Assembly: GCF_013294115.1 (NCBI RefSeq)
Contig: NZ_JABSNP010000003.1
Location: 248,001 to 312,000, forward strand
Length of the DNA: 64,000 nucleotides
Reading direction: 5' to 3'
Source of the DNA: Hymenobacter caeli
Lineage (GTDB): Bacteria; Bacteroidota; Bacteroidia; Cytophagales; Hymenobacteraceae
Positions within the stretch are counted from its first letter, which is position 1; each line of letters begins with the position of its first letter. Shown here one piece after another: positions 1-64,000 of this stretch. A program made the position numbers and the translations under genes. The notes beneath the pieces were generated by a model. That model searched no databases and was not told the origin of the DNA. It saw only the letters and a list, made by a program, of their open reading frames with translations.

Positions 1-2
1 AG

Positions 3-1757
3 GTGTATTTCAACGCGGATGTGACGACCTCCAACGGAACGAGTGTTCTTATTTCGGACGACAATAACAGCAAATACTACACTGCCCAATTTACTACCAC
101 CGGCAGTCCGATTGCTTCCACCACCTGGATAAGCACCACTAGTAACAACTGGCTGGATGCTGCTAACTGGAGCAATGGGGTGCCAAACCGCAACACCAGC
201 GCCATTATTCCGGCTAAGGACGAAACCAATCCGACTACCAGCACACCGATTCTGGATAGCCCCACCGCGTTGTACGAGGTGCAGAACCTGACCCTCAACG
301 GAGCTAATAACTCGACCCGGGCGCTGGTGCGCGTGGGCCCCGTAACCGCTACCGGCAACCAGCCCGTGGGCGCCACGCTACGCATCTACGGCGACTTAAA
401 TAACACCGCTGGTGGGCTGCTAGCGGGCAACAGTGGCAGCAACGGAATTGCTAACCCACAGACGAACTCCACGGTGGTATTCGCTGGCGACGCCCAAACG
501 GCCAGCAACGTCAACGGAGTCAATACGCTCACTGGGGGCAACCAAAAAATATTCGGAAATACCATTATCACTGACATTCGCATCGAAGGAACAGGGGTAA
601 AAGCCGTTTACAACTCGCTGAATGCACCCAACACGTTCGTCTTTGCTTCGGGTATTAATGCAATTGTACGCACCGTGTTGGCCGACGGTAGCCTGAATAC
701 TTCCCAGACCTCTATTGTGGACTTGAAAGATTCTGGTATCCTCTCCGGCGAAACAAATACCGCTTACATCGAAGGTAGTACGAAAGCGGACCGCCCACTA
801 CAGGCCAACATCAAGCAGACGTTTGGCAACATCGGCATTGACATTACGCCCAACCGCGACATCCCAACCCCTAATGTTTCAATTACCCGCACCGTGGGCG
901 ACCCGTTCACCGGGCCAGTGGGCACGAGCGCCAAAGGCATTAAGCGCCAGTATGGGGTGACGGGCGATGTGAATAACAACACGACGTCGGACGTGGTGTT
1001 CCACTACCTCAACTCGGCTAACGAGCTGAACGGTAACCCGGAGCCCAACCTGGTCATGTTCCGCACGGCCAACAACGCCGTGCCGTTCGTGCCCCTGGGC
1101 GGCACCGTGGATTTGACTAACCACACGGTTACGATTCTATCTTACAGCGGCCCCATCAACACCGTCACCCTGGGCGACAAGAACAACCCGCTGCCCGTTA
1201 CGCTGACCAGCTTTGCCGCCGTGCGCAAAAACAGCAGCGTGCTCGTGACCTGGGCCACGGCCACGGAAACCAACAACAAGGGATTCTACGTGCAGGAGTC
1301 GGCCGACGGCATTACCTTCCACACCGTGGGCTTCGTGGCCAGCCAAGCTACCAACAGCACCAAGGCTTTGCAGTACAGCTTCACCGACGCGGAAACCACC
1401 GCCGCTGGTACCCGCTATTACCGCCTCCAGCAGATGGACCTGGACGGCAAGGTGGCCTACTTCGGCCCCCGCGCGGTGCAGATGGACGGCACCATCGCCG
1501 CCAACCCGGCCACGGCCTACCCCAACCCGTTCACCGGCAGCCTGAGCCTGGAGTTAGTGAGCCCGTCGGCCGGCCCGGCCCTGGTGCGCATCAGCGACCT
1601 GACCGGCCGCACCGTGCGGGAGCAAGCGTTTTCCGCCCTCGCCGGCACCAGTACCCTGGCCCTGGACGGCGTGAGTGACCTGAAAAGCGGCATTTACGTG
1701 CTGCATTTCGTTGCGCCCACGGGCAAAACCACCAACCTGAAAGTGGTGAAGCAATAA
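3..1757 (+). CDS. T9SS type A sorting-domain protein (5' truncated)
   Basis: C-terminal part of a large secreted or surface protein. The frame is open at the window edge, so the GTG first codon is not a true start. The N-terminal ~380 residues are Asn/Thr/Ser-rich and resemble beta-helix or adhesin-like exoproteins, with no enzyme motif seen. From about residue 395 (starting PLPVTLTSFAA) there is the linker and beta-sandwich that commonly precedes a Por secretion signal, with FYVQESADG and YYRLQQMDLDG. The last ~80 residues, starting AYPNPFTG and ending SGIYVLHF...LKVVKQ, are a type A T9SS C-terminal sorting domain. In this family the domain directs export across the outer membrane and is then cleaved. 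Function of the passenger is unknown. Confidence 0.85.
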   Translation: MYFNADVTTSNGTSVLISDDNNSKYYTAQFTTTGSPIASTTWISTTSNNWLDAANWSNGVPNRNTSAIIPAKDETNPTTSTPILDSPTALYEVQNLTLNGANNSTRALVRVGPVTATGNQPVGATLRIYGDLNNTAGGLLAGNSGSNGIANPQTNSTVVFAGDAQTASNVNGVNTLTGGNQKIFGNTIITDIRIEGTGVKAVYNSLNAPNTFVFASGINAIVRTVLADGSLNTSQTSIVDLKDSGILSGETNTAYIEGSTKADRPLQANIKQTFGNIGIDITPNRDIPTPNVSITRTVGDPFTGPVGTSAKGIKRQYGVTGDVNNNTTSDVVFHYLNSANELNGNPEPNLVMFRTANNAVPFVPLGGTVDLTNHTVTILSYSGPINTVTLGDKNNPLPVTLTSFAAVRKNSSVLVTWATATETNNKGFYVQESADGITFHTVGFVASQATNSTKALQYSFTDAETTAAGTRYYRLQQMDLDGKVAYFGPRAVQMDGTIAANPATAYPNPFTGSLSLELVSPSAGPALVRISDLTGRTVREQAFSALAGTSTLALDGVSDLKSGIYVLHFVAPTGKTTNLKVVKQ

Positions 1758-1773
1758 GCTTCTTTCAAACCAA

Positions 1774-1807
1774 AAAAAGCCGCTCCCTGCAAAGGGAGCG
1801 GCTTTTT
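1774..1807. terminator. Bidirectional intrinsic terminator
   Basis: A 14-bp stem (arms 1774-1787 and 1794-1807, core GCCGCTCCC/GGGAGCGGC) with a 6-nt loop. It is flanked by A's on one side and T's on the other, so it can stop both the T9SS gene and the convergent minus-strand ComA-like gene. Confidence 0.9.
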
Positions 1808-1825
1808 GCATTGTAGCCTCCGGCT

Positions 1826-2656
1826 TTAGCCGCGCGGCATGGACGTGCCGGGCTTGCCCGTTTTGGCCACGGGGCGGAACATGGGGTCCACGGCGTCCAT
1901 GTCGAGGAAATGGGTGAAGGTGTCGCCGCGCAGGCCCAGGCGGATGGTTTCGAGGCTCACGATTTCGTTGGGCGCAATGTTGCCCAGGTTCACGTTGGCC
2001 CCGAGCAGCTTGATGAACCACACCTGCTGGGCTTTCTGGGGGGCCTCCCAGATAATTTTCTCGCCCGGGATTTTGGTCAGGATTTCCTCCACCAGGCCCG
2101 AGCGCACCTCGCCGGTGCTGCGGAACAAGCCCACGTTGCCGCCCTCGCGGGCCTCGCCGATAACCTTAACGGCTCCGGCGGCCAGCTCGGCCTCCATCTG
2201 CGAAATCCACTTGTAGGGCGGGATAATTTTCTCCGCATCCTTGCTGCCTACCTCGCTCAGCACCCGTACCGACTGGCTCAGCTCGCGGATGTACTCGCAC
2301 TTACGGTCGTGGTCGAGGTCGAGGCTGCCGTCCGACACCTCAGCGTATTCCATGCCGTACTGGTCGAGCAGGCGGCGGTAATCGTCGAACTGGTTGCGGA
2401 TGATGAAGGCCTCGAACAGCGTGCCCCCGAAGTACACCGGGATGTCGGCCGCCCGGTAAATTTCCAGCTTGCGCTTGAGGTTGGGCACCACGTAGGACGT
2501 GGCCCAGCCCAGCTTCACCACGTCGGTGCAGGCGGCCCCCACTTCCAGGAAATCCTCCACCTCGCGCAGGCTCAAGCCCTTGTCCATCACCATGGTGTAG
2601 CCTTGCTCGCGGGGCTTGGCGGTGCGTTCGGGAAGTTGGTTCAGCGAATAGTTCAT
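1826..2656 (-). CDS. ComA-like phosphosulfolactate synthase family protein
   Basis: Resembles the ComA family of (2R)-phospho-3-sulfolactate synthases, TIM-barrel enzymes that add sulfite to phosphoenolpyruvate. Supporting motifs are KLGWATSYV, IPVYFGGTLFEAF, VSDGSLDLDH, GEAREGGNVGLF and the C-terminal NIAPNEIVSLETIRLGLRGD, over 276 residues, close to family length. The start chosen is the ATG at 2656 (MNYSLNQLPER); an upstream TTG would add ten residues of no family character. In archaea ComA belongs to coenzyme M synthesis. No other coenzyme M gene is visible here, so the product could feed sulfonate metabolism or the protein may have another role. A terminator separates it from the upstream TPR gene, so it is probably transcribed alone. 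Confidence 0.8.
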   Translation of the reverse strand: MNYSLNQLPERTAKPREQGYTMVMDKGLSLREVEDFLEVGAACTDVVKLGWATSYVVPNLKRKLEIYRAADIPVYFGGTLFEAFIIRNQFDDYRRLLDQYGMEYAEVSDGSLDLDHDRKCEYIRELSQSVRVLSEVGSKDAEKIIPPYKWISQMEAELAAGAVKVIGEAREGGNVGLFRSTGEVRSGLVEEILTKIPGEKIIWEAPQKAQQVWFIKLLGANVNLGNIAPNEIVSLETIRLGLRGDTFTHFLDMDAVDPMFRPVAKTGKPGTSMPRG

Positions 2657-2703
2657 GGGCAAAAAAAGCGTTGCGTTGGCCCGCAAGCACGGCAGTTAAC
2701 AAT

Positions 2704-2733
2704 AAAAAAGCCTGCCCGCCCCGGAGGGCAGGC
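2704..2733 (-). terminator. Intrinsic terminator of the TPR gene
   Basis: Read on the minus strand: an 8-bp GC stem (GCCTGCCC/GGGCAGGC, plus-strand positions 2710-2717 and 2726-2733) followed by six T's. It lies just past the TPR stop codon and upstream of the ComA-like gene. Confidence 0.85.
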
Positions 2734-2765
2734 AGGCGCAAAATTAACCCTAAAACGGCCCCGGC

Positions 2766-4169
2766 CTACGAGCGGTGCTGGTCGATGAGGCGCAGCAACG
2801 CCGGCTGGCGGCGCAGCTCCGGGAAGTAGTCGAACAGCAGCGTGTGCTGGTCGTAATTCAGGGCCAGGGCGGTTTCAAGGGCCTGGTAGGCTTCCTTCAA
2901 CCGGCCATCCGATAGCAGGTAGGCGCAGCGCATGTAGTGGAAATGGGCCTCGTGGGGGTGCAGCTCCACGGCGTGCTGCACCAGCTCGGCCGCTTCGGCG
3001 AAGTGGCCCTGCTCGTACAGAATGGCGCTCCAGTTTACCCAGCCCTGGGCTTCCTCGGGCGCTACCTCGGTGGCTTTCTCGTAGGCTTCGAGGGCGCTTA
3101 CCACGTTGCCCACCTGGTTTTCGGCCGCGCCCAGCGCCGCCCAGTACTCGCCGCTGTCGGCGTACAGCTCGGTGGCTTTGCGGAAGAAATGGATGGCTTC
3201 CATCCACCGCTCCTGCTCCTGCATTAGCACGCCCTGGCCAAACCAGGCTTCGTCCATCTCGGGGTTCAGCTCCAGGGCTTGGCGGTAGTAGCGGCGGGCG
3301 GCGTCCCACTCGCGCAGCTTCTCGTAGCACTCGCCGATGTTGCACAGGGCCTCGTCGGTGGGCTCGCCGGGGGGGTAGCTCAGCTCAAATTCGCCGATGG
3401 CCTTGCTGAACTGCTCCTGGCACACAAACGTGTCGGCCAGCCAGTGGTGGGCGTCGTAAAAATCGGCGCTGATAACGATGGCGTAGTCAAACGCCTCGGC
3501 AGCCTTGGTAAATTCTTCGCGCCGGTACCAATACTGGCCCAGGTTATACCAGGCCACGGCCGAGTACGGGTCGTCGTCGGTGAAGCGCTGGAAAAAATCT
3601 TCGTGGGCCTCCAGGCGGTCGCTGATTTCCAGGCAGTGCAGCAGCTCCTGCACGCCGGTCTCGTTGTCGGGGTTCAGGCGCAGGCTTTGCTTGTAGTGCT
3701 TGGCCGCGCTTTTAAATTTTTGCCAGCTTTGGAACGCCAGGCCCAGGTTGAAGTGGATGTCGTCGCGCTCGGGCTCCTGCTCCAGGCCGGCCAGGAAGAA
3801 GGCCACGGCCTCGGCAAACTGCCCGCGCTGGGTGCTGATGATGCCCCGCGTCACGGCCACGTCGGCGTTGGTGGGGTCGATGGTGGCCACGTGGTCAATC
3901 TGGCGCTCGGCCTCGGTGTAATCGCCGCGCATGGCCGTCACCTGGGCGCGGTCAATAAGCACTTCCGTCGAGAAGGGGTACTGGCCCAGGGCGGCGTCAC
4001 AGGCCTGCAGCGCCTGCTCAAAGCGGGCGCTCGTTACGTAGTGGTCAATGATTAATTCAAAATCCTCCAAGTCGAAGAAAACGGGCTCCTGGCGGGCCTG
4101 CATCTGCTCGAAGCGCCGAACGGTGTCAAGCACGGCCCGGTGGTTTTCATAATGTTCGTTCATTCGCAT
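2766..4169 (-). CDS. Tetratricopeptide-repeat protein
   Basis: A 467-residue protein built almost wholly of TPR units, for example WYNLGQYWYRREEFTKAAEA, CNIGECYEKLREWDAARRYY and WAALGAAENQVGNVVSALEA, roughly ten to twelve 34-residue helical pairs. No signal peptide, membrane segment or catalytic domain is seen, so it is probably a cytoplasmic scaffold; its partner is unknown. The start is taken at ATG 4169; an ATG two codons later (4163) is equally possible, and the 34 codons upstream are Pro/Ala-rich and look non-coding. It ends in its own terminator. The 172 bp between it and the epimerase gene upstream show no recognisable feature. Confidence 0.8.
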   Translation of the reverse strand: MRMNEHYENHRAVLDTVRRFEQMQARQEPVFFDLEDFELIIDHYVTSARFEQALQACDAALGQYPFSTEVLIDRAQVTAMRGDYTEAERQIDHVATIDPTNADVAVTRGIISTQRGQFAEAVAFFLAGLEQEPERDDIHFNLGLAFQSWQKFKSAAKHYKQSLRLNPDNETGVQELLHCLEISDRLEAHEDFFQRFTDDDPYSAVAWYNLGQYWYRREEFTKAAEAFDYAIVISADFYDAHHWLADTFVCQEQFSKAIGEFELSYPPGEPTDEALCNIGECYEKLREWDAARRYYRQALELNPEMDEAWFGQGVLMQEQERWMEAIHFFRKATELYADSGEYWAALGAAENQVGNVVSALEAYEKATEVAPEEAQGWVNWSAILYEQGHFAEAAELVQHAVELHPHEAHFHYMRCAYLLSDGRLKEAYQALETALALNYDQHTLLFDYFPELRRQPALLRLIDQHRS

Positions 4170-4341
4170 ACTGTCGCCGCTAATGCCGGGGCTGGTACGA
4201 GCCGGCCCGGCCGTCGGGGCCGGGCGCGGTGCAGCCGGTAGGCCCCGGATGTTAACCAATATTACTAACAATAATCTCCGAAATCCGTGCGATTAACGTA
4301 AAAACTACCTGCGGCGGACATGGCCCTAGCGCATCAGCAAG

Positions 4342-5343
4342 CTACGCCGTAGCCGCCGGATTCGCTAATGCCGCCGCGCACCACGCAATGGTATCGGCCA
4401 ACGGCCTGAAAGCTAGCCCGGTGGTGTGCTGCACCCGGGTGCTGACGTACTCCACCGGGCGGCGGCCCGCCCGGGCCGTATCGCGCGTGATGAGCGGCCG
4501 GGCCCCCGTCAGTACCGCCCGCACGTGCTCGAAGCGCCAGATGGCTTCTGCTGCCCAGTCGGGCACGGCCACCGTGGGCGGCCGCCGCCCCAGCGCCGCC
4601 GCCGCCTGCCGGAAAAATTCGGCCAGGGGCAGGGCCCCGGCGCTCAGGATAAAGCGCTGGTCGCGCACGGTGGGCTGGTCCAAGGCCAGGGCCAGCAGCT
4701 GGGCCGCCACGTCGCGCACGTCCACGAAGTTGAGCAGGCCCTGGGTGTAAAAGCGGTGCTGCTCGTGGGCGTAGCGCAGCAGCCGCGTGCTGCTGCGGTG
4801 CCAGTCGCCGGGCCCCAGCACCACCGACGGGTTCACGATGACCGTGGATAGGCCTTCGGCCGCGCCGCGCCACACTTCCAGCTCGCCCAAATACTTGCTG
4901 GCGGCGTAGGCGGGGTGGGCCGCGCCCAAGTCCCAGGTCGCTGCCTCGGTTACCGCCCGGGGCCCCCCGGCCGCGGCGCTCGGGGGCCCCGGGCCCCCGA
5001 GCGCCGCCACCGACGACACGTGCGCCAGCCGGATGCCCGGCCGGTCCAGGCAGGCATCGACCACGGCGGCCGTGCCCTCCACGTTAATTTGCTGGAGCAG
5101 GTTCACGTCCTGCGGCGCGTACGACACCAGGCCCGCACAATGGAACACGTGCGTGACGTCGGGCGTGAGGGCCGCCCGCAGCAGGTCGGTGTCGAGCAGG
5201 TCGCCGGCCAGCCACTCCACCCCGGGGGCGGCCCCGGCCGGCACCGGGCCCCGGTGCAGGGCCCGCACGGCCACGCCCCGGGCCCGCAGCGCCCGCAGCA
5301 AAAACGACCCCACCAGCCCCGTGCCCCCCGTAACAAAAACCAT
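4342..5343 (-). CDS. NAD(P)-dependent epimerase/dehydratase family protein
   Basis: Extended short-chain dehydrogenase of 333 residues. The N-terminus has a Rossmann motif, VTGGTGLVGSFLL (residues 4-16). Further on are DVTHVFHCAGLVSY, the serine region VSSVAALG and the catalytic YAASK motif. Substrate cannot be read from sequence; relatives act on nucleotide sugars, dihydroflavonols or sterols. The ATG at 5343 lies four bases after the stop of the phosphatase gene upstream, so it is the last gene of the exopolysaccharide operon; a sugar substrate is therefore plausible but inferred. The 52 codons in frame upstream of this ATG overlap the phosphatase gene and lack family character. Confidence 0.82.
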   Translation of the reverse strand: MVFVTGGTGLVGSFLLRALRARGVAVRALHRGPVPAGAAPGVEWLAGDLLDTDLLRAALTPDVTHVFHCAGLVSYAPQDVNLLQQINVEGTAAVVDACLDRPGIRLAHVSSVAALGGPGPPSAAAGGPRAVTEAATWDLGAAHPAYAASKYLGELEVWRGAAEGLSTVIVNPSVVLGPGDWHRSSTRLLRYAHEQHRFYTQGLLNFVDVRDVAAQLLALALDQPTVRDQRFILSAGALPLAEFFRQAAAALGRRPPTVAVPDWAAEAIWRFEHVRAVLTGARPLITRDTARAGRRPVEYVSTRVQHTTGLAFRPLADTIAWCAAALANPAATA

Positions 5344-5347
5344 CAAA

Positions 5348-6130
5348 TCAGAGCGTTTGGTTGAGGAGGGGCAAGTCCAGCAGCTTGCGGAAATATGGCG
5401 TAGCCAGGGTTTTGCGGCCCAGCGTGGCGGTGTGGCGCAGGTGGTGGGTGTCGGTGCCCACAAAATCAACCAAATGCGCGTCGATGAGCTGCTCAGCAAT
5501 TTTTTGGGCGGCGGGCGAATAGTAGCCGGCCAGCGAATTCAGGTTGATTTGCAGCAGCACGCCGTAGTCGAGGCGCAGCTTCTCGATGTCGGCAAACCGG
5601 CCGTGGAGGTAGGTGTAGCGCTCGGGGTGGGCCAGCACCGGCCGGTAACCCTGGGCCTTCATCTCAAAAATGATTTCGAACAAGTTGAGGGGCTCGTTCA
5701 GGTACGAAGTTTCAAACAGCAGGTAGCGTTGGGCCCCGCCAAAGGTCAGCATTTCGGTGCCGTCTTCTAGCTTCCGGCCCAGGAACTCGTCGAGGTAGTA
5801 CTCGGCCGCGCATTCCAGGGCCACGTCGCCCAGGCCGGCGGCGGCGGCGGCTTCGCGCAGCAGTGCCAAGGCCGCCCGGATGGTCTCGGGCGTGTTTTTG
5901 TAAAAGTCGCCCATGATGTGGGGCGTCATCACGAGCCGCCGGAAGCCCAGCGTGCGCAGCTCGCGCAGCAGCGCCAGCGAATCGCCGAGGGTGGCTGCGC
6001 CGTCATCGAGGCCCGGCAGCAGGTGCGAGTGCATGTCGCTACCCAGCGCGGCCAGGGCCCCCGCCAACGCGGGAACCTCCGCGGCGGGGGCGGCCGGGCC
6101 ACTGAAAAGCCGTTGCCAGAAAGTACTCAT
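5348..6130 (-). CDS. PHP-type protein-tyrosine phosphatase (CpsB/YwqE-like)
   Basis: Predicted metal-dependent phosphotyrosine phosphatase that would dephosphorylate the autokinase encoded just upstream. PHP-family metal ligands are visible in DMHSHLLPGLDDG (residues 32-44), VMTPHIMGDF, LAHPERYTYL and FVGTDTHHLRH; length is 260 residues, typical of CpsB/YwqE. The ATG at 6130 is preferred to a TTG three codons upstream. It follows the kinase stop by 17 bp, and kinase plus phosphatase is the standard pair controlling exopolysaccharide chain length and export in other bacteria. Confidence 0.9.
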   Translation of the reverse strand: MSTFWQRLFSGPAAPAAEVPALAGALAALGSDMHSHLLPGLDDGAATLGDSLALLRELRTLGFRRLVMTPHIMGDFYKNTPETIRAALALLREAAAAAGLGDVALECAAEYYLDEFLGRKLEDGTEMLTFGGAQRYLLFETSYLNEPLNLFEIIFEMKAQGYRPVLAHPERYTYLHGRFADIEKLRLDYGVLLQINLNSLAGYYSPAAQKIAEQLIDAHLVDFVGTDTHHLRHTATLGRKTLATPYFRKLLDLPLLNQTL

Positions 6131-6147
6131 CAAATGCAAAAGGGAAC

Positions 6148-8640
6148 TTACTTAAACAGGCGCCCTATTTTTTGCGCCAGCGTGGGCGGGGCAGCAGGGT
6201 CTTCGTAATAGCCCTGGCCGTACCCGCCGCCGTAGCCGTAGCCGTAGCCGTACCCGTACCCGTAGGCTCCTTTCGACTGCGCGTCGTTGAGGACGGTGCA
6301 CATCCGGGTGAGGTTATTGGTGCGCATCAGGCGGTTCATGTTTTTAACAAACGCCTTGCGGGAATAGTCGGCCCGCACGATGTAAATCGGAATGTCGGCC
6401 TTGCGCATAATCAGGATGCCATCGGTAACAAGCCCCACCGGGGGTGTGTCGATGATGACCACGTCGTAGCTTTCGTACAGCTCAGCCAGCATTTGATCGA
6501 ACCGAGGACTGAGAATCAGCTCCGACGGGTTGGGCGGCGTGGGCCCCGCCGAAATGAATTGTAAGGCCTCGATCGAGGTGCGCTGGATGCACTCTTGCAC
6601 CGAATGCCGGTCGATGAGGATGGTGCTGATGCCCTTGATGTTTTCGGCCCCAAAGGCCAAATTTACCTTGGGTTTGCGCATATCCAGGTCCAGCACAATC
6701 ACGCGCTGGCCCGACATGGCGATGATGCCCGCCAGGTTCACCGTAACGAACGTTTTGCCCTCCCCAGAGATGGTGGACGTCACCGAAATGAGCCGCTTCT
6801 TTTTGGCCGAGCTGATGAAGTCCAGGTTGGTTCGGATGGAGCGAATGGCTTCGGAAATGGCCGATTTGGGGTTATCGTTCACCACCAAACGCGACACCTC
6901 CATCTTCTCTTTGTCGTAAGTCGGAATCACGCCCAGCACCGCGGCAGTGGTGCTGCGCTCCAACTCGCGGGTAGAGGTAATGGTATTGTGCATCAGGTAG
7001 CGCACGGCAACCAGGCCCAGCCCCATGAACAACCCACCGGCTAGCCCGATGGCGTACACGATGAGGCGCACCGGCGAAATGGGCGACTGGGGCTCCGACG
7101 CGGGAAACAGAATCTGAAAGTCGGCGGTGGTGCCGGCCTTCTGGATGTTGAAGTCTACCTTCTTTCCCATCAGCATGGTGTAGGTGCCTTCGGCCAAGGC
7201 CAGCGGGCGCTGCAAACGGGCTTGCTCGGTGGCGCGGCTGGGCAAATCCTGCTGCTTGGCCGCCAGCACGCCCTGCTGTTTTTCGAGCAAGGCAATTTTC
7301 TTTTGGAGGGCCCGGCGGGCCTGCCCCAGCTGGCGGTCGACGCTGCCCAATATGTAGGTCAGCCGGGCGTCGCGCTGCTGCACGGCCTCCGTGGTGGGCT
7401 TGTAAGAACGGCTCAGCCGCTCCTGCTCCCACTGCAAGTCGTTGAGTTGGTTTAGCAACTGGCTCAGAATGGGGTCGTTGATGTCGCCGAGGCCCGGAAT
7501 GCTTTCTTCCACGGTTTCATCCTGGCTGCGCGTTAGGTGGCTTTGCCGAACCATCCGCGCCACGTCGTTTAATACGTCGCTGTTTTGACTTAGCTTCAAT
7601 TGCTGCTCGTCCAGGGCTTCGGCCTTCGCGGCGCTGGAGGCCACTTCCGACTTCACGTCGTAAGTCTTGGTTTTTTCCACGAAGCCCTGGTAACGGTTTT
7701 CGGCCCGCTTCAAATTGTCGTAGTTCACGTCGAGTTGCTGGTCGAGGTAGTGCAGCGTCCGGGCGGTAGTTTCCTGCTCGCGCAACACCTTGGCCCGCTG
7801 GTACACGGTATCTACTTTGTTGACGATACGCCGGGCTTTACCAGGGCTGTAGTCTGTAAAAGAAATCTGGATAGTGTTGGCGTCCGGACTCATGATGTCG
7901 ACCGCCAGGTTTTTTTCCAAATAGGCGTTTACCGTGCCCTCGTCCTGAATCGTGAAATGGTACTGCGCCTCGCGAGCCGCCGTGCTAAAGTAGCGCGTCG
8001 GTAACACGACCAAGTCCAGCCCAGGCAGCGATACGCGTTGGCCCAACGCGTACTCACCGCTCAAATCTGCGACACTTTTGCAGCTGATGGTATAGCGCGT
8101 AGGACTTGTAAAAGCTAAGCTTATCTTCTGATTATAAACCTCTTTGTCTTTAACCGTGTAGTCGACGTGAAAAGGCGCGATGCCGTACAACTCGCTCTCC
8201 AGCACGGTGCCCTGCACGTAATAGTTCACGTCAAGCCCCAACGAGTCGCGTAGTTGCTTGTAAATAATTTCCGATTTGATGAGCTGTACTTCGCCCGCCA
8301 GCTTACTGGAAGCTCTTGGGGCTTCCGCCGCGGGAAGCTGCCCCCCCAGGCCCACCACCCCGGCTTCGCTGCGTTGGTCAATCTTGAGCACCGATATGGA
8401 TTTGTAGATCGGCTTTGTATAGCGCAGGTACAACCACGCCGCCGTGCCACCCAGGGCAATGAGCAGCAGCAGCCACAGCAAGCTGCGCCGGGCCACCAGG
8501 CCCAGCGTGGACAGGTCCAGTCCGCCGTCGGCTTCCTCGTCGGCCACCCCGCCGGCGGTAGTAGCCACCGGCGGCTCCGTGCCCCCGTCGATGGCGTTGC
8601 GGATGAGGGCCTCCAGCTCCGCATTTTCGTTTACAGCCAT
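6148..8640 (-). CDS. Exopolysaccharide tyrosine autokinase (Wzc-like)
   Basis: An 830-residue inner-membrane polysaccharide co-polymerase fused to a BY-kinase. There is a transmembrane helix near residues 53-72, a large periplasmic Wzz/coiled-coil part, and a second helix near 535-560. The cytoplasmic kinase has Walker A SGEGKT (625-630), Walker A' VIVLDLDMRKP (647-657) and Walker B VVIIDTPP (727-734). A tyrosine cluster at 791-812 is the likely autophosphorylation site. It contains six tandem Tyr-Gly dipeptides encoded by hexanucleotide repeats. In the family, cycles of phosphorylation control polymer length together with the Wza-like exporter and the phosphatase, which flank it here. Confidence 0.93.
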   Translation of the reverse strand: MAVNENAELEALIRNAIDGGTEPPVATTAGGVADEEADGGLDLSTLGLVARRSLLWLLLLIALGGTAAWLYLRYTKPIYKSISVLKIDQRSEAGVVGLGGQLPAAEAPRASSKLAGEVQLIKSEIIYKQLRDSLGLDVNYYVQGTVLESELYGIAPFHVDYTVKDKEVYNQKISLAFTSPTRYTISCKSVADLSGEYALGQRVSLPGLDLVVLPTRYFSTAAREAQYHFTIQDEGTVNAYLEKNLAVDIMSPDANTIQISFTDYSPGKARRIVNKVDTVYQRAKVLREQETTARTLHYLDQQLDVNYDNLKRAENRYQGFVEKTKTYDVKSEVASSAAKAEALDEQQLKLSQNSDVLNDVARMVRQSHLTRSQDETVEESIPGLGDINDPILSQLLNQLNDLQWEQERLSRSYKPTTEAVQQRDARLTYILGSVDRQLGQARRALQKKIALLEKQQGVLAAKQQDLPSRATEQARLQRPLALAEGTYTMLMGKKVDFNIQKAGTTADFQILFPASEPQSPISPVRLIVYAIGLAGGLFMGLGLVAVRYLMHNTITSTRELERSTTAAVLGVIPTYDKEKMEVSRLVVNDNPKSAISEAIRSIRTNLDFISSAKKKRLISVTSTISGEGKTFVTVNLAGIIAMSGQRVIVLDLDMRKPKVNLAFGAENIKGISTILIDRHSVQECIQRTSIEALQFISAGPTPPNPSELILSPRFDQMLAELYESYDVVIIDTPPVGLVTDGILIMRKADIPIYIVRADYSRKAFVKNMNRLMRTNNLTRMCTVLNDAQSKGAYGYGYGYGYGYGGGYGQGYYEDPAAPPTLAQKIGRLFK
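6232..6270. repeat. In-frame hexanucleotide repeat in the kinase tail
   Basis: Six tandem GTAGCC/GTACCC units (plus strand), read on the minus strand as TAC GGC / TAC GGG, encode a run of Tyr-Gly dipeptides in the autokinase C-terminus. Unit length is a multiple of three, so slippage would change the number of tyrosines without breaking the frame. Confidence 0.8.
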
Positions 8641-8719
8641 TGCGATGATTGTTCTAGGATTTAAGTAGAGATAAAGCGAAAGAAATAAAACAGGTGGACA
8701 GGATGTGTTGCGCTGAGTA

Positions 8720-9613
8720 TCAGCGGATGACTAAATAGGCGATTGTGATAACCAGGGAAGTAATGCTGGCCGCGAAGCCAAGAATAGGAGCGGAGTCCGT
8801 AAGGTTTTCCAGCAGCGGCCGCCGGATGGGGTCAATATAAATGATATCGTTGGGCTCCACCTGTAAGCTGGCACGGCGCATGCCGGCAATGGTAGTCAAA
8901 TCTATCTGCTCTATCTGCGGGTATTTCAAGTTGCCCCGGATGATGCGGATATTGTCTGCCCGCCCTCCGTATCGGTATAGGCTACTGCCGCCGCCCCCGC
9001 CGCCGTCCACGCCGCCCGCCAGAGCCAGCACTTCCAGCAGGTTCATGTTGTCGTTTTCAAGCGGAATTACCCGGCCGCCCTGGGCCCCTAACAAAATGAC
9101 GCGATTGTTGGTGACCCGGGTCATCACAAAAGGCTCGATGTAGTACTTGCTGTAGCTGGCCTTCAGCACGCTGTCGGCCTGGAGCAGCGAAAAGCCGCTC
9201 ACCCGTACCCGGTTCACCAGGGGCAAGGTGACGGTGCCGTCGGCTTGCACCAGAAAAGTAGTGGCCCCCCGGGCCCCGGCTCCGGTAGTTGTGGCGGTGC
9301 GGGCAACGGGTGCGGCCCCGCCCCCGGCCCCGCCAAACTGCAATTCGCCGTTGGGGTCCAGAATACGCTCCCCCTTGTTGGTGTTCACCTGAATGTTCAG
9401 ATAGTCGTTGGGCTGGATGAGGTAGTTGCGGGCCGTCCGGTTCACAGCCACGCGCAGCCGGGCCGTATCCACGGCCCGGCCTTTGTCGTCCGTCAGCCGG
9501 AACATGGTGCGCTGGTTGTAGTAGCGCGTCGAAGCGCACGAGGAAAATAGCAGCAGGGTCAGCAGGTATCCGAGGCAAAGCCGTCCGTGACGACCAAAAA
9601 CAGAAGTGGGCAT
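8720..9613 (-). CDS. Polysaccharide export outer-membrane lipoprotein (Wza-like)
   Basis: First gene of the exopolysaccharide operon. It has 297 residues with a lipoprotein signal: a basic N-terminus, the hydrophobic stretch LGYLLTLLLF and the lipobox LFSSC with Cys26. The Poly_export region begins NYLIQPNDYLNIQVNT; an SLBB-like segment has VILLGAQGGRVIPL and LLEVLALAGGV. It ends in a C-terminal hydrophobic helix (about 275-295), as in Wza-type channels. A glycine-rich insert lies near residues 205-212. The ATG at 9613 is preferred to a TTG three codons upstream. The kinase gene follows after 79 bp. Confidence 0.88.
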   Translation of the reverse strand: MPTSVFGRHGRLCLGYLLTLLLFSSCASTRYYNQRTMFRLTDDKGRAVDTARLRVAVNRTARNYLIQPNDYLNIQVNTNKGERILDPNGELQFGGAGGGAAPVARTATTTGAGARGATTFLVQADGTVTLPLVNRVRVSGFSLLQADSVLKASYSKYYIEPFVMTRVTNNRVILLGAQGGRVIPLENDNMNLLEVLALAGGVDGGGGGGSSLYRYGGRADNIRIIRGNLKYPQIEQIDLTTIAGMRRASLQVEPNDIIYIDPIRRPLLENLTDSAPILGFAASITSLVITIAYLVIR

Positions 9614-9660
9614 GCAGACCAAATGAGGCGAATTGAGAATAAAAAATTGCGGATTTTGCG

Positions 9661-9701
9661 TTCGGCCACGGCCGAATTGCGCCCGAAAAGCCTCAAAAGT
9701 A
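9661..9701 (-). promoter_or_regulatory. Candidate promoter and leader hairpin of the EPS operon
   Basis: On the minus strand TACTTTTG (plus positions 9694-9701) matches the Bacteroidetes -7 consensus TAnnTTTG, about 80 bp before the exporter ATG. No clear -33 TTG is seen. A perfect palindrome, TTCGGC/GCCGAA around 9661-9676, would form a hairpin at the start of the transcript. Confidence 0.5.
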
Positions 9702-9777
9702 ACACGTTTGCCCTATGTATTGCGGGTTATAAGCTGCGAACCTGCACCAACCCCAACGCTTTCAGCGAGTAAAGGTG

Positions 9778-9785
9778 TACTTTTG
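9778..9785 (+). promoter_or_regulatory. Candidate -7 element for acyl-CoA dehydrogenase
   Basis: TACTTTTG matches TAnnTTTG, 81 bp upstream of the dehydrogenase ATG and divergent from the exopolysaccharide promoter. No convincing -33 TTG. Confidence 0.45.
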
Positions 9786-9866
9786 CAGAATACGAACTGC
9801 CGTTAGTTAGTAGGCTCTTAGACTGCTTTATAATTAGCTCAATCCCACCCCCATTCCCTTTCCCGT

Positions 9867-11006
9867 ATGGAAGCCGTAGCCACCGAAAACCAAACCCTGA
9901 TTGCGCAGATGGTGCGCGACTTCGGGGCCCAGTACATCCAGCCGCACATCATGGAGTGGGACGAGAGCCAGGAGTTTCCCCGCGACGTGTTCAGCCGGCT
10001 GGGCGAGTTGGGGCTGATGGGCGTGCTGGTGCCCACCGAGTACGGCGGGGCCGGCTTCGGTTACCCCGAGTACGTGACGGCCATTGCCGGGCTGGCCCGT
10101 ATCGATGGCAGCATCGGCCTGAGCATGGCCGCGCACAACTCGCTCTGCACGGGTCACATCTTGCAACACGCGTCCGAGGCGCAGAAGCAACAGTACCTGC
10201 CCCGCTTGGCCTCGGGCGAGTGGCTGGGGGCCTGGGGCCTCACCGAGCCCAACACGGGCTCCGACGCGGGTAACATGCGCACCACGGCCGTGCGCGACGG
10301 CGACGCCTTCGTGTTGAACGGAGCCAAGAACTTCATCACCCACGGCAAATCGGGCGACGTGGCCGTGGTCATTGCCCGCACCGGCGAAGTCGGCGATTCG
10401 CACGGCATGACGGCCTTCATCGTGGAGCGCGGCACGCCGGGCTTCGCCGCCGGCCGCAAGGAAAACAAGCTGGGCATGCGGGCGTCCGAAACCACGGAAA
10501 TGATTTTCACCGATTGCCGGGTGCCGGCCGCCAACGTCATCGGCGCGGTAGGGGAGGGCTTTGTGCAGTCGCTGAAAGTGCTCGATGGCGGGCGCATCAG
10601 CATTGCGGCCCTCAGCCTGGGCATCGCCCAAGGGGCCCTGGAGGCGGCCATTCAGTACAGCAAGGAGCGCCAGCAGTTCAACCAGCCCATCAGCCAGTTT
10701 CAGGGCATTGCTTTTAAGTTAGCCGACATGGCCACCGAAATCGAAGCCGCCCGCCTGCTTACCTACCGCGCCGCCGAAATGAAAGACGCTGGCCTAAACG
10801 TGAACCGCGAATCGGCCATGGCCAAGCTCTACGCCTCCGAGGTAAGCGTGCGCGTGGCCAACGAAGCCGTGCAAATTTTTGGCGGCTACGGCTATACCAA
10901 GGATTATCCGGTCGAGAAGTTCTACCGCGACGCCAAGCTTTGCACCATCGGCGAGGGCACCAGCGAAATTCAAAAATTGGTGATTGCCCGCACTTTATTG
11001 AAGTAG
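9867..11006 (+). CDS. Acyl-CoA dehydrogenase
   Basis: FAD enzyme of 379 residues that oxidises acyl-CoA to the trans-2-enoyl-CoA in fatty-acid or branched-chain amino-acid breakdown. Recognised by [14 protein letters not shown] (FAD/substrate loop), [13 protein letters not shown], the helical domain [39 protein letters not shown] and the C-terminal IGEGTSEIQ. Glu363 in the last motif sits where the catalytic base lies in short- and medium-chain enzymes. Best fit is a short-chain (butyryl-CoA) type; exact chain length is not readable. It stands alone, with its own candidate promoter. Confidence 0.92.
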
Positions 11007-11022
11007 CATTGCGGTAAGCAGC

Positions 11023-11053
11023 TTTGCCCGGGTAAAAATTCTGCTTATCTTTG
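11023..11053 (+). promoter_or_regulatory. Promoter of rpsU
   Basis: TTTG (11023-11026), 19 bp, then TATCTTTG (11046-11053): a full Bacteroidetes housekeeping promoter. The leader to the rpsU ATG is about 45 nt and has no AGGAGG-like ribosome binding site. Confidence 0.85.
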
Positions 11054-11103
11054 CGGCCCGATTTAATCGGCTTCCCGCCTGACATTTTCCCGTAACCCCC
11101 GAC

Positions 11104-11298
11104 ATGATCATCATCCAAATCAAAGACAACGAGTCCGTTGACCGCGCCTTAAAGCGCTTCAAAAAGAAGTTTGAGCGCACCGGTGTGTTGAAAGAGTTGC
11201 GTCGCCGCACCTTCTTCCAAAAGCCGAGCGTGACCGACCGCAAGTTGAAGCAGAAGGCTGTGTACAAGCTGGCTACCTACGGCACGCCCAACGAGTAG
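11104..11298 (+). CDS. rpsU: 30S ribosomal protein S21
   Basis: A 64-residue basic protein starting [20 protein letters not shown], with [20 protein letters not shown], the normal S21 pattern and length. S21 sits at the 30S platform next to the anti-Shine-Dalgarno end of 16S rRNA; in Bacteroidetes it helps to hide that sequence. It is followed by a strong terminator, so it is probably monocistronic although xerC and hpf lie next in order. Confidence 0.97.
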
Positions 11299-11325
11299 CC
11301 CGCCCGGTGTTTTGCGGATGATAGG

Positions 11326-11366
11326 CCGGCTGGTTAGCGCGTAAGCGCTGGCCAGCCGGTTTTTTT
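11326..11366 (+). terminator. Intrinsic terminator of rpsU
   Basis: A 15-bp stem with two internal wobble or mismatch positions (arms 11326-11340 and 11345-11359), a GTAA loop and seven T's. Shortly after the rpsU stop. Confidence 0.92.
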
Positions 11367-11453
11367 GCGTCCGTTGGAGAGGTGTTGGGCCGGTGAAGAA
11401 AAAAATGGTACTTTGGATGCCCGGTCCCACAGGCCGGGCTTTTTGGTGTCCAG

Positions 11454-12332
11454 ATGGAAGCGTTTTTCGATTTTTTACAGTTTGAGCGGCGCTACAGCCC
11501 CCACACGCTGCTCTCCTACCGCACCGACCTGGGCCAGTTTGCCGCCTACCTGCGGGCGGAAGGCGACGCGGCCGGCCCGGCCCACGCCACGCACCACACC
11601 ATCCGGGGCTGGGTGGTGGCCCTGATGCAGCAGGACCTGGACCCGCGCACGGTGAACCGCAAAATTGCCTGCCTGCGCTCGTACTACAAGTTTCTGCTGC
11701 GCTCCAACAGCATCGCAGCCAACCCCATGCTACGCATCAAGGCCCCCAAAATGGCCCGGAAGCTGCCTGATTTTGTGCCCGAAGCGGCCCTGAATGGACT
11801 GCTTAATTCGTTTCGGTTCGAAGATTCGTTTACTGGGCAGCGCGACCAACTGGTGCTGGAGTTGCTTTACGGCACGGGCATCCGCCTGTCGGAGCTGCTG
11901 GGCATTGAGGCGGCCGACCTAAACTTAGCTAGTGGTACGGTGCGCGTGACGGGCAAGGGCAACAAGCAGCGCCTCGTGCCCCTCAACCCCACGCTGTTGC
12001 GCGTGCTGGAGCAATACCAGGCCCGCCGCGCCCACGAGTTTGGCCCCGTGCCCGGGCCCCTGCTGCTCACCGACAAGGGCGCGCCGCTTTACGAAAAGCA
12101 CGTGTACCGCACCGTGAAGCTTTACCTGAGCACCGTTACCACGTCGGCGGGGCAGCAGCACCCGCACGCGCTGCGCCACGCCTTTGCCACGCACCTGCTG
12201 GGCAAGGGGGCCGACCTCAATGCCATCAAAGAGCTGCTGGGCCACGCCAGCCTAGCCGCCACCCAAGTGTACACGCATATGTCCGTGGACCGCCTCAAAT
12301 CCGTATTTGACCAAGCCCACCCGCGGGCCTAG
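11454..12332 (+). CDS. Tyrosine recombinase XerC/XerD-like
   Basis: Site-specific recombinase of 292 residues; Xer proteins resolve chromosome dimers at dif. The N-terminal SAM-like DNA-binding domain covers about 1-90. All catalytic residues are present: Arg144 (GTGIRLSELLG), Lys168 (GKGNKQR), His238 and Arg241 (HPHALRHAFATHLL), His264 (LLGHASL) and nucleophile Tyr273 (TQVYTHM). In Bacteroidetes this gene is typically found between rpsU and hpf, as here, which marks it as a housekeeping gene and not a mobile-element integrase. Whether it acts as the XerC or XerD partner cannot be decided from sequence alone. Confidence 0.9.
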   Translation: MEAFFDFLQFERRYSPHTLLSYRTDLGQFAAYLRAEGDAAGPAHATHHTIRGWVVALMQQDLDPRTVNRKIACLRSYYKFLLRSNSIAANPMLRIKAPKMARKLPDFVPEAALNGLLNSFRFEDSFTGQRDQLVLELLYGTGIRLSELLGIEAADLNLASGTVRVTGKGNKQRLVPLNPTLLRVLEQYQARRAHEFGPVPGPLLLTDKGAPLYEKHVYRTVKLYLSTVTTSAGQQHPHALRHAFATHLLGKGADLNAIKELLGHASLAATQVYTHMSVDRLKSVFDQAHPRA

Positions 12333-12378
12333 CGCGGGTTTTTCCCAATTCGTTCACCCTTAGCTTCTTCTTCGCTCT

Positions 12379-12684
12379 ATGAAAGTTCAGATGAATGCGG
12401 TGCATTTCACTGCCGACAAAAAGCTGCTCGATTTTATCCAGCAGCGGCTCAACAAGCTGGAGACGTTTTACGATAAAGTGACCGGCGGAGAGGTCATTTT
12501 GCGAGTCAACAACAAAGACGGCGCGGCCAATAAAACCGTCGAGATAAAGCTGCTGGTGCCCGGCGGCACCTTGTTTAGCGAGGAGGACGCTGCTTCATTC
12601 GAAGCCGCCACCGACGCCGCCGCCGAAAACCTGCGCCGCCAGATTGTGAAGCACAAAGAGAAGACCCTTATCCAGACCCATTAA
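12379..12684 (+). CDS. hpf: Ribosome hibernation-promoting factor (short HPF/RaiA type)
   Basis: A 101-residue protein with the S30AE/HPF beta-alpha fold: MKVQMNAVHFTADKKLLDFI, LNKLETFYDKV and the helix AATDAAAENLRRQIVKHKEK. It lacks the extra C-terminal domain of long HPF. In this family the protein occupies the decoding site of idle ribosomes and promotes 70S inactivation or 100S formation in stationary phase. It follows xerC by 46 bp and is probably cotranscribed with it. Confidence 0.93.
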   Translation: MKVQMNAVHFTADKKLLDFIQQRLNKLETFYDKVTGGEVILRVNNKDGAANKTVEIKLLVPGGTLFSEEDAASFEAATDAAAENLRRQIVKHKEKTLIQTH

Positions 12685-12687
12685 TTG

Positions 12688-12758
12688 CGGGTTTTTCACC
12701 AAACAAGGGGCCCCGGCTGATTCTATCAGCCGGGGCCCCTTGTTTGGTGAAAAACCCG
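12688..12758. terminator. 33-bp perfect-stem bidirectional terminator
   Basis: Arms 12688-12720 and 12726-12758 are perfect inverse complements around a 5-nt loop (TTCTA), with GGGTTTTTC / GAAAAACCC at the base and GGGGCCCC in the middle. It separates hpf from the convergent metK and is far longer than the other terminators in the window. Confidence 0.88.
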
Positions 12759-12765
12759 GCGGACT

Positions 12766-14028
12766 TTACAGTCCGAAAGCTTCCTTGATTTTGGGGACGT
12801 AATCGAGCTTTTCCCAGGTGAAGGTCTCGAAGGTTTTCACCTCGCCGTTGGGCATGGCAACCTGCTTCGTGCCGGGCTGGCGGCCCATATGGCCGTAGGC
12901 AGCGGTTTCGCCAAAAATGGGGTTTTGCAGGCCTAGGCGCTGCACGATGGCGTAGGGACGCAAGTCGAAGAGGTCTTGCACCTTGCGGGCAATTTCGCCG
13001 TTGGCGAGGGGCTGGCCGTCGGGGCCCTGGGCCTTGGTGCTGCCATAGGTATCCACGAACACGCCCACCGGCTGGGCCACGCCGATGGCGTAGGCCACTT
13101 GCACGAGAGCGTGGTCGGCCACGCCAGCGGCCACCAAGTTTTTGGCAATGTGGCGGGCGGCGTAGGCCGCCGATCGGTCCACCTTGCTGGAGTCTTTGCC
13201 CGAGAAGGCGCCGCCACCGTGGGCCCCTTTACCTCCGTATGTGTCCACGATGATTTTGCGGCCCGTGAGGCCCGAGTCGCCGTGGGGCCCCCCGATGACG
13301 AACTTACCCGTGGGGTTGATGTGGTAAGTAATCTGGTCGGTGAAGAGGTGCTGCACCTCGGGGCCCAAGCCGGCCACTACGCGCGGCACCAGAACGGCCC
13401 GCACATCGGCTTTGATTTTGGCCAGCATTGTGGCCTCATCGGCATCGAACTCGTCGTGCTGGGTGCTCACCACGATGGTGTCAATGGCTTCCGGAGTGCC
13501 GTTATCGGCGTAGCGGATGGTAACCTGGCTCTTGGCGTCGGGGCGTAGGTAGGGCATGTCGCGGCCTTCGCGCCGGATGGCGGCCAGCTCTTGCAGCAAG
13601 CGGTGCGACAGGTCGAGAGCCAGGGGCATGTAGTTGTCGCTCTCGCGGGTGGCGTAGCCGAACATCATGCCCTGGTCGCCGGCCCCCTGGTCTTCCGCCG
13701 TGGCCCGCTCCACGCCCTGGTTGATGTCGGGCGACTGCTCGTGCAGGCGGTTCATCACCTCGCAGGTATCGGCATTGAACAAATACTCGGACTTGTCGTA
13801 GCCGATGCGGCGGATGGTGGCCCGCACGATGGGTTCGGCCTCGACGCGGGCGGTGGACTTGATTTCGCCGGCTACCAGCGCAAAATCGGTGGTCACGAGG
13901 GTTTCGCAGGCCACTTTGGCGGCCGGGTCCTGCCGCAGGTATTCGTCCAAGATGGCGTCAGAAATTTGGTCTGCGACTTTATCGGGGTGGCCTTCCGAAA
14001 CCGATTCGGAGGTGAACAGGTAGGGCAT
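12766..14028 (-). CDS. metK: S-adenosylmethionine synthetase
   Basis: Makes S-adenosylmethionine from methionine and ATP as a cytoplasmic homotetramer. Signatures are GHPDK (14-18), GAGDQGMMFGYAT, the Gly-rich loop GGGAFSGKDSSKVDRSAAY, and GKFVIGGPHGDSGLTGRKI, over 420 residues. It is encoded on the minus strand and ends at the 33-bp terminator shared with hpf. A SAM-dependent methyltransferase gene lies directly upstream on the same strand, and ahcY lies 2 kb away. I saw no SAM riboswitch in the short leader. Confidence 0.97.
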   Translation of the reverse strand: MPYLFTSESVSEGHPDKVADQISDAILDEYLRQDPAAKVACETLVTTDFALVAGEIKSTARVEAEPIVRATIRRIGYDKSEYLFNADTCEVMNRLHEQSPDINQGVERATAEDQGAGDQGMMFGYATRESDNYMPLALDLSHRLLQELAAIRREGRDMPYLRPDAKSQVTIRYADNGTPEAIDTIVVSTQHDEFDADEATMLAKIKADVRAVLVPRVVAGLGPEVQHLFTDQITYHINPTGKFVIGGPHGDSGLTGRKIIVDTYGGKGAHGGGAFSGKDSSKVDRSAAYAARHIAKNLVAAGVADHALVQVAYAIGVAQPVGVFVDTYGSTKAQGPDGQPLANGEIARKVQDLFDLRPYAIVQRLGLQNPIFGETAAYGHMGRQPGTKQVAMPNGEVKTFETFTWEKLDYVPKIKEAFGL

Positions 14029-14106
14029 AAAGCAGGGAGAGAGGAAAAAAAGCGAAAACGTCGGCCGGGGCCCCGGCCAAAGCCGGCCCGCGGACGGAGA
14101 GCAAAA

Positions 14107-15351
14107 CTACGCCACGCCGCCCGAAGCCACGCCTGCGGCCTCCGTACCGTTTATGTTGGGCAGTACGGCTTTCGCGCACACCAGCACCACGGGCCGACCC
14201 CGTAGGTCAGTGGTGGCAAAAAGGTATGTGTCGCCGCCTTCGCGGATACCGGTGCGGAGCCGGAAATCGGCCACCGAATCGGGAAAGTTTCGGGTTGTGA
14301 CGTGGGCGCGGGCCTCGGGGCCCAGGTGCGCCTTCAGGGTTGGGCCGTCGGCCTTCTCCACCGCCAGCACCCGGAAGATGCGCCCCGGAAAGTCGGCCCG
14401 CAGCGTGCCAGACGTGTACAGGTGGCTGTGCTGGTGCAACTTTAACAGTTCGAACGCCGTGCCCACGCTGCGAAACGCCCCGGCCTTCAGCACCGCCGCG
14501 TTGGGCTCGTAAAGGAACTGCTGGGCCTCGGCGTAGCGGGGCACGGCACGGCCCTCGCGGGCCCGGTTGAGGCGAAATTCCTGGCGGGTGCCGTCGCGGC
14601 GCAGGTTCAGGGCGAAGCGCTCGGGGTCCACGGCGGGCTCGGGGCCCAGCTCGTACAGCACTTCTTTTACTTCGTTGTCGAGGGCCAGCACCCAGAGGCG
14701 ACGCACGTGTTGCAACTCCTGCACGGCCTGCTCGATGTCGAGCATGGGCGACGTTTTCAGCAGCACATGGTCGGCCTTGCGCAACAGCAGGGGCAGCAGG
14801 CGCAACACGTCGGGCTCGCAGTCGGCCAGTCGAAAAATCTTGCGCGAAGCGGTGTCGCGCCGGGCCGGGTCGAGGTAAATCCAGTCGTAGTGGTGCGGCG
14901 TCTCCTTGAGAAATGCTAGGGCATCGGCGTGGCGCACGGCCACGTTTTCAATGCCAAGCAGCTGGAAATTGTACCGTACCACGGCCGCCAACTGGGCGTT
15001 GCGCTCCACGTAATCAACCTGCGTCACGCGGGTGGCAAAGTGCGCCGCGTCGGCCCCGAAGCCACCGGTGAGGTCAGCCAGCCGCTCGCCACTCACTAAG
15101 CCGGCCTTGAACGCCGCCGTGCGGTCCGACGAAGCCTGCTCGACCGAGAGGGCGGGGGGAAAGATGAGGTCGGGGTTGGCGGCCCAGGTTGGCAGCTTGG
15201 TCTGGGCCTTCTGGCGGGCCTGAATCTGGCGCACCAGCTCGGGTACGGGCAGGCCGGGGTGACGGCGGGCTTGCAGGGCCAAGTGGGCAGGGTCGTCGTG
15301 CAAGTGGGCGGCCACGTAGCGACGGGCCGCCTCGGGCAAGGGGAATTCCAT
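14107..15351 (-). CDS. Class I SAM-dependent methyltransferase with THUMP-like region (PG1098 type)
   Basis: A 414-residue protein. The central Rossmann methyltransferase fold is shown by LADLTGGFGADAAHFA (SAM motif I), VDYVERNAQLAAVVRYNFQLLG, VRHADALAFL and WIYLDPARRD. The DPAR motif is an NPPY-like element of nucleic-acid and RNA methyltransferases. The C-terminal half resembles the THUMP-like/ferredoxin-like part of the Bacteroidetes PG1098 family. The substrate is not established; rRNA or tRNA is a guess. The start is ATG 15351 (MEFPLPEAARRYV); 20 in-frame codons upstream look non-coding. It is transcribed towards metK with a 78-bp gap. Confidence 0.78.
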   Translation of the reverse strand: MEFPLPEAARRYVAAHLHDDPAHLALQARRHPGLPVPELVRQIQARQKAQTKLPTWAANPDLIFPPALSVEQASSDRTAAFKAGLVSGERLADLTGGFGADAAHFATRVTQVDYVERNAQLAAVVRYNFQLLGIENVAVRHADALAFLKETPHHYDWIYLDPARRDTASRKIFRLADCEPDVLRLLPLLLRKADHVLLKTSPMLDIEQAVQELQHVRRLWVLALDNEVKEVLYELGPEPAVDPERFALNLRRDGTRQEFRLNRAREGRAVPRYAEAQQFLYEPNAAVLKAGAFRSVGTAFELLKLHQHSHLYTSGTLRADFPGRIFRVLAVEKADGPTLKAHLGPEARAHVTTRNFPDSVADFRLRTGIREGGDTYLFATTDLRGRPVVLVCAKAVLPNINGTEAAGVASGGVA

Positions 15352-15419
15352 GGGACCGGGTATACGAAAAAACGCCGCATGCGGCGCAAAAAATGCCTGC
15401 TGCCCACCCAAAGGGCCTA

Positions 15420-16025
15420 CTACAGGGCCCAGCCTACGGCCAGCAGGGGGTGGCCCGTGGCCGCCGGGCGCAGCCCGATGGTGCTAGGCGGCAACTGGCG
15501 CCACCAGCTGCCGTGGGTGCCAGGCAGCCCGTTGTTGTAGGCCGTTACGGCCCGCTGCAAGTGCTCGTTGGTGTGGCGGTTGATGACGATAGTGGCCAAA
15601 ATGCTGGCCGCGAACAGGCCGGCGGCCACTTGCTGGGTGCCGTTGAAATACTGCGTCTCGCCGTTTTTGGCGAACACCTCGGCCCCGTACAGGCCCAAGG
15701 CCCCCACGGCCACGAGGCGGTCGGCCAGGAAAAAGGTTTTTTGGCGGCGGTAGTCGGCCAGGTTGCTCAGGGCATCGGCGTTGGTGCCCAGGTAGGGGCG
15801 CAGCTTCTGGCCAAAAAAGCCGGCGTTCACGTAGTTCTCGCCCTCTACGCCGGGAGGCAGGAAGTAAAAGTTGTGCTGGGGCCCGCTCAGGCCGCGGGCC
15901 AGGTCGTCGGGCTGGAGGCGAATAGTGGCCGGGGCCTGGGCGCAGGCCGGGCCCACGAAAGCCAAGGAGGCGGCCAGCACGGCCAGGCGAGGAGCCGATA
16001 ACAAGGCCTGAAGAAAAGGTTGCAT
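15420..16025 (-). CDS. Small secreted or membrane protein of unknown function
   Basis: 201 residues that I do not recognise. The N-terminal signal peptide ([18 protein letters not shown]) is clear, with cleavage likely after ACA or AQA. The mature part has two more hydrophobic stretches, [20 protein letters not shown] and [17 protein letters not shown], and a possible third at the extreme C-terminus ([12 protein letters not shown]), so it could be periplasmic or inner-membrane. The start at 16025 is strongly supported by a TATCTTTG promoter box ending four bases before the ATG, which also predicts a leaderless mRNA. It lies upstream of the methyltransferase on the same strand (68-bp gap). Confidence 0.65.
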
Positions 16026-16029
16026 CAGG

Positions 16030-16037
16030 CAAAGATA
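16030..16037 (-). promoter_or_regulatory. -7 element immediately before an ATG (leaderless)
   Basis: On the minus strand TATCTTTG is followed by CCTG and then the ATG at 16025. With the usual Bacteroidetes start-site distance, transcription begins at or within a few bases of the start codon. Confidence 0.7.
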
Positions 16038-16083
16038 GGTCCCCCACCCCTGGCCCTCCGGCCACGCCAACCAAACAATTTCA

Positions 16084-16091
16084 TATCTTTG
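16084..16091 (+). promoter_or_regulatory. -7 element for ahcY
   Basis: TATCTTTG matches TAnnTTTG, 35 bp upstream of the ahcY ATG; no clear TTG lies at the -33 position. It diverges from the minus-strand promoter at 16030-16037, 46 bp away. Confidence 0.65.
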
Positions 16092-16126
16092 CGGTTGAAC
16101 ACGACCATACCAAATTAACCTCTATC

Positions 16127-17446
16127 ATGGTAGAAACCAAGACGAACACCTACGTTCCCTACAAGGTAAAAGACATGTCGCTGGCCGAGTGGGGCCGCAA
16201 AGAAATCCGCCTCGCCGAAGCCGAAATGCCTGGTCTGATGGCCTTGCGCGAGGAGTTCGGTGCCCAGCAGCCCTTCAAGGGGGCCCGCATTGCCGGCTGC
16301 CTGCACATGACCATCCAAACCGCCGTGCTCATCGAAACCCTGAAGGCGCTGGGCGCTGAGGTGACGTGGTCGTCGTGCAATATTTTCTCGACCCAGGACC
16401 ACGCCGCAGCGGCTATTGCCGCCGCTGGCATCCCGGTATACGCCTGGAAGGGCATGAACGAGGAAGAATTCAACTGGTGCATCGAGCAGACGCTGTTCTT
16501 CGGCGAGGAGCGCCAGCCGCTGAACATGATTCTGGACGACGGCGGCGACCTCACCAACATGGTGCTGAACCAGTTCCCCGAGTTGGCTGCCGGCATCAAA
16601 GGCGTGTCGGAAGAGACAACGACCGGCGTGCTCCGCCTCTACGAGCGGGTAAAAAACGGTACGCTGGCTTTTCCCGCCATCAACGTGAACGACTCGGTAA
16701 CGAAGTCGAAATTTGACAACAAGTACGGCTGCAAAGAGTCGGCCGTGGACGCCATTCGCCGGGCTACCGACGTGATGATGGCCGGCAAAGTGGCCGTGGT
16801 GGCCGGCTACGGCGACGTAGGAAAAGGCACCGCGGCCTCGCTGAGCGGCGCCGGGGCCCGCGTCATCGTGACGGAAATCGACCCCATCTGCGCCCTGCAA
16901 GCGGCCATGGACGGTTACGCCGTGAAGAAGCTGGTCAACGCTGTAAAGGAAGCCGACATCGTGGTGACGGCCACCGGCAACTGCGACATCCTCACCGAGG
17001 AGCACTTCCGCAGCCTGAAGGACAAAGCCATCGTGTGCAATATTGGCCACTTCGACGACGAGATTGACATGGCGTGGCTGAACGGCAACTACGGCCACAC
17101 CAAAGACACGGTGAAGCCGCAGGTGGACATCTACAACATCGACGGCAAAGAGGTCATCATCCTCGCCGAAGGCCGTCTCGTGAACCTGGGCTGCGCCACC
17201 GGCCATCCCTCGTTCGTGATGTCGGCGTCGTTCACCAACCAAGTGCTGGCCCAGATCGAGCTGTGGGAGCGCAACGACCAGTACGCCAACCAGGTATACA
17301 CGCTGCCCAAGCACCTGGACGAGAAAGTGGCCCGCCTGCACCTCGCCAAAATCGGCGTGGAGCTGGACGAGCTAACGACGCACCAGGCCGATTATATCAA
17401 GGTGACGGTGGAAGGCCCGTTCAAGTCGGACCTGTACCGCTACTAA
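16127..17446 (+). CDS. ahcY: Adenosylhomocysteinase (S-adenosyl-L-homocysteine hydrolase)
   Basis: Hydrolyses S-adenosylhomocysteine, the product of SAM methyltransferases, to adenosine and homocysteine. It has 439 residues with bound-NAD motif GYGDVGKG (227-234), substrate residues around [16 protein letters not shown] and LDDGGDLTN, and the C-terminal KSDLYRY with Lys433 and Tyr437, which in the family reach into the neighbouring subunit's NAD site. With metK and a methyltransferase close by, this segment covers most of the activated-methyl cycle. A bidirectional terminator follows. Confidence 0.97.
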
Positions 17447-17466
17447 GCCGCCCGTTACCGGTAAAG

Positions 17467-17502
17467 AAAACCCCGCCTGGCGCAATGCCGGGCGGGGTTT
17501 TT
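17467..17502. terminator. Bidirectional terminator between ahcY and the SDR gene
   Basis: A 15-bp GC-rich stem (arms 17467-17481 and 17487-17501) with a 5-nt loop, flanked by A's and T's, between convergent genes. Confidence 0.9.
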
Positions 17503-17522
17503 GTGGAATAGGGCCCCAGCTA

Positions 17523-18392
17523 TTAATCTAGAAACTGGGTGCCCGTCAGCTGCTCGCTCATCGCCCACAGGCGCTGGGCGTTGGCAGGCGTATTGAAGCT
17601 GCTCTTTACTGGCTCGGCTTTTTTCTTGGAAAAATAACCGCCGCTCACGGTGCCGGCTTGGGCATCAGTGGCCAGAAAAATGCTGGTTTCGGCCCCTTTC
17701 GCGGGCGAAATCATGAACGGGCGACCCAGTTCCAGCACAGCCGAAAGCCAGCCGCCCGACTGCTTGCCGTAGTTGGTGGCCACCGCGCCGGGGTGCAGCG
17801 CGTTGGTCGTCACGTTGGCGATGCCGTGGCCGCGCAGCCGCCGGGCCAGCTCCTGCGTGAACATGATGTTGAACAGCTTCGTGTTGCCGTACTCCCAAAT
17901 GGGCGAGTAGCTGCGCTCCGACTGAAAATCGTCGAGCGTGGGCTTGGAGAAGCGGTAGGCCATCGAAGCCACGTTGACGACGCGGGCGGCGGGGCTTTTG
18001 CGGAGCAAATCGAACAGCAGGCTCGTGAGCAGAAAGGGCCCCAGGTGGTTGGTGGCCAGCGTCATCTCGTAGCCGTCGGCCGATACTTCGCGCTGGGCCC
18101 CAAACATGAGGCCGGCGTTGTTGATGAGCACGTCGAGGCGCGGGTACTGGGCATTGATTTCGGCGGCCACGTCGCGCACCTGTTGCAGCACCGAGAGGTC
18201 GGCCAGGGCCGTGTCGACGTGCGGGTTGCCGGTGGCGTCGATGATTTCCTGGCGGGTGCTGGCAGCTTTGGCGCGGTTGCGGGCCAGCAGCACGACGTGC
18301 GCCCCGCGCCGCGCCAGCTCGTGGGCCGTAACCTTGCCGATGCCGGATGTGGCCCCGGTGATGAGAATGATTTTGTCTTGCAAATCGGACAT
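17523..18392 (-). CDS. Short-chain dehydrogenase/reductase
   Basis: Classical SDR of 289 residues: cofactor motif TGATSGIG (about 12-19), INNAGLMFG, the active-site serine region VVNVASMAYRF and Tyr/Lys in WEYGNTKLFN. The arrangement and the LHPGAVATN segment resemble retinol-dehydrogenase/WW-oxidoreductase-like bacterial SDRs; substrate unknown. The ATG at 18392 (MSDLQDKIILITG) is used. It diverges from the PnuC gene with about 105 bp between the starts. Confidence 0.85.
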   Translation of the reverse strand: MSDLQDKIILITGATSGIGKVTAHELARRGAHVVLLARNRAKAASTRQEIIDATGNPHVDTALADLSVLQQVRDVAAEINAQYPRLDVLINNAGLMFGAQREVSADGYEMTLATNHLGPFLLTSLLFDLLRKSPAARVVNVASMAYRFSKPTLDDFQSERSYSPIWEYGNTKLFNIMFTQELARRLRGHGIANVTTNALHPGAVATNYGKQSGGWLSAVLELGRPFMISPAKGAETSIFLATDAQAGTVSGGYFSKKKAEPVKSSFNTPANAQRLWAMSEQLTGTQFLD

Positions 18393-18486
18393 GGAAGAGA
18401 ACAAAAGGTGATTGCCGTGCACTTATACGCGACACGACGGCCCAGCGCCCGGAATATTTTGCCGGCTCGGGCGGCGGGTGGGTGTT

Positions 18487-18494
18487 TAGCTTTG
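18487..18494 (+). promoter_or_regulatory. -7 element immediately before the PnuC ATG (leaderless)
   Basis: TAGCTTTG, then CCCC, then ATG at 18499. Same geometry as at 16030 (minus) and 22349 (plus). It implies an mRNA with no or almost no 5' leader. Confidence 0.72.
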
Positions 18495-18498
18495 CCCC

Positions 18499-19170
18499 AT
18501 GTCCGATTTTTTTAGCGTCGAAACCATCTTTTTTACGGTGCCCGGTTTTGGGTATCCCATGAGCTACCTCGAATTTTTTGGGGTGGTAACGGGGGCCGTG
18601 GCGGTGTGGCTTTCGGCCCGGGCTAACGTGTGGAGCTGGCCGCTGAGTCTGGTGGGCATCGTGCTGTCGTTTTTCCTGTTTTTTCAGGTGCAGCTTTACC
18701 CAGACACATTTTTACAAGTGTTTTTCTTCGTAACCAGCCTGATTGGGTGGTGGGAGTGGACGCACCCCGCCCCGCGCGAGGCCGGCCAGAAGCAGGAATT
18801 ACGCATCACCTACACCCCGCGCCGCGTGCTGCTGCTGGCCAGCGGCGGCGCAGCCGTGGCCACGGCCGCGCTGGGAGCCTTGGCCCAGCGCCTGCACACG
18901 TGGCTGCCGTTGGTATTCAGCAAGCCCAGCGCATTTCCCTACCTCGATTCGTTCACCACGGTGCTCAGCATCGCGGCCACGTTCCTGCTAATGCGCAAAA
19001 AAGTAGAAAGCTGGTACGTGTGGCTGCTAGCCGACGTGGTGCTCACTTACGTCTACTTCTTGAAAGGCATCAAGTTCGTGGGCGTCGAGTACGGATTATT
19101 CTGCGCGGTGGCGGCCTACGGGGCCTACCACTGGACGCGTGAGTTCCGCTCTTACCAAGCCGTTAGCTGA
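18499..19170 (+). CDS. pnuC: PnuC-family nicotinamide riboside transporter
   Basis: A 223-residue membrane protein with about seven hydrophobic helices and the PnuC pattern: WLSARANVWSWPLSLVGIVL, TSLIGWWEWTHP, TTVLSIAATFLLMRKKVESWYVW and GIKFVGVEYGLFCAVAAYGAY. PnuC proteins move vitamin-like nucleosides by facilitated diffusion, trapped by phosphorylation. Nicotinamide riboside is the default substrate. Thiamine (PnuT) is the main alternative, but no thiamine riboswitch or thiamine gene is next to it. nadD, a later NAD step, is 4 kb downstream but not in the same operon. Confidence 0.85.
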   Translation: MSDFFSVETIFFTVPGFGYPMSYLEFFGVVTGAVAVWLSARANVWSWPLSLVGIVLSFFLFFQVQLYPDTFLQVFFFVTSLIGWWEWTHPAPREAGQKQELRITYTPRRVLLLASGGAAVATAALGALAQRLHTWLPLVFSKPSAFPYLDSFTTVLSIAATFLLMRKKVESWYVWLLADVVLTYVYFLKGIKFVGVEYGLFCAVAAYGAYHWTREFRSYQAVS

Positions 19171-19250
19171 AAGCTATTAGCTGTTAGCTTTTTTGGTTCT
19201 GACTGATAAACTCATTCTAAAAGGCTACCAGCTAACAGCTCTCAGCTAAC
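19162..19250. repeat. Large imperfect hairpin made of GCTAACAGC words
   Basis: Arms 19162-19188 and 19224-19250 are complementary at about 24 of 27 positions with a 35-nt loop. The sequence is built from repeated TTAGCTGTTAGC-like words. No T-tract follows the second arm. It lies in the spacer between pnuC and the GT2 glycosyltransferase gene. Confidence 0.7.
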
Positions 19251-19261
19251 AGCTAAAATAA

Positions 19262-20026
19262 ATGGTCTCGCTCTCCGTCGTCGTCATCACTTTCAACGAA
19301 GCGGCCAACATCGGCCGCTGCCTGGGTGCCCTGGCCGACGTGGCCGATGAAGTACTGGTAGTCGATTCATTTTCGACCGACAATACAGTGGCCATCTGCC
19401 GGGCGCACGGGGCCCGCGTGGTGCAGCACATCTTTGCCGGCTACGTCGAACAAAAGAACTTTGCCACCGCCCAGGCCCGCTTCGACCACGTGCTGCAGCT
19501 CGATGCCGACGAAGTGCTGACCGACGAGCTGCGTCAAAGCATCCGCCAGGCCAAGGCCGACTGGCAGCACGCGGCCTACGCCCTGACTCGCCTCACCAAC
19601 TACTGCGGCCACTGGGTGCGCCACGGCGGCTGGTACCCTGACCGTAAGCTGCGCCTCTACGACCGCCGCCTGGGTCGCTGGGAAGGCCTGCTGCTGCACG
19701 AGCATTACGAAGTGGCCCCCGGCCGCACCACCGGGGCCCTGGCCGGCGATGCACTGCACTACTCGTACCATTCCATTGCGCAGCACGTCAGCCAGTTAAA
19801 TAAGTTTACCAGCATCACCGCCCAGGAGCGGGCCCTGCGCGGCCAAACGCGCGTCACGTTGTTTCACTTGCTGCTCAAGCCGTTCTGGAAGTTCGTCCAC
19901 GGCTACTTCCTGCGGCTGGGTTTCCTCGACGGGTTTGCCGGGTTGTGCATCGCCAGCCTCTCGGCCTGGGGCGTATTTTTAAAATTCGCGAAGCTGAAAA
20001 CCCGCACCGAACGCGCCGAAGCATGA
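19262..20026 (+). CDS. Family 2 glycosyltransferase
   Basis: A 254-residue GT-A fold enzyme. SLSVVVITFNEAANIGRCL is the nucleotide-binding start, VVDSFSTDNTV follows, and LQLDADEVL carries the DxD-like metal motif. Closest in style to the LPS-core WaaE/KdtX group (GGWYPDRKLRLYDRR, LLHEHYEV). The C-terminal region has a hydrophobic amphipathic segment that may touch the membrane. Its stop overlaps the next gene by ATGA, so the two are translationally coupled and probably work on the same glycan, likely LPS core or another surface polysaccharide. Confidence 0.87.
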   Translation: MVSLSVVVITFNEAANIGRCLGALADVADEVLVVDSFSTDNTVAICRAHGARVVQHIFAGYVEQKNFATAQARFDHVLQLDADEVLTDELRQSIRQAKADWQHAAYALTRLTNYCGHWVRHGGWYPDRKLRLYDRRLGRWEGLLLHEHYEVAPGRTTGALAGDALHYSYHSIAQHVSQLNKFTSITAQERALRGQTRVTLFHLLLKPFWKFVHGYFLRLGFLDGFAGLCIASLSAWGVFLKFAKLKTRTERAEA

Positions 20027-21060
20027 ACCCCACCTTCCTCGTTTCCCGCACCGACGCCATCGGCGACGTGGTGCTGACCCTGCCCGTGGCCGGCCGCCTG
20101 AAACAGCTGTTTCCGGGGTGCCGGGTGGTGTTCATCGGCCGCGCTTACACCGCGCCGGTGGCCGCCGCCTGCCCGTGGGTGGACGAAGTGCTGGACTTCG
20201 ACGCGCTGCAACAGCTGCCCGTGGCCGCGCAAGTAGGGGCCCTGCGGGCGTACGGGGCCCTGGTCATCGTCCACGTGTTCCCCAACCGGGCCCTGGCCAT
20301 CTTGGCCCGGCGGGCGGGCATCCCGGTGCGCATCGGTACCCGCAACCGCTGGTGGCACTGGCTAAACTGCAACCGCCTGGTGGCCCTCAGCCGCCGCCAC
20401 TCGCCCCTGCACGAAGCCCAGCTCAACCTGCAGCTCCTCAAGCCCCTGGGCAGCGCGGACGCCCTGGCCCTCCCCGCCGTGGCCGACTCAGTGCGCCTGC
20501 GGGCCCCCGCGCCGCTGGGGGCCCCGTGGCAGCTGCTGCTGGCCCAGCGCCGCCCCGGCCAGCTCAACGTGGTGCTGCACCCGCGCAGCCGCGGCAGCGC
20601 CCGCGAGTGGGGCCTGGACAATTTTGGCCACTTGGCGCAGCGCCTGCACGCCGCCGGCCACCGCGTGTTCGTTACCGGCACGGCCACCGAGGGCGCCGAG
20701 CTGGCCGACTGGCTCACCGCCAACACGCCCTATCTGGCCGCCGACCTCACCGGGCAATTGGCCATGCCGCAATTCCTGGCCTTCCTGGCTGCCGCCGACG
20801 GCATTGTGGCGGGCAGCACGGGGCCCCTGCACTTAGCCGCCGCGCTGGGCCGCCACGCGCTGGGGCTGTACCCGCCCATCCGGCCCATGCACCCCGGCCG
20901 CTGGGGCCCCCTGGGGCCCCGGGCCGAGTACCTGGTCTTCGACCGGCCCAACTGCCAGGACTGCCGTGCCCAGCCGGCCGCCTGCACCTGCATCAAGGCC
21001 ATTGAGGCGGCGGCCGTGGCGGCGCGGGTAACGGCTTGGCAACCCCTGCTCCTGGGGTAA
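20023..21060 (+). CDS. Family 9 glycosyltransferase (heptosyltransferase-like)
   Basis: A 345-residue protein starting MNPTFLVSRTDAIGDVVLTL, the N-terminal motif of ADP-heptose:LPS heptosyltransferases. The C-terminal half has VVLHPRSRGSAREWGLDNFG, RVFVTGTATEGAELADWL and GIVAGSTGPLHLAAALG, the GT9 nucleotide-sugar site. The C-terminal FDRPNCQDCRAQPAACTC is cysteine-rich. The start overlaps the GT2 stop by four bases. The donor sugar is not proven; heptose is inferred from the family. Confidence 0.88.
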   Translation: MNPTFLVSRTDAIGDVVLTLPVAGRLKQLFPGCRVVFIGRAYTAPVAAACPWVDEVLDFDALQQLPVAAQVGALRAYGALVIVHVFPNRALAILARRAGIPVRIGTRNRWWHWLNCNRLVALSRRHSPLHEAQLNLQLLKPLGSADALALPAVADSVRLRAPAPLGAPWQLLLAQRRPGQLNVVLHPRSRGSAREWGLDNFGHLAQRLHAAGHRVFVTGTATEGAELADWLTANTPYLAADLTGQLAMPQFLAFLAAADGIVAGSTGPLHLAAALGRHALGLYPPIRPMHPGRWGPLGPRAEYLVFDRPNCQDCRAQPAACTCIKAIEAAAVAARVTAWQPLLLG

Positions 21061-21357
21061 TAGCACCAGCCATTGGCGAGCCACGGCAGGCCCGGCGCAA
21101 CCCGGGACCCGCTGCCACCCGTACATCCGGCCGTCCACCGCGTTCCTTCGTGTAAAGCTGCTTGCTGGGTCCGTTTCGGCGTTTCCAGCGGGTTGAAGCA
21201 ACTTTGCGTTTGGCTGGAACACGCCGAAAGTCATCGGGACGCGGGGCAGCGCTCAACAACTGCAACTTTAGCGGCCGTTGTTGCTTATGCAATGGCTACG
21301 GTTCTTTCTGTTGGCTCTTTTGTAGGTTGCACTTTAGTTATATATCCGACCTTTTTT
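21061..21357. other. 297-bp non-coding spacer upstream of the sigma-factor gene
   Basis: No gene, RNA or exact TAnnTTTG box recognised. It carries three related short strings (GCAACTTTGCG near 21198, GCAACTTTAGC near 21262, GCACTTTAGTT near 21330), which could be degraded or alternative promoter elements. The open frame through it gives no protein-like sequence. Confidence 0.4.
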
Positions 21358-22002
21358 ATGAGCGATTCTCCCGAACGGGTCAAACTGAGCAAAGAGGAAA
21401 AAGACCGGCGCTTCCAGGCCGAGTTGATGCCTATCATTGACCCGCTCTACAACTTTGCCTACCGCCTAACGCTCGACGAGGACGATGCCAACGACCTCGT
21501 GCAGGAGACCTACCTCAAAGCCTACCGCTTTTTTGAGTACTTCGAGCCCGGCACCAACGCCAAGGCTTGGCTCTTCCGTATTCTGAAAAATTCGTTTATT
21601 AACGATTTCCGTAAGAAAAGCAAGCAGCCCGCCAAAGTCGATTATAGTGAAATAGAGGGTTATTACAACCCTGACGACGTGGAGGCCGAGGGCGAAATCG
21701 GGGCCTCGTCGTCCGATATGCGCCAGCAGTCGGCGCGCGATTTAATCGGCGACGAGGTGGCCGGGGCCCTCAACTCTTTGCCCGTCGATTTCCGCACCGT
21801 TATCATCCTCTGCGACCTGGAAGGCTTTACTTACGAGGAAATGGCTAAAGTGCTTGATATTCCGATTGGTACGGTACGTTCGCGCTTGCACCGGGCCCGC
21901 AATTTCCTCAAAGATAAACTTGAGCGTTACGCCCAATCAATGGGCTATGGCCACGACGAATTGCAAGCGGCAGCGGAACTTCCCGACGATGAGAATGATT
22001 AG
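21358..22002 (+). CDS. ECF-type RNA polymerase sigma factor
   Basis: A 214-residue alternative sigma factor. Region 2 is LYNFAYRLTLDEDDANDLVQ...YLKAYRFFEYF and NAKAWLFRILKNSFIND; region 4 is LPVDFRTVIILCDLEGFTYE and IPIGTVRSRLHRARNFLKDK. The start is ATG 21358 (MSDSPERVKLSKEEKD); the ~95 codons upstream in frame are not protein-like. The next gene encodes a small H-x3-C-x2-C protein, the usual anti-sigma partner, so activity is probably released by a signal that disarms that protein. This sigma is highly conserved in style across Bacteroidetes; its regulon is not known from the sequence. Confidence 0.9.
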   Translation: MSDSPERVKLSKEEKDRRFQAELMPIIDPLYNFAYRLTLDEDDANDLVQETYLKAYRFFEYFEPGTNAKAWLFRILKNSFINDFRKKSKQPAKVDYSEIEGYYNPDDVEAEGEIGASSSDMRQQSARDLIGDEVAGALNSLPVDFRTVIILCDLEGFTYEEMAKVLDIPIGTVRSRLHRARNFLKDKLERYAQSMGYGHDELQAAAELPDDEND

Positions 22003-22044
22003 CCCACATAACAGGTCTACTTTTCTTCCCTCACGCTTCAGGTT

Positions 22045-22341
22045 ATGAACCCAGCTGCTACTATTTCCACCAATACGTCGGCTCCCGCTGTTTTACCCGC
22101 CAGCGGCCCCGACTGCGAACGCGTGAACACTGTTCTAGAACAAATCGCCGACGGCCAGCCCGTCACGGCCGAGGACGAGGATTTTTTGTACGACCACGGC
22201 ACCGATTGCTCGCCTTGCTTCGACGACATTAAGAAGCAACACGTTTTCATCGGTTTCCTCAATGCTCGCCTCAGCCGTAAGGCCAGCCCTGATGGCCTTC
22301 CGCAGTCCATCATGGCGCGCGTACGCGCTGAAATGGCCTAA
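22045..22341 (+). CDS. Small zinc-finger anti-sigma factor
   Basis: 98 residues with the zinc-binding anti-sigma signature H-x3-C-x2-C (HGTDCSPC) after an acidic helix (VLEQIADGQPVTAEDEDFLY), then a helix ending SIMARVRAEMA. No membrane helix, so it would be a cytoplasmic, redox- or zinc-responsive type. It starts 43 bp after the sigma-factor stop and almost certainly controls that sigma. Confidence 0.8.
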   Translation: MNPAATISTNTSAPAVLPASGPDCERVNTVLEQIADGQPVTAEDEDFLYDHGTDCSPCFDDIKKQHVFIGFLNARLSRKASPDGLPQSIMARVRAEMA

Positions 22342-22348
22342 AAGCCGC

Positions 22349-22356
22349 TAGCTTTG
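22349..22356 (+). promoter_or_regulatory. -7 element immediately before the gmk ATG (leaderless)
   Basis: TAGCTTTG, then CGCG, then ATG at 22361. The box overlaps the anti-sigma/gmk junction and gives gmk-nadD its own start site apart from the sigma operon. Confidence 0.7.
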
Positions 22357-22360
22357 CGCG

Positions 22361-22945
22361 ATGCAAGGCAAAATCATCGTGTTCTCGGCGCCTTCCGGGG
22401 CCGGAAAGACTACCATTGTGCACCGGCTGATGCAGCGGGTGCCCAAACTCAGTTTTTCCATTTCAGCCTGCACCCGCGACCGTCGCGGCCGGGCCGAAGT
22501 CAATGGCAAGGACTACTACTTCATTACCCCACAGGATTTTCAGGAGAAAATTCGCCACGATGAATTTGTGGAGTGGGAGGAAGTGTACGAAGGGGCTTTC
22601 TACGGCACCCTGAAATCAGAGATTGAGCGCATTTGGGCCAGCGGCCAGCATGCCATCCTCGACGTAGACGTGAAGGGTGGCCTCAGCATCAAGGAATTCT
22701 ATAAAGACCGCGCCTTGGCCGTGTTTGTGCGCCCGCCATCCATCGAGGCGTTGGGCGAACGCCTCCAAGCCCGCGCCACTGACTCCCAGTCCAGCATCTC
22801 GTCGCGCCTTTACAAGGCCGCTTTTGAGTTGGCCTTTGAAGACCGTTTTGATGTAACGGTCGTCAACGACGACCTCGACCAGGCCAGCGACCAGGCGGAG
22901 AAGCTGGTGCGCGACTTCATCACCGCGGACCCCGACGCTGTATGA
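22361..22945 (+). CDS. gmk: Guanylate kinase
   Basis: Phosphorylates GMP to GDP with ATP. 194 residues; P-loop SAPSGAGKTT (9-18), GMP-binding ISACTRDRRGRAEVNGKDYY, FVEWEEVYEGAFYGTL and ILDVDVKGG. Its last four bases (ATGA) overlap the start of nadD, so translation of the two is coupled. A TAGCTTTG box four bases before the ATG suggests a leaderless start. Confidence 0.96.
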   Translation: MQGKIIVFSAPSGAGKTTIVHRLMQRVPKLSFSISACTRDRRGRAEVNGKDYYFITPQDFQEKIRHDEFVEWEEVYEGAFYGTLKSEIERIWASGQHAILDVDVKGGLSIKEFYKDRALAVFVRPPSIEALGERLQARATDSQSSISSRLYKAAFELAFEDRFDVTVVNDDLDQASDQAEKLVRDFITADPDAV

Positions 22946-23502
22946 GCCGCGTGGGCCTGCTGTTCGGCTCATTCAATCCCGTGCACATCGGCCACCTCAT
23001 TTTGGCCGAGTACTTCGCCACCCGCACCGACCTGGCCGAAGTCTGGTTAGTCGTCACGCCCCACAACCCATTTAAGGCTGCTGCCGGCTTGCTGCCCGAC
23101 GCCGAACGCCTGCGCCTTGTGCAGCTGGCCATCGCCGGCAACCCGCGCCTGCGGGCCGACGACGTTGAGTTTGGCCTGCCGCGCCCCAGCTACACCATTG
23201 CCACACTCGACGCCCTGCGCCAGCGCCACCCCGCCACCGATTTTGTGCTGCTGATGGGGGCCGACAACCTCGCCGGGTTGCCGCGCTGGCAAGAAGCCGC
23301 TCGTCTGCTGGCCGAAATCGATATCTACGTTTACCCCCGTTTTGGCAGCACCCCCGTGGACGTGGCTGCTTTCCCCCGGGCCCGGGTGCTGGCCGCGCCC
23401 CTGCTGGACATTTCCGCCACCTACGTCCGCGAAAGCCTGCGCACCGGCCGTTCCATTCGCTACCTCGTGCCCGCCGCCGTCGAGGCCGAATTGCTCAAGT
23501 AG
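22942..23502 (+). CDS. nadD: Nicotinate-nucleotide adenylyltransferase
   Basis: Adenylates nicotinate mononucleotide in NAD synthesis. 186 residues with the nucleotidyltransferase signature LLFGSFNPVHIGHL (6-19), substrate motif PRPSYTIATLDAL, LMGADNLAGLPRWQEA, and ISATYVRESLRTG near the C-terminus. Coupled to gmk by an ATGA overlap. A terminator follows. Confidence 0.95.
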   Translation: MSRVGLLFGSFNPVHIGHLILAEYFATRTDLAEVWLVVTPHNPFKAAAGLLPDAERLRLVQLAIAGNPRLRADDVEFGLPRPSYTIATLDALRQRHPATDFVLLMGADNLAGLPRWQEAARLLAEIDIYVYPRFGSTPVDVAAFPRARVLAAPLLDISATYVRESLRTGRSIRYLVPAAVEAELLK

Positions 23503-23540
23503 CTGGCCAGCGCGGGCGTTGTTTAACCGGCCGTCCAAAC

Positions 23541-23577
23541 AAAAAGCCCCGCCTGCGCGGAGCGGGCGGGGCTTTTT
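23541..23577. terminator. Bidirectional terminator between nadD and frr
   Basis: A 13-bp stem AAAAAGCCCCGCC/GGCGGGGCTTTTT (arms 23541-23553 and 23565-23577) with an 11-nt loop, between convergent genes. Confidence 0.9.
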
Positions 23578-23597
23578 AAGGAGATGGCTGGACCTAT

Positions 23598-24161
23598 TCA
23601 GATAGTCATAATCTCTGATTCCTTCTTGCTAAAGGCTCTTTCTACCTCCGTAATGTAGCTGTCGGTGGCCTTCTGTACTTTCTCTTCGGCGCTTTTAATG
23701 GCGTCTTCCGAAGCGCCGTCTTTCAACAGCTTGCGCAGGGCTTCGTTCACGTCTTTGCGGATGCCGCGCATCCGTATTTTTCCGGCTTCCGACTCGTTTT
23801 TAGCTTGCTTCACTAAGTCGCGGCGGCGCTCTTCGGTCATGGCCGGAACGTTGAGCCGCACGCCATCGGCATCCGAAACCGGGTTCAACCCCAAGTCGCT
23901 GTTTTTAATGGCCTTGGCTACCTCGCTCACCATGTTTTTCTCCCAGGGCTTGATGAGCAACGAGCGGGCGTCGGGGGCCGAAATATTGGCCACCTGACCG
24001 ATGGGCGTTGGCGTGCCGTAGTAATCTACCTTGAGGCCCTCGAGCATGGCCGGCGAAGCTTTACCGGCCCGGATGCGGCCCATTTCCACGCCTACGTGCG
24101 AAAGGGCCTTGCCCATCGATTCTACGGCGTCGTCGAGGTAAAACTGAATCTCTTCGTCCAT
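23598..24161 (-). CDS. frr: Ribosome recycling factor
   Basis: 187 residues of normal RRF length, working with EF-G to split post-termination ribosomes. Motifs: MGRIRAGKASPAMLEGLKVDYYG, PIGQVANISAPDARSL, PAMTEERRRDLVKQAK and the closing long helix. Located 97 bp after pyrH on the same strand, the order seen in most bacteria. Confidence 0.97.
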   Translation of the reverse strand: MDEEIQFYLDDAVESMGKALSHVGVEMGRIRAGKASPAMLEGLKVDYYGTPTPIGQVANISAPDARSLLIKPWEKNMVSEVAKAIKNSDLGLNPVSDADGVRLNVPAMTEERRRDLVKQAKNESEAGKIRMRGIRKDVNEALRKLLKDGASEDAIKSAEEKVQKATDSYITEVERAFSKKESEIMTI

Positions 24162-24258
24162 CTTCTGGCTTATTAAATTTTTAAAGGTTGAGTACTGAAG
24201 GCGGGCTGGGCAGAGCTAAAAAAGTAGTTAAAACTCAGCGCCCGATAGCCTGAATCTT

Positions 24259-25062
24259 TCAAGCCTGTTCCGGTTGGTTGCCCACTAAAGGTTGCAAAGC
24301 GCTGTGTTTGGGGTCGAGCAGCGGGGTTTTGGGGGCCCGGGCGTTGGCGGTACCGTCCATGCTCACCAAGGTGCCCATGGGCTCGCCGGCCAGTAGGCGG
24401 GCCAAGTTACCGGGGGTGTTCATGTCGAAAACGATGATGGGCAGGTTGTTTTCCTTGCAGAGCGTGAAGGCCGTCATGTCCATTACGTTCAGGTTTTTAG
24501 CAATTACCTCATCGAAACTGATGGACGGGAAGCGTACCGCCGCGGGGTCTTTCTCTGGATCGGCCGAGTAGATGCCGTCCACGCGGGTGCCCTTTAGCAC
24601 CACGTCTGCTTCAATCTCGATGGCCCGCAGCGAAGCCGCCGAGTCGGTGGTGAAGTAGGGCGAGCCAATGCCGGCCCCAAAAATTACCACGCGGCCTTTC
24701 TCCAGGTGGCGCACAGCCCGCCGCCGGATGTAAGGCTCGCACACCCGCTGAATGGTAAGGCCCGAGAGTAGCCGGGTGCTCACGTCGAGCTTTTCGAGGG
24801 CGCTTTGCAGGGCCATGGAGTTGATGACCGTGGCCAGCATGCCCATGTAGTCGCCCTGCACCCGGTCCAGGCCAAAAGCTTCGGCTTGCGCCCCCCGGTA
24901 GATGTTGCCGCCGCCAATCACCACGGCCACTTGCACGCCCGTAGCGGCCACGGCCTTTATTTCTGAAGCGTATTGCATCAGCCGCTCGGCATCAATGCCG
25001 TACTGTTGCTGGCCCATCAGCGCTTCGCCGCTGAGCTTGAGGAGAATACGTTGGAAATTCAA
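24259..25062 (-). CDS. pyrH: UMP kinase
   Basis: Converts UMP to UDP; hexameric amino-acid-kinase fold. Motifs: [13 protein letters not shown] (N-terminal phosphate loop), [44 protein letters not shown], and [20 protein letters not shown]. The only plausible start is a TTG (codon ending at 25062). The protein is 267 residues, about 25-30 longer than usual because of a Pro/Ala-rich C-terminal tail ([12 protein letters not shown] onward). Confidence 0.95.
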
Positions 25063-25102
25063 AATATGCGGTGTGCTAAAAATGGGTTATTCGATAGGTC
25101 GC

Positions 25103-25357
25103 TCACCTCAAGCCGCAAATCAAGTCGGTGATTTGCATTAGGCCTCCTGTTGTCTCTTGCTGGTGTTTTCCCGTGCCGCGACGTGACCCAGGCACGTTGC
25201 GGCCCAAATCTTCTAAACGGTTTTCCACCCGTATTACTGGGGTCTTCAGTTCACCTTGGCCCTCCCGCATTCGCGCAATTTCTTCTGCCGTGCGGTCTTG
25301 TTTGCGCAACACCTCCATTACTTCTCCCAGCTGTTTGGATTGTTCCTTGGTGGTCAT
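25103..25357 (-). CDS. Small coiled-coil protein, unknown function
   Basis: 84 codons, not a recognised family. The first ~55 residues form a charged helix with heptad-like spacing (LGEVMEVLRKQDRTAEEIAR, then VIRVENRLEDLG). The C-terminal ~30 residues (VPGSRRGTGKHQQETTGG onward) are unstructured. It sits collinear between the biotin-carrier gene and pyrH, and no better frame is present in this stretch. It could be a real small gene or the remnant of a longer coiled-coil protein. Confidence 0.45.
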   Translation of the reverse strand: MTTKEQSKQLGEVMEVLRKQDRTAEEIARMREGQGELKTPVIRVENRLEDLGRNVPGSRRGTGKHQQETTGGLMQITDLICGLR

Positions 25358-25399
25358 TGGCGGTTGGAAGTAGGGGTGGTGGACACTGCCGTGCGCGAG

Positions 25400-25903
25400 T
25401 CACGAAAACTGCACCAGTAGCTGCCCTTTCTGCACATTGTCACGCAAATTCACTTTGATGGCACTCACCGTGCCGTCGGCTGGCGCTTTCAGGATATTTT
25501 CCATCTTCATGGCTTCCAGCACCAGCAGTGGGTCACCCTTGAGCACAGCCTGCCCAGGCTGCACCCGCACGTCCACGATGAGGCCGGGCATAGGAGCTTT
25601 CAACTCGTTAACTTGCACCGCAGCGGCGGCGCTCAGCCCGAGGCGCTTCAATAACAGATCAAACCGGTCTTTGGCACTTAACTCCAAGCGCTGACCATTG
25701 ATTTTCAGCACGAACTGCTTGGCGATGTAATCGGCGCTCACCACTTCGGCTTCGTATGAGCGGCCGCCGTACAGCACTTGAAAGCGGCCGGGACCCAACG
25801 CGGCTACATCCCAGGCGAAGGGCTGGCCGTTGAGGTGCAAAGCGGTGGGTGTACGGTAGTCAACCTCCCAAATGTGGTCGGGATCGGTGCTGATGTGAAG
25901 CAT
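25400..25903 (-). CDS. Biotin/lipoyl-carrier (BCCP-like) subunit
   Basis: 167 residues ending in a biotinyl domain with the EAMKMEN motif; the lysine is the predicted biotinylation site. LKAPMPGLIVDVRVQPGQAV and LRDNVQKGQLLVQF are the flanking hairpins. The N-terminal half (IWEVDYRTPTALHLNGQPF) resembles the carrier subunit of acyl-CoA carboxylases rather than AccB of fatty-acid synthesis. A propionyl-/methylmalonyl-CoA type carboxylase is therefore likely; the partner subunits are not in the window. Confidence 0.85.
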   Translation of the reverse strand: MLHISTDPDHIWEVDYRTPTALHLNGQPFAWDVAALGPGRFQVLYGGRSYEAEVVSADYIAKQFVLKINGQRLELSAKDRFDLLLKRLGLSAAAAVQVNELKAPMPGLIVDVRVQPGQAVLKGDPLLVLEAMKMENILKAPADGTVSAIKVNLRDNVQKGQLLVQFS

Positions 25904-26000
25904 GGAAAACGGAGCAAGTGGGGCGGGAGCGGGGTTAAAGGTAGCCCAAATCCCAAATTATTTCGGAAATTCCAGCGATTTTCCGTCCTTTATCGCCGCT

Positions 26001-28586
26001 ATGAAGTATCTGCTTACGGGCCTGTTGGGTCTGCTACTGGCCAGTCCGCGAGTGGTTTGGGGGCAAAAGGCCGGGAGCGGGGGGGCAGTCGGTGCCGCCC
26101 GCCCCGCCCCGCGCCGCCGGGGGCCCGCCGCTGTAGTGGCCGCGCCGGCCGCGGCCGCTACAGCGGTGCCTTCGTGGCTGCCGTCCACGGCCCCGCTGCG
26201 GCCCGCCGCCACTATTCTCACCGAGGTGACGAATACCAAACTCGACGTGCGGTTCGACTACAAGAAGCAGTACCTGCTGGGCACGGCCATTCTCACGCTC
26301 CGCTCGCACTTTTATTCCCAAAGCCAAGTAGTACTCGATGCTAAAGGCTTCGACATTCAAAAAGTGGAACTGGTGGGTGAGCGCAAGGTGAAACCCTTGG
26401 TGTACAGCTACGACAAGCGCCAACTAACGCTCACCCTCGACCGGGCCTACCCGCGCACCGAGGCCTACCAAGTGCGCATTGTTTATGTGGCCAAGCCTAA
26501 CGAGTTGCCCGCCGGGGGGTCGGCCGCCATCACGGCGGCGAAGGGTCTGTACTTTATCAATCCGTTGGGCTTGGAAAAAAATAAGCCCCGACAAATCTGG
26601 ACCCAGGGCGAGACGGAATCTAATTCCTGCTGGTTTCCCACTATCGACCGGCCCAACCAGCGCATGACACAGGAAATAAGCCTGACCGTGGAAAACCAAT
26701 TCAAAACCCTGTCCAACGGCTCGCTTATTTCTTCTAAGTTCAACCCCGATGGTACCCGCACCGACACTTGGCGGCAAAGCCAGGCCCAACCGCCCTACCT
26801 GGCCACGTTGGTAGTGGGCAATTACGCTGTGGTGAGCGACGTGTGGCACGGCAAGTCCGTCGATTACTACGTCGAGCCGCCGTACGCGGGTACCGCCCGC
26901 GCCGTGTTTGGTCACACCCCCGAGATGCTGGAGTTCTTTTCAAAAAAGCTAGGCGTGGACTACCCTTGGGATAAATACGCCCAAGTGGCGGTGCGCGACT
27001 ACGTGAGCGGGGCCATGGAAAACACCACCGCCGTGACGCACGGCACCAACGTGCAAGTGACGCTTCGCGAACTGCTCGACGCCACCTACGCCGGCAACGA
27101 GTCCATCATCGTTCACGAGGTATTTCACCACTGGTTTGGCGACTACGTTACCTGCAAGTCGTGGGGCAACCTGCCCCTCAACGAGTCATTCGCTGACTAT
27201 GCCGAATACCTGTGGGCGGAACAGAAATACGGGGCCGACGAAGCTGCCTTAGTGCAGGAAACCAAGCTGGCCAGCTACCTCGACGAGGCGCAAAGCAAGC
27301 GCGAGCCCCTCATCCGCGCCCGCTACCAGGAGCGGGAAGACTTGTTCGACCGCCACTCCTACGCCAAGGGTGGGCGGGTGCTGCACATGCTGCGAAAGTA
27401 CGTGGGCGACGACGCTTTCTTCGCCGCACTTAACCGTTACCTCGTCCAAAACAAGCAGTCGGCCGTCGAAATATCTAAGCTCCGCACGGCCTTTGAGGAA
27501 ACCACGGGCGAAGATTTGATGTGGTTTTTCAACCAGTGGTTTTTGCAGCGCGGGCACCCCGAACTGCGCATCAGCCACGGCTACACCGACGGGGCCGTTA
27601 CACTGCGCGTGCAGCAAGTGCAGGACACCCTGTACCAACCCGTGTACCGCTTGCCGGTAACCGTGACGGTGTGGCAAAAGGAACGCCCCGTTGATTACCG
27701 CCTTGCCGTTACCAAAGCCAATCAGACGTTCACTTTTCCTGCCGCCGACCGCCCCAGCTTGGTGAAATTCGACAGCGAGGGGCAATTGCTGGCCCAAATC
27801 GATGAAGAGCGTACCCAGGACGAGTTGATCTTTCAGTTCGACCACGCCCGGGGCTACCAGCAAAAAGCGGATGCGATGGAACTGCTCCAAAACAAAACCG
27901 CCGAGCTGCCGGTGAGCACTTTGTTTCGCAACGCCCTGACCGACAAGTTTTGGGCCGTGCGGCGCACCGCGCTCGACCACCTCCGCCGCTACCGGGGCCC
28001 GGAAACCAATGCCGTGCGCCAAGCCGTGTTGCGCGTCGCCACCACCGATGTCAACCCCCAGGTGCGGGCCCAGGCGCTGGCCACTTTGGCCAGTTTCCCC
28101 AATGGCAACTACGGCACTGTCTATTTGGCTGCCCTCAGCGACAGCTCCTACACCGTGGCCGCTGCTGCCCTTGCAACGCTAGCCAAAAACCCCAGCATTA
28201 ATGCCCGGACCCAAGCTACTGCGCTCGAAAACACCACCAGCGGCGTGCTGTTGCTGGGCCTAGCCGACTACTACGCCCGCAACGGGGCCCTCGAGCAGTA
28301 TGCATGGTTCCTGCGCCGCTTACCCGACGTGGCCGAGAGCGACTTGTACAGCTACTTGCAGTCTTTCGGGGCCCTAATGGCCAACATCCCGCCCATCGAG
28401 TGCGATAAAGGCCGTAATATTCTCGAAGATTACGCCCGTCACGCGCCCCGCTACGACGTGCGCTTAGGGGCTTATAAGGGTCTTGTACAGCTTCTGCCCA
28501 GCATGCCCGCGCTCAAGGCCACGCTTCAAAAGATCAAAGCCGAGGAAACAGACGACCGGTTGAAAGCTTTTTATAATTTGATGTAG
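26001..28586 (+). CDS. Secreted M1-family metallo-aminopeptidase with HEAT-like repeats
   Basis: 861 residues. Signal peptide about 1-21 (MKYLLTGLLGLLLASPRVVWG), then a low-complexity Pro/Ala/Arg linker to about residue 60. The M1 catalytic set is complete: GAMEN (337-341), HEVFH (372-376), third zinc ligand Glu395 in NESFADY exactly 18 residues on, and Tyr454. After about residue 620 there are alpha-helical repeats of HEAT type (AVRRTALDHLRRY, VRAQALATLASF). Probably a periplasmic enzyme trimming peptides from their N-termini. The ATG at 26001 is chosen because it begins the signal peptide; 33 codons upstream overlap the divergent carrier gene. Confidence 0.92.
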   Translation: MKYLLTGLLGLLLASPRVVWGQKAGSGGAVGAARPAPRRRGPAAVVAAPAAAATAVPSWLPSTAPLRPAATILTEVTNTKLDVRFDYKKQYLLGTAILTLRSHFYSQSQVVLDAKGFDIQKVELVGERKVKPLVYSYDKRQLTLTLDRAYPRTEAYQVRIVYVAKPNELPAGGSAAITAAKGLYFINPLGLEKNKPRQIWTQGETESNSCWFPTIDRPNQRMTQEISLTVENQFKTLSNGSLISSKFNPDGTRTDTWRQSQAQPPYLATLVVGNYAVVSDVWHGKSVDYYVEPPYAGTARAVFGHTPEMLEFFSKKLGVDYPWDKYAQVAVRDYVSGAMENTTAVTHGTNVQVTLRELLDATYAGNESIIVHEVFHHWFGDYVTCKSWGNLPLNESFADYAEYLWAEQKYGADEAALVQETKLASYLDEAQSKREPLIRARYQEREDLFDRHSYAKGGRVLHMLRKYVGDDAFFAALNRYLVQNKQSAVEISKLRTAFEETTGEDLMWFFNQWFLQRGHPELRISHGYTDGAVTLRVQQVQDTLYQPVYRLPVTVTVWQKERPVDYRLAVTKANQTFTFPAADRPSLVKFDSEGQLLAQIDEERTQDELIFQFDHARGYQQKADAMELLQNKTAELPVSTLFRNALTDKFWAVRRTALDHLRRYRGPETNAVRQAVLRVATTDVNPQVRAQALATLASFPNGNYGTVYLAALSDSSYTVAAAALATLAKNPSINARTQATALENTTSGVLLLGLADYYARNGALEQYAWFLRRLPDVAESDLYSYLQSFGALMANIPPIECDKGRNILEDYARHAPRYDVRLGAYKGLVQLLPSMPALKATLQKIKAEETDDRLKAFYNLM

Positions 28587-28639
28587 AATGAGTTGCCCAT
28601 GGTTGGTTGAAAAAGAACGACCTTTTTTGCCTCTACCCC

Positions 28640-28669
28640 TTGCCTCGTAAAAGAAAAGCAGTAATTTTG
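28640..28669 (+). promoter_or_regulatory. Promoter of the tRNA-tuf transcription unit
   Basis: TTG (28640-28642), 19 bp, TAATTTTG (28662-28669). It is placed about 85 bp before tRNA-Tyr, the first of three tRNAs preceding tuf. Confidence 0.75.
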
Positions 28670-28755
28670 CGCTTCCTTACGAAAGATTACCTATTAGGTA
28701 GTCTACAAATAAAGGAAAACCGCGCATGGGCAACCGGCCTGCTCGCTTCAGAATT

Positions 28756-28835
28756 GGGGGTATCGCATAGCGGCAATTGCGGGTGACTGTAACTCACCTC
28801 CTTCGGGTTCATAGGTTCGAGTCCTGTTACCCCCA
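28756..28835 (+). tRNA. tRNA-Tyr (anticodon GTA)
   Basis: Acceptor arms GGGGGTA/TACCCCC pair fully; anticodon stem GGTGA/TCACC with loop CTGTAAC gives anticodon GTA. The extended variable region expected for bacterial tRNA-Tyr and the TTCGAGT T-loop are present. CCA is not encoded. Confidence 0.93.
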
Positions 28836-28856
28836 CTTTTACAATGATTATCACCT

Positions 28857-28929
28857 GCGGGAGTAGCTCAGTTGGTAGAGCGGCAGCCTTCCAAGCTGCA
28901 GGTCGCGGGTTCGAACCTCGTCTCCCGCT
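28857..28929 (+). tRNA. tRNA-Gly (anticodon TCC)
   Basis: 73 nt; acceptor GCGGGAG/CTCCCGC, D-arm with TAGCTCAGTTGGTAGAG, anticodon stem GCAGC/GCTGC with loop CTTCCAA (TCC), T-loop TTCGAAC. Confidence 0.95.
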
Positions 28930-29021
28930 CTCTTGCAACCGGCCGTGGCCAGCAATTAATGAGTATTTTTGCTCGGTAGCCGCTGGAAATGACCAGTTGA
29001 TAGTCGTTAATTTACAAATAA

Positions 29022-29093
<72 letters not shown>

Positions 29094-29254
29094 CACATTA
29101 ATGCAAGCCCCGTTGGTTCACTCGCCAGCAGGCAGGTTTCAAACCAAGCAAGCGACGCGCAGTTTTCCTGAAATTTTGGGGGCTGAGTTTCGCTTTCTTG
29201 CCGTAGGGCCTTGTTTTTCTTACAACTTCACCACCTCTTTTTTAACTCTTTACA

Positions 29255-30445
29255 ATGGCTAAAGAAAATTTCGACCGGTCCAAGCCGCACGTAAACATCG
29301 GCACCATCGGCCACGTTGACCACGGCAAAACGACCCTGACGGCTGCAATCACGATGGTGTTGGCAAACCAGGGCCTGGCCGAAAAGCGTGACTTCTCCTC
29401 AATTGATAATGCTCCCGAGGAGAAAGAGCGCGGTATTACCATCAACACCTCGCACGTAGAGTACTCGACAGTTAACCGTCACTACGCCCACGTCGACTGC
29501 CCCGGCCACGCCGACTACGTGAAGAACATGGTAACGGGTGCCGCTCAAATGGACGGTGCCATCCTCGTGGTGGCCGCCACCGACGGCCCCATGCCCCAAA
29601 CCCGCGAGCATATCCTGCTGGCCCGTCAGGTAGGCGTGCCTCAGCTGGTGGTGTTCATGAACAAAGTGGACATGGTGGACGACCCCGAGCTGTTGGAGCT
29701 GGTGGAAATGGAGATCCGTGAGCTGCTTTCGTTCTATGACTTCGACGGCGATAACATTCCGATCATCCAGGGTTCGGCCCTTGGTGGCCTGAACGGTGAC
29801 GCCAACTGGGTACCGAAAATCAACGAGTTGATGGAAGCCGTTGATTCGTTCATTCCGATTCCTGCTCGTCTGACCGACTTGCCCTTCCTGATGCCGGTAG
29901 AGGACGTGTTCTCGATTACGGGCCGTGGCACTGTGGCTACCGGTCGTATCGAGCGCGGCATCATCAACTCGGGTGAGCAAGTAGACATCCTCGGCATGGG
30001 TGCCAAAGCTGGTCTCAAGTCGACTGTAACGGGTGTGGAGATGTTCCGCAAAATCCTGGACCGCGGCGAAGCTGGCGACAACGTGGGCCTGCTGCTCCGC
30101 GGCATTGAAAAGGACGATATCCGTCGCGGCATGGTAATCTGCAAGCCCGGCTCGGTAACGCCCCACCAGAAGTTCAAGGCCGAGGTGTATGTTCTCTCGA
30201 AAGAGGAGGGCGGCCGCCACACCCCGTTCTTCAATAACTACCGTCCGCAGTTTTATTTGCGCACCACCGACGTTACCGGCATCATCACTCTGCCCGAGGG
30301 CGTGGAGATGGTAATGCCCGGCGACAACATCACCATCACGGTTGAGCTGATCAATAAGGTGGCAATGGAAAAAGGCCTCCGCTTCGCTATCCGCGAGGGT
30401 GGCCGCACGGTGGGTGCTGGTCAGGTGACGGAAGTGCTCGACTAG
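29255..30445 (+). CDS. tuf: Elongation factor Tu
   Basis: Delivers aminoacyl-tRNA to the ribosome as a GTP complex. 396 residues with G1 GHVDHGKTT, switch [14 protein letters not shown]3 DCPGHADY, G4 NKVD and the three-domain ending [15 protein letters not shown]. It is cotranscribed with the upstream tRNAs and ends in a terminator that overlaps the next promoter. Codon use is strongly biased, as expected for a very highly expressed gene. Confidence 0.98.
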
Positions 30446-30463
30446 TCAACAGACTAAAAATGT

Positions 30464-30500
30464 AATCCGCCTCCGCGCCCGCGGGGGCGGATTTGTTTTG
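30464..30500 (+). terminator. Terminator of tuf
   Basis: A 13-bp stem (30464-30476 with 30481-30493, one G-T pair) with a 4-nt loop and a T-rich tail. The tail overlaps the -33 TTTG of the tRNA-Trp/secE promoter. Confidence 0.85.
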
Positions 30501-30522
30501 TCGTTAGGTTTTAGTACCTTTG
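30492..30522 (+). promoter_or_regulatory. Promoter of tRNA-Trp - secE - nusG
   Basis: TTTG (30492-30495), 19 bp, TACCTTTG (30515-30522), continuing CACTCCC, the same downstream word as at the rplC and rpsH promoters. Confidence 0.87.
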
Positions 30523-30562
30523 CACTCCCATTAGTGAAATATTGCTACGGGGAGGATTTGAT

Positions 30563-30633
30563 ACGAGTGTAGTTCAAGGGTAGAATAGAGGTCTCCAAAA
30601 CCTTTGATGGGAGTTCGAATCTCTCCACTCGTG
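30563..30633 (+). tRNA. tRNA-Trp (anticodon CCA)
   Basis: 71 nt; acceptor ACGAGTG/CACTCGT, anticodon loop CTCCAAA (CCA), T-loop TTCGAAT. Lies between tuf and secE, the standard Bacteroidetes position. Confidence 0.94.
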
Positions 30634-30695
30634 CATTTTGAGGCGGTTGCCTCGCATTTGGTTCATTTTTGCCGGTCTATCCGGCACCCCTTCCA

Positions 30696-30890
30696 ATGGA
30701 CAAGCTGACCAATTACTTCCGCGCCACCGCCGAGGAAATGCGCTATAGCGTGACGTGGCCCACAGCCGCTGAATTGCAAAAAAGTGCTGGCCTCGTGCTG
30801 CTCGGTTCTTTGGTGTTCGCGGCCATCGTTGGCGTCATGGACGTTGCCTTCAATAAAAGCTTGACCGCTTTTTATCAGTCGTTTCGCTAA
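30696..30890 (+). CDS. secE: Preprotein translocase subunit SecE
   Basis: 64-residue single-span form. Cytoplasmic amphipathic helix TAEEMRYSVTWPTAAELQKS, then one membrane helix VLLGSLVFAAIVGVMDVAF. Clamps SecY in the translocon. The start is taken at ATG 30696 (MDKLTNYF); nine upstream in-frame codons are Pro-rich leader. nusG follows after 13 bp. Confidence 0.93.
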   Translation: MDKLTNYFRATAEEMRYSVTWPTAAELQKSAGLVLLGSLVFAAIVGVMDVAFNKSLTAFYQSFR

Positions 30891-30903
30891 TCAACGCTAG
30901 AAG

Positions 30904-31467
30904 ATGGGCGAATTGAAATGGTACGTGGTGCGCTCTGTGAGCGGCCAGGAGAAAAAAGCTAAAAACTATCTCGAAACCGAGCTAGGCCGGCACAACCTCA
31001 CCGAGTTGGTACCCCAGGTGCTGATTCCGGTAGAGAAGGTGTTTGAGATGCGCAACGGCAAGAAGCGGGTGCGGGAACGCAACCTCTACCCGGGTTATAT
31101 CATCATCCACGCCGATCTTGGCCACGGTGAAGTAGATCACATCATTACCAGCACTCCGGGCGTAATTGGTTTCCTGGGCGATAAGGACAAAAAGGACGCT
31201 GCCAATAACAAGCCAGTCCCATTGCACCTTTCCGAAGTGAACCGCATCCTTGGCATCGTTGACGAGGCCGAAGAGCAGGTTGCTACCCTCGACAAGCCTT
31301 ATGTGGTGGGCGAGCTGGTAAAAATCATGGATGGCGGTTTTGCTGGTATGTCCGGCACCGTATCCGAGATCTTTGAAGAGCGTAAAAAGCTTAACGTTAT
31401 CGTTAAAATCTTTGGCCGTAGCACGCCAATGGAGTTGAACTACACGCAAGTAGAAAAAGAGATTTAA
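30904..31467 (+). CDS. nusG: Transcription termination/antitermination protein NusG
   Basis: 187 residues: NGN domain beginning KWYVVRSVSGQEKKAKNYLE, with NLYPGYIIIH and TPGVIGFLGDKDK, and C-terminal KOW domain GELVKIMDGGFAGMSGTVSE. Binds RNA polymerase to aid processivity and couples it to ribosomes or Rho. The spacing loop (KKDAANNKPVPL) is slightly longer than in E. coli. Confidence 0.96.
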   Translation: MGELKWYVVRSVSGQEKKAKNYLETELGRHNLTELVPQVLIPVEKVFEMRNGKKRVRERNLYPGYIIIHADLGHGEVDHIITSTPGVIGFLGDKDKKDAANNKPVPLHLSEVNRILGIVDEAEEQVATLDKPYVVGELVKIMDGGFAGMSGTVSEIFEERKKLNVIVKIFGRSTPMELNYTQVEKEI

Positions 31468-31584
31468 GAATTTAAAACAACCATGCTGGCCATTGGCTCC
31501 GGGTCGGCAGGGCTTCCAACAGGAGTATTCAAAAACTGAGGCAACCGCGAGTTACGACGCGTGCGCCGCAGCCTTATAAATCAA

Positions 31585-32028
31585 ATGGCCAAGGAAATTA
31601 GAGGTTATCTGCGCCTGCAGATAAAGGGAGGCTCAGCGAACCCATCGCCGCCGGTAGGACCTGCACTTGGTAGCAAAGGCCTCAATATCATGGAGTTTTG
31701 CAAGCAGTTCAATGCGCGCACCCAGGATAAGGCCGGCCAAATCTGCCCCGTGTTAATCACCATGTACACCGACAAGTCGTTCGACTTCGTGGTGAAAACT
31801 GCTCCTGCGCCGGTGCTGCTCATGGAAGCAGCTAAATTGCAGAGTGGTTCGAAAGAGCCTAACCGTAATAAGGTAGGCTCGGTGACGTGGGATCAAATCC
31901 GCACCATTGCCGAAACGAAGATGCCCGACTTGAATGCCTTCAAGGTAGAGTCGGCCATGAAGCAAGTGGCCGGCACGGCCCGCAGCATGGGCATCACCGT
32001 CAAGGGCGATTCTCCTTTTGCTGAATAA
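31585..32028 (+). CDS. rplK: 50S ribosomal protein L11
   Basis: 147 residues; [43 protein letters not shown] and the C-terminal [10 protein letters not shown] are diagnostic. Forms the GTPase-associated centre with L10/L7/L12. The ATG at 31585 is the L11 start; eight in-frame codons before it are leader. A 117-bp spacer after nusG shows no box I could assign. Confidence 0.96.
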
Positions 32029-32046
32029 TTAAACGGAGAAAAGCAC

Positions 32047-32745
32047 ATGGCAAAAATCACTAAAAAGCGCAAGGATGCCCTTGCCAAACATGACCTGACG
32101 CAGGTGCGCAGCCTGCTGGAAGCCGCGAAAGTGGTGAAGGATATTACCTACACCAAGTTTGACTCTTCGGTTGACATTGACGTTCGCCTGGGTGTGGACC
32201 CCCGCAAAGCCGACCAAATGGTACGCGGCGTGGCTACCCTGCCCCACGGTACCGGCAAAGTGGTGCGCGTACTAGCCCTCGTGACCCCCGACAAGGAAGC
32301 CGAAGCCCTCGCCGCTGGTGCTGATTTCGTGGGTCTGGACGACTACATCTCGAAGATTGAGAAGGGTTGGACCGACATCGACGTCATCATCACCATGCCG
32401 GCCGTAATGGCTAAAGTGGGCCGGCTAGGCCGCGTATTGGGCCCCCGGGGCCTGATGCCGAACCCTAAGTCGGGCACAGTAACGACCGATGTGGCCAAGG
32501 CGGTGCAGGAGGTGAAAGCAGGTAAAATCGACTTCAAAGTTGATAAGACCGGCATCATTCACTGCTCGGTAGGCAAAGTATCGTTTGATGAGAAGCTGCT
32601 GGCCGAGAACGCGCTGGAGGTCATTCAGACCTTGGGCCGTTTGAAGCCTTCTTCTTCGAAGGGTACTTATATTAAGAGCATTACCCTGAGCAGCACCATG
32701 TCGCCCGGTGTGCCGGTTGACAGCCAGGTTACTTCCGCTAACTAA
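32047..32745 (+). CDS. rplA: 50S ribosomal protein L1
   Basis: 232 residues; [67 protein letters not shown]-type core (32400-32480) are classic L1. L1 stalk protein and, in many bacteria, repressor of its own operon. A GGAG string 11 bases before the ATG is one of the few Shine-Dalgarno-like sites in the window. Confidence 0.97.
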
Positions 32746-32760
32746 TTAAACGACTCACCC

Positions 32761-33315
32761 ATGAATAGGGAAGAAAAACAAGCCCTCGTGGACGAGTTGA
32801 GCGAGAAGTTCCAATCGCACAACTCGTTCTACATTGTCGATGCTTCGGTGATGTCGGTGGCAAAAATCAACGAATTCCGTCGTCTGTGCTTCAACCGGGG
32901 CATGGAATACAAGGTGTACAAGAACACCTTTATTCGCAAGGCAATGGATACGCTCGGCCACGACACCTCCGAGATGGACGCCGCGCTGAAAGGCCAGTCG
33001 GGCGTTCTGTTCTCGCAGGAGAGCGGCTCAGCCCCCGCTAAGCTGTTGCGCGACTTCTACAAGTCGCAGGCTTACGGCCGCAACGTGACGCCCAAGCCCG
33101 TGCTGAAAGGCGCTTACGTGGATGCCAGCATCTACGTGGGTTCGGATCAGCTTGAGGGCCTGACCACCCTCAAAGGCAAGCAGGAGTTGCTCGGTGAACT
33201 TATCGGCCTGCTGCAATCGCCCGCCAAAAATGTTATTTCGGCGCTGCAAAGCGGCGGTAACAAACTGGCTGGTATTCTTAAAACGCTTTCCGAAAAAGAA
33301 GAGGCTGCCGTTTAG
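32761..33315 (+). CDS. rplJ: 50S ribosomal protein L10
   Basis: 184 residues; MNREEKQALVDELSEKFQSH, NEFRRLCFNRGMEYKVYKNTF and a C-terminal helix GGNKLAGILKTLSEKE that would carry the L7/L12 dimers. Only 15 bp from rplA. The usual L10 leader RNA would have to lie inside rplA, and I could not identify it. Confidence 0.96.
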   Translation: MNREEKQALVDELSEKFQSHNSFYIVDASVMSVAKINEFRRLCFNRGMEYKVYKNTFIRKAMDTLGHDTSEMDAALKGQSGVLFSQESGSAPAKLLRDFYKSQAYGRNVTPKPVLKGAYVDASIYVGSDQLEGLTTLKGKQELLGELIGLLQSPAKNVISALQSGGNKLAGILKTLSEKEEAAV

Positions 33316-33382
33316 TCGCCACTCTCATTTTTCGCCCTTCAATTTCAATTTTCAACAACCCCTTTTTTAATAATCTACTGAA

Positions 33383-33763
33383 ATGGCAGATTTGAAAGCA
33401 TTCGCTGAGCAGCTCGTAAACCTGACGGTGAAAGAAGTAAACGAACTGGCTGGTATTCTGAAAGACGAGTACGGCATCGAGCCCGCTGCTGCTGCCCCCG
33501 TGATGATGGCCGGGGGCGGTGGTGCCGCTGCCGAAGAGGCCCCCGAGGAGAAGACGTCGTTTGACGTTATCCTGAAGGCTGCCGGTGGTGCCAAGCTGGC
33601 CGTAGTGAAACTGGTGAAAGACCTAACCGGCCTCGGCCTAAAGGAAGCCAAAGAACTCGTTGATGGTGCTCCCAAGGCCCTGAAAGAAGGCGTAACAAAG
33701 GATGAGGCCGACACGCTGAAGAAGCAGTTGGAGGAAGCTGGTGCCGAAGTAGAAGTGAAATAA
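33383..33763 (+). CDS. rplL: 50S ribosomal protein L7/L12
   Basis: 126 residues: N-terminal dimerisation part ([20 protein letters not shown]), flexible Ala-rich hinge ([20 protein letters not shown]) and C-terminal factor-binding domain ([20 protein letters not shown]). Recruits translation GTPases. A terminator-like hairpin follows before rpoB. Confidence 0.97.
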
Positions 33764-33808
33764 TTGCAGCCCCTGAAGCTGTACTTCACCCGCTTCAAAT
33801 AAGGATTA

Positions 33809-33834
33809 GACCTGGCAACTTAGCCAGGTCTTTT
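33809..33834 (+). terminator. Terminator-like hairpin (attenuator) between rplL and rpoB
   Basis: Perfect 8-bp stem GACCTGGC/GCCAGGTC (33809-33816, 33823-33830), 6-nt loop, then TTTT. No TAnnTTTG box was found between it and rpoB, so rpoB probably depends on partial read-through, as in the E. coli rplL-rpoB attenuator. Confidence 0.75.
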
Positions 33835-34018
33835 CCTGTTTGTAGTATCGCCGGAGCGCAGGCCATTTGGTTTGCGCTTCGTTGTGTCAGCAAGCAATTC
33901 TATCTAATGGAACTGCTTGGGGTTGTGAATCAATAGGTTCACAGTGCTGAACGTTCACCTTGTTTTAGGTGATACCCCTTGTTTACGCTTCCGTGTCCAT
34001 CTTTTAATCCCCTCCGCA

Positions 34019-37921
<3,903 letters not shown>

Positions 37922-38232
37922 AGTTTTGGTTGAAATAGCTGGTTGCCGGTGCATAAGTATCGGTAACCAGCCGTTTCAAGCTTCCGTCACCAGAAGCCAT
38001 TCGTGTTTTTGAAAGAATGGTTAGAAAGCATCCAGTACGAAACAGCTGCCCCGAGACAGGTCAGGGTAGCCACAGGAATTGGAAGCTTGTTGGTTATGAG
38101 TATCTGAGACCTGACGGAAACCTACTACGTGGCGTACCTGTCCGACCCGTGGAGCACTTTTCGTAGCGTCGAACTGTTAGATACGCTCTAACAGCTAAAA
38201 GCCAAACAGCTAACAGCTAATAATTTAACCAA
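37922..38232 (+). other. 311-bp spacer between rpoB and rpoC with hairpins
   Basis: Holds no gene. A stem-loop at 37939-37949/37962-37972 (11 bp with one G-T pair, 12-nt loop) follows the rpoB stop but lacks a T-tract. A small hairpin CTGTTAGA/TCTAACAG at 38174-38194 leads into repeated GCTAACAGCTAA words (38190-38220), the same words as in the pnuC-GT2 spacer. No TAnnTTTG promoter box was seen, so rpoC is probably read through from rpoB. Confidence 0.6.
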
Positions 38233-42585
<4,353 letters not shown>

Positions 42586-42606
42586 TGTGGTCCTAAGTGG
42601 CATGAG

Positions 42607-42639
42607 AAAAGCCGACCGGCGTGAGCTGGTCGGCTTTTT
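42607..42639 (+). terminator. Terminator after rpoC
   Basis: An 11-bp stem AAAAGCCGACC/GGTCGGCTTTT (42607-42617, 42628-42638) with a 10-nt loop, ending in T's, 22 bp after the rpoC stop. Confidence 0.9.
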
Positions 42640-42694
42640 GCGTTATTTATATAAACCATCCGCAAGGGAACGCCCTAGCTATTAAAAGACTCGT

Positions 42695-43015
42695 ATGCAG
42701 CCCGACCAAAATTCCGACCCTAACGGCATCAACATCGAACTTTCCGAAGCAATGGCGGAAGGAGAATACGCCAACCTGGCATTGATTGCGCACAGCAATA
42801 GCGAGTTCGTGATTGACTTCATCCGCATGATGCCGGGAATGCCGAAAGCCAAGGTGAAGTCGCGCATCGTAGTAACGCCCGAACACGCCAAGCGCTTGCT
42901 GGCGGCCCTGAACGAAAATGTGGAGCGCTACGAACAGTCTTTTGGTCAGATTAAGGTGCACAGCGACAGTCCCAACTACCCGATAAGCTTCGGCGGCGCG
43001 GTTGGGGAGGCGTGA
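42695..43015 (+). CDS. DUF3467 domain protein
   Basis: 106 residues of the DUF3467 family: INIELSEAMAEGEYANLALI, SEFVIDFIRMMPGMPKAKVK, SRIVVTPEHAKRLLAALNEN. Function unknown. Its place between rpoC and rpsL is conserved in Bacteroidetes, which suggests a role tied to transcription or ribosome supply, but that is inference. It lies between the rpoC terminator and the rpsL promoter, so it may be expressed by read-through. Confidence 0.85.
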   Translation: MQPDQNSDPNGINIELSEAMAEGEYANLALIAHSNSEFVIDFIRMMPGMPKAKVKSRIVVTPEHAKRLLAALNENVERYEQSFGQIKVHSDSPNYPISFGGAVGEA

Positions 43016-43052
43016 GCCGAGGCCCCTATTTAGTATTAACTCCTTCATTGCG

Positions 43053-43084
43053 TTTGCTATTGCGAGGAAAAAAACTTACCTTTG
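43053..43084 (+). promoter_or_regulatory. Promoter of the str operon
   Basis: TTTG (43053-43056), 20 bp, TACCTTTG (43077-43084), followed by CAAGCC. The leader of about 45 nt contains a small hairpin GGAGC/GCTCC (43100-43114) without a T-tract. Confidence 0.8.
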
Positions 43085-43131
43085 CAAGCCAAAAAATTGG
43101 GAGCAAACGGCTCCTGCTAATCACTCGCTAA

Positions 43132-43563
43132 ATGCCAACCATCAACCAATTAGTACGGAAAGGCCGTGAAGCTTTGACTACAAAGTCGAAGTCGCCCGCG
43201 CTTGATTCGTGCCCGCAGCGTCGGGGCGTATGCACCCGTGTGTACACCACCACGCCTAAGAAGCCGAACTCGGCTATGCGCAAAGTGGCCCGTGTGCGCC
43301 TTACCAACGGTAAGGAAGTAAACGCATACATCCCCGGTGAAGGCCACAACCTCCAAGAGCACAGCATCGTGCTCATTCGCGGAGGCCGGGTAAAAGACTT
43401 GCCAGGCGTTCGTTACCACATCATCCGTGGTGCCCTCGACACTGCTGGGGTAAGCGGCCGTACGCAGCGTCGTTCAAAGTACGGAGCCAAGCGGCCAAAG
43501 CCCGGCCAGCCCGCCGCAGCCGCCGGCAAAGGTGGTAAGGCTGCACCCGGCAAGAAGAAATAG
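43132..43563 (+). CDS. rpsL: 30S ribosomal protein S12
   Basis: 143 residues against about 124 in E. coli; the excess is a Lys/Ala/Gly tail ([20 protein letters not shown]). Core motifs: [20 protein letters not shown] with Lys43, and [14 protein letters not shown] with Lys88. Both are the residues at which mutation gives streptomycin resistance, and both are wild-type here. Sits at the decoding centre. Confidence 0.97.
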
Positions 43564-43583
43564 TGATTGAGTAGTCGGTGGTT

Positions 43584-43638
43584 GGTAGTCAGCAGTCGGA
43601 CCTTGTGGGTCAGCCCCTGATTCCGATTGCTGACTACC
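43584..43638. repeat. Near-perfect hairpin in the rpsL-rpsG spacer
   Basis: 17-nt arms (43584-43600 and 43622-43638) pair at every position with one G-T, around a 21-nt loop; no T-tract. Arms are built from GGTAGTCAGCA-type words. It fills most of the 99-bp spacer. Confidence 0.75.
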
Positions 43639-43662
43639 GGCTACCCAATACCAAAAATCCCA

Positions 43663-44130
43663 ATGAGAAAGTCGAAACCGAAGAAGCGCATCCTGCTTCC
43701 CGATCCCAAATACAAAGAGACGCTGGTGACGCGTTTCGTGAACTACATGATGTACGACGGGAAGAAAAACCTGGCGTACACCATTTTCTACGATGCCTGC
43801 GACCTCGTGGAGCAGCGCACTAAGGAGAGTGGCCTCGAAATGTGGCGCAAAGCCCTGAACAACGTGATGCCGACCGTGGAGGTGAAAAGCCGCCGCGTGG
43901 GCGGTGCTACTTTCCAGGTGCCGATTGAAGTGCGTGCCGACCGTCGCATTTCGGTAGGTGCCAAGTGGATGATTCAGTACGCTCGCCGACGCGGCGAGAA
44001 GACTATGAAGGATAAGTTGGCCGGTGAAATCATCGCCGCTGCCAAAGGCGAAGGGGCCGCCGTCAAGAAAAAAGACGACACGCACCGCATGGCGGAAGCC
44101 AACAAGGCTTTCTCGCACTTCCGATTCTAA
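43663..44130 (+). CDS. rpsG: 30S ribosomal protein S7
   Basis: 155 residues; [60 protein letters not shown] and a C-terminal SHFRF. Organises the 30S head. The ATG at 43663 is chosen; 12 in-frame codons upstream belong to the hairpin spacer. Confidence 0.97.
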
Positions 44131-44146
44131 ATTAGTTGGTAGGTAG

Positions 44147-44216
44147 TTGGGGTCTTAGGGTCTCGGATTTATTTGACGGATTGCTCTGTTAAAAAGCCGA
44201 GAACCTAAGGCCCCAA
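44147..44216. repeat. Near-perfect hairpin in the rpsG-fusA spacer
   Basis: 20-nt arms (44147-44166 and 44197-44216) pair except for one mismatch and one wobble, loop 30 nt, no T-tract. Same architecture as the rpsL-rpsG hairpin but a different word (TTGGGGTCTTAGG). Confidence 0.75.
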
Positions 44217-44239
44217 GTATCTAAGATCCTAACCCAATC

Positions 44240-46378
44240 ATGGCCGTCAATAAAGAACTTCAGTACCTTCGCAACATCGGGATTATGGCGCACATCGACG
44301 CCGGTAAGACCACGACTTCGGAGCGTATTCTGTACTATACCGGGAAAACCCACAAAATTGGGGAAGTGCACGATGGTGCCGCCACAATGGACTGGATGGA
44401 ACAGGAGCAGGAGCGGGGCATTACGATTACGTCGGCTGCCACCACCACTTTTTGGAATTACCCGACCGACATCAAAGGTGAACCCATTGCTGATACGCAC
44501 CAGTATAAAATTAACCTGATTGATACCCCCGGCCACGTGGATTTCACGGTGGAAGTGGAACGCTCGCTTCGCGTGCTTGATGGGGCCGTGGCCTTGTTCT
44601 GCGCTGTATCGGGCGTTGAACCACAATCAGAAACGGTGTGGCGTCAAGCTGATAAGTACAAAGTGCCGCGCATTTGCTTCGTCAATAAGATGGACCGTGC
44701 GGGGGCTGACTTCTTCAAGGCCGTTGCCGAAATAAAGGACAAGCTTGGCGCTAATCCAGTGCCATTGCAAATTCCAATCGGTGCGGAAGATACCTTCCGT
44801 GGCGCTGTAGACCTGTTGACCGGTAAAGCCATTGTGTGGGACGACGCCACCGAAGGCAAGTCGTACAGCGAAATTCCTGTGCCCGAAGATTTGGTGGAAA
44901 CCGTAGCTGAGTGGCGTCAGAAGCTTGTTGAGAGCGTTGCTGAATACGACGACGCATTGATGGAAAAATTCTTCGACGACCCCGACACTATCACCCGTGA
45001 GGAAATGATGGTTGTTATCCGCAAAGCGGTTATCGACATGAAGTTCTCGCCCGTGATGTGTGGCTCGGCTTTCAAGAACAAAGGCGTACAGACTATGCTA
45101 GATGCTGTAATGGCCTACCTGCCGTCGCCTTTGGACATGCCCGCTATCATGGGCACCGACCCCGATACTGGAGCTGAGATTGAGCGCCACCCTGATAATT
45201 CGGAGCCGTTCACTGCGCTAGCTTTCAAAATTGCTACTGACCCATTTGTTGGTCGCCTGTGCTTCTTCCGCTGCTACAGCGGCGTATTGGATGCAGGTTC
45301 CTACGTGTTGAATAACCGTACTGGTAAGAAGGAGCGTATCTCGCGTTTGATGCAGATGCACTCCAACAAGCAGAACCCCATCGATAAGATCCAAGCGGGT
45401 GACATTGCTGCCGGTGTTGGCTTTAAAGACATTAAAACAGGTGACACGCTGAGCGAAGAGAAGTACCCCATCGTCCTTGAGTCGATGAGCTTCCCTGAAC
45501 CGGTAATAGGCTACGCTATCGAGCCGAAGACGCAAGCTGACGTAGATAAGATGGGCATGGCCATTGCCAAGCTCATTGAGGAAGACCCCACACTGAAAGT
45601 AAACACCGACCCAGAGACGGGCCAAACGGTGTTGCGTGGTATGGGTGAACTACACCTTGAGATCATCATCGACCGGATGCGTCGCGAGTTCAAAGTGGAA
45701 ATTAACCAGGGGGCCCCGCAGGTGGCTTACAAAGAGATTCTTACTAAGAAGGTTGACCACCGCGAGACGTACAAGAAGCAAACTGGTGGCCGCGGTAAGT
45801 TCGGTGACATCGTGTTTGAACTTGGTCCGAAGGAAACTGAACCGGAAAAGCCTGGTTTTGAATTTGACAACGCCATTGTAGGCGGTGTTATTCCGCGTGA
45901 ATTCATCGCCCCGATCCAAAAGGGCTTTGAAGAAGCTATGAAACAGGGACCTTTGGCTGGTTTCCCAATTGAAGGCATGAAAGTGCGTCTTTACCACGGC
46001 TCTTTCCACGATGTTGACTCGGACGCATTGTCGTTTGAATTGGCTGCTCGTGGTGGTTTCCGCGAAGCTGCTCGGCAGGCTGGTCCGAAATTGCTCGAGC
46101 CTATCATGAGCGTGGAAGTGGTTTGCCCCGACGAATACACCGGCCCGGTAACCGGTGACTTGAACCGTCGTCGCGGCCTGATGAAAGGTATGGATACTAA
46201 AGGTGGTGCCCAACTGATTAAAGCTGACGTGCCACTGTCGGAGCTTTTCGGCTATGTAACGGCGTTGCGTACCATTTCGTCGGGTCGTGCTTCGGCGTCG
46301 CTTACGTTCTCTCACTACGAGCAAGTACCCAGCAATATGGCCGAAGCCATTATTGCTAAAGTAAAAGGTTCCAAATAA
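44240..46378 (+). CDS. fusA: Elongation factor G
   Basis: 712 residues; translocation GTPase also used with RRF in recycling. G1 [20 protein letters not shown]2 [12 protein letters not shown]3 DTPGHVDF, G4 NKMDRAGAD; domain [19 protein letters not shown] and [16 protein letters not shown]. Follows rpsG after a hairpin-containing 109-bp spacer. Confidence 0.98.
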
Positions 46379-46427
46379 TATCCCCCTAATACCGGTCACT
46401 AACTTGGTCAATCGGACCAAAACCCCA

Positions 46428-46733
46428 ATGAACCAGAAAATTCGCATCAAACTCAAGTCTTACGACCACAACCTCGTAGACAAATCGGCTGAGAAAATCG
46501 TGAAAGCCGTAAAGGCCACCGGTGCCATCGTTAGCGGTCCAATTCCGTTGCCTACGCAAAAGGAGAAGTTCACCGTACTGCGCTCGCCCCACGTAAATAA
46601 GAAGAGCCGGGAGCAATTCCAGCTCTGCACCTACAAGCGTCTCGTGGACATCTTTTCGACTTCGTCGAAGACCGTGGATGCCCTAATGAAGCTGGAACTG
46701 CCTAGCGGCGTTGATGTAGAAATCAAAGTCTGA
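46428..46733 (+). CDS. rpsJ: 30S ribosomal protein S10
   Basis: 101 residues; [40 protein letters not shown] and [12 protein letters not shown]. Also the NusE antitermination factor in bacteria. It follows fusA by 49 bp, and a terminator plus a new promoter separate it from rplC, so here it belongs to the str transcript rather than to the S10 operon. Confidence 0.97.
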
Positions 46734-46757
46734 GGACCGGACTCATTGTGTTAAACC

Positions 46758-46794
46758 AAAAGCCCCGTTGTGATTCGTCGCGGCGGGGCTTTTT
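46758..46794 (+). terminator. Terminator after rpsJ
   Basis: A 10-bp stem AAAAGCCCCG/CGGGGCTTTT (46758-46767, 46784-46793) and five T's, 25 bp after the rpsJ stop. Confidence 0.9.
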
Positions 46795-46879
46795 GCTGGG
46801 ATTAACGTTCAATATCGTATCAACTGAAGGCGACCACTAAAAGCTAAGTGCCTCATTTGGAAATTATTTGTACACCAGA

Positions 46880-46911
46880 TTGGGAAAATACCGACTTTAA
46901 TTCTATCTTTG
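46880..46911 (+). promoter_or_regulatory. Promoter of the rplC (S10) operon
   Basis: TTG (46880-46882), 21 bp, TATCTTTG (46904-46911), continuing CACTCCC. The 239-bp rpsJ-rplC spacer therefore contains a terminator, this promoter and a leader hairpin. Confidence 0.82.
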
Positions 46912-46923
46912 CACTCCCTTAGC

Positions 46924-46951
46924 GAAAACGGCACTCGGCCGTTTTCTTTTT
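46924..46951 (+). promoter_or_regulatory. Terminator-like leader hairpin (candidate attenuator) before rplC
   Basis: Perfect 9-bp stem GAAAACGGC/GCCGTTTTC (46924-46932, 46938-46946), 5-nt loop ACTCG, then TTTTT. It begins about ten bases after the predicted transcription start and ends 21 bp before the rplC ATG. This is the form of an intrinsic terminator inside a leader. Confidence 0.65.
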
Positions 46952-46972
46952 GTGTACATAAATCTTCACAGA

Positions 46973-47593
46973 ATGCCTGGCATCATCGGTAAGAAAATCG
47001 GTATGACAAGCCTCTTCACTCCGGACGGGAAAAATATTCCCTGCACGCTCATCGAAGCGGGTCCGTGCGTAGTGACGCAGGTTAAGACTATCGCTAACGA
47101 CGGCTACACCGCCGTTCAGATTGGGTACGGCGAGAAAAAAGCGAAAAATACGACAAAGGCCCTGGCCGGTCACTTCGCTAAAGCCGGTACCACCCCCAAG
47201 AAAAAACTGGTTGAATTCCGTCTAGATGCGGAATCGACCTACGCTGCTGGCAATACCATTGATGCTTCGCTCTTCGCAGAAGGCGAATTCATTGATGTAG
47301 TTGGTACATCCAAAGGCAAAGGCTTTCAGGGCGTAGTGAAACGCTACAACTTTCAAGGTGTTGGTGGCCAGACCCACGGCCAGCACAACCGCCTGCGTCA
47401 CCCCGGTTCTATCGGGGCGTGCTCGTGGCCTTCGCGCGTATTCAAAGGGATGCGCATGGGTGGCCGCATGGGCAACGACCGCGTCAAAATTCAAAATCTG
47501 AAGGTGATGCGCGTGGTGGCCGACAAGAATCTGATTCTGGTGAGCGGTTCGATACCCGGTGCCAAGAATTCTTACGTGGTCCTGGAGAAATAA
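46973..47593 (+). CDS. rplC: 50S ribosomal protein L3
   Basis: 206 residues; [60 protein letters not shown] and [20 protein letters not shown]. Reaches the peptidyl-transferase centre. The ATG at 46973 is used; seven in-frame codons upstream overlap the leader hairpin. Confidence 0.97.
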
Positions 47594-47605
47594 CCCGACG
47601 CAGCA

Positions 47606-48244
47606 ATGGAACTCGCAGTATATAGCATCAAAGGCGAAGACACCGGCCGCAAGGTTACGCTGTCCGACGCCATTTTCGGGCTCGACATCAATGAGCATGT
47701 GATGTACCTGGACGTAAAGCAGTACTTGGCCAACCAGCGCCAGGGTACGCACAAGTCCAAGCAGCGCAACGAGGTGCACGGCACCACGAAGAAACTCAAG
47801 AAGCAAAAGGGCACGGGCGGTGCCCGCGCCGGCAGCATGAAGTCGGGTGTGTTCGTAGGCGGCGGCCGGATGTTCGGCCCGCAGCCCCGTGACTACAACT
47901 TCAAGCTTAACAAAAAGACCAAGCGCGTGGCCCGTCTCTCGGCCCTATCAAGCCTGGCTAAAGATGGTAAAATTTCCCTCGTGGAAAACATTGCCATGGA
48001 CGCTCCTCGCACCAAGGATTTTGTTGCCATCATGGCCGGCCTCAAGCTGAACAACGGCAAGAAGACGATGCTCGTCACTGCTGAAGTGAATAAAAACGTT
48101 ATCCTCAGCGCCCGTAACCTGCAGAAAGTAAAAGTGTCGACGCCGGTTGGTCTCAACACCCACGACTTGCTGAACACGGATACGCTCTTGATTTCGGAAG
48201 ACGGTATGGCTTCGTTGATTCAACTCTATAGCACCGCTGAATAA
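47606..48244 (+). CDS. rplD: 50S ribosomal protein L4
   Basis: 212 residues; YLANQRQGTHKSKQRNEVHG, the exit-tunnel loop KKQKGTGGARAGSMKSGVFV and GGGRMFGPQPRDYNFKLNKK. In E. coli L4 represses its own operon by attenuation; a terminator-like hairpin is present in this operon's leader. Its stop overlaps the rplW start by one base. Confidence 0.97.
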   Translation: MELAVYSIKGEDTGRKVTLSDAIFGLDINEHVMYLDVKQYLANQRQGTHKSKQRNEVHGTTKKLKKQKGTGGARAGSMKSGVFVGGGRMFGPQPRDYNFKLNKKTKRVARLSALSSLAKDGKISLVENIAMDAPRTKDFVAIMAGLKLNNGKKTMLVTAEVNKNVILSARNLQKVKVSTPVGLNTHDLLNTDTLLISEDGMASLIQLYSTAE

Positions 48245-48531
48245 TGAGCACGCTGAAACGTCCGATCGTAACTGAGAAGGCCACGGGCCTGAACGAGAAA
48301 GGCCGCTACACCTTCGAGGTGGAGCGCACCGCTAATAAAGTGCAAATCAAGAAGGACATCGAGGCCCTATATGGTGTGACGGTGACCGACATCAACACGA
48401 TGCGCACTATTGGCAAAATGAAGTCGAAGGCTACCCGCAGTGGACAGGCCACGGGCCGTCGGGCTCACGGCAAGAAAGCCATTGTAACCGTTAAAGAAGG
48501 CGACATCATCGACTTCTACGGTAACCTGTAG
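48244..48531 (+). CDS. rplW: 50S ribosomal protein L23
   Basis: 95 residues; LKRPIVTEKATGLNEKGRYT, VERTANKVQIKKDIEALYGV, NTMRTIGKMKSKATRSGQAT. Docking site for trigger factor and SRP at the tunnel exit. Confidence 0.96.
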   Translation: MSTLKRPIVTEKATGLNEKGRYTFEVERTANKVQIKKDIEALYGVTVTDINTMRTIGKMKSKATRSGQATGRRAHGKKAIVTVKEGDIIDFYGNL

Positions 48532-48564
48532 CATTATCCGCCGCAAAAGCACAACTAGCTAGTA

Positions 48565-49392
48565 ATGGCACTTAAAAAACTCAGACCCACAACCCCAGGG
48601 CAGCGCTTCCGCGTTGCACCGGCGTTTGACGAGCTAACGACGTCAACTCCGGAGAAGTCGCTGATGACTTCCCTCAAGAAATCGGGTGGCCGGAACTCTT
48701 CCGGCAAGATGTCGAACCGCTATATCGGCGGGGGACACAAAACCCAGTACCGTATCGTGGACTTCAAGCGTGACAAGGCTGGTGTGCCCGCCACGGTGAA
48801 GACTATTGAGTACGACCCTAACCGCACCGCCCGCATCGCGCTGCTCGGCTACGCTGACGGTGAGAAGCGCTACATCATTGCGCCGGCCGGCCTCACGGTT
48901 GGTACGCAGGTGGTTTCGGGCCCCGGCGTCGCTCCCGAAGTTGGCAATACATTGCCGCTGCGCGAGATTCCTCTCGGTACCATTGTTCACAATATCGAAT
49001 TGCAGCCCGGTCAAGGCGCGGCCATGGCCCGCTCGGCCGGTACTTACGCGCAGATTGTGGCCCGCGAAGAGCGTTACGCCACGCTGAAATTGCCTTCGGG
49101 CGAGATGCGCATGGTGCTCGTGACCTGCATGGCTACCGTGGGCACCGTTTCGAATGGTGACCACATGAACGTCCGGATGGGCAAAGCTGGTCGGAATCGT
49201 TGGGCTGGTCGTCGTCCTCGCGTTCGTGGCGTAGCTATGAACCCCGTTGATCACCCCATGGGTGGTGGCGAAGGTAAATCGTCGGGTGGCCATCCGCGCA
49301 GCCGTAACGGCCTGCTGGCCAAGGGCTACAAGACCCGCGACAAAAATAAGTATTCGGAGAACCTGATTGTGAGCCGCAAAGGCAAGAAGTAA
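48565..49392 (+). CDS. rplB: 50S ribosomal protein L2
   Basis: 275 residues; [40 protein letters not shown], and the conserved [18 protein letters not shown] that contacts the subunit interface near the peptidyl-transferase centre. Confidence 0.98.
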
Positions 49393-49395
49393 TAT

Positions 49396-49674
49396 ATGGC
49401 ACGTTCACTCAAAAAAGGGCCGTACATTGACTTCCGGCTGGAAAAGAAAGTCACGGCACTCGAAACGGCCGGTAAAAAATCAGTGGTGAAGACTTGGTCA
49501 CGCCGCTCGATGATTTCGCCGGATTTCGTGGGCCACACCTTCGCTGTTCACAACGGCAATAAGTTCATCCCGGTGTATGTGACCGAGAACATGGTAGGGC
49601 ACAAGCTGGGTGAATTCGCCCCGACACGCAACTTCCGTGGTCACGTCGCCAAAAAAGATAAAGGCAAGCGCTAA
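49396..49674 (+). CDS. rpsS: 30S ribosomal protein S19
   Basis: 92 residues; [40 protein letters not shown] and [16 protein letters not shown]. Three bases after rplB and one base before rplV. Confidence 0.97.
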
Positions 49675-49675
49675 G

Positions 49676-50098
49676 ATGGAAGCAGTAGCAAAACTCCGCA
49701 ATGTGCCTACCTCGCCGCGCAAGATGCGCTTGGTAGCCAACTTGGTCCGCGGCCAGAAAGTGACACGGGCTCTTGGCCTGCTCCGCTTTGAAGCCAACAG
49801 CGGTGCCGAGAAGATTGAGAAACTGCTCCTCTCGGCCTTGGCCAACTGGCAGCAGCACAACGAAGATCAGCGTATCGAAGAGGCCAACCTCTACATCAGC
49901 GAAATCTTCGTTGATGAAGGTCGGCAGCTGAAGCGCCTGCGTCCCGCCCCCCAAGGCCGGGGCCACCGCATCCGTAAGCGTAGCAACCATGTGACGTTGA
50001 AAATCGACACGATGATTGAAAAGGCTGGCAGCAAAGCCGCCCAAGCGCAAGCCGCCAATTCCGCCACCACTGAAAATCAGGCCGAGGCCAACTCATAA
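49676..50098 (+). CDS. rplV: 50S ribosomal protein L22
   Basis: 140 residues; [55 protein letters not shown]. It has an Ala/Gln/Asn-rich C-terminal extension of about 25 residues ([20 protein letters not shown]). The ATG at 49676 is one base after the rpsS stop; upstream in-frame codons overlap rpsS. Confidence 0.96.
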
Positions 50099-50103
50099 AT
50101 CAT

Positions 50104-50985
50104 ATGGGACAGAAAGTAAATCCGGTTGGCTTCCGTCTAGGAGTCATCAAAGGCTGGGACTCGAACTGGTATGGCGGCAAGGACTTCGCCGAAAAATTGG
50201 TGGAGGACGAGAAAATCCGCAAGTACATCAACGCCCGCATTCAGAAAGGTGGCATCAGCCGCATTGTGATTGAGCGCACCCTCAAGCGTATCACCATCAC
50301 CATCAACACGGCACGTCCGGGTGTGGTGATCGGCAAAGGCGGCCAGGAAGTTGATAAAATCAAGGACGAACTGAAGCAAATCACCAATAAGGATGTTCAG
50401 ATCAACATCTTTGAGATTAAGCGTCCTGAGTTGGATGCTAAGTTGGTGGGCGAGAGTATCGCCCAGCAGTTGGCCGCTCGTATTTCGTTCCGTCGCGCCA
50501 TGAAGATGTCCATCCAGGCCGCTATGCGGGTTGGGGCTGAAGGTATTAAGATTCAGTGCGGTGGCCGTTTGGGTGGCGCTGAAATTGCCCGCTCGGAGCA
50601 ATACAAAGAGGGCCGCACGCCGCTGCACACCCTGCGTGCTGATATTGACTATGCTTTGTCAGAAGCTCAGACAGTGTATGGCAAAATAGGTATTAAAGTG
50701 TGGGTGATGCGCGGTGAGGTGTTCGGCAAGCCCGATTTGTCGCCGAACCAGCAGCAGACTAACCCCGGCGGCGATGTCGGCGGGCGCCGCGATGACCGCG
50801 GCCCGCGCGGTGAGCGCGGTGACCGTGGTGGTGATCGTGGCCCGCGCCGCGACCGTGGTGGTGACCGTGGCGGCAACGCCGCTGGTGGCGCTCCTGCTGG
50901 TGGTGCAGGCCGTAGCGATAGCAACGGCCCCCGTCGCAATGGCCCCGCCCAAGGCGGTGGTGCTGGTCGGGGGCCCCGTCGTTAG
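50104..50985 (+). CDS. rpsC: 30S ribosomal protein S3 with an Arg/Gly/Asp-rich tail
   Basis: The core (1-220) is ordinary S3: [22 protein letters not shown]-domain loop [13 protein letters not shown] (74-86), [20 protein letters not shown] and [20 protein letters not shown]. Residues 221-293 are a 73-residue low-complexity tail of RGG/RGD-like repeats ([19 protein letters not shown], then GRGPRR at the end). S3 lines the mRNA entry site, so such a tail could contact mRNA. A 117-bp spacer with two hairpins follows before rplP. Confidence 0.96.
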
Positions 50986-51002
50986 TCCCGCAAACTAAAA
51001 GA

Positions 51003-51069
51003 CTGTTTCGGAATGTTAGGTCCCGTGGTCTAGCATCCCAAAACAGGTTTTTGCGGAGATGGTCCGCAA
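51003..51069 (+). other. Tandem hairpins in the rpsC-rplP spacer
   Basis: First hairpin: imperfect 20-nt arms 51003-51022 and 51027-51046, 4-nt loop, then GTTTTTG, so terminator-like but with several mismatches. Second: TTGCGGA/TCCGCAA (51051-51057, 51063-51069). They interrupt genes that usually lie almost end to end in other bacteria. Confidence 0.6.
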
Positions 51070-51102
51070 TTCTCTAGTATTCTCTTTCTTATTTAATTTC
51101 TC

Positions 51103-51531
51103 ATGTTACAACCGAAAAGGACCAAGTATCGCAAGATGCAAAAGGGTCGCGTGACTGGCCTAGCCTACCGCGGCAGCTCCATCGACTTCGGTTCGTTCGC
51201 TATCAAGTCGCTGGAAACGTCTTGGATTACGGCTCGCCAGATTGAGGCAGCCCGTATTGCCATGACTCGCGCCATGAAACGCGAAGGGCAAGTATGGATT
51301 CGCATTTTCCCCGACAAGCCGATTACCAAGAAACCCGCTGAAGTGCGGATGGGCAAGGGTAAGGGCTCGCCGGAGTATTGGGTGGCCTGTGTAAAACCAG
51401 GTCAGATTATGTTTGAATCGGATGGCGTGACGCTGGAAGTAGCGAAGGAGTCGCTCCGTTTGGCTTCCCAGAAGCTGCCCGTTCGGACGACCTTCGTGGT
51501 GCGCCGCGATTACGTTGAAGCCGCTGCCTAA
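51103..51531 (+). CDS. rplP: 50S ribosomal protein L16
   Basis: 142 residues; [28 protein letters not shown]-type region written here as [26 protein letters not shown]-like [20 protein letters not shown] and [20 protein letters not shown]. Late-assembly protein near the A site. Confidence 0.97.
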
Positions 51532-51532
51532 C

Positions 51533-51748
51533 ATGAAAAACAAGACCGACCTCAAAGGCCTTTCCGCTGATGCGCTGAAAGAGCAAATTAAAACCGAGCG
51601 TGCCCAAGGCCAGCAATTGCGTTTCGCCCACGCCATCTCGCCGCTCGAAAATCCTTCCCGTCTGAAGGCTAGCCGCAAAAATGTTGCCCGTTTGCTCACC
51701 GAGCAGACTCGCCGCAATAACGAGCAGGCCATTAACCCCGCTCAATAA
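51533..51748 (+). CDS. rpmC: 50S ribosomal protein L29
   Basis: 71 residues; [40 protein letters not shown]. The ATG at 51533 starts one base after rplP. Its stop overlaps the rpsQ start by one base. Tunnel-exit protein. Confidence 0.94.
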
Positions 51749-52047
51749 TGGAACCAACTCAAGAGAAACTGTTGCCGGCCCACGACCCCGCATCTGACCG
51801 CAATGCGCGCAAGGAAATTGTCGGTAAAGTGACCAGCAGTAAGATGGAAAAATCCATCACGGTAGCCGTGGTTGAAAAGCAGAAACACCCCAAGTACGGG
51901 AAGTTTGTGACCAAGACCACCAAATTTCACGCTCACGACGAGAAGAATGAGTGTGGCGAAGGCGATACGGTGCGCATCATGAGCACCCGTCCGCTGAGTA
52001 AGATCAAGCGGTGGCGCTTGGTCGAAATCATTGAACGCGCTAAATAA
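51748..52047 (+). CDS. rpsQ: 30S ribosomal protein S17
   Basis: 99 residues; core [60 protein letters not shown]. The ~18-residue N-terminal extension ([19 protein letters not shown]) is longer than in E. coli. Confidence 0.96.
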
Positions 52048-52056
52048 CCCAGACCG

Positions 52057-52425
52057 ATGATCCAGCAAGAATCCCGCCTGACGGTGGCCGACAACAGCGG
52101 TGCCAAGGAAGTGCTCTGCATCCGCGTTCTGGGTGGCACGGGCAAGAAATACGCCAGCGTTGGCGATAAGATTGTGGTAGCCATAAAGTCGGCTATTCCT
52201 TCCGGCAACGCCAAGAAAGGTACCGTGAGCAAAGCAGTGGTGGTACGTACGAAGAAGGAAGTGCGCCGCAAAGACGGTAGCTATATCCGCTTCGACGACA
52301 ATGCCGCCGTGTTGCTCAACAATAACGACGAGCCGCGCGGCACGCGCATCTTCGGGCCGGTGGCCCGCGAGTTGCGCGAACGCCAGTTTATGAAAATCGT
52401 ATCGCTGGCCCCTGAAGTACTGTAA
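52057..52425 (+). CDS. rplN: 50S ribosomal protein L14
   Basis: 122 residues, standard length; [60 protein letters not shown]. Interface protein. Confidence 0.97.
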
Positions 52426-52428
52426 GCC

Positions 52429-52728
52429 ATGGCTATTAACAAAGAATTGCCCGTCAAGCTGCATGTGAAGTCAGGCGACACCGTTAAAGTGATTGCCGGC
52501 GATGAGCGCGGTAAAACCGGTGTTATCAAATCGGTGAATCGGGTGACCCAGCGCGTAATCGTGGACGGCCTCAACCTGGTGACCAAGCACAACAAGCCGA
52601 GCGCCAAGTCGCCCCAGGGCGGCATCACCAAGATGGAGGCGCCCATGCACGTAAGTAACGTGCAGGCTATTGACCCCAAAACCGGTGAGCGGGTGCGTAA
52701 GAGCGCATCGGCCACGAAAAAGGCCTAA
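52429..52728 (+). CDS. rplX: 50S ribosomal protein L24
   Basis: 99 residues; KOW motif [20 protein letters not shown], then [20 protein letters not shown] and [18 protein letters not shown]. Assembly initiator of the 50S. Confidence 0.96.
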
Positions 52729-52743
52729 TCAGCCCCTCGTATC

Positions 52744-53298
52744 ATGGCCCGACTGAAAGATATATATCAAAAAGAGGTAGTACCGGCGCTCCAGGAGAAA
52801 TTCCAGTTTAAGAGCATCATGCAGGTACCTCGCATCTCCAAAATCTGCATCAACCGCGGCATTGGCGCGGCGGTTGCTGACAAGAAGCTCGTGGACAACG
52901 GCGTGGAAGAGTTGACGACCATTACTGGTCAGAAAGCGGTTCCAACTATCGCCAAGCGTTCGGTGTCGAACTTTAAGCTTCGCGAAGGCATGCCTATCGG
53001 CGCAAAAGTGACCCTGCGCGGTGAGCGGATGTATGAGTTCATGGACCGTCTGCTGACGGTGGCTCTACCCCGTGTGCGCGACTTTAAAGGCATTAATGAC
53101 AAAGGCTTTGATGGCCGCGGCAACTACACGCTAGGCGTGAAGGAGCAAATCATCTTCCCCGAAATTTCGATTGATAAAATCAAGAGCATCTCGGGCATGG
53201 ATATCACCTTCGTGACCACCGCCGAGAACGATGAGCAGAGCTATGAGTTGCTCAAAGCATTCGGGATGCCGTTCGCCAACGCTAAAAAAGAAGCTTAA
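52744..53298 (+). CDS. rplE: 50S ribosomal protein L5
   Basis: 184 residues; [60 protein letters not shown] and [20 protein letters not shown]. Binds 5S rRNA. Confidence 0.97.
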
Positions 53299-53310
53299 TC
53301 TTCCGACATC

Positions 53311-53580
53311 ATGGCTAAAGAATCCATTAAAGCACGGGAGCGCAAGCGCATTGCCACCGTGGCCCGTTACGCCGAGAAGCGTAAGGCTCTTAAAGCTGCC
53401 GGCGACTATGAAGGTCTCGACAAGCTACCTAAAAACGCTTCACCCGTGCGCCTGCACAACCGCGATATGATTGACGGTCGCCCCCGAGGCTACATGCGCA
53501 AGTTTGGCATTAGCCGCGTGCGTTTCCGTGAAATGGCTCTCGCCGGGAAAATTCCTGGTGTAACCAAGTCGAGTTGGTAG
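53311..53580 (+). CDS. rpsN: 30S ribosomal protein S14 (zinc-free type)
   Basis: 89 residues; [60 protein letters not shown]. It has no CxxC pairs, so it is the long, cysteine-free form. It is followed by a terminator-like hairpin and a 322-bp spacer, so the spc operon is split here. Confidence 0.96.
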
Positions 53581-53603
53581 TACCAGTCAATGATATTCAT
53601 CGG

Positions 53604-53646
53604 TTCCCAAGCTAAGGCCTTTTTGAGGCGTTAGCTTGGGAATTTT
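53604..53646 (+). terminator. Terminator-like hairpin after rpsN
   Basis: Perfect 12-bp stem TTCCCAAGCTAA/TTAGCTTGGGAA (53604-53615, 53631-53642), 15-nt loop, then TTTTG. The T-run is short, so read-through is likely. Confidence 0.7.
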
Positions 53647-53691
53647 GATTTAAATCGGGCAAGAAAGCAGTTCAACTGTTTTTGATTTAAT

Positions 53692-53723
53692 TTTGCATAA
53701 GTCCTGCACTTCTACTACCTTTG
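53692..53723 (+). promoter_or_regulatory. Promoter P1 of the rpsH operon
   Basis: TTTG (53692-53695), 20 bp, TACCTTTG (53716-53723), then CACTCCG. An overlapping TAATTTTG (53688-53695) could serve as another -7 box. Confidence 0.75.
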
Positions 53724-53861
53724 CACTCCGAAAAGTTGGGGAAGGCCCCAAATCCTTTGGCAGGTTGCCGAAAGAAACCATTGGCTGCACCGTCGCCGGG
53801 CAAGCCAAGTAGTCTTAACCGAAATTTCGTTGGTCCTACCGGGAGCCCAGCGAAATTTTCT

Positions 53862-53869
53862 TATCTTTG
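53862..53869 (+). promoter_or_regulatory. Promoter box P2 of the rpsH operon
   Basis: TATCTTTG followed by CGCTCCG, 33 bp before the rpsH ATG. No TTG at the proper distance; the 12-bp hairpin 53822-53858 occupies that position. Confidence 0.6.
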
Positions 53870-53902
53870 CGCTCCGAAAAAAGCGGCCGCATCTAGCATT
53901 CA

Positions 53903-54301
53903 ATGAACACTGACCCTATCGCCGACTACCTGACCCGGGTGCGCAACGCCATCAAGGCGAACCACCGGGTGGTAGAAATCCCGGCCAGCAATATCAAAAA
54001 GGAAATTACGAAGGTGCTCTATCACAAAGGGTACATTCAGAGCTACCGGTTTGATGACGCGGCAGTACAGGGCACGATTAAAATCGCGCTTAAGTATAAC
54101 CCGACTACCAAGGCTCCGGCCATCACCAAGCTTCAGCGCGTTTCGACGCCTGGTTTGCGTCAGTACGTTGCGGCCGATAACCTACCGCGGGTGCTCAGCG
54201 GTTTGGGCATCGCCATTATCTCGACTTCTAAGGGCGTGATGACGGAAAAGGAAGCCAAAACTGAAAACGTGGGTGGCGAGGTACTGTGCTTCGTGTACTA
54301 A
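53903..54301 (+). CDS. rpsH: 30S ribosomal protein S8
   Basis: 132 residues; MNTDPIADYLTRVRNAIKAN, RVSTPGLRQYVAADNLPRVL, GIAIISTSKGVMTEKEAK and a VLCFVY ending. First gene after the split in the spc operon. Confidence 0.97.
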   Translation: MNTDPIADYLTRVRNAIKANHRVVEIPASNIKKEITKVLYHKGYIQSYRFDDAAVQGTIKIALKYNPTTKAPAITKLQRVSTPGLRQYVAADNLPRVLSGLGIAIISTSKGVMTEKEAKTENVGGEVLCFVY

Positions 54302-54328
54302 TTAGTAACCTGTATAGCTAATAGAACT

Positions 54329-54883
54329 ATGTCACGTATTGGTAAACTGCCGATTGCTGTTCCCACCGGGGTCGCTATTTCGGTCGATAAAGACAACGCG
54401 GTGACGGTAAAGGGCCCCAAGGGTTCGCTGACCACGCAAGTGGACCGCGACATTGCCGTTGCCGTTGAAGACGGTACCCTCACCGTGACCCGCCCCACTG
54501 AGCAGAAGCGTCATAAGGCAATGCACGGCCTATACCGTTCCCTTATTAACAACATGGTACTCGGTGTAAGCAACGGCTTCACCAAGCAACTTGAGTTGGT
54601 GGGCGTGGGCTACAAAGCCACGTTGGCTGGTACTACGCTGGAGTTGGCCCTCGGCTACTCGCACAACGTGTACATCGCCCTGCCGAAAGAAGTGACTGCT
54701 ACGGCCGTCACCGAAAAAGGTAAAAACCCAATTGTGACGCTTACGAGCATCGACAACCAGCTTTTAGGCCAAGTGGCTGCCAAGATTCGTTCCCTGCGCA
54801 AGGTTGAGCCCTATAAGGGCAAAGGCGTGCGCTTCGTGGGCGAGATTATCCGTCGTAAAGCTGGTAAGACAGCCTCTAAATAA
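54329..54883 (+). CDS. rplF: 50S ribosomal protein L6
   Basis: 184 residues; MSRIGKLPIAVPTGVAISVD, KGSLTTQVDRDIAVAVEDGT and the C-terminal KVEPYKGKGVRFVGEIIRRK. Near the sarcin-ricin loop and factor site. Confidence 0.97.
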   Translation: MSRIGKLPIAVPTGVAISVDKDNAVTVKGPKGSLTTQVDRDIAVAVEDGTLTVTRPTEQKRHKAMHGLYRSLINNMVLGVSNGFTKQLELVGVGYKATLAGTTLELALGYSHNVYIALPKEVTATAVTEKGKNPIVTLTSIDNQLLGQVAAKIRSLRKVEPYKGKGVRFVGEIIRRKAGKTASK

Positions 54884-54892
54884 TTTCGCATC

Positions 54893-55243
54893 ATGGCTTT
54901 TGACAAAGCAACCCGCAGAAAGCGGATCCAGCGCATCATCCGCACCAAGGTGGCTGGCACGTCCGAGCGACCACGGTTGTCGGTATTCCGTAGCAACACG
55001 GGAATCTACGCTCAGATTATTGACGACACGGCTGGCCGCACCTTGGCTTCGGCTTCGTCGAAACAGGTAACTGCCGAAGGCGGTAATGGCGTGGCCCTGG
55101 CCGCTGCCGTTGGCCGGCAGTTGGCGGTGGTAGCTCAGGAGAAAGGTATCTCGAAAGTGGTGTTCGACCGCTCAGGCTACTTGTATCACGGCCGCGTAAA
55201 ATCATTGGCAGAAGGAGCCCGCGAAGGCGGCCTCAATTTCTAA
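54893..55243 (+). CDS. rplR: 50S ribosomal protein L18
   Basis: 116 residues; [60 protein letters not shown] and REGGLNF at the end. Binds 5S rRNA. Confidence 0.97.
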
Positions 55244-55249
55244 AGTATC

Positions 55250-55825
55250 ATGGCGCAAGAACGCGACAATAATCGTCCTGGCGGAGACCGTCAACGCAGC
55301 AATGACCGGGACCGCAACAAAGAAGCGAGCCGCATGGGCCCGGACTCCGATTTCAAAGAAAAAGTTGTCGCCATAAACCGCGTCGCTAAAGTAGTGAAAG
55401 GTGGTCGTCGCTTTAGCTTCTCTGCCATTGTGGTGGTGGGCGATGGCAATGGCACCGTGGGCTATGGCCTTGGTAAAGCTAACGAAGTAACCGACGCCAT
55501 TGCCAAAGGCATTGACGATGCTAAAAAGAACCTGGTGAAGGTACCGATGTATAAGCACACCGTGCCTCACGTGATGCAGGGCAAGTACAGCGGTGGTTTT
55601 GTGCTGGTGCAGCCGGCTGCTGCTGGTACCGGCGTAATTGCCGGTGGTGCCATGCGTGCTGTGTTTGAGAGCGCCGGCATCAAAGATGTATTGGCTAAGT
55701 CGAAGGGTTCGTCGAATCCCCACAACGTGGTGAAAGCTACCTTTGACGCTTTGGCTAAAATGCGTGACCCGCTGCAAATTGCGCAGGCACGTGGTATTTC
55801 ATTGTCCCGCGTATTCAACGGTTAA
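55250..55825 (+). CDS. rpsE: 30S ribosomal protein S5
   Basis: 191 residues; core [40 protein letters not shown] and [18 protein letters not shown]. The first ~30 residues are a hydrophilic extension ([20 protein letters not shown]) longer than in E. coli. Neighbour of S3 at the mRNA entry site. Confidence 0.97.
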
Positions 55826-55831
55826 TCGACG

Positions 55832-56011
55832 ATGGCACAAATTCAAGTAAAGCTCGTGCGCAGCGTCATTGACCGCCCCGAGCGTCAGAAGCGCACCGTG
55901 AAGTCATTGGGCTTGGGCAAAATGAATAGCACTGCTGAGCACGAATCCAATCCAGCCATTTTGGGCATGGTGAAAAGTGTGCAGCATTTGGTGCAAGTAA
56001 CCGAACTGTAG
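55832..56011 (+). CDS. rpmD: 50S ribosomal protein L30
   Basis: 59 residues read directly from the sequence: [20 protein letters not shown]..., then [33 protein letters not shown]. Standard length. It fills the gap between rpsE and rplO with 6- and 13-bp spacings. Confidence 0.95.
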
Positions 56012-56024
56012 TTCTCCGAACGTT

Positions 56025-56471
56025 ATGAATCTTAGTAATCTAAAACCTGCCGTTGGCTCTACCAAGAACCAAAAGCGAATTGGTCGGGGAGAAGGCTCGA
56101 CCCGTGGCGGTACGTCGACCCGAGGGCACAAAGGTGCCAAGTCACGTTCAGGCTACAAGCGCAAATCGGGATTTGAAGGTGGCCAGATGCCCCTGCAACG
56201 TCGGGTACCCAAGTTTGGCTTCACCAACATCAACCGCATCGAGTACAAAGCCATCAACTTAGACGTATTGGCCTCGTTAGTTGAAAGCACGTCGGCCACT
56301 GTCTTGGACGCTGCTTATTTTGTGGCTAACGGGTTGGTGTCGAAGAACGCGAAAATCAAAGTTCTGGGCCGTGGTGAAGTCACCAGTGCTCTAGAGGTTC
56401 ATGCTCACGCTTTTTCTAAATCGGCTATTGAAGCCATTGAAAAGGCGGGCGGCAAAGCGGTAACGCTCTAA
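56025..56471 (+). CDS. rplO: 50S ribosomal protein L15
   Basis: 148 residues; [60 protein letters not shown]. Late-assembly 50S protein preceding secY as usual. Confidence 0.97.
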
Positions 56472-56487
56472 AGCTCAATCAAAAGCA

Positions 56488-57804
56488 ATGAATAAGTTTA
56501 TCAACGCGATAAAAAACATCTTTGCGATTGAGGATTTGCGTACGCGAATCCTCAATACGCTTTTTTTCATTGCTATCTATCGTCTGGGCTCTTACGTGGT
56601 GCTGCCAGGCGTTGACCCAACCCGTTTGAAGACGGGAGCGGCAGGCTTGTTTGGCATTCTTGACACGTTGCTTGGCGGCGCTTTTAGTCATGCTTCCATT
56701 TTCGCGCTGGGCATCATGCCCTATATCTCGGCCAGTATTGTTCTGCAGTTGTTAACAATTGCAGTACCCTATTTCCAGAAGCTACAGAAGGAAGGTGAAT
56801 CAGGTCGCAAGAAGATAAACCAGTACACTCGTATCCTCACGATACCCATTGTACTGGCTCAATCGGTTGGTTTTATCGCCACCATTAACGCGGAGGCCAT
56901 TACCAATCCAGGCACGTTCTTCACAATTTCGACTATGCTTATCATCACGGCGGGAACGTTGTTTTGTATGTGGCTCGGTGAGAAGATCACCGATAAGGGG
57001 ATTGGCAATGGTATATCCATGATTATCATGATTGGCATCGTGTCACGGCTACCTGGTGCCATCATCGGGGAGGCAGCTGCAAAGGGAGTGAATAAGTCGT
57101 TGATATTTCTGCTGGAACTGGTTGTGCTTTTCCTGGTTGTGATGGCCGTAATCGTCTTGACGCAGGCTGTTCGCCGTATCGCAGTGCAGTACGCCAAGCA
57201 AGTAGGTGGTACTACACAGCTTGATGCGCAGCGCCAGTTTATCCCGTTGAAAGTAAATGCTGCTGGCGTAATGCCCATCATCTTCGCTCAATCGTTGATG
57301 TTCGTGCCGGCAATCGCTGCCTCTGTTTGGCAAAATAAGAGTGACCTTGCCAGCTATATTGGAGTCAAGTTTTCGGACTACACCTCTTGGCAATACAACT
57401 TAACGTTTGGAATTCTGATCGTTGTGTTTACCTATTTCTACACGGCAATCAGCGTCAATCCTAATCAAATTGCCGATGACTTGAAACGTAGTGGTGGTTT
57501 TGTGCCGGGCGTCAAGCCGGGCCGCGATACTTCGGAATTTATTGATGAGATTCTGACCCGCATTACATTGCCAGGCGCTATTGCACTTGCAGCCATCGCC
57601 ATTTTCCCGGCTATCGCATTGTTGTTGGGCGTCACTCGTCCATTCTCAGCGTTCTACGGTGGTACATCACTCATCATTATGGTAGGCGTAGTACTGGATA
57701 CGGTAAACCAAGTGCAGAGCTACCTACTGATGCAGCACTACGATGGCATGATGAAATCGGGCCGGGTGCGGGGACGGTCGCAAAACGTGGCCTTGGCCTC
57801 GTAA
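56488..57804 (+). CDS. secY: Preprotein translocase subunit SecY
   Basis: 438 residues with about ten membrane helices; the channel of the Sec translocon. Motifs: GILDTLLGGAFSHASIFALG (plug region), IMPYISASIVLQLLTIAVPY, GIGNGISMIIMIGIVSRLPG and MPIIFAQSLMFVP. The C-terminal VDTVNQVQSYLLMQHYDGMM is typical. Confidence 0.98.
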   Translation: MNKFINAIKNIFAIEDLRTRILNTLFFIAIYRLGSYVVLPGVDPTRLKTGAAGLFGILDTLLGGAFSHASIFALGIMPYISASIVLQLLTIAVPYFQKLQKEGESGRKKINQYTRILTIPIVLAQSVGFIATINAEAITNPGTFFTISTMLIITAGTLFCMWLGEKITDKGIGNGISMIIMIGIVSRLPGAIIGEAAAKGVNKSLIFLLELVVLFLVVMAVIVLTQAVRRIAVQYAKQVGGTTQLDAQRQFIPLKVNAAGVMPIIFAQSLMFVPAIAASVWQNKSDLASYIGVKFSDYTSWQYNLTFGILIVVFTYFYTAISVNPNQIADDLKRSGGFVPGVKPGRDTSEFIDEILTRITLPGAIALAAIAIFPAIALLLGVTRPFSAFYGGTSLIIMVGVVLDTVNQVQSYLLMQHYDGMMKSGRVRGRSQNVALAS

Positions 57805-57813
57805 GCGGTTATC

Positions 57814-58596
57814 ATGGCAAGCGGTAGTATTCAATATAAAACAGAAGAAGAAATTGATCTTATCCGTGCTAGCGCGCAGGTGTTGGCTAAGGCTCACGGG
57901 GAAGTAGCGGGTCTGGTAAAAGAAGGAGCAACTACCCGGCAGCTTGACCAGCGGGCCGAGGAGTTTATCCGGGACCACGGTGGCATCCCTTCTTTCAAAG
58001 GCTACAATAAGTTTCCCTTTAGCCTGTGCCTTTCACCTAATTCGGTGGTGGTGCACGGCTTCGCTACGGATGAGCCGTTGCGAAATGGTGATATTTTGTC
58101 GGTTGACTGTGGTGTCTTTCTTAACGGATACCACGCCGATAGTGCTTACACTTACCCAATCGGGGAGGTGTCCCCGGAAATACTGGTTCTGTTGCGAGAA
58201 ACCAAAGCAAGCCTGTACAAAGGGATTGAGAAAGCGGTGAGCGGCAACCGTGTTGGTGACATTAGCTATGCCATTCAGAACCATGTGGGGCCCTTGGGCT
58301 ACGGTGTGGTTCGGGAGTTGGTGGGACACGGCGTAGGCGCTAAGTTGCACGAGAAACCTGAAGTACCGAATTATGGCAAGCGGGGAGCCGGTCCGCTGCT
58401 GCAAACGGGTTTAGTATTGGCCATTGAGCCGATGGTAAACTTGGGCAAGAAGGATGTGGTGCAGGAAGCGGATGGGTGGACGATTCGCACCAAGGACCGC
58501 AAACCCTCGGCGCACTTTGAGCACACCGTTGTTGTTAGAAAGGATAAGGCGGAGATTCTCACGTCTTTTGAATACATCGAAAAAGCATTGCAGTAG
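57814..58596 (+). CDS. map: Type I methionine aminopeptidase
   Basis: 260 residues; removes N-terminal Met co-translationally. Metal ligands are in SVDCGVFLNGYHADSAYTY (two Asp), GHGVGAKLHEKPEVPNYG (His), VLAIEPMV (Glu) and SAHFEHTVVV (Glu). Ten bases after secY and before infA, a conserved order. Confidence 0.97.
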   Translation: MASGSIQYKTEEEIDLIRASAQVLAKAHGEVAGLVKEGATTRQLDQRAEEFIRDHGGIPSFKGYNKFPFSLCLSPNSVVVHGFATDEPLRNGDILSVDCGVFLNGYHADSAYTYPIGEVSPEILVLLRETKASLYKGIEKAVSGNRVGDISYAIQNHVGPLGYGVVRELVGHGVGAKLHEKPEVPNYGKRGAGPLLQTGLVLAIEPMVNLGKKDVVQEADGWTIRTKDRKPSAHFEHTVVVRKDKAEILTSFEYIEKALQ

Positions 58597-58602
58597 CCCT
58601 TT

Positions 58603-58821
58603 ATGGCAAAACAAGCCTCTATTGAGCAGGACGGTACCATCCTCGAAGCCCTTTCCAACGCCATGTTTCGCGTGGAGTTGGAAAACGGTCACCAGTTGAT
58701 TGCCCACATTTCGGGTAAGATGCGGATGCACTATATTAAAATTCTGCCGGGGGATAAAGTGAAGCTCGAAATGTCACCCTACGATTTGTCGAAGGGCCGA
58801 ATTAAATACCGTTACAAATAA
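58603..58821 (+). CDS. infA: Translation initiation factor IF-1
   Basis: 72 residues; [60 protein letters not shown]. Single OB-fold that occupies the A site during initiation. Six bases after map. Confidence 0.96.
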
Positions 58822-58828
58822 CCCCGTC

Positions 58829-58945
58829 ATGAAAGTCAAGACCTCGGTGAAAAAGCGCAGCGTGGACTGCAAACTTGTCCGCCGCAATGGCAAGCTGTAC
58901 GTCATCAATAAGAAGAACCCTCGCTACAAACAGCGTCAGGGTTAA
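58829..58945 (+). CDS. rpmJ: 50S ribosomal protein L36
   Basis: 38 residues read directly: [20 protein letters not shown], then [18 protein letters not shown]. Only one of the usual zinc ligands (Cys14) remains, so it is the zinc-free form. Seven bases after infA. Confidence 0.95.
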
Positions 58946-59047
58946 AAAACATTTTTAAGAATCCCGGAGCCTTGGGTACTGGCCACTGCGGTGGCTGCCT
59001 TCCAAGTTGCTGCCGGGTTTCCGTCCGCAAATACATAACTAAACCAC

Positions 59048-59425
59048 ATGGCTCGTATCGCAGGGGTAGACATCCCGGACAACAAGCGCGGCGAAATCGC
59101 CCTGACTTACATCTTCGGCATTGGCCGGAGCAACTCCCAGAAAATTCTGGTGAAAGCTGGGGTCGACATCAACAAGAAGGTGAAGGACTGGACCGATGAG
59201 GAGTCGGGGGCCATCCGCGCCATTATTGCTGCTGAGCACAAGACCGAAGGCGTGTTGCGCTCGGAGGTGACCACCAACATCAAGCGTTTGATGGACATTG
59301 GTTGCTACCGGGGCTTGCGGCACCGCAAGGGCCTGCCGGTGCGCGGCCAGCGCACCAAGAATAATTCGCGCACCCGCAAGGGCAAGCGCAAGACGGTGGC
59401 CGGCAAGAAGAAGGCAACTAAATAA
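59048..59425 (+). CDS. rpsM: 30S ribosomal protein S13
   Basis: 125 residues; [78 protein letters not shown]. Head protein contacting the P-site tRNA. The 102-bp spacer from rpmJ has a GCCAC/GTGGC palindrome but no promoter box. Confidence 0.97.
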
Positions 59426-59512
59426 ACTCTAGTGGGAATCGGTGCTAGTGGCCGCGGGTAACGTACCTAGGCTGCCAGTCCCAACACCTCCTGCATTTTT
59501 CGCGATAACCAA

Positions 59513-59905
59513 ATGGCACAAAAAAGAAAAGACAAAGCTAAGAAGCGCGTTGTCGTGGTGGAGCAGGTTGGACAGGTGCATATCCGTGCCTCGTTCAACA
59601 ACATCATCATCTCCATCACTAACAACAACGGACAAGTAATTTCGTGGGCTTCGGCCGGCAAAATGGGCTTCCGTGGCTCAAAGAAGAACACACCGTATGC
59701 CGCCCAAATGGCTATGAGTGACTGCGGCAAAGTGGCCCACGACCTGGGTATGCGCAAAGCCGAAGTGTTTGTGAAAGGCCCGGGTTCGGGCCGTGAGTCG
59801 GCCATCCGCGCCCTGGGTAACGTGGGCATCGAGGTGACGACCATCCGCGACGTAACGCCGCTGCCGCACAACGGCTGCCGCCCGCCCAAGCGCCGTCGCG
59901 TCTGA
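59513..59905 (+). CDS. rpsK: 30S ribosomal protein S11
   Basis: 130 residues; [40 protein letters not shown], and C-terminal [18 protein letters not shown]. Platform protein, adjacent to S21 and the 3' end of 16S rRNA. Confidence 0.97.
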
Positions 59906-59931
59906 TTATTCACCCCTGATTTTATCCTAAC

Positions 59932-60537
59932 ATGGCACGTTATACCGGCCCCACGTCCAAGATTGCCCGTCGCTTCGCCGAGCCGATTTTCGGCCCGGAC
60001 AAGGCACTCAACAAGAAAAATTACCCTCCAGGCCAGCACGGCCGCGGCCGCCGTAAGAAGCAGTCGGAATATGCTGTGCAGTTGATGGAGAAGCAGAAAG
60101 TGAAGTACATGTACGGAATGCTCGAAAAACAATTCGAGAACTTGTTCCATAAAGCGGCTTCGCTGCCCGGCATCACTGGCGACAACTTGTTGGCGTTGCT
60201 GGAAGGCCGCCTCGATAACACAGTATATCGGTTGGGTATTGCTTCAACGCGCCGCGCTGCTCGCCAGTTGGTGGGCCACAAGCACATCACGGTGAACGGC
60301 GAAGTGGTTAATATCCCTTCGTACCACCTGCGGCCTGGCGACATTGTGGCTGTACGCGAGAAGTCAAAATCGCTCGAAGCTATTACTACAAGCTTGTCGG
60401 TTCGCAACTCGCGCCAGTTCTCGTGGCTAGAGTGGGACGGCAAAGAGTTGGCTGGCAAATTTATAAATGCGCCGTCGCGCGAGTTGATTCCGGAGAAAAT
60501 CACGGAGCAGCTCATAGTCGAGTTGTATTCGAAGTAA
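59932..60537 (+). CDS. rpsD: 30S ribosomal protein S4
   Basis: 201 residues; [40 protein letters not shown] and S4 RNA-binding domain [20 protein letters not shown]. No cysteines in the N-terminal part, so the zinc-free form. In E. coli S4 represses the alpha operon. Confidence 0.97.
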
Positions 60538-60632
60538 TTGCACTGCGCCAACTGGGTGCGGCCTGGCAAATCGCCGGGCCGCATTCGTGCGTAATGCATT
60601 CCTCATTTTAAATCGTTTTTAACGCCTCATCT

Positions 60633-61622
60633 ATGTCAATCTTAGCTTTTCAGATGCCGGAGAAAGTAGTAATGGAGAAATCCGACGACTTCACCGGGAC
60701 GTTTGAATTTAAACCGCTCGAGAAGGGCTACGGCGTGACCATTGGTAACGCGCTGCGCCGCATCCTGCTGTCGTCGCTGGAGGGGTTTGCCATCACGTCG
60801 GTGCGCACCAATAGTGTGCTGCACGAGTTTTCGACGATTGAAGGGGTGATTGAGGATATGTCCGAAATCATCCTGAACCTAAAAATGGTGCGCCTCAAGA
60901 AAGTGAGCGATGCCATTCCGGATAAAATTACGGTGCGCGTGAAAGGCCAAGATACTTTTTCGGGAGCAGACATTAGCAAGTTTGCCAGTGGCTTCCAGGT
61001 GCTGAACCCGGACCACGTGATTTGCCACGTGGACCCCAGCAAAGAGCTGGAATTTGAGCTGACCATCAACCGGGGTCGCGGTTATGTGCCGGCCGACGAG
61101 AATAAGCAAACTGACCACGTATTTGGCCAAATTGCCATTGATGCTATTTACACGCCTATTAAGAACGTGAAATACAGCATCGAAAATACTCGGGTAGAGC
61201 AAAAGACCGACTACGAGAAGCTCATCCTGGAGATTCAGACCGACGGTTCCATTCATCCGGAAGAAGCTCTGAAAGGAGCAGCCAATATCCTGATTCAACA
61301 CTTTATGCTGTTTTCGGACAGCACAATGGCTACCGTAGGCGCCCGCGTGGTGGAAGACGAGCCCATTGACGAGGAAACCATGCAGATGCGCAAAATGCTG
61401 AAGACCCCGTTGGAAGACATGGAGTTGAGTGTGCGCGCCAAGAACTGCCTCAAAGCTGCTGATATCAAGACGATGGGCGAGCTAGTGACTTTAGAAATTG
61501 CGGATATGATGAAGTTTCGCAATTTCGGTAAGAAGAGCCTCACCGAGTTGGAGAATTTGGTGGAAGAGCGCGGTCTGGAGTTCGGGATGGACTTGAGCAA
61601 GTACCGGCTCGAGGAAGACTAG
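60633..61622 (+). CDS. rpoA: RNA polymerase alpha subunit
   Basis: 329 residues; N-terminal assembly domain [40 protein letters not shown], and C-terminal domain [40 protein letters not shown]. The C-terminal domain binds activators and UP elements. Confidence 0.98.
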
Positions 61623-61644
61623 CAGTTGATGTGGAGATGTAAGA

Positions 61645-61698
61645 ATGTGGAGACGTGCTTGTCACCAACCGTAGCTTTCGCCTCCACATTTCTTTTTT
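61645..61698 (+). terminator. Terminator-like hairpin between rpoA and rplQ
   Basis: An 8-bp stem ATGTGGAG/CTCCACAT (61645-61652, 61682-61689) extended by weaker pairs, 29-nt loop, then TTTTTT at 61693-61698. It lies in the 183-bp rpoA-rplQ spacer. No exact promoter box follows (TACTTTTC near 61791 is a near match), so partial read-through to rplQ is likely. Confidence 0.65.
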
Positions 61699-61805
61699 AC
61701 AGATTTTTTACATTTTTGACCAGTGCGCCCGAGGGGCAGCGGTTCTAATGAGGTTTTGACCCGCCGTGGTCGTTGCCCGCAAGCGCACATTTACTTTTCA
61801 GTCCC

Positions 61806-62405
61806 ATGCGACACGGAAAAAAGATTAACCATTTGGGCCGGACTACCGCCCATCGCCATGCGATGTTATCGAACATGGCTACATCGCTTATCCTGCACAA
61901 GCGCGTAACCACGACGGTAGCCAAGGCTAAGGCCTTGCGCCAGTACGTAGAGCCGCTGCTCACCAAATCAAAAGAGGATACGACGCATTCGCGCCGGATG
62001 GTGTTTGCTCAATTGCAAGAAAAAGAAGCTATCAAGGAGCTATTTGGTGAAGTAGCTGGCAAGATTGCCAACCGTCCTGGTGGCTACACCCGCATTATTA
62101 AACTGAGCGATTCGCGGCTCGGCGACAACGCTGAAATGTGCGTAATTGAGTTGGTTGACTACAACGAAACCTTACTTGAAGCCAAGAATGCCGGTGCTGA
62201 GAAGGCTACCACGACGCGTCGGTCGCGCCGCCGCTCGGGTGGTACCGCGCCGGTTGCCGGCGATGCTGCCGTGACTTCGGCTACCGAAGTGACGGGCGAA
62301 GCCGTAGCTCCTGACGCTACTGTGCAGCAGTCGGCCCCGGAAGATACCCCCACCGAAACGGTGAAGGATGGCGAGAGCCGCGACGAGGCTAAGGCCGACG
62401 CGTAA
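61806..62405 (+). CDS. rplQ: 50S ribosomal protein L17 with a long C-terminal tail
   Basis: The core (1-120) is normal L17: [40 protein letters not shown] and [20 protein letters not shown]. Residues about 125-199 form an extension: a basic [11 protein letters not shown] segment, then an acidic Ala/Thr/Val/Glu-rich stretch ([19 protein letters not shown]). The tail is nearly 40% of the protein. The ATG at 61806 is used. A strong terminator follows and closes the super-cluster. Confidence 0.95.
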
Positions 62406-62425
62406 GCTTTCGAGGTTTGATTTTG

Positions 62426-62460
62426 AAAAGGGATGCCCCTCGCGGGGCATCCCTTTTTTT
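62426..62460 (+). terminator. Terminator of the ribosomal super-cluster
   Basis: Perfect 14-bp stem AAAAGGGATGCCCC/GGGGCATCCCTTTT (62426-62439, 62444-62457), 4-nt loop, run of seven T's, 20 bp after rplQ. Confidence 0.93.
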
Positions 62461-62611
62461 GTTGGGTTTTGGGCGAGGAAGCTCGTGGGATTTTTGCGGC
62501 AGCTCAACGGAATTTTCGGTGGGTTGGCGGACTATGCGGCGGGGCCGGCGGCGGGGTAGGCGTGCTTTGAAGCATTCAATCACACTCTGCGCGGCTAGGC
62601 CGCTTTGCGTT

Positions 62612-63904
62612 ATGAAAGTCATTTTGCTTCTGCGTTACCTCTTGCTTTGGGCCGTGCTGCTACCGGGGGCCCCAGGGGCCTGGGTGCAAACTGCTGCGGC
62701 GGAATCCGTATTTGCCGGAGCACCGCTGGAAACCATTGAGGCGGGCAAGGAGAAGTTTGCGCTGTTTGATAAAGTGTTTTATGATAATCAGTTATTTTTG
62801 CTGGGCGAGGCGCACGGGGTGCGGGGGCCCCAAGCGCTTGATTTTGCATTGCTGAAGTACCTGAACGCCCGGGCAGGGGTGCGCACCTACGTGGCGGAAG
62901 TGGATTGCGCCAAGGCCTATTACCTGAACGAGTACCTGCGTACGGGTCAGGACAGCACCCTGCGGCTAGTGTTCAGGAGTTGGGTAGCCGGCCGGGCGCA
63001 GTGGGCCAACCAGGAGTTCTACCAGAAAATCCAACGCATCAGGGCCTTGAACCAGACGCTGCCGGCGGCGCGGCGCATCCGGTTCGTTGGGCTCGATGCG
63101 TTGCAGGACTTGCCCCTGGCGGCTGACTACCTCGCGGTGCTGCTGCGCACGGCACCGCTGGCGCCGGGGGCGCGCAGCCGCATCGATTCGGTGGTGGCGG
63201 TGCTGCGGCAACCGGGGGCCCCGGGGCTAATGGGGGTGGCGCGGCGGGCGCTGGCCGGTGTGGGGCCCGAAGCTAGGTGCGATGACCTACGCCACGCGCT
63301 GGCGAATGCGGCCTACGACCTACGGGCGGGGCGGCGGGAGGACAACATTTTTGTCAATTTCCAGGCGCTGGTGCAGACGAAGCGGCTGGCCCACGAGAAG
63401 CTATACGGAATGTGGGGCCTGGGCCACGTGCTGCAAAGCCCGCTGCAAAATGGCTTTTCGGACTTGGCGGCCCGCATCCGGCAGCGTGCGCTGCCGATGC
63501 ACGACAAGGTGGTATCGGTGCTGTGCGTATTCAGCGAGTGCCGGATGCTGTACCCGACGGACGGCCTGCCGGGGCCCTGGCAGGCAGCGGGGCAGCCGTA
63601 CACCGTCACCGACAAATTTAACCACGACGGGCCCCTAGTAACGGTAACTGGCCTGGCCGACCTGAAGCAGCGCACCGCGCCGGGCAGCACTACGCTGGTG
63701 CGGCTCGACGCGCCGGGGGCCACTGCTACCCGCCAGCCCATTCAGCTGCGCTACGCACCGGGCATGCCGCTGGAGCAGCAGATGCAATTCCGCCCCGAGC
63801 TGCCGGCCACGGCTTACGTGCAGTACCTGGTGCTGGTGCGCGGCTCGGGCCCCGTGACGCCGCTGGGGCCCCCAGAAGCGGCGGTAACCAGCCGCGGCCA
63901 GTAG
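62612..63904 (+). CDS. Secreted erythromycin-esterase/ChaN-like protein
   Basis: 430 residues. Signal peptide MKVILLLRYLLLWAVLLPG followed by APGAWVQTAAAES. The mature N-terminus has LFLLGEAHGVRGPQALDFAL, with a GEAHG motif like the Glu/His site of the EreA and ChaN/TraB-GumN group, then VAEVDCAKAYYLNEYLRTGQ and RFVGLDALQD. The helical middle part fits an Ere-like fold; the last ~100 residues are not recognised. Real substrate unknown; antibiotic resistance should not be assumed. The ATG at 62612 begins the signal peptide; the 65 in-frame codons upstream run through the terminator. GCTTTG lies four bases before the ATG but lacks the TA of a full -7 box. Confidence 0.65.
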   Translation: MKVILLLRYLLLWAVLLPGAPGAWVQTAAAESVFAGAPLETIEAGKEKFALFDKVFYDNQLFLLGEAHGVRGPQALDFALLKYLNARAGVRTYVAEVDCAKAYYLNEYLRTGQDSTLRLVFRSWVAGRAQWANQEFYQKIQRIRALNQTLPAARRIRFVGLDALQDLPLAADYLAVLLRTAPLAPGARSRIDSVVAVLRQPGAPGLMGVARRALAGVGPEARCDDLRHALANAAYDLRAGRREDNIFVNFQALVQTKRLAHEKLYGMWGLGHVLQSPLQNGFSDLAARIRQRALPMHDKVVSVLCVFSECRMLYPTDGLPGPWQAAGQPYTVTDKFNHDGPLVTVTGLADLKQRTAPGSTTLVRLDAPGATATRQPIQLRYAPGMPLEQQMQFRPELPATAYVQYLVLVRGSGPVTPLGPPEAAVTSRGQ

Positions 63905-63996
63905 CACAGCTGCTGCGCCGGCTTAGTGCACGAACTTAGCTGGGGGCCCCAGGCTGGCCGCCAGCTACCTTGGCCACTATTAACAACCCGTTTCGC

Positions 63997-64000
63997 ATGA
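63997..64000 (+). other. Possible start codon of the next gene
   Basis: The window ends in ATGA. TACCTTGG, one base off a TAnnTTTG box, lies near 63967. Too short to identify a gene. Confidence 0.25.

Follow-up and report, generated by a model that had tools for sequence, protein, structure and literature searches.

A 9-bp RNA hairpin lies in the leader of the rplC operon of Hymenobacter caeli, and its presence in all 116 leaders of the genus that were read, with compensatory changes in the stem, makes it very likely that it is a real, conserved and selected RNA element. In one branch of Hymenobacter, the one to which this genome belongs, the hairpin is followed directly by a run of T residues and so takes the form of an intrinsic terminator. 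The reading that we favor, to which we assign a probability of about 0.45, is that an old 5′ hairpin may have been turned into a terminator-only attenuator in this single branch. Coordinates are those of the window, the whole stretch of 64,000 nucleotides that was analysed, and all features described are on its forward (+) strand. How the largest ribosomal-protein operon is controlled has been studied extensively in E. coli, where the S10-operon leader precedes rpsJ. The literature that we searched, which included few subscription papers, describes no element such as this one and contains no account of the control of this operon in Bacteroidota.

The locus and its promoter

The gene order is rpsL-rpsG-fusA-rpsJ, followed by a gap of 239 bases and then by rplC-rplD and more ribosomal-protein genes. 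A family search confirmed the names of rpsL, fusA, rpsJ, rplC, and rplD; the remaining genes of the locus bear putative names, given by the likeness of their sequences. The first gene of the operon is rplC (L3; 46973–47593; NCBIfam TIGR03625, E 5e-84), and the second is rplD (L4; 47606–48244; NCBIfam TIGR03953, E 4.1e-66). A preliminary description of this DNA proposed a compact attenuator for an operon that had lost rpsJ. The loss did not occur: S10 is encoded at 46428–46733 (NCBIfam rpsJ_bact; TIGR01049, E 2.3e-44; NF001861, E 1.8e-47), ending one base before the interval 46734–46972 with which that description dealt, and rpsJ is the final gene of the rpsL-rpsG-fusA-rpsJ cluster. Also overlooked, inside that same interval, was an ordinary intrinsic terminator 3′ of rpsJ, AAAGCCCCG...CGGGGCTTTTT, at 46759–46794, with a terminator score d of 26.4. 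rpsJ is in a separate transcription unit from the rplC operon, with its own terminator between them. When the true rpsJ–rplC intergenic region was used, a strong terminator followed rpsJ in every one of the 19 Hymenobacter loci whose rpsJ end was located by script (59 were tried); a scan of the rpsJ region over a fixed 190-base stretch gave d > 0 in just 30 of 134 leaders.

The gap thus contains, from 5′ to 3′, the rpsJ terminator, a Bacteroidota promoter, the hairpin, five T residues, 21 bases, and the rplC ATG at 46973. The promoter, the 9-bp hairpin, the T-run, and the 21-base distance to rplC had all been placed correctly in the preliminary description. The promoter (46880–46911) is of the primary-sigma type of this phylum, with TTG at 46880–46882 (–33), 21 intervening bases, and a –7 box, TATCTTTG, at 46904–46911, which is of the type found in Flavobacterium psychrophilum. 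In that organism, the TAnnTTTG box extends from –12 to –5 (PMC9723704). By this spacing we infer that the rplC mRNA starts at 46916, a C, which would put the hairpin at +9 to +31 and the T-run at +32 to +36.

The box is followed by CACTCC (46912–46917), part of TAnnTTTGCAnTCC, a pattern that is also found 5′ of tRNA genes and other ribosomal-protein genes. TAnnTTTGCAnTCC matches 12 sites in this genome and its reversed form none, and the looser TAYYTTTGCnnYCC matches 44 sites and its reversed form 6. Because these promoters share the pattern, the RNAs predicted from them begin with CC. Within the window, sites of this type lie at 30515–30528, 43077–43090 (one mismatch), 46904–46917, 53716–53729, and 53862–53875 (one mismatch). 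The loci of this genome with either pattern (L101–L112 and L294–L318) have promoters preceding tRNA genes (Trp, Asn, Gln, and Arg), what we infer to be a probable rRNA leader, and several ribosomal-protein genes. These CC-start promoters may constitute a growth-regulated class. Two of them, 146 bases apart, lie in 53716–53902, between rpsN and rpsH, with a TTGGGG/CCCCAA hairpin within the first stretch; these may be tandem promoters, or there may be a small RNA.

Conservation of the hairpin

The hairpin, GAAAACGGC-ACTCG-GCCGTTTTC, extends from 46924 to 46946 and has nine perfect pairs, five of them G-C, and a loop of 5 nt. Downstream of the T-run (46947–46951), the remainder of the leader (46952–46972) is GTGT and then a variable A/T-rich stretch up to the start codon, which is 26 bases from the end of the hairpin. 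Bacteroidota do not use Shine-Dalgarno pairing. The hairpin with its T-run was an entry in a terminator scan that returned 23 sites in 12 kb, as against 16.7 ± 4.9 in shuffled sequence. Since this excess is small, the scan by itself is no proof, and conservation must decide. Folding of the RNA from 46916 to 46975 gave –17.9 kcal/mol (z –4.33), with one of 200 shuffles as good.

A search of the genus located the rplC leader region in 117 of 120 genomes. The set used here consists of 116 Hymenobacter leaders, 115 parsed by script and one (L154) by eye; outside it are G104, with two partial matches on two contigs, and the three genomes of the genus with no match. The hairpin is present in 116 of the 116. 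It starts at +9, that is, 8 bases after the predicted start, in all 115 parsed leaders, with a length of 23 nt in 114 of them. It is also kept in 8 of 8 leaders of the sister genus. Among 1098 pair cells from 114 Hymenobacter and 8 sister-genus genomes, a count that excludes L154 and L215, whose hairpin is 24 nt long, 1043 are Watson–Crick, 55 are G-U, and none is mismatched. The finding of 55 G-U cells and no A-C cell argues for selection on the sense RNA rather than on a DNA operator or an antisense RNA.

When the sequences were reduced to distinct rows, of which 40 of 41 were aligned (L215 was omitted), 100% of the cells were paired and three pairs changed on both sides. The covariation was 0.176, as compared with 0.096 ± 0.008 in shuffles that ignore the relatedness of the rows (0 of 500 as high) and 0.025–0.053 in slid controls. 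Five of the nine pairs are invariant and are thus uninformative about pairing. The GAAAA/TTTTC half of the hairpin is invariant, and loop positions 2–4 vary. Conservation of the stem in close relatives was the test that the preliminary description had set for its own refutation, and the stem withstands it, as the pairs are conserved and compensatory changes are found in 46924–46946. The leader thus has the feature by which ribosomal-protein leaders are generally recognized, a conserved and covarying RNA structure 5′ of a ribosomal-protein gene. A pattern for the same hairpin has nine matches across this genome, including the rplC leader, and the reversed control has three; by eye, in none of the other eight matches does the matched TTTG belong to a TAnnTTTG box.

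The T-run and the case for attenuation

In this genome, the stem passes directly into TTTTT, and the hairpin has a terminator score d of 10.4. The rplC leader therefore does contain an intrinsic-terminator form, as had been reported. That form is kept within one Hymenobacter branch and is absent elsewhere in the genus. TTTT is found immediately 3′ of the stem in 51 of the 116 genomes (50 by script and L154), and one further leader, L215, has a longer stem and a shifted T-run. The remaining 64 have no T-run after the stem, and their hairpin is kept and is equally well conserved. Since over half of the genus keeps the hairpin without the T-run, termination is not the general reason for its conservation. 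A T-run after the hairpin is found in 0 of the 8 sister-genus leaders, and in four other genera of the family (g8–g11; 76 genomes) none of the 27 leaders that were taken from the top matches listed has five consecutive T residues. With the named loci included in the leader set, so that some species are counted twice, the terminator score is above zero in 55 of 58 leaders with a T-run and in 1 of 76 others, which is L215. The three T-run leaders that score below zero are L150, L151, and L114, the last of which is within the branch of this genome.

A tree was made from rplC-rplD DNA of 51 Hymenobacter and 3 Pontibacter rows, with eight repeats skipped. Its 32 rows with a T-run are grouped in a single branch (support 100/99), and this branch is nested within rows that lack the run, for which one gain is the simplest history. 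Left off the tree for shortage of coding sequence are 76 loci (L143–L218), among them L150 and L151, in which the T-run accompanies a different stem core. The T-run in these two may be a second gain.

Within the T-run branch, the first four T columns show no change on the tree and the fifth shows two. In the same branch, the promoter spacer has a mean of 6.0 changes per column over 30 columns, with a single column unchanged, the third codon positions of rplC have a mean of 3.0 changes, with 19% unchanged, and the hairpin core changes as well. In the rows without a T-run, the corresponding tail columns have 3 to 7 changes, partly from small indels. A T-run that is frozen while its surroundings change makes termination plausible in this branch, and we regard it as the main support for the idea of an attenuator, in this branch only. 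Nevertheless, conservation in the T-run branch extends over everything from the –7 box through GTGT, so that the T-run need not have been retained for termination. It is close to an even question, with the balance slightly on the negative side, whether intrinsic termination would be part of the hairpin’s function here.

If the leader does attenuate, it would not do so by a choice between folds. The mean pair probability of the hairpin is 0.998, 0.997, and 0.986 when 57, 120, and 180 bases of the leader are folded, and no antiterminator fold appears in these foldings; an attenuator with a competing fold was rejected on this ground. With no competing fold visible, a protein, or else RNA polymerase itself, would have to act as the switch. 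Of the compact attenuator proposed in the preliminary description, then, the selected RNA hairpin and, in this branch, the frozen T-run hold up, and the lack of a T-run in 64 genomes counts against it. The T-run might have a second role. Among distinct leaders, pairing of this region with that of the start codon is predicted at a probability above 0.5 in 11 of the 26 that have a T-run, the leader of this genome being one of them, and in 4 of 47 others. In this genome, 46948–46954 can pair with 46968–46974, around the rplC start codon.

We suggest the following course of events. The rplC operon has its own promoter, and in its mRNA, predicted to start at 46916, the hairpin is the first structured element. 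In the T-run branch, part of the transcribing polymerases would stop at the U-run and let go of an RNA of about 33–38 nt, and the extent of read-through would depend on a factor, such as NusA, NusG, or a ribosomal protein, that binds the nascent hairpin or the polymerase. Outside the branch, the hairpin would have another role, such as shielding the 5′ end or, close to where translation begins, binding a regulatory protein, and this older role probably persists in this genome as well. If the proposal is right, an operon with some fourteen ribosomal-protein genes would be governed by an attenuator that is unusually compact. The step from a hairpin to a hairpin with a T-run in one branch offers a natural before-and-after comparison for the origin of an attenuator, and the 31-nt conserved element at the start of the operon is small enough for full mutational testing.

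The T-run might instead have no part in termination, and the hairpin might be a post-transcriptional structure of the mRNA 5′ end, either a guard against decay or the site of a protein that controls translation. This is a serious proposal, though we hold it to be somewhat short of an even chance. It accounts for the conservation of the hairpin with and without the T-run, it fits the nearness of the hairpin to the start codon, and a different hairpin occupies the RNA 5′ end in most relatives in which rplC has a promoter to itself. It does not explain why the T-run is frozen. The 5′ end in Hymenobacter is neither paired nor nearly so, as that of a 5′-terminal stabilizer would be; 8 bases precede the hairpin. 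For the decapping-like enzyme of B. subtilis, at least two unpaired 5′ bases suffice (PMC3997798), so that such an enzyme would find the Hymenobacter 5′ end open. The invariance of the GAAAA/TTTTC half also goes beyond the need of a mere guard. Termination under the control of L4, in the style of the E. coli S10 leader, is what the place of rplD as second gene of the operon might lead one to expect, and E. coli L4 is reported to act on the S10 leader partly through premature termination (PMC10931766). But a long leader with much structure is involved there, while here there are 57 bases and one strong hairpin, and the variation of loop positions 2–4 is a further point against L4. Searching one strand of a single 23S locus (L228) for ten short motifs taken from the hairpin gave no match, a result with which a structural mimic is still compatible. 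Nothing in the evidence points to L4, and we consider its involvement unlikely.

Two other explanations have little to recommend them. An inverted repeat that is nearly perfect and keeps a constant distance from the promoter, just 3′ of it, has the look of a palindromic DNA operator, yet every departure from Watson–Crick pairing is a G-U in the sense RNA, a bias not expected of an operator, and on this ground an operator is disfavored as highly improbable. The terminator-like form could also belong to the end of the upstream operon or be a chance repeat, which is still harder to credit: rpsJ has its own, stronger terminator 5′ of the rplC promoter, for which reason the former is rejected, and the hairpin is 3′ of that promoter and is conserved together with it.

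Mechanistically, a branch-specific attenuator of this kind is a variant of known attenuators and ribosomal-protein leaders. One of the nearest is the rimP-leader, a conserved leader terminator without an antiterminator, for which a protein or polymerase switch has been proposed (PMC2965389). Both have a short terminator hairpin before a translation-related operon, a conserved stem sequence, and, in the general form of the rimP-leader, no visible antiterminator. They differ in the operon and in the stem motif, and the Hymenobacter hairpin is widespread without its T-run and begins already at +9 of the predicted RNA. The S10 leader of E. coli likewise stands before an operon with rplC and rplD and has a possible terminator (PMC10931766), but here rpsJ is upstream, before its own terminator, and the leader is short and has a single strong hairpin. 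In being a lineage-limited structure 5′ of a ribosomal-protein gene, the element also resembles the Bacteroidota leaders described in PMC7247131, which are those of L13 and S4 in Bacteroidia and of S4, S15, S16, and L19 in Flavobacteria. The table there, of 20 ribosomal leaders found by comparative genomics, has no rplC leader from Bacteroidota, its sole rplC entry being an L4 candidate in Archaeoglobi. The 5′ stem-loops of ompA, papA, and aprE, going by titles referenced in PMC3997798, are similar in that the mRNA carries a hairpin at its 5′ end or close to it. They are close to the stems that begin at +1 in relatives, unlike the Hymenobacter stem, which begins at +9 and is half invariant in sequence. 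A search of the whole window with Rfam at the gathering threshold returned four tRNAs only, and a search of 46734–47060 to E 5 gave seven matches far below the threshold, none past 46825 and none on the hairpin.

Leaders of relatives and of other promoters

In Pontibacter and other Bacteroidota in which rplC has its own promoter, the predicted RNA also starts with CC and has a different hairpin, mostly formed from the first bases. The named loci compared are the best 80 of 566 matches, the nearest of them in rplC being Hymenobacter; 61 are outside Hymenobacter (L040–L100) and 26 of these, having the promoter pattern, were folded. By eye, the other 35 comprise 24 with the end of rpsJ within 125 bases, two with another first base in the box (L048 and L049), six with another inverted repeat (L051–L054, L089, and L094), two cut by a contig end, and L097. 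The six are Aquirufa and related Cytophagaceae, in which a CTTACAA...TTGTAAG repeat lies shortly 5′ of rplC; by eye, their leaders are without the usual –7 pattern.

Over the first 34 nt, the first paired base falls at +1 to +3 in nearly all of the named leaders (25 of 26) and in 17 of the 26 distinct ones from the four other genera of the family, but in 0 of 67 distinct leaders of Hymenobacter and 0 of 6 of the sister genus. The mean z over the first 34 bases is –1.92 for the named relatives and –1.91 for the other family genera, with fractions of 0.65 and 0.69, respectively, below –1.5. The mean is –0.27 for the 38 promoters of this type examined in H. caeli itself, rplC included, and six of them are below –1.5, the rplC leader among the six; these promoters come from loci obtained for 30 of the 44 TAYYTTTGCnnYCC matches. 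A control within the window gives a less clear contrast: four of five intergenic two-box promoters have z < –1.5, and apart from rplC these four precede tRNA genes and rpsL.

Some of the relatives share start sequences with Hymenobacter. A neighboring genus of the family has CCCUUAGCGAAAA in common at the RNA start and pairs its first bases instead, and the leaders L260, L262, and L263 of genus g11 share CCCTTAGCGAAAA with the branch of this genome but have its first bases paired. The Pontibacter locus L044 shares CCCTTAGCGAAA. Shared start sequences with different pairing look like a rewired stem. It is tempting to propose that, throughout Bacteroidota, rplC mRNAs made from their own promoter carry a 5′-end hairpin selected for its position and not its sequence, that Hymenobacter rewired this hairpin from +1 to +9, and that one branch then made of it an intrinsic terminator ending at about +36. 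We hold this broader history to be doubtful, and its phylum-wide part is a lead and not a result, since the named set contains near-duplicates and the 26 of 61 leaders were selected by pattern.

Other promoters of this genome also have structure near the RNA start. The rpsL leader (43089–43131) has a hairpin at +11 to +27 and no T-run. This hairpin recurs with a changed sequence, starting at about +9 to +12, in 27 of 28 rpsL leaders of Hymenobacter and the sister genus (from 29 genomes with a match), none of which has a T-run; hence, the presence of a hairpin close to the start does not by itself indicate termination. Among the 38 promoters, marked 5′ structure was not seen at the near rpsH promoter or in the leaders of genes that, by their sequences, we take to be like those of S6, L33, L31, L21, L19, and S21. 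It was seen, with z < –1.5, at L316, at one promoter of the probable rRNA leader (L111), at the far rpsH promoter, and at the tRNA-Trp promoter. The rplC leader ranks second among the 38. The first is the leader of a gene that we presume, again by its sequence, to be bL25-like (L314, from 27458 of contig C12 of this genome), which has a 12-bp hairpin beginning at the predicted first base and a z of –4.25.
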